This document shows, in pieces, positions 1 through 26,667 of a DNA stretch of 26,667 bases. The position numbers and the translations under genes were made by a program. Below the pieces are notes generated by a model. That model was not told where the DNA came from. It ran no database searches and saw only the letters and a list, made by a program, of their open reading frames with translations. Numbering within the stretch: position 1 is the stretch's first letter; each line of letters begins with the position of its first letter. Origin of the DNA: a virus; the IMG/VR virus record IMGVR_UViG_3300021197_001849, positions 1-26,667 of that record; one strand, 5' to 3'.

Positions 1-41
1 ATAAAGATATTCATCATGTTTTTAACTTAGGAGGTAAATAA
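1..41 (+). CDS. 3' end of an upstream gene (partial)
   Basis: The frame starting at base 3 is open from the window edge and ends in TAA at 39-41, encoding KDIHHVFNLGGK. Its stop overlaps the next ATG as TAATG, the junction used by many gene pairs in this genome. Another frame is open to TAG at 28-30, but its residues look less like protein. No function can be given from 12 residues. Confidence 0.4.
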   Translation, partial: KDIHHVFNLGGK

Positions 42-346
42 TGAGTACTCCTAGTGTATATCCAAATATAGAAAATATATCTCCTAATAGATGTATTCCT
101 TACTACTTGATGAGTAGTTACTTATATTATGAAAGAAATGATAACGTTCTTACAGATATCGATTATGATAAACTTTGTAAAAGAATAATTAAAGAGTGGG
201 ATAATATTACTCATGTTCACAAACCATTTGTAGATAAAGAAATGTTAGAAGCTGGTACTGGTTATAAGGTAGAATATACTAATATGGTAGTAGGTGCAGC
301 TAATGCTTGGCTTAAGAGCTGGGAACAAGAAATAAAGAATAAATAA
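41..346 (+). CDS. small hypothetical protein
   Basis: This encodes a 101-residue soluble protein with no signal peptide or membrane segment. The start is supported by AGGAGG at 29-34, about 6 nt upstream. The middle (YYLMSSYLYY, then a DYDKLC helix) loosely resembles the small helical Ia region of NAD-dependent DNA ligases, where a Tyr pair contacts NMN. The adenylation domain is absent, so this is only a resemblance. It ends 3 nt before the HAD gene and is probably co-transcribed with it. Function unknown. Confidence 0.8.
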   Translation: MSTPSVYPNIENISPNRCIPYYLMSSYLYYERNDNVLTDIDYDKLCKRIIKEWDNITHVHKPFVDKEMLEAGTGYKVEYTNMVVGAANAWLKSWEQEIKNK

Positions 347-349
347 GAC

Positions 350-955
350 ATGTTGAATTTTAAAGAATATCTTATTGAACGAGCAGGAAAAGGATTAACA
401 ATCTTTGATATAGATGAGACTATGTTTAAGACTAAAGCTCAAGTTCATGTAGTAAAAGACGGTAAAGTCATAAAGAAATTAGATAATCAAGAATTTAACA
501 AATATAGATTAAAAAGAGGTGAAGACTTTGATTTTGGTGAGTTTACTAATGCTAAGATATTCAATGAGACTTCAACTCCTATTGCTAAGATGATTAATAA
601 AGTTAAAAGTATTTTTAGAAACGCAGTAAGATCTGGTTCTAAAGTTATTATTGTAACAGCTAGACCTAATTTTGATAATAAAGAATTATTCTTAGACACA
701 TTCAGAGCTCAAGGTATCCCTATTGATGATATCTATGTTGAGAGAGCAGGTAACTTAGGTAAAGGACCTGCAGCTGATAATAAAATTGTTATATTCAAAA
801 AATATCTAGATACTGGTCTTTATAAAAGAATAAGATTATTTGATGATGCGATGTCTAATCTTAAAGCTCTTCTTAGTCTTAAAAAAGAGTACCCAGATGT
901 AATCTTTGAGGCATATTTAGCTAGACATAATGGCACCATCAAAACCGTTAGATAA
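350..955 (+). CDS. HAD-superfamily phosphatase-like protein
   Basis: This encodes 201 residues. HAD motif I is DIDET (about residues 20-24, nucleophile and acid/base Asp). Motif II is the Thr of VTARP (about residue 104). A Lys in the following segment can serve as motif III, and FDDAM (about residue 165) supplies the motif IV acidic pair. Together these indicate a metal-dependent phosphatase of the type often seen in T4-like phages. The substrate could be a nucleotide, a 3'-phosphate or a sugar phosphate. No kinase P-loop is present, so it is not a full T4 Pnkp. The 3' end overlaps the radical SAM start by 26 nt, implying translational coupling. The fold assignment is firm; the substrate is unknown. 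Confidence 0.85.
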   Translation: MLNFKEYLIERAGKGLTIFDIDETMFKTKAQVHVVKDGKVIKKLDNQEFNKYRLKRGEDFDFGEFTNAKIFNETSTPIAKMINKVKSIFRNAVRSGSKVIIVTARPNFDNKELFLDTFRAQGIPIDDIYVERAGNLGKGPAADNKIVIFKKYLDTGLYKRIRLFDDAMSNLKALLSLKKEYPDVIFEAYLARHNGTIKTVR

Positions 956-2069
956 ATCATCTTCTACATTTTGCATATTACCTTTCATACACATTAACGC
1001 AGCTGTATCAGGTCATTTAAGACCCTGCTGTAATACTAGAGCACACTTTCCATTTAAAGATAATGAGATTAGTCTTAATGATGCATTCCATAGTAAAGAG
1101 ATGTATGAGTTAAGAAGACAGCTTAGTAATAATGAGAAACCTGATATGTGTAAAGTCTGTTGGGATAATGAACTTATAGGTATGAAGAGCCAAAGAATAC
1201 TAAGTAATAAAAAGTTTAAAGATAAAGACGAACTTAAACTATCTTATCTAGATATGAAGTTCGACAATAAATGTAATCTTCAATGTAGAATGTGTAGTCC
1301 TTATTCCTCTAATCTTATATGGAAAACTGTAGAGCAATTTGATGAGCTTCCAAACCATCTATCTTACTTAGATATGGATAAGAAAACTTATGATGCAAAT
1401 AACAATAGCGATAAAAGAAAACAATATGTCATAGATGCTCTTCCTAATCTTACTTATCTAAAAGTAACAGGAGGAGAACCATTCATATCAGAAGACTTTC
1501 TAAACGTGTTAGATATAGCTGTAACATCAGGTTATTCTAAAAATATAACCTTATCAATTACTACCAACGGAACTAAGTTTAACAAAAAGATAATAGAAAT
1601 GTTTAGTCACTTTAAAGACATTCATATTAACATATCTATAGATGGTGTAGATGAAGTCTATAATTATATTAGATACCCTTATGACTATAAGTTATGGAAA
1701 GAAAGAGTTAATAATTTTATAGCTATGATGAATATGAAATATACTCTTCAATTTTCTACTGTAGTTACAGCTTATAATTATCTCAACTTATCTAAAATTA
1801 ATGATGAGCTAATCAGTATCAATAGTAAATGTCATATAAGTTTTAACTATGATCTTAAACCTGAGTATTCAGAGATGCATGCTAAATATTTGCCTTATGA
1901 TATATTATCTAAAGGTACATTAGAGTCTCAAAAACGTTTTGCAGAAGCTCATAAAGATACTACTACAAAACGTGATGAGTTACTAAAAACTACTATAGCT
2001 TTTGATAAGATAAGAAATCAGTCATTTGAGGATCTAGATCCTATCTTAGTAAGTTGGCTGAAGGGGTAG
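930..2069 (+). CDS. radical SAM protein, twitch-domain type (first copy)
   Basis: This encodes 379 residues. The 4Fe-4S/SAM motif CxxxCxxC is at C115, C119 and C122, followed by a VTGGEPF SAM-binding segment near residue 180 and a later SIDG strand. The N-terminus carries further cysteines (CC at 33-34, CxxC at 74-77), matching the auxiliary-cluster 'twitch' arrangement of phage radical SAM proteins. The chemistry is probably 5'-deoxyadenosyl-radical modification of an unknown substrate. A second protein of the same architecture starts at 11446. The last codons and TAG lie inside the antisense tRNA gene (2055-2137), so its C-terminus is shaped by that gene. There is no good Shine-Dalgarno, which fits coupling to the HAD gene. 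Confidence 0.9.
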   Translation: MAPSKPLDKSSSTFCILPFIHINAAVSGHLRPCCNTRAHFPFKDNEISLNDAFHSKEMYELRRQLSNNEKPDMCKVCWDNELIGMKSQRILSNKKFKDKDELKLSYLDMKFDNKCNLQCRMCSPYSSNLIWKTVEQFDELPNHLSYLDMDKKTYDANNNSDKRKQYVIDALPNLTYLKVTGGEPFISEDFLNVLDIAVTSGYSKNITLSITTNGTKFNKKIIEMFSHFKDIHINISIDGVDEVYNYIRYPYDYKLWKERVNNFIAMMNMKYTLQFSTVVTAYNYLNLSKINDELISINSKCHISFNYDLKPEYSEMHAKYLPYDILSKGTLESQKRFAEAHKDTTTKRDELLKTTIAFDKIRNQSFEDLDPILVSWLKG

Positions 2070-2137
2070 GACTCGAACCTACAAGCTAAAGCACACGAGA
2101 AACAATCGTGCGTGTTTACCAATTTCACCACCCTTCA
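2055..2137 (-). tRNA. tRNA, anticodon GUU (Asn), Leu-like D-arm and longer variable loop
   Basis: The minus strand folds as a full cloverleaf. The acceptor TGAAGGG/CCCTTCA has 7 bp, discriminator G73 and an encoded CCA (2057-2055). The D-arm is GTG/CAC with loop AAATTGGTAAA. The anticodon stem CACGA/TCGTG holds loop TTGTTTC. The T-arm is GTAGG/CCTAC with loop TTCGAGT. The loop gives anticodon GTT. GUU with G73 fits bacterial Asn identity, although the D-arm and 11-nt variable region are closer to class II (Leu-type) tRNAs. Position 37 is U where a purine is usual. The gene lies 6 nt after the stop of an Asn/Asp-type synthetase-like gene on the same strand and is probably processed from that transcript. 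Confidence 0.88.
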
Positions 2138-2143
2138 ATAACA

Positions 2144-2971
2144 TTAACCTTTTTGAGTATCTAGAGCTGCTATCATTCTAGTCATTCCAATTCCTCCTCC
2201 TACTCTAGGAAAGAAATCAAATTTTAAGAATTCTTCTAACTCTGCTTCTACTCTTTCTTTACCAAATAATTCAAATAATAATTTAGAGTAAGCACCATCA
2301 GTAATTGTATGGAATGTATCTCTCATCATATCTACATCACAACTTCGTTCTGCTGATCCAATAGTTTCCATTCCGCCTAAGATAACGTCTATCTTTTTAC
2401 TATGTACACCATCTTCATATCTACTCATATTCCAAAACGGAGAAGTCAATTCAGGAAAGTCTGTAATCATTGTACTTCCAAACTCTTTAAACATTTTAGT
2501 TTCTTCATCTGCTGTCATTTCATAATCAGTAGGAAGTCCAAAATGTCCTTGCCATTCAGCATAAGTCTTTTCTGTAATTCTACCAAAACCTAGATACTTA
2601 CATAATTCATATTCCATTGTTTTTAAATCATTAATATCACCTGGCATCTCAAATTCAAACATTGGAAATATTATATCATGTCTGCCTGGTATTGCATTAG
2701 GTTCTTGTCTATAGGAAGTGGAGACACAAAAAAAGCCAGGAGATTCTGGCTTGGATAATAATTCATGTTCTAACCACATCTGGCCTGTTTGAGGCAGAGG
2801 CCATATATTGCCTGCGTAATTATATGTTGCTACATTGAATGGATCTTCGCATGCAGCTAAAATAGATAGTCTATTTTGCGTATGTACTTCTAAGAAGCCT
2901 TTGTCCAAAAAAAATGACCTTAAAAGGCCAGTCGTCTCGGTAAATTTCTGTGGGTTTATTAGCTGTGTCAT
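2144..2971 (-). CDS. class IIb aminoacyl-tRNA synthetase catalytic core (AsnRS/AspRS-like)
   Basis: This encodes 275 residues from the ATG at 2971, preceded by AAAGGAAAA; a longer TTG start at 3010 has no ribosome site. GFLEVHT (about 25-31) resembles motif 1. SYRQEP through FEFEM (about 86-108) is motif 2 with its R-x-E pair. ETIGSAERS is the segment before motif 3, and GGGIGMTR (about 258-265) is motif 3. The N-terminal OB-fold anticodon-binding domain of AsnRS/AspRS/LysRS is absent. Core-only relatives include AsnA, the archaeal asparagine-forming AsnRS paralogue and the EF-P lysyltransferase EpmA, so it may charge tRNA, make asparagine or modify another molecule. The adjacent GUU tRNA favours an Asn-related role. 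A TATAAATA late promoter lies upstream. Confidence 0.85.
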   Translation of the reverse strand: MTQLINPQKFTETTGLLRSFFLDKGFLEVHTQNRLSILAACEDPFNVATYNYAGNIWPLPQTGQMWLEHELLSKPESPGFFCVSTSYRQEPNAIPGRHDIIFPMFEFEMPGDINDLKTMEYELCKYLGFGRITEKTYAEWQGHFGLPTDYEMTADEETKMFKEFGSTMITDFPELTSPFWNMSRYEDGVHSKKIDVILGGMETIGSAERSCDVDMMRDTFHTITDGAYSKLLFELFGKERVEAELEEFLKFDFFPRVGGGIGMTRMIAALDTQKG

Positions 2972-2997
2972 TTTATTTTCCTTTATACAAACTTGTA

Positions 2998-3005
2998 TAT
3001 TTATA
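2998..3005 (-). promoter_or_regulatory. T4-type late promoter for the synthetase-tRNA pair
   Basis: The minus strand reads TATAAATA exactly, the octamer recognised by T4 gp55. It lies 26 nt before the synthetase ATG, leaving a short leader with its ribosome site. gp55-like and gp33 genes are in this window. Activity is inferred. Confidence 0.6.
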
Positions 3006-3078
3006 CTCAATAGAGAAAAAAATTGATAAAAGATACTATAATAAATGAAATAATAACAAACAAAAAAAAGGAAATGTT

Positions 3079-3333
3079 ATGTTAAATATGAAAAGTGCGC
3101 AATCATTATCTGATTCATTTTATAGAAGAAGTAATGTAAAGAACTCAATGATCAGAACTGTAGCTTCATCATCAGCTCCTGTTCTAACAGATGTATTAAA
3201 TGAGAAGTTTAATATCTCTTCAGCTGGTTCAAGAATTACTGAAATCGAAAAAGAGACAGGTATTAAGTTTAATAGAACTTATGTTACTACTTCTGCTGGA
3301 AGAGGTAAACCTTCAGTTGCTTACTCACTATAA
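3079..3333 (+). CDS. small winged-helix DNA-binding-like protein
   Basis: This encodes 84 residues. The C-terminal half (from about residue 43, FNISSAGSRITEIEKETGI, then a basic hairpin and VAYSL) matches the pattern of short phage winged helix-turn-helix proteins. These have a helix reading SRI.EL/EIE followed by a strand-wing-strand ending in Y-x-L. The N-terminal half is Ser/Arg-rich and may be flexible. The start has AAAGGAAA upstream. The gene stands alone, divergent from the late synthetase operon and followed by a hairpin at 3356-3377, so it looks like its own transcription unit. It could be a regulator or nucleoid-type protein. The fold is inferred from pattern only. Confidence 0.7.
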   Translation: MLNMKSAQSLSDSFYRRSNVKNSMIRTVASSSAPVLTDVLNEKFNISSAGSRITEIEKETGIKFNRTYVTTSAGRGKPSVAYSL

Positions 3334-3355
3334 TAATATAGTAGAAAGTAAAAAG

Positions 3356-3377
3356 GAGCGTCGATTATTCGGCGCTC
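3356..3377 (+). terminator. intergenic hairpin, possible terminator
   Basis: GAGCGTCG pairs with CGGCGCTC (8 bp with one G-U) around the loop ATTATT, just after the winged-helix gene. It is followed by a pyrimidine stretch (TCTCT) rather than a clean U-run, so termination may be partial. The GAGG in the next bases is probably the ribosome site of the formyltransferase gene. Confidence 0.5.
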
Positions 3378-3393
3378 TCTCTATGAGGTTATC

Positions 3394-3894
3394 ATGAGAT
3401 GGATTGCATTATTTTCTCAGACTGGATCTGAGATAGTTGGAATAAAGAAGAACTTAAGATCTCCTGATCTTTGTTTTACTAATAATCCTAATTTCAATAA
3501 TAAACATATTATTGTCGAAGATGCTATATCTACTTCTGAAGTATACAATAGATTAAGATCATTGTCATCTCATGATACCATCATAACTTTAAACGGATGG
3601 TTAAGAATAGTACCTGCTGATATAGTTAAGAAGTTTGAGATTTATAATATTCATCCTGGTAATATTATTAAGTATCCTGAACTTAAAGGTATCCATCCTC
3701 AAGCTAAAGCTTTAAAGTTAGGATTAGAAGATACAGGAGTTGTTATTCATAGAGTAATAGAAGCTGTAGATGAAGGAGAAATTGTAGCATCTTGTGAATG
3801 TAAAATAAAAGATGATACAGAAGAGACTCTTTCTAACAAATTAAGAAATTTAAGTATAACATTATGGACAGAGTTTCTAAAGGAGAAGTTATGA
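3394..3894 (+). CDS. PurN-like formyltransferase
   Basis: This encodes 166 residues. The folate-dependent formyltransferase signature is NIHPGNIIKYPELKG (about residues 88-102), with the catalytic Asn and His of the family. It is followed by TGVVIHRVIEAVDEGEIV, carrying the conserved Asp. Against PurN (about 212 residues) the N-terminal Rossmann part is shortened, but the active-site half is complete. The likely reaction is transfer of formyl from 10-formyl-tetrahydrofolate to GAR or a related amine, feeding purine synthesis; a sugar-amine substrate is possible. The start has GAGG 7-10 nt upstream. Its stop overlaps the next start as ATGA. Confidence 0.87.
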   Translation: MRWIALFSQTGSEIVGIKKNLRSPDLCFTNNPNFNNKHIIVEDAISTSEVYNRLRSLSSHDTIITLNGWLRIVPADIVKKFEIYNIHPGNIIKYPELKGIHPQAKALKLGLEDTGVVIHRVIEAVDEGEIVASCECKIKDDTEETLSNKLRNLSITLWTEFLKEKL

Positions 3895-4133
3895 GTATAA
3901 ATAAAAAAAATGTAAGACCTAATCATTATAGTCAAGATCCTGACTCAATAGAGTGTATTGCTATTATTAAGCAGCTTTGTAAAGAGCATCAGAATGATGT
4001 TTATGTTGACTATAATAGATATCAGGCGTTTAAATACTTATGGAGAGCTGGTAAGAAAGGTGATGTAAAGACTGATCTTATTAAAGCTAGAACTTTTATT
4101 GATTTTGCTATAGATAGTTTTGATGATAGTTAA
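3891..4133 (+). CDS. DUF3310-family protein
   Basis: This encodes 80 residues from the ATG at 3891, preceded by AAAGGAG; an upstream in-frame ATG at 3864 lacks a ribosome site. The pattern RPNHYSQ, DSIECI, then AFKYLWRAGKKGD and a DLIKARTFIDFAI helix is the DUF3310 signature common in tailed phages. Such proteins are sometimes labelled nucleotide kinase-like, but no kinase motif is visible and the biochemical role is not established. It overlaps the formyltransferase stop (ATGA) and the DadA-like gene start by 14 nt, so the three form one translationally coupled set. Confidence 0.85.
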   Translation: MSINKKNVRPNHYSQDPDSIECIAIIKQLCKEHQNDVYVDYNRYQAFKYLWRAGKKGDVKTDLIKARTFIDFAIDSFDDS

Positions 4134-5289
4134 TGTAATAGGACATGGTATAAGCGGTATTCTTACTGCTTATTTTCTTCACAAAGAAGGATATAAAGTC
4201 AAATTATATCATAACGATAGCAAACCCTCCGACAGAACCTCATATGCAAATGGAAGTCAGTTATCTGCTAGTAATGCAGAAGTATGGAATAGCTGGAGAA
4301 ATGTATTCAAAGGCATATTTTGGATGTTCAAAACTGATGCTCCTTTACTCATAAAAAAATGGCCTATAAGCTGGTTCGCTAAATTTATATGGAATATAAA
4401 AGGAGCTGAACAAAGAACTGTTGATACAGTTAAAATGGCTCTTCAATCTCATAAGCTTCTTTATAGAATAGAAGAAGAAACTGGAATAAAATATGATAGA
4501 ATGCAGAAAGGTATTCTTCATATCTATAGAGATTGGGCAGAGATGCATCATGCTGAATTAATTAATGAAGTATATTATAAAGCTGGTTTAAGAAGAAAAT
4601 TTGTAAAGAATGGTAAAGTGAGAGAAATAGAACCTGCTCTTACTGCTGGTCCTGGACTTACTTATAAAAACTATGATAATAGAATATTAGGTGCATATCA
4701 TACAAAGCAAGACTTTACAGGTGATATTAATAAGTTTATAGAAGAATTAAGACTATATCTAGAAAAAGATGGCGTAGCTTTTGTTAAGAAGAAAATAACA
4801 GATATTAATAAACTTAAAGATCCTACTATTATTTGTGCTGGTGTAGCTAGTGCTGCTCTATCTAAACAAGTAGGAGATAATTTACCTATCTATCCTGTTA
4901 AAGGATACTCAATAACATTATCTGAATTAAGTGGAGATATTCCTGAAGTATCTTTATTAGATGATCAATATAAAATTGTAACTGCTAGACTAGGAGATAG
5001 AGTTAGAGTAGCAGGTACAGCAGAATTCAATGGTTACGACAAATCAATAGATGAAAAAAGAATTGAACCTCTTATTAAATGGACTAAGAAGACTTTTCCT
5101 AAAATGAAATGGGGTAAAATGGAGAAGTGGGCTGGATTAAGACCTATGACTCCTTCAATGATGCCGATTGTAGAACAAAGTAAAAATAATAAAAATATAT
5201 TCTATAATACTGGACATGGTCACTTAGGATGGACATTATCAGCTTTTACATCAAAGGAGATAGTAAAAATCCTTAAAGACTCAGTTTAG
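4120..5289 (+). CDS. dadA: DadA-like FAD-dependent D-amino acid dehydrogenase
   Basis: This encodes 389 residues. An N-terminal dinucleotide-binding segment contains GHGISG (residues 8-13). It is followed by YANGSQLSASNAE, corresponding to the DadA TSAANAGQIS region, then YPVKGYSIT, a GLRPMTPSMMPIVE segment and a C-terminal NTGHGHLGWTLS FAD-contact motif. These match DadA along its whole length, although it is shorter than the 432-residue E. coli enzyme at the C-terminus. DadA oxidises D-amino acids to keto acids and ammonia, passing electrons to the quinone pool. Another DAO-family amine substrate such as glycine or sarcosine cannot be excluded. It would act as an auxiliary metabolic gene releasing nitrogen or carbon. 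It overlaps DUF3310 by 14 nt. Confidence 0.9.
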   Translation: MMIVNVIGHGISGILTAYFLHKEGYKVKLYHNDSKPSDRTSYANGSQLSASNAEVWNSWRNVFKGIFWMFKTDAPLLIKKWPISWFAKFIWNIKGAEQRTVDTVKMALQSHKLLYRIEEETGIKYDRMQKGILHIYRDWAEMHHAELINEVYYKAGLRRKFVKNGKVREIEPALTAGPGLTYKNYDNRILGAYHTKQDFTGDINKFIEELRLYLEKDGVAFVKKKITDINKLKDPTIICAGVASAALSKQVGDNLPIYPVKGYSITLSELSGDIPEVSLLDDQYKIVTARLGDRVRVAGTAEFNGYDKSIDEKRIEPLIKWTKKTFPKMKWGKMEKWAGLRPMTPSMMPIVEQSKNNKNIFYNTGHGHLGWTLSAFTSKEIVKILKDSV

Positions 5290-5313
5290 AATATAATATA
5301 GAAGGAGATTGCG

Positions 5314-5535
5314 ATGATAGGAACTGAATTAGAAGTTCTTACTAATATTTTAGTTTTATGTAACCTAGCAGCTGAGCAGAGTTTATTAGCTCCTTCAATG
5401 TCATTTAACTGTGTAAAAGTTCAAACATACATCTTAGAAAATTATTTTGAAAATGATTATCAAAAATATGCTGAGTATGCTGCTTCTAAAATTTCTGAGC
5501 AAATGAATGAACTTAGAGATTTAAGGAGCAAATAA
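5314..5535 (+). CDS. small hypothetical helical protein
   Basis: This encodes a 73-residue, mostly helical protein with no signal peptide and no recognised motif. A strong ribosome site (AGAAGGAG at 5300-5307) precedes the start, in a 24-nt gap after the DadA-like gene that also contains an AT-rich -10-like TATAAT. The stop overlaps the next ATG as TAATG, coupling it to the VOC gene. Function unknown. Confidence 0.8.
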   Translation: MIGTELEVLTNILVLCNLAAEQSLLAPSMSFNCVKVQTYILENYFENDYQKYAEYAASKISEQMNELRDLRSK

Positions 5536-5987
5536 TGTCTAATGTCTTCCATTTAGCTTTAGATGGAGGAGATCTTAAAAAGACTCTTCCTTTTTATACT
5601 GATGTATTGAAATGTAAATTAGGTCCATTTGAAGAAAGTAAATGGCAAGATATAGATTTCTGGGGCAATGAATTAACTTTACATGAATCACAACCTAGAA
5701 GATTTAAATCTCCTGAAAGAGGAATGCATGCAGTAGATATGGGAGCTGTTTGTGTTCCTCATTTTGGTATTCATCTTCCTTGGACTCAATATAATAATAT
5801 TAAAATGCATATAAAATATAGTCAGTTTGAAATGTATGATAAACCTTACATTAGATTTGAAGGATTAGATACTCAACAAGAAACTTTCTTCATTGAAGAT
5901 CCTAATTATAATATGTTAGAGATAAAAAGTATTCAAGGAAATCACTATAATAATAAAGACATTAATCAAGGAGATTTATTTGGGTGA
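5535..5987 (+). CDS. VOC-superfamily (glyoxalase/dioxygenase fold) protein
   Basis: This encodes 150 residues with the pattern of one vicinal-oxygen-chelate unit. FHLAL begins strand 1 with a His ligand, and KTLPFYTDVLKCKLG is the helix. WQDIDFWGNELTLHE follows, then HFGIHLPW with a second His. FIEDPNYNMLEIKS supplies the closing Glu. The spacing of His, His and Glu fits a metal-binding member, as in glyoxalase I or extradiol-type dioxygenases, but the substrate cannot be read from sequence. It is linked by overlap to the genes on both sides, so it belongs to the accessory metabolic operon. Confidence 0.82.
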   Translation: MSNVFHLALDGGDLKKTLPFYTDVLKCKLGPFEESKWQDIDFWGNELTLHESQPRRFKSPERGMHAVDMGAVCVPHFGIHLPWTQYNNIKMHIKYSQFEMYDKPYIRFEGLDTQQETFFIEDPNYNMLEIKSIQGNHYNNKDINQGDLFG

Positions 5988-6312
5988 CGTAATAGACTTA
6001 AAGTCTAGGAAAGTATTACACAAAGAAAAGATTGAATCTAATGTTATTCCTATTGGACCTGGAACTGATTTATTTCTTCAAGATCTAGCATATGAGCATA
6101 TGTATATTGTTTACTTTACAGCACCTAATGGTGCTCTCTCTATGGATAGGAATGACTCTAATTTAGATATTAGTATGGAAATGTGGACTGACAAATCTAA
6201 CGGAAGTAAATTAGGTATAGCTCATGTTACTGCTCATAATGAGAAGCATGCTGCAGCTAGATTAATAGGTATGATTAATATACAGAGTATTGATAAGGTA
6301 GAACGTAAATGA
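5980..6312 (+). CDS. hypothetical protein (TTG start)
   Basis: This encodes 110 residues starting at TTG 5980, supported by AAGGAG at 5966-5971; no in-frame ATG lies early enough. The sequence is soluble, with an acidic central part (RNDSNLDIS) and a C-terminal AHNEKHAAARLIGMI helix. No known family is recognised. It overlaps the VOC gene by 8 nt and the methyltransferase by 4 nt (ATGA), so it is translated as part of this run. Confidence 0.75.
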   Translation: MGDVIDLKSRKVLHKEKIESNVIPIGPGTDLFLQDLAYEHMYIVYFTAPNGALSMDRNDSNLDISMEMWTDKSNGSKLGIAHVTAHNEKHAAARLIGMINIQSIDKVERK

Positions 6313-6878
6313 AAAAGACAATAGCTATACACCCTGGGAGCACCCGCATGAAAGTCCTGAGATTCCTTAGTGATAAGTATGGTTGGAAGACAGGATTAGA
6401 ATTAGGAACCAAGATAGGTGAGACTACTTTTAGTCTAATGAAGAATACAGAGCTAGAAATGACTTGTGTAGATGCTTGGGAAGTACAAGATGATAATCCT
6501 GAATATCATTGGCAATATAATGAGAAGCCGAAATACTCTGGAGGAAGTCAATTCATTCCTTGGGACCATAATGCTAATGAACAGAAATTCAGAGAAGGTG
6601 CTAAAGAGTGGGGAGATAGAATAAGAATTATTAAAGGACGATCTCTTAATGTAATAGATCAAATACCAGATAATTATTATGACTTCATCTTTCATGACTC
6701 TGATCATTCTTATCCTTTTGTAAAGAACGAGATACTGGCATATATGAGAAAGCTAAAACCAGGAGGAGTCATTTGTGGAGATGACTTAAACTGGGAACCT
6801 GTTCTTAAATCTATTGTAGATTTATGGGGAAGAGACTGGAAAGTATTAGGTAAAGGTGTATGGTATAAAAAGATATGA
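6309..6878 (+). CDS. class I SAM-dependent methyltransferase (Methyltransf_24 type)
   Basis: This encodes 189 residues. Motif I is GLELGTKIGETT (about residues 29-40), the SAM-binding glycine loop. CVDAWE carries the acidic residue that contacts the ribose. YDFIFHDSDHSY with LKPGGVICGDDL forms motifs IV and V. The DSDHSY segment is typical of Methyltransf_24 proteins, which methylate small molecules or sugars, often near glycan genes. No target-recognition domain is present, so it is unlikely to be a DNA methylase. It overlaps both neighbours by 4 nt. The fold is secure; the substrate is unknown. Confidence 0.87.
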   Translation: MKKTIAIHPGSTRMKVLRFLSDKYGWKTGLELGTKIGETTFSLMKNTELEMTCVDAWEVQDDNPEYHWQYNEKPKYSGGSQFIPWDHNANEQKFREGAKEWGDRIRIIKGRSLNVIDQIPDNYYDFIFHDSDHSYPFVKNEILAYMRKLKPGGVICGDDLNWEPVLKSIVDLWGRDWKVLGKGVWYKKI

Positions 6879-7099
6879 CAGTAACTTATATGAAAGAAGG
6901 AGCTCCCAAGTCCTGGGATAAGACTATGAGATTTTATGAAATTACTTATCCATCTGGACAAAAGGTAGTATGGGAAAATTATACAGCAAGAGACTGTTTA
7001 ACTAAGTATGAAGGGCACCAGCAGATGTATAACGGTGAACTTAAGATTAGAGAGATAACAGGTAAAGAATTACAAATGAAAAAGGTAATGAAAAAATGA
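6875..7099 (+). CDS. small hypothetical protein
   Basis: This encodes a 74-residue basic protein. MRFYEITYPSGQKVVWENYTARDCL resembles a short antiparallel beta sheet with a helix, but no family is recognised. Start and stop both overlap neighbours by 4 nt (ATGA), with the methyltransferase upstream and thyX downstream, so it is a genuine member of the coupled series. Function unknown. Confidence 0.78.
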   Translation: MTVTYMKEGAPKSWDKTMRFYEITYPSGQKVVWENYTARDCLTKYEGHQQMYNGELKIREITGKELQMKKVMKK

Positions 7100-7758
7100 T
7101 AGCTAAATTAATAAGTTATAGTCAGTCAGCCATAGATCCAGAATTTAGTGATTGGGATTGTAAAGATCTTATAGCGTATGCAGCTAGAGTATCTAATCCT
7201 GATAACCAATTGAATAAAGAGACAGTCGATAAGCTGCTAGGATATCTTATTAAGCATAAGCATTGGTCTCCTTTCGAAATGGCTAGTGCTTGTATTGAGA
7301 TTAATACAACAAGAGATATAGCTAGACAGATACTCAGACATAGAAGTTTTAGTTTCCAAGAGTTTAGTCAAAGATATGCTAATCCAGTAGAGGAGTTACA
7401 ATTTGTTACCAGAGAAGCGCGAATGCAAGACACTAAGAATAGACAAAATAGTATCGAAGTTGATGACGAAGATCTCCAACTCCATTGGGAAAGAGAACAA
7501 AGACGAGTCTTATGGATGTGTAAGCAAGTATACCAACAAGCTATCAAAAAAGGAATAGCCAAAGAAGTAGCACGAGCTGTCTTACCAGAAGGATTGACTA
7601 CATCTAGATTATACATGAACGGAACTATTAGATCTTGGATACATTTTATCGAGTTAAGATCAGCTAATGGAACTCAGAAAGAATGTCAAGATGTAGCTAT
7701 CGCTTGTGCTCATGCTATCCATAAAATATTCCCTAAAGAATTATACAGCCATGACTGA
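7096..7758 (+). CDS. thyX: flavin-dependent thymidylate synthase ThyX
   Basis: This encodes 220 residues. The ThyX signature RHRxxSxxxxSxR is present as RHRSFSFQEFSQR at residues 81-93. The upstream HKHWSPFE segment and the downstream LPEGLTTSRLYMNGTIRSW, with its nucleotide-binding Ser/Arg, also fit. ThyX converts dUMP to dTMP using methylenetetrahydrofolate, FAD and NADPH, and supplies thymidylate for phage replication. The length fits the family (about 210-250). It overlaps the previous gene by 4 nt and the next by 8 nt. A phage enzyme for dTMP suits a highly AT-rich genome. Confidence 0.97.
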   Translation: MIAKLISYSQSAIDPEFSDWDCKDLIAYAARVSNPDNQLNKETVDKLLGYLIKHKHWSPFEMASACIEINTTRDIARQILRHRSFSFQEFSQRYANPVEELQFVTREARMQDTKNRQNSIEVDDEDLQLHWEREQRRVLWMCKQVYQQAIKKGIAKEVARAVLPEGLTTSRLYMNGTIRSWIHFIELRSANGTQKECQDVAIACAHAIHKIFPKELYSHD

Positions 7759-7987
7759 AGCTGAAATGCTACAAGGTTTCGTTAAACAACTAGCCATATG
7801 CGAGTTCTATTCGCTTCACACTATCCTTCCGCAAGAATTACAGACTCAATGTTTAGAGGTCAGTAATTATATGAGAGTAGATTACTTTGATAGCAATTAT
7901 AAGTTATTCGTAGAATGGTGGGATAAGACAATTGTACCCTTAGTAGAGCAGCTTCAAGCCGCTTATGAAAGGAATGAATCAATATGA
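7751..7987 (+). CDS. small hypothetical protein
   Basis: This encodes 78 residues from the ATG at 7751, inside the end of thyX. A longer start at 7706 would overlap thyX by over 50 nt and has no ribosome site. The protein is soluble, acidic and helical, with aromatic clusters (CEFYSLHTIL, LFVEWWDKTI). No family is recognised. It ends overlapping the next start (ATGA). Confidence 0.75.
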   Translation: MTEAEMLQGFVKQLAICEFYSLHTILPQELQTQCLEVSNYMRVDYFDSNYKLFVEWWDKTIVPLVEQLQAAYERNESI

Positions 7988-8175
7988 CAGATGCCGAAAG
8001 AAAAGAATGTTATAAGATGTTTTATATGGTTAAAGGTCATATAGGATGCACCGACTGGCAAGATAAAGACTTAGAGTCTATGAGAGATTCTTACTTTAAA
8101 CGATTATGGTATAATGAAGAGGCTTACATATATGCGCAAGGATTCGAAGAAGCATACTCCAATTTACACAATTGA
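7984..8175 (+). CDS. small hypothetical protein
   Basis: This encodes 63 residues, Tyr- and acid-rich (DKDLESMRDSYFKRLWYNEEAYIYAQGFEEAY), probably helical. No family is recognised. It overlaps the previous gene by 4 nt, and its last 44 nt overlap the Smr-domain gene in another frame. That overlap is longer than elsewhere in the run and suggests the Smr gene may use an even later start. Confidence 0.7.
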   Translation: MTDAERKECYKMFYMVKGHIGCTDWQDKDLESMRDSYFKRLWYNEEAYIYAQGFEEAYSNLHN

Positions 8176-8380
8176 CTTACATGGATATGGAGTACATTTC
8201 GCATGGATGCGACTCAAAGACCAACTCGATGTGGCTAAACAAAGAGAGTATAAAGACGTTAGAGTCATATATGGACATGGTCAGATGAAGCTAGAAATAG
8301 AGAAATGGCTAGAAGCATTACCAGTAAGACGAGTGAAGCTTTCAGACGATAAAGGAAGCCTAACGGCTAGATTGCTATGA
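8132..8380 (+). CDS. stand-alone Smr-domain protein
   Basis: This encodes 82 residues from the ATG at 8132, with GAGG about 10 nt upstream; an ATG at 8114 is possible but has no ribosome site. TIDLHGYGVHFAWMRLKD matches the LDLHG motif that opens Smr domains. VRVIYGHGQMKLEIEKWL matches the HGxG motif and following helix, and SLTARLL forms the last strand. Smr domains, found at the end of MutS2 and in free proteins, have endonuclease or branched-DNA/RNA binding activity. A free phage form could nick DNA or cut RNA. It is coupled to the next gene by ATGA. Confidence 0.85.
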   Translation: MRKDSKKHTPIYTIDLHGYGVHFAWMRLKDQLDVAKQREYKDVRVIYGHGQMKLEIEKWLEALPVRRVKLSDDKGSLTARLL

Positions 8381-8589
8381 AATGGAAAGAGTTCCAAGAG
8401 ACAATAGACTTAGATCCAGCTGAAAGACTATGGGAATACGATGGTGATGGCGTTAGAATATACAAGTTAGAATGTGGATTCCAAGGTAAAACACCATGGG
8501 ACGGTGGTTACGCTTATTGGTTATTAAGATACGGACATGACTGGATACCCGAAGAAGACGTAATATTCGAGAAGAATAAGAAGATATAA
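8377..8589 (+). CDS. small hypothetical protein
   Basis: This encodes a 70-residue acidic protein rich in Trp, Tyr and Gly (WEYDGDGVRIYKLECGF, WDGGYAYWLLRYGHDW), suggesting a compact beta-rich fold. No family is recognised. Its start overlaps the Smr gene stop (ATGA), and it ends 1 nt before another short ORF. Function unknown. Confidence 0.72.
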   Translation: MKWKEFQETIDLDPAERLWEYDGDGVRIYKLECGFQGKTPWDGGYAYWLLRYGHDWIPEEDVIFEKNKKI

Positions 8590-8590
8590 G

Positions 8591-8698
8591 ATGGAAGATG
8601 TAGCTCTATTCATGTGGAGAAAGCAATTAGTTAAGTATATCTGTATTAATAATTACAGTCCAAAGCATGCTCTACACCATTTATTAAACGTTTCATAA
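8591..8698 (+). CDS. very short ORF, 35 residues
   Basis: The ATG at 8591 follows the preceding TAA by 1 nt, and the frame is open to TAA at 8696-8698. The peptide has Lys/His-rich helices (MWRKQLVKYI, KHALHHLLNV) and no signal peptide. Tight spacing supports it being the last gene of the run; no clear ribosome site is visible. Downstream DNA is noncoding. Function unknown. Confidence 0.5.
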   Translation: MEDVALFMWRKQLVKYICINNYSPKHALHHLLNVS

Positions 8699-8739
8699 TC
8701 ATTTTAATTACATTTAAAAACATTAAAATAAACATAGGT

Positions 8740-8924
8740 AGCTGTGTGTATACCGTACGTAGAATAGGGGAATATACGGTGTTATCCTCTTGTAATCTTG
8801 TTAGTGGTTAAGGGAGCGCATGCTGAGACCCTGGGCAAAACCACTGTAAACGCTGTGTAAGAACTGTCTCATACTAATATTATAGCGAAAAACCCGAAAA
8901 AAGTTGGGTTTAGAGCCCTTTTTT
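8740..8924 (+). ncRNA. structured noncoding RNA candidate with predicted pseudoknot
   Basis: No gene fits 8699-8979, but the sequence folds extensively. Stem 1 is 8750-8757 with 8775-8782 (core ACCGTA/TACGGT). Its loop AGGGGA (8766-8771) can pair with TCCTCT (8785-8790), making an H-type pseudoknot. Next come AGTGGTT/AACCACT (8803-8809 with 8839-8845), enclosing AGGG/CCCT and a small AGC-GCAT-GCT hairpin. CGCTGTG/TATAGCG (8851-8857 with 8881-8887) follows, then terminator elements at 8890-8924. It could be a trans-acting RNA or a leader. CTGAGACCC recalls part of a TPP riboswitch, but the other conserved pieces are missing. Only an AT-rich TAAAAT (8724-8729) suggests a promoter. Confidence 0.5.
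8890..8924 (+). terminator. terminator with two competing hairpins
   Basis: AAACCCGA (8890-8897) pairs with TTGGGTTT (8904-8911). Alternatively GGGTT (8906-8910) pairs with AGCCC (8914-8918), directly before six U (8919-8924). The two stems share GGGTT, so they exclude each other, as in attenuators. The second, followed by the U-run, would terminate the structured RNA. The tail AGAGCCCTTTTTTAGTTG is repeated after pstS. Confidence 0.65.
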
Positions 8925-8926
8925 AG

Positions 8927-8955
8927 TTGCCTTTTGGTTAAAAAGTTCCGATAAT
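8927..8955 (+). promoter_or_regulatory. sigma70 early promoter (cassette copy 1)
   Basis: TTGCCT (8927-8932), a 17-bp spacer, then GATAAT (8950-8955). The spacer start TTTGG and the downstream AAAGATAAT are shared with the copies at 9103, 9479 and 10536. It drives the small ORF at 8980. Confidence 0.75.
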
Positions 8956-8979
8956 AAAGATAATGAAAGGGAAGTTAAA

Positions 8980-9093
8980 ATGAAAAATTTATTAGCAGTT
9001 ATAGGTATTATTAGTTGTATCGCCATAGTGGGCCTCGTAGAGGATCCTTGTACTACAGAGGGTTTGCCGGTAGGTTGTATGGAAAAAAAGTAA
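8980..9093 (+). CDS. 37-residue membrane or secreted peptide
   Basis: The ATG at 8980 has GAAAGGGAAG upstream and a complete sigma70 promoter 24 nt before it, and the frame ends at TAA 9091-9093. The peptide has a hydrophobic N-terminus (LLAVIGIISCIAIVGLV) followed by EDPCTTEGLPVGCMEKK, with two cysteines near the end. It could be a single-span membrane peptide or a secreted miniprotein. A dedicated promoter directly upstream and another directly downstream argue that it is a real early gene. No family is recognised. Confidence 0.65.
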   Translation: MKNLLAVIGIISCIAIVGLVEDPCTTEGLPVGCMEKK

Positions 9094-9102
9094 AAAAAGT
9101 AG

Positions 9103-9131
9103 TTGCCTTCTGGTTAAAAAGAAGCCATAAT
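9103..9131 (+). promoter_or_regulatory. sigma70 early promoter (cassette copy 2)
   Basis: TTGCCT (9103-9108), a 17-bp spacer, CATAAT (9126-9131). A second TATAAT follows at 9136-9141 within AAAGTATAATAAGAAA, a block shared with the copy at 10536. It drives the gene at 9162. Confidence 0.8.
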
Positions 9132-9161
9132 AAAGTATAATAAGAAATAAGGAGAAATAAA

Positions 9162-9470
9162 TTGTTATTAAAAGATCTTAAAGACATTCAAATTCTTAAT
9201 CAGCATGATGTACTAGCTCAAGGTATTTACTGTTACGAAGAGCAGATTCCTGTAGAGGTTGAAGATGTTAATTATATGAATAAAGAAGGTGAAGGTGTAT
9301 ATTCAATATTGTCTGGTACTAGAGGCGAGTATGAGATCGAGAAGATCACTGACGAAAAGATGCTTAACTCAGATATAAATGACTACGTGATGACTGAGGA
9401 AGAGTATGAAGAATCATGCGAAAGAGGAGACGAATGCGCAACTGATTACTTTTATTATAAACAATTTTAA
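9162..9470 (+). CDS. acidic hypothetical early protein (TTG start)
   Basis: This encodes 102 residues starting at TTG 9162, with AAGGAG at 9149-9154, 7 nt upstream. The protein is strongly acidic, especially in the C-terminal half (MTEEEYEESCERGDECATDYF), with no membrane segment. Small acidic early proteins of T-even-like phages often bind host proteins or mimic DNA, but nothing here identifies a target. It has its own promoter and is followed directly by the next promoter copy. Confidence 0.78.
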   Translation: MLLKDLKDIQILNQHDVLAQGIYCYEEQIPVEVEDVNYMNKEGEGVYSILSGTRGEYEIEKITDEKMLNSDINDYVMTEEEYEESCERGDECATDYFYYKQF

Positions 9471-9478
9471 AATAACAG

Positions 9479-9507
9479 TTGCCTTTTGGCTAAAAATAGG
9501 TTATAAT
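9479..9507 (+). promoter_or_regulatory. sigma70 early promoter (cassette copy 3)
   Basis: TTGCCT (9479-9484), a 17-bp spacer starting TTTGGCTAAAAA, consensus TATAAT (9502-9507), then GAAGTATAAGAA. It precedes the gene at 9547 and probably also serves the sigma factor gene. Confidence 0.82.
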
Positions 9508-9546
9508 GAAGTATAAGAATTAGAAATAAGCATTAAGGAGAATAAA

Positions 9547-9786
9547 ATGCAAAATGTAGAATTTAAATTAAACGATAAACTAGTTGTTGACGTAGAGATC
9601 GACAATATTGATATGGCGGATTATCCAGATTTCGTAGATGCTTATATCAGTGAAGCTAAGTTTAAGGATTCTAATAAGTTGTTGTCAGATAACGAATTAG
9701 CCGACCTTCAGGAGCAGAATCCTGATAGTTACTTCGAAGCTCTCAATGATGAGATGTTAAGTATTTGCGATAGACATTATAGTTAA
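9547..9786 (+). CDS. acidic hypothetical early protein
   Basis: This encodes 79 residues, highly acidic (DVEIDNIDMADYPDFVDAYI), with no membrane segment. The start has AAGGAG at 9535-9540. It ends 13 nt before the sigma factor gene, and both probably share the promoter at 9479. No family is recognised. Its charge and size resemble the preceding protein, but the sequences do not obviously align. Confidence 0.78.
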   Translation: MQNVEFKLNDKLVVDVEIDNIDMADYPDFVDAYISEAKFKDSNKLLSDNELADLQEQNPDSYFEALNDEMLSICDRHYS

Positions 9787-9799
9787 GGAAAGGTATATT

Positions 9800-10315
9800 A
9801 TGAAAAAAGTAAAAATCCCACAGGGAAATCCAACGACTGCTGACGAAGCCGTCAGACAATGTACTCCTCTAGTAAAGACTCTAGTTAAGAAGTGGATGCG
9901 AAACCATTATGGTGACTATGATGATCTTATGCAATCAGGTTATTGCGGAGTCATGCATGCTTATGGTAAATTTGACTTTAAGAAGAATGTTAAGTTCACT
10001 ACGTATGCATACTTCTGGATTAGAGCGTATGTAAGACTATGCGCTCTGGGTAACTGGCATGTAATGAATCATAGTGCTAGATTAGATAAGGTAGAATGGA
10101 TGGCCGAGAGTAATAACAATCCTAATGATATGTTTCGCTTCGCTAACTATATGAACGAGAGAAGGAAGATGGACTCAGACGAGCAGCAGCTTCTAGATTG
10201 GAGAGCAGAAGGTTATACGTATAGTGAGATACAAGAGATGACTGGTGCTTCTAACTTAGGTATGGTTAGAAAGAAGTGTATGGAGTTAGTAGATAGAATA
10301 GAGAAGGTAGAGTAA
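9800..10315 (+). CDS. 55: sigma70-family factor, gp55-like
   Basis: This encodes 171 residues. DYDDLMQSGYCGVMHAYGKF and VKFTTYAYFWIRAYVR (about residues 40-78) correspond to sigma region 2, which binds the core polymerase coiled coil and the -10 element. The later EGYTYSEIQEMTGASN (about 134-149) looks like a region 4-type helix-turn-helix. T4 gp55 (185 residues) is a region-2 sigma that recognises TATAAATA and works with gp33 and the sliding clamp. A gp33 homologue and TATAAATA sites in this window support the same job here. No clear hydrophobic clamp-binding tail is visible at the C-terminus. It follows the small gene at 9547 by 13 nt. Confidence 0.85.
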   Translation: MKKVKIPQGNPTTADEAVRQCTPLVKTLVKKWMRNHYGDYDDLMQSGYCGVMHAYGKFDFKKNVKFTTYAYFWIRAYVRLCALGNWHVMNHSARLDKVEWMAESNNNPNDMFRFANYMNERRKMDSDEQQLLDWRAEGYTYSEIQEMTGASNLGMVRKKCMELVDRIEKVE

Positions 10316-10316
10316 A

Positions 10317-10335
10317 GAGCCCCCGAAGGGGGCTC
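10317..10335 (+). terminator. GC-rich hairpin after the sigma gene
   Basis: GAGCCCCC and GGGGGCTC form a perfect 8-bp stem with loop GAA, 1 nt after the sigma factor stop. No U-run follows, so it may be a 3' stabiliser, a weak terminator or the first stem of the structured region downstream. Confidence 0.55.
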
Positions 10336-10500
10336 CACGGTGGATGCAGCCACGGGTGTCGTTAAATAAGCGCTGCATCCTCCTTGGGGTCTCTATATAG
10401 GGCAGGGTAGTGTTTCGCGCCCACACCGCGATCGACACCAGCGGCGGTAACAAGCAAGCGCAAAAAAGGTTCAAAACACGCAGTCTCGGAATTTTTTCCC
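10317..10500 (+). ncRNA. GC-rich structured intergenic RNA candidate with predicted pseudoknot
   Basis: This gene-free stretch is far more GC-rich than the surrounding phage DNA. Beyond the first hairpin, GGATGCAGC (10342-10350) pairs perfectly with GCTGCATCC (10372-10380). The enclosed loop contains GGTGTCG (10355-10361), exactly complementary to CGACACC (10433-10439), so a 7-bp pseudoknot or long-range contact is possible. TCGCG/CGCGA (10415-10419 with 10427-10431) makes a further hairpin. A T6 run (10492-10497) near the end could mark a 3' end. In an AT-rich genome, isolated GC-rich intergenic DNA with nested pairing is a classic sign of a functional RNA. I do not recognise a known class. 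Minus-strand ORFs here are judged spurious. Confidence 0.5.
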
Positions 10501-10513
10501 GCGCAAAAAAAAG

Positions 10514-10533
10514 TGCAGAAAGTTGCAGAAAGT
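10514..10533 (+). repeat. tandem 10-bp repeat upstream of a promoter
   Basis: TGCAGAAAGT occurs twice in tandem (10514-10523, 10524-10533), ending 2 nt before the -35 TTGCCT. The spacing of one helical turn and the position suit a binding site for an activator or repressor. Confidence 0.6.
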
Positions 10534-10535
10534 AG

Positions 10536-10564
10536 TTGCCTTATGGCGCAGAAGTTCATATAAT
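10536..10564 (+). promoter_or_regulatory. sigma70 early promoter (cassette copy 4)
   Basis: TTGCCT (10536-10541), a 17-bp spacer starting TATGG, consensus TATAAT (10559-10564), then AAAGTATAATAAGAAA as in copy 2. It drives the operon from 10601. Confidence 0.82.
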
Positions 10565-10600
10565 AAAGTATAATAAGAAAACAATAGAAGGAAGTATATT

Positions 10601-10828
10601 ATGAAAGTAGAATTTTTAACCGAACTATATCTAGGACGCATCTATAAGGATAAGTACATGACTGATCCATTCGTTATATGCACTGGTATGGGTTCTTCTG
10701 AGGACGCTTCAATAGAAGAAGCATTCAAGCATCTTAAGGATCATTATACTGATTTCGCTCCTAATCAGGTAGCTAAGATAGAGACTTATCAGGTACCTCA
10801 GTGGTACTCAGAGCAGGAGTTAGCGTAA
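10601..10828 (+). CDS. small hypothetical early protein
   Basis: This encodes a 75-residue soluble protein (MKVEFLTELYLGRIYKDKYM at the N-terminus, SIEEAFKHLKDHY helix later). GAAGGAAG upstream is the ribosome site. It is the first gene after promoter copy 4 and is coupled to the next gene by TAATG. No family is recognised. Confidence 0.78.
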   Translation: MKVEFLTELYLGRIYKDKYMTDPFVICTGMGSSEDASIEEAFKHLKDHYTDFAPNQVAKIETYQVPQWYSEQELA

Positions 10829-10992
10829 TGAAGATAGTAGGTGCGAATACAGTATTGGCTAGAGAGATGGATTTTCTTGGTCTTACGAAGAAAGAGTTGT
10901 TCATTATGATACAGCGTAATCCTTACGCATTCTCAAACAGAACGATAGAAGCATATAAAGTAGCAGTTCAGGAGGAAAAGGCTAATGGATAA
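10828..10992 (+). CDS. 54-residue hypothetical protein
   Basis: The start at 10828 overlaps the previous stop (TAATG); an in-frame start at 10801 would intrude on the upstream gene. LGLTKKELFIMIQRNPYAFSNRTIEAYKVA reads like a short helix-turn-helix, similar in style to small regulators. This is only a pattern impression. It overlaps the next gene by 8 nt, with AGGAGG inside its 3' end serving that gene. Confidence 0.68.
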   Translation: MKIVGANTVLAREMDFLGLTKKELFIMIQRNPYAFSNRTIEAYKVAVQEEKANG

Positions 10993-11224
10993 TAGAATAA
11001 AGATTAATATAGATGGTCCGCAAGGTAACGCGTATGCTCTTATGGGTATCGCTAAAGAGTTAGCAGAGGTAAGAGAGTTAGATGTTAAGCCTATTCTCGA
11101 AGAGATGACTTCAGCTGATTACAATAATCTGTTACTGACTTTCATTAACTACTTCGGTGACTTGTGCGAGATAGTGCGAGACGGTACTTATAGTGAATTC
11201 GCACAGGAGGGTCTCAATGATTAG
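10985..11224 (+). CDS. small hypothetical protein
   Basis: This encodes 79 residues, starting at the ATG 10985 with AGGAGG about 9 nt upstream. IKINIDGPQGNAYALMGIAKELAEVREL, then a helical C-terminus (YNNLLLTFINYFGDLCEIV). The GPQGNAY segment looks like a conserved glycine turn before a helix, but there is no P-loop and no family is recognised. It overlaps the next gene by 8 nt. Confidence 0.75.
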   Translation: MDNRIKINIDGPQGNAYALMGIAKELAEVRELDVKPILEEMTSADYNNLLLTFINYFGDLCEIVRDGTYSEFAQEGLND

Positions 11225-11417
11225 AGCATTGTTCTGGGCCGGTTTAGGTTTTTCTGCTTATTATCTGTATAATAATCCTAATGACTTCGATGGTCTCGCT
11301 AACGCTGTGATAGGTACTATTCACTCGTTTGCTTCTTTTATAGCTGATCTTACAGCTAGTGGTATAGGTGAGGTCGATAAGTTGATCAAGCAATCTGCCA
11401 TGTCCGCTCCAGCATAA
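11217..11417 (+). CDS. small membrane protein
   Basis: This encodes 66 residues from the ATG at 11217, preceded by AGGAGG (11205-11210); an ORF start at 11193 has no such site. The N-terminus (ALFWAGLGFSAYYLY) is a likely membrane segment. A second hydrophobic stretch (VIGTIHSFASFIADLTASGI) may be amphipathic. It could be an inner-membrane peptide made early in infection. The TAA lies within CATAAATA, one mismatch from the late promoter octamer, just upstream of the radical SAM gene. Confidence 0.72.
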   Translation: MIRALFWAGLGFSAYYLYNNPNDFDGLANAVIGTIHSFASFIADLTASGIGEVDKLIKQSAMSAPA

Positions 11418-11445
11418 ATATAATCTGCAATGCTAAGGAATACCC

Positions 11446-12597
11446 GTGAGTAACTGTATATGGATTGATAATGGAATGTGCGTTTCCGCTTTTGGAAAAG
11501 CTGTATTCTGTTGTATGATTCATGATCAAGGTATGAGTGTTGCTGATGATCTTTCCACTTATAACGAACGAATGATGGCTGAACGGTCTAAACCTAAGAC
11601 TGATGGTTGGTTAGATGCATGCGGTTCTTGTAAAAAGAAAGAAGATAGTGGTGCTACGTCTCGTCGTATGCGATATATTGATAAAGTCGATAAGTGGGGT
11701 CAAGCTAGAATCAAAAAAGGTAAGATACAGTTTCTAGATATATCGTTCGGTAATACCTGTAATCAAATGTGTAGTATGTGCTCTTCTGCATTCTCTTCTA
11801 AATGGTTAAAGAGAGATAAGAAGATGCTAGACACCGGAATCACATTCCGGGATAATAGTAAATCACAACACGGGTCATTACATGTTCCTGAAGCGTGGCA
11901 TCTTAGTCGAGAGAAGCTAGACGAGATATTATCAATGGTGGACGAGGACACTATTCAATGTGATATTAAAGGTGGTGAACCTCTCTATGATAAGATGTTT
12001 GAATACTTCTGTAAAGGTTTGATAGAAAGATCTCCTAGAATAAGAATATCGGTATCTACTAACTTGACCAAACTGTCGGACGAGCGTTTGGAGTTTATTA
12101 AGACTATGCCTGAAGCGCAATTTGGTTTATCTATAGACGGTATCGGTAAGACTTACGAGTTTGTTAGAGGGTGGCACGATTGGAATATAGTAGACAGGAA
12201 TACAAGACGATTAGCACAAGCTATTGACGGTGTAAGACAGAAGATTAGTATAAACTTTACTCTAATGAGATATAATATGGATCAGTTACCGGCTGTTTAT
12301 GATTACTTAGAAGATGTAGCTAAAGAATCAGGTCACAGACTAAATTTATACTTAGGTCAGATAGCTACTAGTCCTAGATCTATGAGTCCAGCTGCAGCTG
12401 ATCCTAAGATGGTACTAGTAGCATTAGAAGGTATCGACTATGTTAGAAACAAGAAGTCAAAACATGTTAGTCATGCATTATTAGATTCATTAGAAAATTA
12501 TTGTTATTCAATCTTAGATAACAGACCTCAAATACCTCAAAACCTAATTGACAATGCTCATAAGATTATGGTTGAAGAGAGAGGCTTTGAGCTGTAA
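11446..12597 (+). CDS. radical SAM protein, twitch-domain type (second copy)
   Basis: This encodes 383 residues from GTG 11446, preceded by AAGGA. The CxxxCxxC motif is at C105, C109 and C112 (NTCNQMCSMCSS), with KGGEPLYD as the GGE SAM motif and FGLSIDG later. Extra N-terminal cysteines (CC at 22-23, C59 and C62) sit in the same order as in the protein at 930-2069, so the two are paralogous in architecture. The substrate is unknown. It ends 1 nt before the Pho box of pstS and may be transcribed late from the CATAAATA at 11413-11420. Confidence 0.9.
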   Translation: MSNCIWIDNGMCVSAFGKAVFCCMIHDQGMSVADDLSTYNERMMAERSKPKTDGWLDACGSCKKKEDSGATSRRMRYIDKVDKWGQARIKKGKIQFLDISFGNTCNQMCSMCSSAFSSKWLKRDKKMLDTGITFRDNSKSQHGSLHVPEAWHLSREKLDEILSMVDEDTIQCDIKGGEPLYDKMFEYFCKGLIERSPRIRISVSTNLTKLSDERLEFIKTMPEAQFGLSIDGIGKTYEFVRGWHDWNIVDRNTRRLAQAIDGVRQKISINFTLMRYNMDQLPAVYDYLEDVAKESGHRLNLYLGQIATSPRSMSPAAADPKMVLVALEGIDYVRNKKSKHVSHALLDSLENYCYSILDNRPQIPQNLIDNAHKIMVEERGFEL

Positions 12598-12598
12598 A

Positions 12599-12626
12599 CT
12601 TCATAAAACTTTCATATAACTTTAAA
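12599..12626 (+). promoter_or_regulatory. Pho-box-like operator upstream of pstS
   Basis: Three direct repeats, CTTCAT (12599), CTTTCAT (12609) and CTTTAAA (12620), are spaced 10-11 bp apart with AT-rich linkers. This is the geometry of PhoB-binding Pho boxes (CTGTCAT units). The AT-rich DNA that follows (TATAAC, TATATC) can supply a -10. It suggests host PhoB control of pstS under phosphate limitation. Confidence 0.7.
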
Positions 12627-12704
12627 ATATCTCATTATAACTATATCATATACAAGTCTATTAATTGGTATATTAATATAATATTAAATTTCATGGAGAA
12701 ATAA

Positions 12705-13721
12705 ATGGTTAAGACTCTCTTATTAGCGCTTTCAGCAGTGTTAGTATCTAATATCTCTTTTGCTAGAGAAAACGTAAGTATTGCAGGATCATCTACAGTA
12801 CTTCCATTTGCTACAGTTATAGCAGAACAAGTTGGTAAGTATCCAAGTATGAAGACACCAGTTGTTGAATCTGGTGGTTCATCAGTTGGTAAAAAAGGTG
12901 TTTGTGACGGTACAGGATTAAACTATATTGATATAGGAAATGCATCGTCAAGAATGAAAGCTAAAGAATTAGCTTATTGTGATAAGAATAATGTCAAAGT
13001 AACTGAAATTAAAGTAGGTTATGATGGTATTGTTGTAGCTAGTAGCAAAAAAGGTGTTCAACTTAAAATTAGTAAGTATGATTTAGGTAAAGCATTAACT
13101 GCTAAGGTACCTGTAAACGGAAAGATGGTTGATAATCCATATAAAAACTGGAATGAAGTTAATCCAGATCTACCTAATATACCTATAAGAGTTATGGGAC
13201 CACCAACAACATCAGGTACTAGAGCATCATTTGTAGAGATGGTTAATCAAAAAGGTTATTGTAATAAGAGTAAAGAAGTAAAAGCTATTGGTTATAAGTC
13301 TAAAAAATGTAGAGCTATGAGAACTGACGGTGCATTTATCGAAGCGGGAGAGCAAGATAATCTTATAGTACAAAAATTACAGCAAGATGAAAAAACTTAT
13401 GGAATTTTTGGTTTTAGTTACTTAGATCAAAATAGTGATAAACTAAACGGTGCAATTATTGACGGAAGTGAACCTACTTTTGAAAATATAGCAGAAGGTA
13501 AATATAGTGTATCTAGAGCATTATATTTTTATGTCAAGCATAGTCATATAGACGTTGTCAATGGTGTTAAGGAATATATGACTGAATGGACTAAACATTG
13601 GGGTGAAGATGGTCTATTAGCAGACTATGGTATGATTCCAATGCCTAAAGAAGAAAGAGCAAAATACTCTGCAGCAATGAAAGAACTCCCAGTTCTTACT
13701 GCAGATATGCTTAAAAAATAA
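12705..13721 (+). CDS. pstS: periplasmic phosphate-binding protein PstS
   Basis: This encodes 338 residues. A signal peptide (MVKTLLLALSAVLVSNISFA, cleavage after SFA) is followed by VSIAGSSTVLPF, the N-terminal phosphate-binding loop of PstS. ESGGSSVG, then GPPTTSGTRASFVEM, complete the binding pocket, and YFYVKHSH lies near the end. PstS captures phosphate for the host PstCAB transporter. Phage copies raise uptake for DNA synthesis and are common in marine myoviruses. A Pho-box-like operator precedes it and a strong terminator follows, so it is a self-contained, host-responsive cassette. Ribosome site: GGAG at 12693-12696. Confidence 0.96.
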   Translation: MVKTLLLALSAVLVSNISFARENVSIAGSSTVLPFATVIAEQVGKYPSMKTPVVESGGSSVGKKGVCDGTGLNYIDIGNASSRMKAKELAYCDKNNVKVTEIKVGYDGIVVASSKKGVQLKISKYDLGKALTAKVPVNGKMVDNPYKNWNEVNPDLPNIPIRVMGPPTTSGTRASFVEMVNQKGYCNKSKEVKAIGYKSKKCRAMRTDGAFIEAGEQDNLIVQKLQQDEKTYGIFGFSYLDQNSDKLNGAIIDGSEPTFENIAEGKYSVSRALYFYVKHSHIDVVNGVKEYMTEWTKHWGEDGLLADYGMIPMPKEERAKYSAAMKELPVLTADMLKK

Positions 13722-13752
13722 TTATAAAATAATAAAAAAAACTTAAAAAAAA

Positions 13753-13772
13753 GGGCTTTCGAGCCCTTTTTT
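13753..13772 (+). terminator. rho-independent terminator after pstS
   Basis: GGGCT-TTCG-AGCCC (13753-13766) is followed by six T (13767-13772) and preceded by an A-run, so it can act on both strands. The next promoter begins 2 nt later. Confidence 0.92.
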
Positions 13773-13774
13773 AG

Positions 13775-13803
13775 TTGATTTTTGTCTCATTTGTTCGTAT
13801 AAT
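13775..13803 (+). promoter_or_regulatory. sigma70 early promoter (divergent cassette copy 5)
   Basis: TTGATT (13775-13780), a 17-bp spacer starting TTTG, consensus TATAAT (13798-13803), then AAGAGTATAATAAAG. The layout (terminator U-run, AG, -35) is the same as at 8919-8955. It drives the alginate-lyase-like gene. Confidence 0.8.
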
Positions 13804-13833
13804 AAGAGTATAATAAAGAACAAGGAGTTTTTA

Positions 13834-14961
13834 ATGAGACGTTTTATTTTTGCATTTGCTTTCTTCTATATACTGTTTAAAGTTACTGGTGTAGGTGCTG
13901 TCACTTTTACTGAATATTTTCATACTAACGAAAGTAATAATTTAATTCAAAATAGAGGTTCTGATATCGAATTAGATAACAGTTCAACTAATTTTATAAA
14001 AAGAGTAGTAGGTTATGACTGGCAAAAAGATCATGATAAGAATAGTAATAGTTTAACTGTTAACTTTAGAAAAATTTCTGATCCTATTACTTATCTTAAT
14101 AGTGGTATATGGAATGCTACTCGTACTAAGAACGAAGATCATATTAATAACGGTAAGAAGTTATTAGTAGAGATTGCTAAAGCTAATACTTTATACGATA
14201 CTATTAGTCCTAAAAAAGCTAGTAGTATGGGTAGATGTTATGCTAACGGAGTTAAGTCTAGTTGTCATATTCATGCATCTCAAGAAGCTATGGTATTCGC
14301 TTCTCATTATATTATATCTGCTATTAATATTAAGAAGTATATTACTGCTGACGAAAAAGTAATTATTGATGGTTATATTAATAACATGTATACTAAGTTT
14401 ATTAAGCCTTTAGCAGAACAAGATGTTAGTAGAGGTATCTATCAAATGGCTAATGGTGGTATAGGTAGATTAGCTTATGCTCATTGGACTAATGATATAC
14501 AGTTAGCTAAAGATGAGTTTAAGAAAAGATTTGCTCAATTCGATAAACTTACTCTTAAAGATGGTTACTATAATAATAATTCTTTTAGAGGTGTAAGAGC
14601 TTTATGGTATCATAGTATGGGTCTTAATAATGTATTAGGTTATATTGCTATAGCTAAAGCTTGGAACGTAGATGTACCTAAGACAGTTATAGATAAAGCT
14701 AAATTATCTGCTAAAGTTAATAACTTAGGTATAGATAACTATAAAGGTTTTAAATCTAGAAGTAAGCCTTTCAATATTTCAAATAAGAATAGTAGCTTCA
14801 AAGCTAAGCATGCTAGAAAGCATTCGCATCAATTTGCAACTGGTTTAGATATACTAATGAAAAAGATTGGTGTTGAGATGACTTATGACCCTATATGGAA
14901 TAGAAAAAAAGGTTATTCACACATAGATCGTCAATTAGGTTTTCATCCGAAAACTCTATAA
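13834..14961 (+). CDS. secreted alginate-lyase-like (PL5-type) protein
   Basis: This encodes 375 residues with an N-terminal signal peptide (FIFAFAFFYILFKVTGVGA). The body is helical. DEFKKRFAQFDKLTLKDGYY followed by FRGVRALWYHSMGLNNVLGYI resembles the AlgL segment around RALAYHN, which carries the catalytic Arg and Tyr; both are present here. The upstream NNHSYW site of AlgL, with the catalytic His, aligns with NGGIGR, so that His appears lost or moved. It may cleave an acidic polysaccharide of the host surface or matrix, or only bind it. ATG 13834 has AAGGAG upstream. It has its own sigma70 promoter and terminator, like a moron gene. Confidence 0.65.
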   Translation: MRRFIFAFAFFYILFKVTGVGAVTFTEYFHTNESNNLIQNRGSDIELDNSSTNFIKRVVGYDWQKDHDKNSNSLTVNFRKISDPITYLNSGIWNATRTKNEDHINNGKKLLVEIAKANTLYDTISPKKASSMGRCYANGVKSSCHIHASQEAMVFASHYIISAINIKKYITADEKVIIDGYINNMYTKFIKPLAEQDVSRGIYQMANGGIGRLAYAHWTNDIQLAKDEFKKRFAQFDKLTLKDGYYNNNSFRGVRALWYHSMGLNNVLGYIAIAKAWNVDVPKTVIDKAKLSAKVNNLGIDNYKGFKSRSKPFNISNKNSSFKAKHARKHSHQFATGLDILMKKIGVEMTYDPIWNRKKGYSHIDRQLGFHPKTL

Positions 14962-14972
14962 TTACTTAAGGG

Positions 14973-15236
14973 TTAGACGCCTAGTTTATTAGGTGTCTTT
15001 CCTTCAATTTCTTTTTGCATTTCTAACATCTCGTCTTTAGTAAGACAATATAGTGAATGAGGTTGATTCTGGAATTTATACTCTTTAGCAGCTTTATAAC
15101 CTATTGAGTAGTTATTTTTTCGAACAAAGTCTAAGCACTCGTATTGCACTTCAAAGGTAGGTTTCGTATAAATGTAAAACTGAACCTCGCCGGCGATTGT
15201 TAGAACTTGCATCATTACTACAATGAAATAAGTCAT
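14973..15236 (-). CDS. small membrane-anchored or secreted hypothetical protein
   Basis: This encodes 87 residues. A hydrophobic N-terminus (MTYFIVVMMQVLTIAGEVQF) may be a signal or anchor. It is followed by a soluble part with two Cys (YECLDFV, LYCLTKDEM). The general plan (hydrophobic start, ECLxF, later Cys near the end) resembles the small protein at 19710-19931. The ATG is inside a perfect 12-bp inverted repeat (15231-15267), and no Shine-Dalgarno is visible. Function unknown. Confidence 0.72.
   Translation of the reverse strand: MTYFIVVMMQVLTIAGEVQFYIYTKPTFEVQYECLDFVRKNNYSIGYKAAKEYKFQNQPHSLYCLTKDEMLEMQKEIEGKTPNKLGV
14975..15000. terminator. terminator between convergent genes
   Basis: AGACGCCTA (14975-14983) pairs with TAGGTGTCT (14990-14998) with one G-U, around GTTTAT, followed by T's on the plus strand. 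It overlaps the last codons of the minus-strand gene ending at 14973. Confidence 0.75.
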
Positions 15237-15267
15237 AACGTAATATTTAATAAACTACGTTATGACT
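15231..15267. repeat. perfect 12-bp inverted repeat over a start codon
   Basis: AGTCATAACGTA (15231-15242) and TACGTTATGACT (15256-15267) are perfect inverted arms around a 13-nt AT-rich loop. The ATG of the minus gene starting at 15236 lies in one arm. In RNA it would bury the start codon; in DNA it could be a dimeric operator. Confidence 0.75.
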
Positions 15268-15285
15268 ATGAGTAATGTCAGCTAT

Positions 15286-15522
15286 CTACTTACGCAATAG
15301 CTCAACTTCCATCTTCAGAAAGTTATCGAACAATCGAAACTTCCGCCTCTTCATATTATACATTTTGAGTCTAAATGAATCAACAGGTAATAGCCATGGA
15401 GAGTGAGAAGCTCTAACTGCTAACTCTTCAATGTAATCTACTGCTTCATCTAGTGATTGGAATTGTTCGTGACACTTATAGTCATCGAATATAGGTTCTT
15501 TAGTTACGAGTGTATATCGCAT
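15286..15522 (-). CDS. small basic hypothetical protein
   Basis: This encodes 78 residues, basic at the C-terminus (LKMYNMKRRKFRLFDNFLKMEVELL), with a central acidic helix (SLDEAVDYIEELAVRA). The start has AAAGGAG upstream. The 70 nt before it contain AATAAATA, near but not equal to the late octamer. No family is recognised. Confidence 0.75.
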   Translation of the reverse strand: MRYTLVTKEPIFDDYKCHEQFQSLDEAVDYIEELAVRASHSPWLLPVDSFRLKMYNMKRRKFRLFDNFLKMEVELLRK

Positions 15523-15592
15523 ATTTTCTCCTTTGTTAGTTGTTTTACAATCGAGGAACTACCTCTATAGACTATTTATTAGGAGAAATTAG

Positions 15593-15748
15593 TTATTTAA
15601 AGATCTTATCTACTATTTTTTTACCAACATAAAGTATAACTGCTATACCAATTAACACACTTGCTTCTGTATAAAGATTACCTGTATCTTCAATCTCTAT
15701 ACCTTTTGTTGGGCTAACTACTATTCTGCAGTTTTCACATTCGTTCAT
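15593..15748 (-). CDS. 51-residue single-span membrane protein with CxxC
   Basis: The ATG at 15748 overlaps the stop of the upstream gene (ATGA), and the frame ends at TAA 15593-15595. The N-terminus is MNECENCRIVV, with a CxxC. A hydrophobic span (ASVLIGIAVILYVG) precedes a basic end (KKIVDKIFK), suggesting one membrane helix with a cytoplasmic C-terminus. A holin-like or regulatory membrane peptide is possible but not shown. Coupling to the polyproline-tailed protein suggests they are made together. Confidence 0.7.
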   Translation of the reverse strand: MNECENCRIVVSPTKGIEIEDTGNLYTEASVLIGIAVILYVGKKIVDKIFK

Positions 15749-16917
15749 GACGGCGGTGGAGGAGGTGCTAATCCTTCAAACATTTTTTCAGGTGGTTTAC
15801 CTGCAGGTGGAGGAGGCGGAGGTGTAAGACCTGCCATACCCGGAGGAGGTGGTGGTGGAGTAAGATTGTTAGATGGTGGAGCCATTACCTTAGGAGGAAT
15901 CTGGTACTGAGGATGTCTTTCTCTACATTCTATTTCCCAGTTTTGTCTTATCATTTCATCATTAGGAACAAATACATTACCATTATTGTCTTGTACGATC
16001 ATAGGTGCAATACCTACATTATGACCTTCTATTTGCATCTGAACATCTGCATTAGGATTTTGTCTAAAGTACTTAGCTGCGTTTAATCTAATTTTAAGAA
16101 CATCTTCAGGATGAATCCGATCCTTCATAACAACGTTTTCTTGACCTGAGATCTGGCGCTCAAAACAGGCCCGAGTATCGTCAGGATTTTCTTCAATAAA
16201 AAGCTTTTGCTCTTCAGGAGTCGGATTCTTTATATCTATTAAATCGCGGTCTTCGGTAACATGAGCAATAAGATTATCCCAGCTAATCTGATGCCAGTTA
16301 GGAGCTGCTATAAGTCTTTCAGGAGATTTACCATCTAAAGGATTGACATGATAAAAATGAGTATTAGGATATGTTTTTAGCATCCATTGAAATCTTCTTT
16401 GCCAGTTTCTATAAGTTGGTGCTATACCCTTTTTACCTTCTTCTACTTTTTGATAATGTTTCTCATTAACATATAAATTATTAAGTTCACCATTTGCTTC
16501 TGCACCTTTAGAACCTAAACCAAAGAAATCCATTCCTATAAGAAACACTTTAGGAGCTTCATATAGATCAACTGCAACATGAGTAGCCATTGCACCTGCA
16601 GCAAACTTTTCTGGTGTAGTGCATTTTTTAGCTCCAGTTCCAGGTTTAGGATACCAGGTATAGAACCAGTTTCTTCTAGCATAATCTGCATGTAATTTGA
16701 ATATTGATTTAGTTAAAGGCTCATCAGAACTAATTAAGATATGCGGTCTAAATTCTTTTTTAAAGAACCAATTACAACCATATAATAGACCGTAGTCCAT
16801 TAGTTGTTTAATATCTTTATCTTTACGGGTTGTTCCGTTACCTATAATAAAGGCATATTCATTTTTAGGAAGTTGGGGTTTTGAACCCGCGGTTTTCTTG
16901 ATTGTGATTTTTCGCAT
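15745..16917 (-). CDS. glycosyltransferase-like (DUF115/GT42-type fold) protein with polyproline tail
   Basis: This encodes 390 residues. The N-terminal half reads AFIIGNGTTRKDKDI, then YGCNWFF, ISSDEP, and AGAMATHVAV...PKVFLIGMDFFG. This order (GNGxS-like loop, C/N acceptor loop, SG..A helix and IGxDF strand) is that of DUF115/MptE-like and GT42 sialyltransferase-type proteins. The middle (about 200-340) has no recognised motif. The last 40 residues carry three runs of five or six prolines separated by Gly/Ala-rich linkers, unusual for a phage and for AT-rich DNA. It may modify sugar or lipid groups; the tail may bind a partner. It overlaps neighbours on both sides. Confidence 0.7.
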   Translation of the reverse strand: MRKITIKKTAGSKPQLPKNEYAFIIGNGTTRKDKDIKQLMDYGLLYGCNWFFKKEFRPHILISSDEPLTKSIFKLHADYARRNWFYTWYPKPGTGAKKCTTPEKFAAGAMATHVAVDLYEAPKVFLIGMDFFGLGSKGAEANGELNNLYVNEKHYQKVEEGKKGIAPTYRNWQRRFQWMLKTYPNTHFYHVNPLDGKSPERLIAAPNWHQISWDNLIAHVTEDRDLIDIKNPTPEEQKLFIEENPDDTRACFERQISGQENVVMKDRIHPEDVLKIRLNAAKYFRQNPNADVQMQIEGHNVGIAPMIVQDNNGNVFVPNDEMIRQNWEIECRERHPQYQIPPKVMAPPSNNLTPPPPPPGMAGLTPPPPPPAGKPPEKMFEGLAPPPPPS

Positions 16918-17095
16918 AAGGGGTACATACTCTTAACATAATTTTTTCTATTTCAGTTTTGTTTAGAGATCTAAACTGACTGTTTTGCTTTATGTATTTA
17001 ATGATAGCTTCTACATTAGGAGCTTGGTTAATGTATATTGACTGTTCAATTAAATCGTATAGTGTTTGATAAGTTGATTTAGTCTTTATTCCCAT
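16865..17095 (-). CDS. small hypothetical protein
   Basis: This encodes a 76-residue helical, basic protein (YQTLYDLIEQSIYI, VEAIIKYIKQNSQF, KTEIEKIMLRVCTPY). Its end overlaps the glycosyltransferase-like gene by 53 nt and its start overlaps the upstream gene by 10 nt. No family is recognised. Confidence 0.7.
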   Translation of the reverse strand: MGIKTKSTYQTLYDLIEQSIYINQAPNVEAIIKYIKQNSQFRSLNKTEIEKIMLRVCTPYAKNHNQENRGFKTPTS

Positions 17096-17283
17096 TTTCT
17101 TTTCTCCTCAATTGCAAATGTTGCTGCGTCTATATAGTCTTTATCTTCGTCATTAAGTACTGACCAAAATTTTCTAACTGATACTATTATTCGTTTTACT
17201 TTTAATGGATCTGAAAGATGTTCATTACCTTCCATACAATTCTGCAAATCATCCATTCTCTTTGTAATCTTATCTCTTACCAT
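17086..17283 (-). CDS. small hypothetical protein
   Basis: This encodes 65 residues, probably helical, with a cluster VKRIIVSVRKFWSVLNDEDKDYI and the end TFAIEEKRKWE. The start is joined to the upstream gene by TAATG. No family is recognised. It is the second of three tiny genes between the primase-like zinc protein and the glycosyltransferase-like protein. Confidence 0.72.
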   Translation of the reverse strand: MVRDKITKRMDDLQNCMEGNEHLSDPLKVKRIIVSVRKFWSVLNDEDKDYIDAATFAIEEKRKWE

Positions 17284-17495
17284 TATAATCCAAGTATTTT
17301 AGATACCTGCCTCACATCTGAAGAAAGAGGTTTGCCACTTCTAATATGATCAATTACCATATCGAAATAATGCGACGCATCTTTCTCATCATTAAGTTCT
17401 AGTTGACTACTTGCTTCTTTTAAAAAGGAAACAAGTCCCATGCTGTTTAGATTAGCGGGTTCCTTAGCAACCATTTTACCTTTTCTTTGATACAT
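17283..17495 (-). CDS. small hypothetical protein
   Basis: This encodes a 70-residue helical protein (LVSFLKEASSQLELNDEKDASHYFDMVIDHIRSG), ending SDVRQVSKILGL. A good ribosome site (GAAGGAGAAAA) precedes ATG 17495, so it can start translation independently. The 27 nt upstream contain TATAAT-like DNA. No family is recognised. Confidence 0.75.
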   Translation of the reverse strand: MYQRKGKMVAKEPANLNSMGLVSFLKEASSQLELNDEKDASHYFDMVIDHIRSGKPLSSDVRQVSKILGL

Positions 17496-17522
17496 TTATT
17501 TTCTCCTTCAATTATATTATAG

Positions 17523-17990
17523 TTAATTATAGTAATTTTTTCGTACTGATTCTAACTTTATCATAGTTTTATTATCAATATTAATTTTTTTACGTCTAAA
17601 GAAGTCATACCATTGAACTGTATCTTTGAACTTATCGATATAGAAGAGTTTAACTAATATCTCATCTCTCATACCTTTACGATTAACTATAGTTTCATAA
17701 TTAAACATTACATTAGCTGTATCTATAAATTTCTGATGAGATAGTCTTGAATATAGATCTGGGTGTTTGAATCTCGTATAGTTAGTAAAAGAACCGGAAT
17801 AGCCACAATTATGACAATAACATAGTAATTCACTTTCGACTTTATTTACATAGAATCTTGCTCTGTGAGATTTAGCTTTACTATCTCCACATATATCACA
17901 AGACCAGTTCCACATATACTGAGTCTTTCTTCTATAATTACGAACTCTATTTTCAAGTTCACAAACAATTTGCATTTGATTCGCTATCAT
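17523..17990 (-). CDS. stand-alone gp61-like primase zinc-binding domain
   Basis: This encodes 155 residues. WSCDICGDSKAKSHRARFYV and LLCYCHNCGYSGSFTNY (about residues 29-70) form a CxxC...CxxC zinc ribbon. The order and context (CGDS, ARxxY, CHNCGY, then HPDLYSRL) match the N-terminus of T4 primase gp61. The TOPRIM catalytic half of gp61 (342 residues) is missing; the rest here (KLFYIDKFKDTVQWYDFFRR) matches nothing I know. It may be a split primase subunit, a DNA-site-recognition factor or a remnant. The start lacks a Shine-Dalgarno, and an internal Met at residue 6 is an alternative. Confidence 0.75.
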   Translation of the reverse strand: MIANQMQIVCELENRVRNYRRKTQYMWNWSCDICGDSKAKSHRARFYVNKVESELLCYCHNCGYSGSFTNYTRFKHPDLYSRLSHQKFIDTANVMFNYETIVNRKGMRDEILVKLFYIDKFKDTVQWYDFFRRKKINIDNKTMIKLESVRKNYYN

Positions 17991-18010
17991 ATAATAGTTA
18001 TAATAGGAAA

Positions 18011-18018
18011 TATAAATA
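18011..18018 (+). promoter_or_regulatory. T4-type late promoter abutting the ATG at 18023
   Basis: TATAAATA is exact. A start site about 6 nt downstream would fall on the ATG at 18023, giving an almost leaderless message unless the match is fortuitous. A possible AGGA lies at 18005-18008, upstream of that point. Confidence 0.45.
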
Positions 18019-18022
18019 AGTT

Positions 18023-19015
18023 ATGAAATTTTTAGTCTTTATCACAGCATTAGCTATATCACTTATAGCTGCATATTATTCAATAGTCGGGCTAGCTGCT
18101 ATATTCGCTGCTAGTGTGATACCTGTTATAGTAATGGGTTCTGCTTTAGAAGTAGGTAAACTTGTATCAGTAGCTTACTTACACCAAAAATGGGATCAAG
18201 TTCCATTCCTTCTTAAAGGTTATTTTATATCAGCTATCGCTCTTCTGATGTTTATTACGTCAATGGGTATTTTCGGCTTTCTCTCAAAGGCTCACATAGA
18301 GCAAACAGTAACATCTGGTGATAATACTGTTAAGATTGAAAGAATAGAAAATAACATTAAAAGAGAAAATAGAATTATTAAAGATGCTGAAACAGTATTG
18401 ACTCAATTAGATAAAGCAGTTGCAGTTCTTATAGAATTTGATAGAATAAGAGGTGACACTGGAGCCATCGCTACTAGAGAAAAACAAAAGCCAGAAAGAC
18501 AAGAACTGTCTAATGTTATTAGAGGTGCAGAAGGTAAGATTGACGAATACTTAGATGAGAAATTAATTTTAGAAAAAGAACAAATAGCTATTGAAGCAGA
18601 GGTTGGTCCTATCAAATACATTGCTGAATTTGTATATGGTAATAAAGCTGACAAAACTATGCTCGAAGAAGCAGTAAGATGGGTCATTATAGTACTAGTT
18701 ATAGTATTTGATCCGCTAGCAGTAGCGTTATTAGTTGCTTGGTCTCACTTAGTAATAATAGATAGACCTAAGCAAACTATAAGTAAGTCTGCTCACGTTA
18801 AAAAGAAGAAGGTAATGTTTGAAGTACCTGATGATGCTAAAGTTAAAGTAAATGACAAGAAAGAAAAGTCAATTATTATTGCTGGTCATGAGTATACTGA
18901 AAAACAAATATCAGGTATACTAGCTTCTAACTTTGATGACCTACCTGATGATCAAAAAACTGTATTCAATAAATTTGTTAAAAAGAATGCCGGTGCAAAA
19001 TCAAGCCCAGGTTAA
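18023..19015 (+). CDS. multi-span membrane protein with coiled coil
   Basis: This encodes 330 residues. Three hydrophobic segments lie in the first 85 residues (LVFITALAISLIAAYYSIVG, IFAASVIPVIVMGSAL, GYFISAIALLMFITSMGIFG). A charged coiled-coil region follows (about 95-195, IERIENNIKRENRIIKDAET and similar). A fourth span is at about 218-245 (WVIIVLVIVFDPLAVALLVA), with a basic, flexible C-terminus. The layout recalls large membrane proteins of unknown role in marine T4-like phages. Possible roles are superinfection exclusion or membrane remodelling; neither is shown. Confidence 0.85.
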   Translation: MKFLVFITALAISLIAAYYSIVGLAAIFAASVIPVIVMGSALEVGKLVSVAYLHQKWDQVPFLLKGYFISAIALLMFITSMGIFGFLSKAHIEQTVTSGDNTVKIERIENNIKRENRIIKDAETVLTQLDKAVAVLIEFDRIRGDTGAIATREKQKPERQELSNVIRGAEGKIDEYLDEKLILEKEQIAIEAEVGPIKYIAEFVYGNKADKTMLEEAVRWVIIVLVIVFDPLAVALLVAWSHLVIIDRPKQTISKSAHVKKKKVMFEVPDDAKVKVNDKKEKSIIIAGHEYTEKQISGILASNFDDLPDDQKTVFNKFVKKNAGAKSSPG

Positions 19016-19077
19016 TAAATAAACTAGCAGTTATATAATCCCCTTACATTGCGTCTGCCTTATATTATAGGTGAACT

Positions 19078-19353
19078 ATGGTACATAAACATGGTGCTTT
19101 TATCTTGGACTTAAACAGTTCAAGTAAAGCAAAGCTGTATGAAAATAACAAACTCATGTTTTTGGGTGATGGTTATAGAGCGATAACAATGTTTATTAGA
19201 GCGACAGGAAACAATCCTGACGTTAAATCTCTCTTTGAATCTCAATTAAAGATGAGAGAGAAACCTAAGTTTAGCAGAGAAGACGATATTGAAACTTTGA
19301 GACTTAAAGCTGTAGCAGAATTAGAAGAAAAGAAAAAAAAGGTAAAAAGGTGA
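19078..19353 (+). CDS. small basic hypothetical protein
   Basis: This encodes 91 residues. The start has AGGTGA upstream. An N-terminal beta-like part (MVHKHGAFILDLNSSSKAKL) is followed by an amphipathic helix and a long charged C-terminal helix (TLRLKAVAELEEKKKKVKR). No family is recognised. Its stop overlaps the next start (TGATG). The 62-nt gap upstream has AATAAATA, one mismatch from the late octamer. Confidence 0.78.
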   Translation: MVHKHGAFILDLNSSSKAKLYENNKLMFLGDGYRAITMFIRATGNNPDVKSLFESQLKMREKPKFSREDDIETLRLKAVAELEEKKKKVKR

Positions 19354-19703
19354 TGATTAAAATCTTATGTGTGATGCTACTATTAGTGACTACAGCTCAT
19401 GCAGGAGGTAAGAATTATGAACCTAAAGACCCAAAATATGGAACGTCGAAACAGTATACTAAAAGACAAAAGACTAATAGAGGTCAAGGAGACAATAAAG
19501 AATATACTACATGTAGATTATGGAAAAGAATAAAATCACGTACAACAGGAATGCAAGCGTGTGTCTATCGCGGTGGTAATAAAACATTTGAATTAATGTA
19601 TGAGAAAAATTGTCCTTCTCAATTTAAATGTGTATATAATCCGTGGAGTAAAGAACCAAGCATTGATGATATAGTTGATAGTTTGAACTCCATAAAAAAG
19701 TAG
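19353..19703 (+). CDS. secreted Cys-containing hypothetical protein
   Basis: This encodes 116 residues from the ATG 19353 (a GTG at 19350 would add one Met). A short signal peptide (MIKILCVMLLLVTTAHA, cleavage after AHA) is followed by a basic region and four cysteines (TTCRLW, QACVYRGG, KNCPSQFKCVY) that could form two disulfides in the periplasm. No family is recognised. It sits in a set of membrane and exported proteins (18023-20415), suggesting an envelope-directed function. Confidence 0.78.
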   Translation: MIKILCVMLLLVTTAHAGGKNYEPKDPKYGTSKQYTKRQKTNRGQGDNKEYTTCRLWKRIKSRTTGMQACVYRGGNKTFELMYEKNCPSQFKCVYNPWSKEPSIDDIVDSLNSIKK

Positions 19704-19709
19704 GTAACA

Positions 19710-19931
19710 ATGGAATTAGTTTTTGCGTTGATAACGTATCTAGGTATACAAAAATTAGATACAAGTTACTTTAGAAGTATAGATGATTGTTTATATTTTG
19801 CGGTAAGAATTAATAAGAATGTTGGTGTACCAAACAGAGTAGATAATGACGGAGGCGCTAAAGAGCGCTATTACAAAGCGGTTTGTGAACCTAGTAAAGT
19901 TAATAGTAAAACGGTGAAAGTTTATGATTGA
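19710..19931 (+). CDS. small exported or membrane hypothetical protein
   Basis: This encodes 73 residues with a short hydrophobic N-terminus (MELVFALITYLGIQ) and two cysteines (DDCLYFAV, AVCEPSK). The plan is like that of the minus-strand protein ending at 14973. It overlaps the next gene by 8 nt. No family is recognised. Confidence 0.72.
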   Translation: MELVFALITYLGIQKLDTSYFRSIDDCLYFAVRINKNVGVPNRVDNDGGAKERYYKAVCEPSKVNSKTVKVYD

Positions 19932-20415
19932 TCCAATTAGTGCTATAGCGATGGCTACAACTGCTTTCAATACCATTAAAAAAGGTTTTGAAGTCGGTAG
20001 AGATATAGAGAGTATGTATGGTGATGTTGGTAGATGGATGGGTGCAGTCTCAGACATTGACCAAGCTGAAAAAATGAATAAGAAACCGCCACTGTTCAAA
20101 AAGATATTTGCTGGTTCTTCTATTGAAGAAGAAGCAATGAATATATTTGCAGCTAAAAAGAAAGCTGAAGCAATGGAGCAAGAACTACGACAGTATGTTA
20201 ATATGGTTCATGGTCCTGGTAGTTGGAATGAGATTCTACAACTACAAGCTAATATAAGGAAAGACAGAAAAGCTCAAATATATGCTCAAGAAGAACGTCG
20301 TAGAGAAATACTTAATGCTATAGGTATTATTGTTTTAGTTATTGCAATAGGTGGATTATGTGTAGGTGGGTTTATGATGGCTGTTGATATATTAGGACAT
20401 CCATCATCTTGGTAA
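19924..20415 (+). CDS. conserved phage protein with C-terminal membrane anchor
   Basis: This encodes 163 residues. MIDPISAIAMATTAFNTIKKGFEVGRDIESM, then PPLFKKIFAGSSIEEEAMNIFAAKKKAEAMEQELR, is a pattern I associate with a protein widespread in marine T4-like phages and of unknown function. A long helical, charged centre leads to one membrane span near the end (ILNAIGIIVLVIAIGGLCVGGFMM), so it is probably tail-anchored or inserted in the inner membrane. It closes the envelope-protein set and is followed at once by a hairpin. Confidence 0.82.
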   Translation: MIDPISAIAMATTAFNTIKKGFEVGRDIESMYGDVGRWMGAVSDIDQAEKMNKKPPLFKKIFAGSSIEEEAMNIFAAKKKAEAMEQELRQYVNMVHGPGSWNEILQLQANIRKDRKAQIYAQEERRREILNAIGIIVLVIAIGGLCVGGFMMAVDILGHPSSW

Positions 20416-20437
20416 ACGAGGAGCGTTAGCTCCTCGT
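20416..20437. terminator. hairpin between convergent operons
   Basis: ACGAGGAGC (20416-20424) pairs perfectly with GCTCCTCGT (20429-20437) around GTTA, directly after the stop at 20413-20415 and 8 nt beyond the end of gp32 on the other strand. It lacks a long U-run but is well placed to separate the operons. Confidence 0.7.
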
Positions 20438-20445
20438 TATGGTAG

Positions 20446-21366
20446 TTACTTATCTTCAGCAAGTTGCTTAAAGTAATCTTCTAAGTTATCATCATCAGCA
20501 GATGATGCAGACTCAGTTTTTACTGCAGTATCTGACGCAAAAACATCATTCCATTCACCGCTACTTTTAGATGACTCAGCAGTTACAGGACTAGTACTAG
20601 CTACTTCTTGAACAGGTTGTTCAGTAGAAGTATTAGTTACTTCTTTTAACCTTGCAGCTAACTCTTCATAAGTTTTAAATTGCTCAGGCGCAATTAACTC
20701 ATGAACGTCATGTTGAGCTTCGAATACAGACTTAAGTTTATTATCATCATCTGATAAAGGAGCACCTTTTTCAAATTCAGATGAATCATAGTTCCAGTAA
20801 CCTGCAACCATTTTAATCTTAATACGAAAGTTAGCACCTTCAATTAAGTCAAAAGGATTAATAGGTTGCTCATCTGCAAACTCAGGTTGCATTACACCCA
20901 TAATCTTATCAAAGATCTTCTGACCAAATCTAAAGATCTTTACTGAACCCTCAGCTTGAGGATTATTAGGATCTTTAAGTACAAGAGCATTAGCATAGTA
21001 TGAAGTTCTACGCTTTTGCTTTCTAGCAACTTCTTTATTAGATTCAATACCAGAATTCCATAGTACAGAATTATGCTCACTTACAGGATCTTTTTGACCA
21101 ATAGTAGTTAGAGAGTTCTCAATATACCATTTACCAGTAGGACCTTGAAAGCCGTGATCATACATTCTTACCCAAGGAGTCTTACTTGAGTCTTTACCTG
21201 GAAGCAATCTAATAACTGCATAACCAGTACCATCTTGACCCATTTTAGGTTTCCAGATACGGTCGTCAGTTCTATTGTCTTGATTGCCTTGAAGGTCTTG
21301 TTTAAGGTTAGTCGTAAGTTTTTCAAAAGCAGACTTACGGTTCTGCATATAGTCTTCAAACGTCAT
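20446..21366 (-). CDS. 32: single-stranded DNA-binding protein gp32
   Basis: This encodes 306 residues from ATG 21366 (GGAGAA upstream); a longer frame has no ribosome site. AVIRLLPG, DHGF, GKWYIENS, then RRTSYYANALVLKDP, KIFRFGQKIFDKI and GANFRIKIK follow T4 gp32 (301 residues) in order. The C-terminus is Ser/Asp-rich and acidic (DDDNLEDYFKQLAEDK), as needed to recruit replication partners. The His of DHGF (about residue 71) is kept, but the three Cys that complete the T4 zinc site are absent, so the zinc subdomain is probably metal-free. It coats single-stranded DNA in replication and recombination, and lies beside gp59 as in T4. Confidence 0.95.
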   Translation of the reverse strand: MTFEDYMQNRKSAFEKLTTNLKQDLQGNQDNRTDDRIWKPKMGQDGTGYAVIRLLPGKDSSKTPWVRMYDHGFQGPTGKWYIENSLTTIGQKDPVSEHNSVLWNSGIESNKEVARKQKRRTSYYANALVLKDPNNPQAEGSVKIFRFGQKIFDKIMGVMQPEFADEQPINPFDLIEGANFRIKIKMVAGYWNYDSSEFEKGAPLSDDDNKLKSVFEAQHDVHELIAPEQFKTYEELAARLKEVTNTSTEQPVQEVASTSPVTAESSKSSGEWNDVFASDTAVKTESASSADDDNLEDYFKQLAEDK

Positions 21367-21388
21367 ATTCTTCTCCAGTTTCTCTGTT

Positions 21389-21988
21389 TCACGTTTTGTA
21401 TCTCTTGAAAGTTTCAAGAGCCATATCATTATAATACTCAATATTTAAGAATTTTTTCACAAAAGGTGAATAATTTTTTACCTTAGTAATATGCTGCGGC
21501 CACAACATAGGTACTTTAATTAACTTTTCGTGATTATCAATAAATGAGTAAAACATGTCTATTAATATTATAGTCTCTAAACTGATTTTTTTCTTTATAG
21601 CTAAATCATGTATTAAAGGTATTTGAAAATCATCTTTAACAGCTACTAATTCAGGAGGTGAATATTGACTAGCTAAAAATTCCATTTCTTCTTGAAAAGT
21701 TTTAGGGAAGTTTTTTAACTTTGCTTTATAAAGTTCATAATCAGATTTACCCATATCTCTTATCCAACAATTTGGCTTATCAATAAAGTGAGCTACAAAG
21801 AACACCATCCATTCTTTTTGTGGTACTATCTTACCTAACTTTTCAAACGAAAAATAATCACTTCGTTTATTGTATGCATCTACACTAGCATTAACTTTAC
21901 CTTGATATTTGAAATAATCATAGTTAGAGCTAAAATGTCTCTGTAAAGCCAAATACATTTGATAAGCTTGATAACCTGTTCGCGTCAC
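21389..21988 (-). CDS. 59: helicase loader gp59
   Basis: This encodes 199 residues from GTG 21988, which keeps the N-terminal YQMYLALQRHF helix corresponding to YKLYLMIKQHM of T4. DYFKYQGKVNAS, YNKRSDYFSFEKL, then FVAHFIDKPNCWIRDM and ISLETIILIDMFYSFIDNH follow T4 gp59 (217 residues). gp59 loads gp41 helicase on gp32-coated forks. It overlaps gp33 and ends 22 nt before the gp32 start, the same 33-59-32 order as T4. Confidence 0.93.
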   Translation of the reverse strand: MTRTGYQAYQMYLALQRHFSSNYDYFKYQGKVNASVDAYNKRSDYFSFEKLGKIVPQKEWMVFFVAHFIDKPNCWIRDMGKSDYELYKAKLKNFPKTFQEEMEFLASQYSPPELVAVKDDFQIPLIHDLAIKKKISLETIILIDMFYSFIDNHEKLIKVPMLWPQHITKVKNYSPFVKKFLNIEYYNDMALETFKRYKT

Positions 21989-22224
21989 ACTAGTGTTCTT
22001 TTTTTATACTTTAGTTGATTTGAATTTAAAGCATCTCTTTCAATTTTTTCTTTAATGCTTTTGTTGAGTAGTCTCTTACAGTCTCTAGGATCAATATCAT
22101 ATTGATCACATACTTCTAGAGTAGCATCAATATAAGACAGTTTACTATCTTTAACCATTTCTTCGATAAGTACTGGAAATGATTTGCTATTCATTCCAAA
22201 ATCTGAGTCTTTAATTTTCTTCAA
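21985..22224 (-). CDS. 33: late transcription co-activator gp33
   Basis: This encodes 79 residues. FPVLIEEMVKDSKLSYIDAT matches FIIEKMVEEFGMSYLEAT of T4 gp33, and KSIKEKIERDALNSNQL matches GIIEKIQSEAIDENLL. gp33 binds the RNA polymerase flap and links it to the sliding clamp. The T4 protein (112 residues) ends in a hydrophobic clamp-binding tail (LDFLL); this one ends KKRTLV, so that contact may be lost or supplied otherwise. Position next to gp59 and gp32 agrees with T4. It shares overlaps with both neighbours. Confidence 0.85.
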   Translation of the reverse strand: MKKIKDSDFGMNSKSFPVLIEEMVKDSKLSYIDATLEVCDQYDIDPRDCKRLLNKSIKEKIERDALNSNQLKYKKRTLV

Positions 22225-22432
22225 AACCCTTCTCCCTTATTCTTCCTAGAGTTATATCACATAAACCAGCTAACCATTGATCAACTGAAGTTAAGTTCCT
22301 ATCTCTATAATAGTCTCTAGTCATAGTTAGGATCTTTATTTTATCCTGAATACCTAATTCTGATTTTGTTTCGAAATTAGCAATATCTGTTGCTACTTTT
22401 TCAATATCAGAAGGGCTAATTAATGCTTCCAT
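22211..22432 (-). CDS. small hypothetical protein in the replication operon
   Basis: This encodes a 73-residue helical protein (SDIEKVATDIANFETKSELG, IKILTMTRDYYRDRNLTSVDQWL). No family is recognised. It overlaps the nuclease gene by 17 nt and gp33 by 14 nt, so it is firmly part of the operon. A role in replication or late transcription is suggested only by position. Confidence 0.75.
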   Translation of the reverse strand: MEALISPSDIEKVATDIANFETKSELGIQDKIKILTMTRDYYRDRNLTSVDQWLAGLCDITLGRIREKGFEEN

Positions 22433-23096
22433 AATATTCCTCTATTCTTTCTTTTAACATGTTAGTATAATGAATAATATCTTTTTTAGTTAGTGTAAAG
22501 TTTTGAATAGAACCATCCTGTACTGATATTAAAATACTTATTTGTTCTGGCATTTCTTGAGTAATTTCTCTATATGCAATTAAGTAAAAACAACCTTGCA
22601 TAAAATAATCTTCTATCCACTCAGTCTTTTTAGGTTTAGTAGAAGTTTTAAAATCTATAACTGTAAGCTTACCATCTAATTCAGCAATACAATCGACAGT
22701 ACCAGCTACTTTTAGTATATGAGAAAATAAAGGAGTTTCTAAACACCTAACATTATCAATATGATCTAACTGTGGACGTATGCTCCTAAAGAGTAACTCA
22801 CCAGTAGTGTCAGCAGAAAGATCCAAAACCTCATTTGACAAGTAAGATTCACAAAGCTTATGCATCGACGTGCCACGTCTTGTAGCAGATATTGTAACTC
22901 TATTCGCGTGTTCCTCACCAACCCTTTTACGCCAGCGTAAAAGTGGACCTTTGTCTTTAGTTTTAGATAAGACAGTTGTAATGGAAGGATACGCACTCTC
23001 TCCATTAACTTCATATAATCTTCCTTCTTCACTATTTACTTGCTTAATCTTTGGAATATCTTTCCAAAGATGATTGAATTTTTTTGACGTCATCAT
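22416..23096 (-). CDS. PD-(D/E)XK nuclease (RecB/Cas4-like)
   Basis: This encodes 226 residues. RRGTSMHKLCESYL (about 69-82) supplies the motif I His. VAGTVDCIAEL with LTVIDFKTSTK (about 130-152) is the core GxVD...DxK, with the metal-binding Asp residues and catalytic Lys. YFMQGCFYLIAYRE carries the QxxxY motif. This is the RecB/Cas4 exonuclease pattern seen in T4-like marine phages; no iron-sulfur cysteines typical of Cas4 are visible. It would trim DNA ends in recombination or host DNA breakdown. Its start overlaps the ClpX gene end by 53 nt. Confidence 0.88.
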   Translation of the reverse strand: MMTSKKFNHLWKDIPKIKQVNSEEGRLYEVNGESAYPSITTVLSKTKDKGPLLRWRKRVGEEHANRVTISATRRGTSMHKLCESYLSNEVLDLSADTTGELLFRSIRPQLDHIDNVRCLETPLFSHILKVAGTVDCIAELDGKLTVIDFKTSTKPKKTEWIEDYFMQGCFYLIAYREITQEMPEQISILISVQDGSIQNFTLTKKDIIHYTNMLKERIEEYYGSIN

Positions 23097-24183
23097 TAGT
23101 TACTGTAGTACTTTTAAGTTCAAACATTGCATCTAAAAGTACATTCTCCATAATAGTTTTAAGTCCTCGCGCTCCAGTTTTTTGATCTTTAGCCAACTTA
23201 GCTATCGCTTCCAATCCTTCTTGAGTAAACTCTAGCTTTGCATCGGACTTTGCAAATAACTTTGTATATTGGTCTACTGGATTGTTCTTTACTTTAGTAA
23301 GAATATAAATTAAATCTTGAATAGTTAATTCATCTAAAGATGCAGTCAAAGGTATTCTACCTATTAATTCAGGAATAAAACCATATTCTTCTATATCTTG
23401 AGGACTACAATATTTTAATAAAGTAGAATTGTATTCATGCTCTTTTATATCAGCATTTACACCAATATTAGTAGTAGGTGCTACTTTTAATCTCTTGCCT
23501 ATATTTTCTTCAAGACCTACAAATGCGCCGCCTACAATAAAGAATATATTAGTAGTATCAATTTGTATCTTCATTCTAGTTAGACCAGTGTTGCGTTCTA
23601 CTTCAACCATAGTACCTTCCATAAGCTTAAGTAATGCTTGCTGTACACCTTCGCCGCCTACATCTCTTTGCTTACCACCGTTCCATCTTCTAGCTATCTT
23701 ATCAAACTCATCTATAAAAATAATACCAGTTCCTGCTGCTTCAAACGCACCGTTAGCTGCAGCTATTAATCCATCTACTAAAGTTTCGACGTCTTTACCT
23801 ACATAACCTGCTGCAGTTAAACTATTAGCATCAGCAATGTGATAAGGTACTTTCATGAACTCAGCTAATCTTTTTACAAGATAAGTTTTACCAGTACCAG
23901 TAGGACCTATAAGCATAACGTTAGTTTTATCTAACCTATCTTGAAACTTAGTATCTCTGTATATTAATAATCTTTTATAATGATTATGAGCTGCTACTGA
24001 AAGAACTTTTTTAGCTCTATCCTGACCCACTACATACTCGTTTAGATAATCGTATATCTCTTTAGGGGTAGGTAAAGTAAAATCTATAATTGCTGCTGAT
24101 TCGTCGGCTAGCTCAACCTTTTCTCTAAGACCTTCTAACATATTAGTTAGAAACTCATTATCTTTCTTAATTAACATACTCAT
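23044..24183 (-). CDS. clpX: ClpX-like AAA+ unfoldase lacking the zinc domain
   Basis: This encodes 379 residues. PTPKEIYDYLNEYVVGQ begins the AAA+ module. Walker A GPTGTGKT is at 93-100, pore loop GYVG at 126-129, Walker B IIFIDEFDK at 154-162, RDVGGEGVQQALLKLMEGT after it, the Arg-finger segment PELIGR at 271-276, and sensor II TGARGL near 350. The N-terminal four-Cys zinc domain of bacterial ClpX is absent, the RKH pore loop is not recognisable, and the ClpP-contact IGF is IGV (240-242). It may unfold or remodel phage or host proteins, with altered adaptor and protease use. It lies in the replication operon. Confidence 0.93.
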   Translation of the reverse strand: MSMLIKKDNEFLTNMLEGLREKVELADESAAIIDFTLPTPKEIYDYLNEYVVGQDRAKKVLSVAAHNHYKRLLIYRDTKFQDRLDKTNVMLIGPTGTGKTYLVKRLAEFMKVPYHIADANSLTAAGYVGKDVETLVDGLIAAANGAFEAAGTGIIFIDEFDKIARRWNGGKQRDVGGEGVQQALLKLMEGTMVEVERNTGLTRMKIQIDTTNIFFIVGGAFVGLEENIGKRLKVAPTTNIGVNADIKEHEYNSTLLKYCSPQDIEEYGFIPELIGRIPLTASLDELTIQDLIYILTKVKNNPVDQYTKLFAKSDAKLEFTQEGLEAIAKLAKDQKTGARGLKTIMENVLLDAMFELKSTTVTNDDVKKIQSSLERYSKD

Positions 24184-24422
24184 ATTAAGTGATCTACGCC
24201 TTTTGCTCTAGGATGCTTTTTCTTCATCTCTTTTAATCTATCTTTAAAACCACCTGGTAACTTACCACCTTCAGTAGTTACACCACTGATAAATTTTGCT
24301 GTAGTAAGTAATTTTTGTATTTGTGGGTTCTCTTCAAGATATTTTTCACAATCTGTAAACGTAGTAAAAAATTCTGTAAACTCTTTATCAGTTTCTTTAT
24401 TTCTAAAATTATATGTTGGCAT
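24180..24422 (-). CDS. FmdB-like small conserved phage protein without zinc cysteines
   Basis: This encodes 80 residues. It starts MPTYNFRN, like FmdB-family zinc ribbons (MPTYEYRC) and many marine T4-like phage proteins. No cysteine ribbon is present; the only Cys is in FTDCEKYLEE. The rest (ISGVTTEGGKLPGGFKDRLKEMKKKHP) is a glycine turn and basic helix. Function unknown. It overlaps ClpX by 4 nt and the upstream small gene by TAATG. Confidence 0.78.
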   Translation of the reverse strand: MPTYNFRNKETDKEFTEFFTTFTDCEKYLEENPQIQKLLTTAKFISGVTTEGGKLPGGFKDRLKEMKKKHPRAKGVDHLI

Positions 24423-24592
24423 TAATCCTGCTCTTTATCTGATAGAATCTTTCTACATAACTCATCATAGAAAGTCTTAAATTCCATCTGGTGTTTAAAT
24501 AGCATAGGTTTACTGTCTATAAGATTAGATAGTTTATTCCATGCTTTTTGTGCTGCTCCTAGAGCTGCTTTAGAATACATGTATTGCTCCAT
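24422..24592 (-). CDS. 56-residue leading gene of the replication operon
   Basis: ATG 24592 has AGGAGA 8 nt upstream, and the stop TAA (24424-24422) shares a base with the next ATG. The protein is helical and basic (MEQYMYSKAALGAAQKAWNKL, FKTFYDELCRKIL). No family is recognised. It is the first gene after the late-type promoter at 24628-24635. Confidence 0.75.
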   Translation of the reverse strand: MEQYMYSKAALGAAQKAWNKLSNLIDSKPMLFKHQMEFKTFYDELCRKILSDKEQD

Positions 24593-24627
24593 AATAACTA
24601 TCTCCTATTCGATTAAATAAGTTATAA

Positions 24628-24635
24628 TATTTATA
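24628..24635 (-). promoter_or_regulatory. T4-type late promoter for the gp32/59/33 operon
   Basis: The minus strand reads TATAAATA exactly, about 36 nt before ATG 24592, giving a leader of about 30 nt with AGGAGA. The overlapping AT-rich DNA may also serve the divergent plus-strand gene. Confidence 0.6.
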
Positions 24636-24643
24636 GGATTGAA

Positions 24644-25264
24644 ATGGCCGAAAAACGTATAACATTGCAGCAAACCCGTCGAAGTAATCGTATTGATGAG
24701 GCTCAAAAACCTCTAGATAAAAATATTATAGTCGATAAGTATAAAAATTTAGCTAGAAAAGCAAATATTTCTAGAGGAACAAAAGAATCTATTGATTGGT
24801 TTAGAAATAGATTAAGAAAAGATAGTAGGAATAAAGGGTTTGATAGAGTATCAAATGGGTTTAAGACTGTTGAAAGACCAAGAATAGGTAGTATGGTCAT
24901 GTATCAATATGACCCTAAATGGAAAAAAAGATTACCATATTATGATACTCAACCTTTAATTATATTATTAGAAAGAACTAGAGATGGGTGGTATGGAATT
25001 AACATGCATTATTTACCTCCAAAAATAAGAGCAGATATATTAATTGAAGTTGGTTGGACAAGAAGAGTAGCATTAGATAAAATTGCTAGAAAATTACAAC
25101 AGAGTCAATATTTACAACATGCATGTAAAAGATATTTGAGTAGTCAAATGGTTAGCCAAATGTCAGTTATACCTAGACAAGAATGGGAAATTGTAATACA
25201 GTTACCTTTCGAAGCTTTTGAAAAGTCGACGGTACAACAGGTTTGGAGAAAGGCACGTACATGA
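24644..25264 (+). CDS. probable structural or DNA-end protein
   Basis: This encodes 206 residues with a basic N-terminus (RITLQQTRRSNRI, KESIDWFRNRLRKDSRN). A conserved-looking core is VMYQYDPKWKKRLPYYDTQP, then WYGINMHYLPPKIRADIL. I associate this core with a protein of T4-like marine phages near tail genes; the DNA-end protector gp2 is one possibility I cannot confirm. AGGA (24635-24638) precedes the start. It is coupled to the tail tube gene by ATGA, which supports a virion role. Confidence 0.75.
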   Translation: MAEKRITLQQTRRSNRIDEAQKPLDKNIIVDKYKNLARKANISRGTKESIDWFRNRLRKDSRNKGFDRVSNGFKTVERPRIGSMVMYQYDPKWKKRLPYYDTQPLIILLERTRDGWYGINMHYLPPKIRADILIEVGWTRRVALDKIARKLQQSQYLQHACKRYLSSQMVSQMSVIPRQEWEIVIQLPFEAFEKSTVQQVWRKART

Positions 25265-25977
25265 GCTTACAATTAATGAAAACGTCTATTTTTAACGACA
25301 CGGGAGTAGCAAGAGGTAATAAATTTATAGCAAATGTATATTTACCTAACGCAAAAACTAGTCAAGGAAGAGGGCTTATTGGAGCTTTATTTGGTGGTAG
25401 GAGTTCTACTTTAAACATTCCTGGTATTTTTACTGGTACACCAGGACTTAATATTGATGTTGCACAGCCTATTAGAAATCTTATATCGAATCAATCAGTA
25501 GCTAAATTTGCAAATAAATTAGGAAGACCTATTTCAGGATTTATATTTCAAAATCTTATAGGTAGAGGAGAACAATTATCTTTATTTTGTATGGGTGCAG
25601 AGATTCCATCTAGAGACGTTGAAGCTTTTGAGCATAAACATTATGGAGAAAGAAGACAGATTGGTTTTAATCATGTACATCCTCAATTAACATTACAATA
25701 TTATTGTGCTGAAGATTTAAGAGAGAGAAGATTTTTTGAAGAATGGCAAAATATGGTATTTGATCCTGAAACTAAAGGTGTTGGTTATTACAAAGAATAT
25801 ACAGGAAGAGTAGAAGTACAACAATGGGATTATGGATTAACTAAAAAAATGGCTGAATATAGATTTGAAGAAGCTTATGTTACTAATATCGGAAACCTTA
25901 CTTACGACTATAACAATAGTGACGTTCAAAGAATATCAATTAGTTTTAATTTTAGAAAATATACAAGGACTTTATAA
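25261..25977 (+). CDS. tail tube-fold protein (gp19/gp54 type)
   Basis: This encodes 238 residues from ATG 25261, overlapping the previous stop (ATGA). GNKFIANVYLP opens the fold. LSLFCMGAEIPSRDVEAFEH, PQLTLQYYCAEDLRERRFFEEWQNMVF and YVTNIGNLTYDYNNSDVQRISISFNF correspond to the T4 tube fold, including the ending (TNVGELQLDWDSNNEIQTFEVTL in gp19). An insertion of about 70 residues after strand 1 (RGLIGALFGG to NLIGRGEQ) makes it longer than gp19 (163). The baseplate tube initiator gp54, or a special tube subunit, is therefore more likely than the main tube protein. Confidence 0.8.
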   Translation: MSLQLMKTSIFNDTGVARGNKFIANVYLPNAKTSQGRGLIGALFGGRSSTLNIPGIFTGTPGLNIDVAQPIRNLISNQSVAKFANKLGRPISGFIFQNLIGRGEQLSLFCMGAEIPSRDVEAFEHKHYGERRQIGFNHVHPQLTLQYYCAEDLRERRFFEEWQNMVFDPETKGVGYYKEYTGRVEVQQWDYGLTKKMAEYRFEEAYVTNIGNLTYDYNNSDVQRISISFNFRKYTRTL

Positions 25978-26031
25978 TGAGAGTTACACCAGTAACAGCG
26001 ACAACTAACTACAGAGACAGAAAGAAAAGAC

Positions 26032-26508
26032 ATGGACAATATTGGAAATATAAGCTCAATGAGTCTAGAGATTACTGCTTTTATACTACCATGGATAGGT
26101 ATTATCACATCAGTGATAATAGCGATATGGCTAAAAGACTTCGCTACGAACGCTGCCAAAGGTTGGGCGTTCAAAAGTAATCAATCGTTCAATGAGGGCG
26201 ATCATATAATTCTAGATGGTAAAGATGCTATAATTGTTAAGATAGGTTTATCACAAACTGTATTCGGTGTATATACTGAAAAGGGTTATACCTGGAGATA
26301 TATTGCGAATGACAGATTAGCTACTCAAAAAATAGAAAAGATTATTAATAAAGACTTACACCTAGATAGTGATGCAACTAAAGGTAAAAGAATAAAAGAA
26401 TTAATTGCAGCTTCTCAAGCATCTCAAGATGCTGTTATTCAATCTAATGCAGAAAAGATTAGAGAGAATCAAGAGAAAATTGATAAGGCGTTTAAAGATG
26501 GAAATTAA
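26032..26508 (+). CDS. MscS-like membrane protein (one span plus beta domain)
   Basis: This encodes 158 residues. One membrane span (ITAFILPWIGIITSVIIAIWL, about 13-33) runs into DFATNAAKGWAFKSNQSFNEGDHIILDGKDAIIVKIGL and WRYIANDRLATQKIEKI. This matches the MscS pore helix and beta domain (GxxFxxGDxIxxxGxxGxVxxI, then IPNxxL). The usual extra N-terminal helices and the C-terminal alpha/beta domain are missing; a charged coiled coil ends the protein. It may form a small channel, or block host channels, during lysis or assembly. ATG 26032 is the first start after the in-frame stop. Confidence 0.82.
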   Translation: MDNIGNISSMSLEITAFILPWIGIITSVIIAIWLKDFATNAAKGWAFKSNQSFNEGDHIILDGKDAIIVKIGLSQTVFGVYTEKGYTWRYIANDRLATQKIEKIINKDLHLDSDATKGKRIKELIAASQASQDAVIQSNAEKIRENQEKIDKAFKDGN

Positions 26509-26667
26509 TTATAAGAGAACTCCTGTAGATATACATAGATCTCCATATGTTGATCAAATATGGATTACAGGAATGTCTTATTCAGAATATAAAAAGTTTT
26601 TAACTGTTATTAAGTTAGATAAAGAAACTATTGCTGATTATATCTTAGAAATAGTAGGTAATAATAG
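26498..26667 (+). CDS. partial gene running off the window
   Basis: The ATG at 26498 overlaps the MscS-like gene by 11 nt and the frame is open to the window end (at least 56 residues, starting MEINYKRTPVDIHRSPYVDQ). No family is recognised from this part. The position among tail genes hints at a virion protein but does not show it. Confidence 0.65.
   Translation, partial: MEINYKRTPVDIHRSPYVDQIWITGMSYSEYKKFLTVIKLDKETIADYILEIVGNN

Follow-up and report, generated by a model that had tools for sequence, protein, structure and literature searches.

Can a phage-borne pstS gene be switched on by the phosphate-starvation regulator of the infected host? The question is raised by a stretch of viral DNA of 26,667 nucleotides (IMG/VR record IMGVR_UViG_3300021197_001849; hereafter the window), a virus record with T4-like gp32, helicase loader, exonuclease and tail tube genes, for which a preliminary description had proposed a pstS cassette governed by a Pho box and probably induced by host PhoB.

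The pstS cassette and its repeat array

The pstS gene occupies positions 12705-13721 (+ strand) and encodes a complete periplasmic phosphate-binding protein of 338 aa (PF12849, 9jwy), as had been described, with a Shine-Dalgarno-like GGAG at 12695-12698 (+), 6 nt 5' of the ATG. Upstream of it lies a Pho-box-like array (12598-12630, +) of three 11-bp direct repeats, ACTTCATAAAA, CTTTCATATAA and CTTTAAAATAT, which start in register at 12598, 12609 and 12620, and the two or more direct 11-bp units of a class I-like PhoB promoter are therefore present; a possible fourth unit at 12631 is poor, with mismatches at 5 of 7 positions. The three CTTTCAT-like repeats of the preliminary description stood, whereas their spacing, given there as 10-11 bp, is in truth 11 + 11 bp, the first unit having been set one base late. 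A candidate -10 element, TATAAC (12636-12641, +), agrees with TATAAT at 5 of 6 positions, lacking the final T, and begins at +27 when 12609 is taken as box start. The array abuts the stop codon of a radical SAM protein gene located 5' of pstS (11446-12597, +; PF04055, 3.3e-13), and the terminator scan detected no terminator-like site between that gene and pstS, so that read-through into pstS is possible.

The terminator said to close the gene was recovered at 13747-13772 (+) as an intrinsic terminator with a stem of 11 bp and a TTCG loop; it is terminator-like on the - strand too, and these two sites were the only ones in the 3.9 kb scanned (1.1 expected). ORF375, which lies 3' of the terminator (13834-14961, +; 375 aa, no family), has its own sigma70-like promoter-like site at 13775-13803 and is outside the pstS cassette. 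Family and viral-relative searches with ORF375 returned no match; its N terminus is signal-like, and a low-confidence model of it, mostly helical, was set aside as a single-sequence prediction with a mean pLDDT of 47.

The closest phages that cover this place are L177 and L178, whose gp32 proteins are 74% and 69% identical to that of the window. Between the homologues of a small sigma-like gene (9800-10315) and of the gene at 14973-15236, they carry two and three other small ORFs, and neither pstS, the radical SAM gene nor ORF375 had a match at that place. A search of 14 gp32-related records also found no pstS, a result of low negative value, and the near-identical contig L173 breaks inside ORF375. 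We regard pstS as probably a cargo gene. Elsewhere in the window, a tRNA-Asn gene adjoins a class II (D/K/N) aminoacyl-tRNA synthetase-like gene at 2055-3010 (-), 81-83% homologues of which lie near pstS in four viral loci (L007, L045, L046 and L060), and a ClpX-like ATPase gene above the NCBIfam cut-off (23044-24183, -) sits between the exonuclease and tail genes and was matched in 21 of 47 gp32-related loci.

Simple counting of the heptamer was rejected as evidence, there being no excess over expectation: the window has 155 copies of CTTTCAT when one mismatch is tolerated, where 145 are expected, and 20 of 100 shuffles reached 155. Three CTTTCAT-like heptamers 10-11 bp apart with at most two mismatches have seven start places across the window, of which two overlap. 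When the intergenic region was shuffled 10,000 times, the same pattern arose in 79 of the shuffles, a number that rose to 4,805 when three mismatches were allowed. Because the bare repeat pattern is weak evidence, a Pho-box motif was learned without the window sequence, by applying expectation-maximisation to the 200-bp upstream regions of 77 pstS genes, all bacterial. The resulting motif, tTGTcAtAaAactGTAAcA.aac.gTcaT, represents a Pho box built from 11-bp units, and its matrix recovered the known sites of E. coli as the best of their regions, at -106 for K-12 pstS (30.8 bits) and at -80 for phoA (15.5 bits).

When all positions of the window were scored on both strands, the top site was 12598-12626 (11.8 bits; runner-up, 8.5). 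Dinucleotide shuffling of the intergenic region (107 bp) reached 11.8 bits in 3 of 10,000 trials. The same score was attained somewhere in 109 of 300 simulated whole windows, so that the location of the site before pstS forms part of the argument. The window units lack the conserved G of TGTCA, reading TTTCA or CTTCA where the matrix has this G in 92% and 80% of sites (first and second units), and the box scores below most of those found in boxed relatives. Identification of the repeats as a Pho box was thus borne out by an independent bacterial matrix, as a box weaker than average.

Pho boxes and promoter cores upstream of viral pstS genes

Two scans of viral contigs supplied 65 pstS loci from 55 distinct contigs; a phage collection added Pelagibacter phage Mosig, for a set of 66 loci in 56 records in which 10 contigs were counted twice. 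With the window included, seven loci were dropped for want of a usable start or of 120 bp of upstream sequence, and the remaining 60 upstream regions were reduced to 44 by collapsing identical 120-bp upstreams. Locus L013 (CAKLQF020000007.1), labelled 'Acinetobacter phage MD-2021a', was excluded from the viral counts because it looks chromosomal; its pstS-like gene is accompanied by pstC, pstA, pstB, an aromatic amino acid permease and an adhesin, and the label is probably wrong.

Each tested against its own shuffles, 27 of the 44 viral upstreams had a box at p<=0.01 and 30 at p<=0.05, and in 28 of the 44 the site upstream of pstS was the best of its locus (0.59 expected). A box of at least 8 bits was present in 31, and none of that strength was found in the other 13, among them Mosig and the window's nearest relative, L014 (80%). 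Related upstreams remain among the 44 rows, which were therefore grouped by BLAST links: with box and core masked they fell into 25 groups, 14 of which had a member at p<=0.01, and without masking into 19, 8 of which had such a member, the number being smaller because the boxes themselves link rows. The genes around these boxes vary, with 30 families among the genes 5' of pstS in 40 viral loci (mechanical ORF calling). No match to pstC, pstA or pstB was found in any of the 66 viral loci (56 records) or in the window, all contig fragments, in contrast to the cellular loci, 78 of 80 of which had at least one of these genes and 66 all three. That boxes and core spacing are kept while neighbours and the remaining upstream sequence change suggests selection, and box and pstS seem to travel as a unit.

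The spacing in question is that between box and promoter core. In 11 of the 31 boxed upstreams the offset of TATAAT from a box start is exactly +28, and in 11 others that of TAAATA is exactly +29; L036 and L051 are examples of relatives with a TAAATA core. Further offset maxima, at 17 and 40, mostly represent identical places counted from the adjacent 11-bp unit, and TAAATA at +32 was seen in three related upstreams. The TATAAT cases belong to 4 masked groups and the TAAATA cases to 7, with no group holding both. Without masking, all 11 TATAAT cases fall into one group, and they may accordingly share one ancestral promoter, with box and core kept by common descent. The pstS tree mixes the core types, pairing L052 (TATAAT) with L053 (TAAATA) at 86/91 and grouping L015 and L016 (TATAAT) with L018 (TAAATA) at 97/95, which we read as the operator being kept while the core changes. 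The TATAAC of the window, off by 1 bp, is nearest to the TATAAT type and imperfect.

TAAATA corresponds to the core of the T4 late promoter, given as TATAAAT in the portion of PMC3037559 available to us. Upstream of genes, NATAAATA shows strand orientation in the contig of L008 (G006), with 10 sense to 0 antisense occurrences; the counts are 12 to 3 in that of L038 (G008), whose pstS itself lacks a box, and 2 to 1 in the window. Over whole contigs, the exact octamer TATAAATA was counted against its reversed control at 7 to 6 in G006, 6 to 13 in G007 and 20 to 7 in G008, and exceeds the control clearly only in the last. A search with the window's sigma-like protein found no late sigma factor gp55 among 11 records, Mosig included, and the Pfam model gave a weak match in Mosig only, with no clear gp55 in these contigs; gp55 was consequently dropped as proof of late promoters. 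The window protein itself (9800-10315, +) is small and sigma-factor-like over region 2 only (PF04542, 4e-12; phrog_351; PDB sigma region 2 matches), and by its sequence could be a gp55-type late sigma factor. A late promoter at the window pstS was rejected, no TAAATA being present at the box.

From these cores we tentatively propose, at somewhat less than an even chance, that related marine T4-like phages have set a host PhoB operator at the same helical position on both sigma70-type TATAAT and late-type TAAATA cores, the window promoter being of the early type. If true, this would mean that the late transcription machinery of a phage is gated by the host's phosphate-starvation regulator, or alternatively that one switch governs a pstS which belongs to the early programme in some phages and to the late programme in others; in the late-core version, if it works, a bacterial two-component regulator would act on phage late transcription.

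Many viral pstS leaders form hairpins, but a leader RNA element was rejected for the window, since its leader fold is weak (-7.2 kcal/mol) and Rfam returned only a tRNA on the window. In seven viral loci (L009:1574, L010:2132, L019:2960, L036:2956, L045:2958, L053:2961 and L056:2835) a leader hairpin with the loop GTTGAGAC and a stem varying from 6 to 12 bp lies approximately 37-45 nt before pstS, and at the remaining copies of GTTGAGAC in these loci the stem does not exceed 6 bp. This hairpin, absent from the window, is possibly an RNA element.

PstS relatives and the probable host

The window protein passed the Pfam cut-off for PF12849 (PBP_like_2; 130.7 bits against 27, E 1.1e-37) and matched the solved phosphate-binding protein 9jwy at E 4.6e-75; against TIGR02136 it scored 142 bits, under the NCBIfam cut-off of 206.6. 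Its N terminus has by eye a typical export-signal-like stretch ending ..ISFA/RE, and alanine 20 and arginine 21 are invariant in the alignment. Among the best 80 of 574 cellular matches, which were the loci kept (77 used for motif training and 30 for the tree), the closest were SAR116 (72-75%), an alphaproteobacterium (68%) and Litorivicinus/HIMB30 (66%).

A maximum-likelihood tree was built from 75 rows, made up of 44 viral proteins, 30 of the 79 cellular ones and one other. In it, 42 viral proteins and the five nearest cells formed one supported group (99/99) with the cells inside it. The viral label requires at least five changes on this tree, which makes several transfers likely. The window PstS pairs with L014 (99/99) and is placed, weakly supported (83/87), in the cluster that includes SAR116. 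The pstS boxes of the five nearest cells score 18.8-24.2 bits, all five having been part of the training set. A strong PhoB match (E 1.3e-85 or better) was found in four of the five nearest-cell genomes; of these matches, those in Litorivicinus and HIMB30 alone exceed the family cut-off. One SAR116 genome gave weak PhoB matches only, and the other has a PhoB-like gene ~0.7 kb behind pstB, judged by coordinates.

SAR116 is a favoured guess for the host. Counting against a guess made from pstS alone is gp32, for which the named phages nearest to the window, among the matches listed, were mostly Synechococcus phages at 45-52% identity, none reaching 60% (2414 records). Alphaproteobacterial-type permuted tmRNA genes occur on 2 of 15 scanned viral pstS contigs (L045:19-274 and L011:1821-2177), a hint of alphaproteobacterial hosts.

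A separate observation concerns a calcineurin-like phosphoesterase gene that lies directly 3' of pstS, or overlaps its end, in L023 (4027-4812), L034, L048, L050, L052 and L057, and that stands divergently beside pstS in Mosig (L012:5068-5805); the window contains no such gene. One of the five nearest-cell genomes, a SAR116, has a homologue (51%) directly 5' of a glycosyltransferase-DAG kinase gene, with a Pho-box-like site of 12.3 bits upstream, an arrangement that resembles the plcP-agt arrangement in the portion of PMC4796936 available to us. It is likely that pstS and plcP form a viral phosphorus operon that serves to remodel membrane lipids, and no paper on viral plcP was apparent from titles and abstract openings among the matches listed.

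Proposed regulation and relation to known systems

We consider it probable that the window carries a solo phage pstS cassette, equipped with a PhoB-activated promoter and a terminator of its own, that is induced in a phosphate-short host and whose PstS serves the host PstCAB. From the sequence we infer PhoB binding, a phosphate response, the partnership with PstCAB and a benefit to the phage as follows. When the infected host runs short of phosphate, host PhoB would be phosphorylated and bind the 11-bp repeats, which would stand in for the -35, and would from there recruit RNA polymerase to the weak -10 at ~12636, with transcription starting near 12648. The phage PstS would be exported to the periplasm and supply phosphate to the host PstCAB pump while host messages fail, and this supply would sustain phage production.

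PhoB control is open to doubt mainly because the box is weak, the -10 is imperfect and read-through is possible. In a different account, which we judge unlikely, pstS is an ordinary accessory gene expressed by the phage, the repeats are an AT-rich remnant of a host-gene promoter no longer bound by PhoB, and transcription comes by read-through from the radical SAM gene (11446-12597) or from an unregulated phage promoter. The stretch between the radical SAM gene and pstS, free of terminator-like sites, would suit such a relic, as would a box that lacks the conserved G and scores below those of most boxed relatives, and the 13 of 44 viral upstreams, the nearest relative's included, in which no box of at least 8 bits was found. 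Against it, all three units are intact and in 11-bp register, shuffled sequences seldom score as high (3 of 10,000), and the relatives keep boxes and core spacing despite changing neighbours and upstream sequence, as selection would have it. A further account, which we hold to be very improbable, has another host or phage regulator binding the repeats, with a promoter that follows the infection programme rather than phosphate. Several sites of the OmpR family are likewise laid out as direct repeats at ~11 bp, and half of the relatives' clear cores resemble phage late promoters, so that phage timing may matter; yet the matrix was built from bacterial pstS promoters and recovers known E. coli PhoB sites, and pstS is a classic PhoB target.

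The proposed PhoB-activated cassette has its closest precedent in the cyanophages. Control of phage pstS by host PhoBR is reported for Prochlorococcus phage P-SSM2 and Synechococcus phage S-SM1 in the portion of PMC10976474 available to us, which also describes, for S-PM2d, four tested promoters with a predicted Pho box, two that bound PhoB and two that did not, and one promoter that bound PhoB with no predicted box; predicted phage Pho boxes can thus fail. Nine cyanophage pstS genes are flanked by promoters and terminators with no single regulatory solution apparent, according to the accessible part of PMC3037559, and public phage data hold 42 pstS genes, 31 of them marine, in that of PMC10987575, where the term 'pho box' is not used. 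Among the matches listed, titles and abstract openings yielded no report of phages outside the cyanophages with a Pho box upstream of pstS, nor of any Pho box combined with a late promoter of a phage.

Like these cyanophages, as far as those excerpts describe them, the window belongs to a T4-like marine phage with its own pstS set between a promoter and a terminator. It differs from them in PstS family, in its proteobacterial type of Pho box and in its probable host: the P-SSM2 protein, the one cyanophage PstS compared, shares 26% identity with that of the window over 118 aa (E 0.006), which places the latter outside the cyanophage family; the bacterial matrix finds no box at P-SSM2 pstS, and the box of the window follows the 11-bp proteobacterial pattern; and the nearest cells by PstS are relatives of SAR116 and Litorivicinus, not cyanobacteria. 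Mosig (EXVC030M, MT647606), which has a cultured SAR11 host, resembles the window in a pstS 43% identical and free of pstC, pstA and pstB nearby, and differs from it in its neighbours and in the lack of a matrix box upstream. The PhoB-dependent pstS and phoA promoters of E. coli, best sites of the same matrix, share the tandem 11-bp units of the window, whose units read TTTCAT or CTTCAT in place of TGTCAT and whose pstS stands without pstC, pstA and pstB. The pstS genes of SAR116, Litorivicinus and HIMB30 (L069, L070, L072 and L073) encode proteins 66-74% identical to that of the window and have a Pho box, but they belong to chromosomal pst loci with pstC, pstA and pstB behind pstS. Set beside these systems, the window would extend the cyanophage idea, that a phage reads the phosphate sensor of its host, to phages whose pstS is nearest to that of ocean heterotrophs (SAR116, Litorivicinus), and it gives that idea a concrete promoter architecture.
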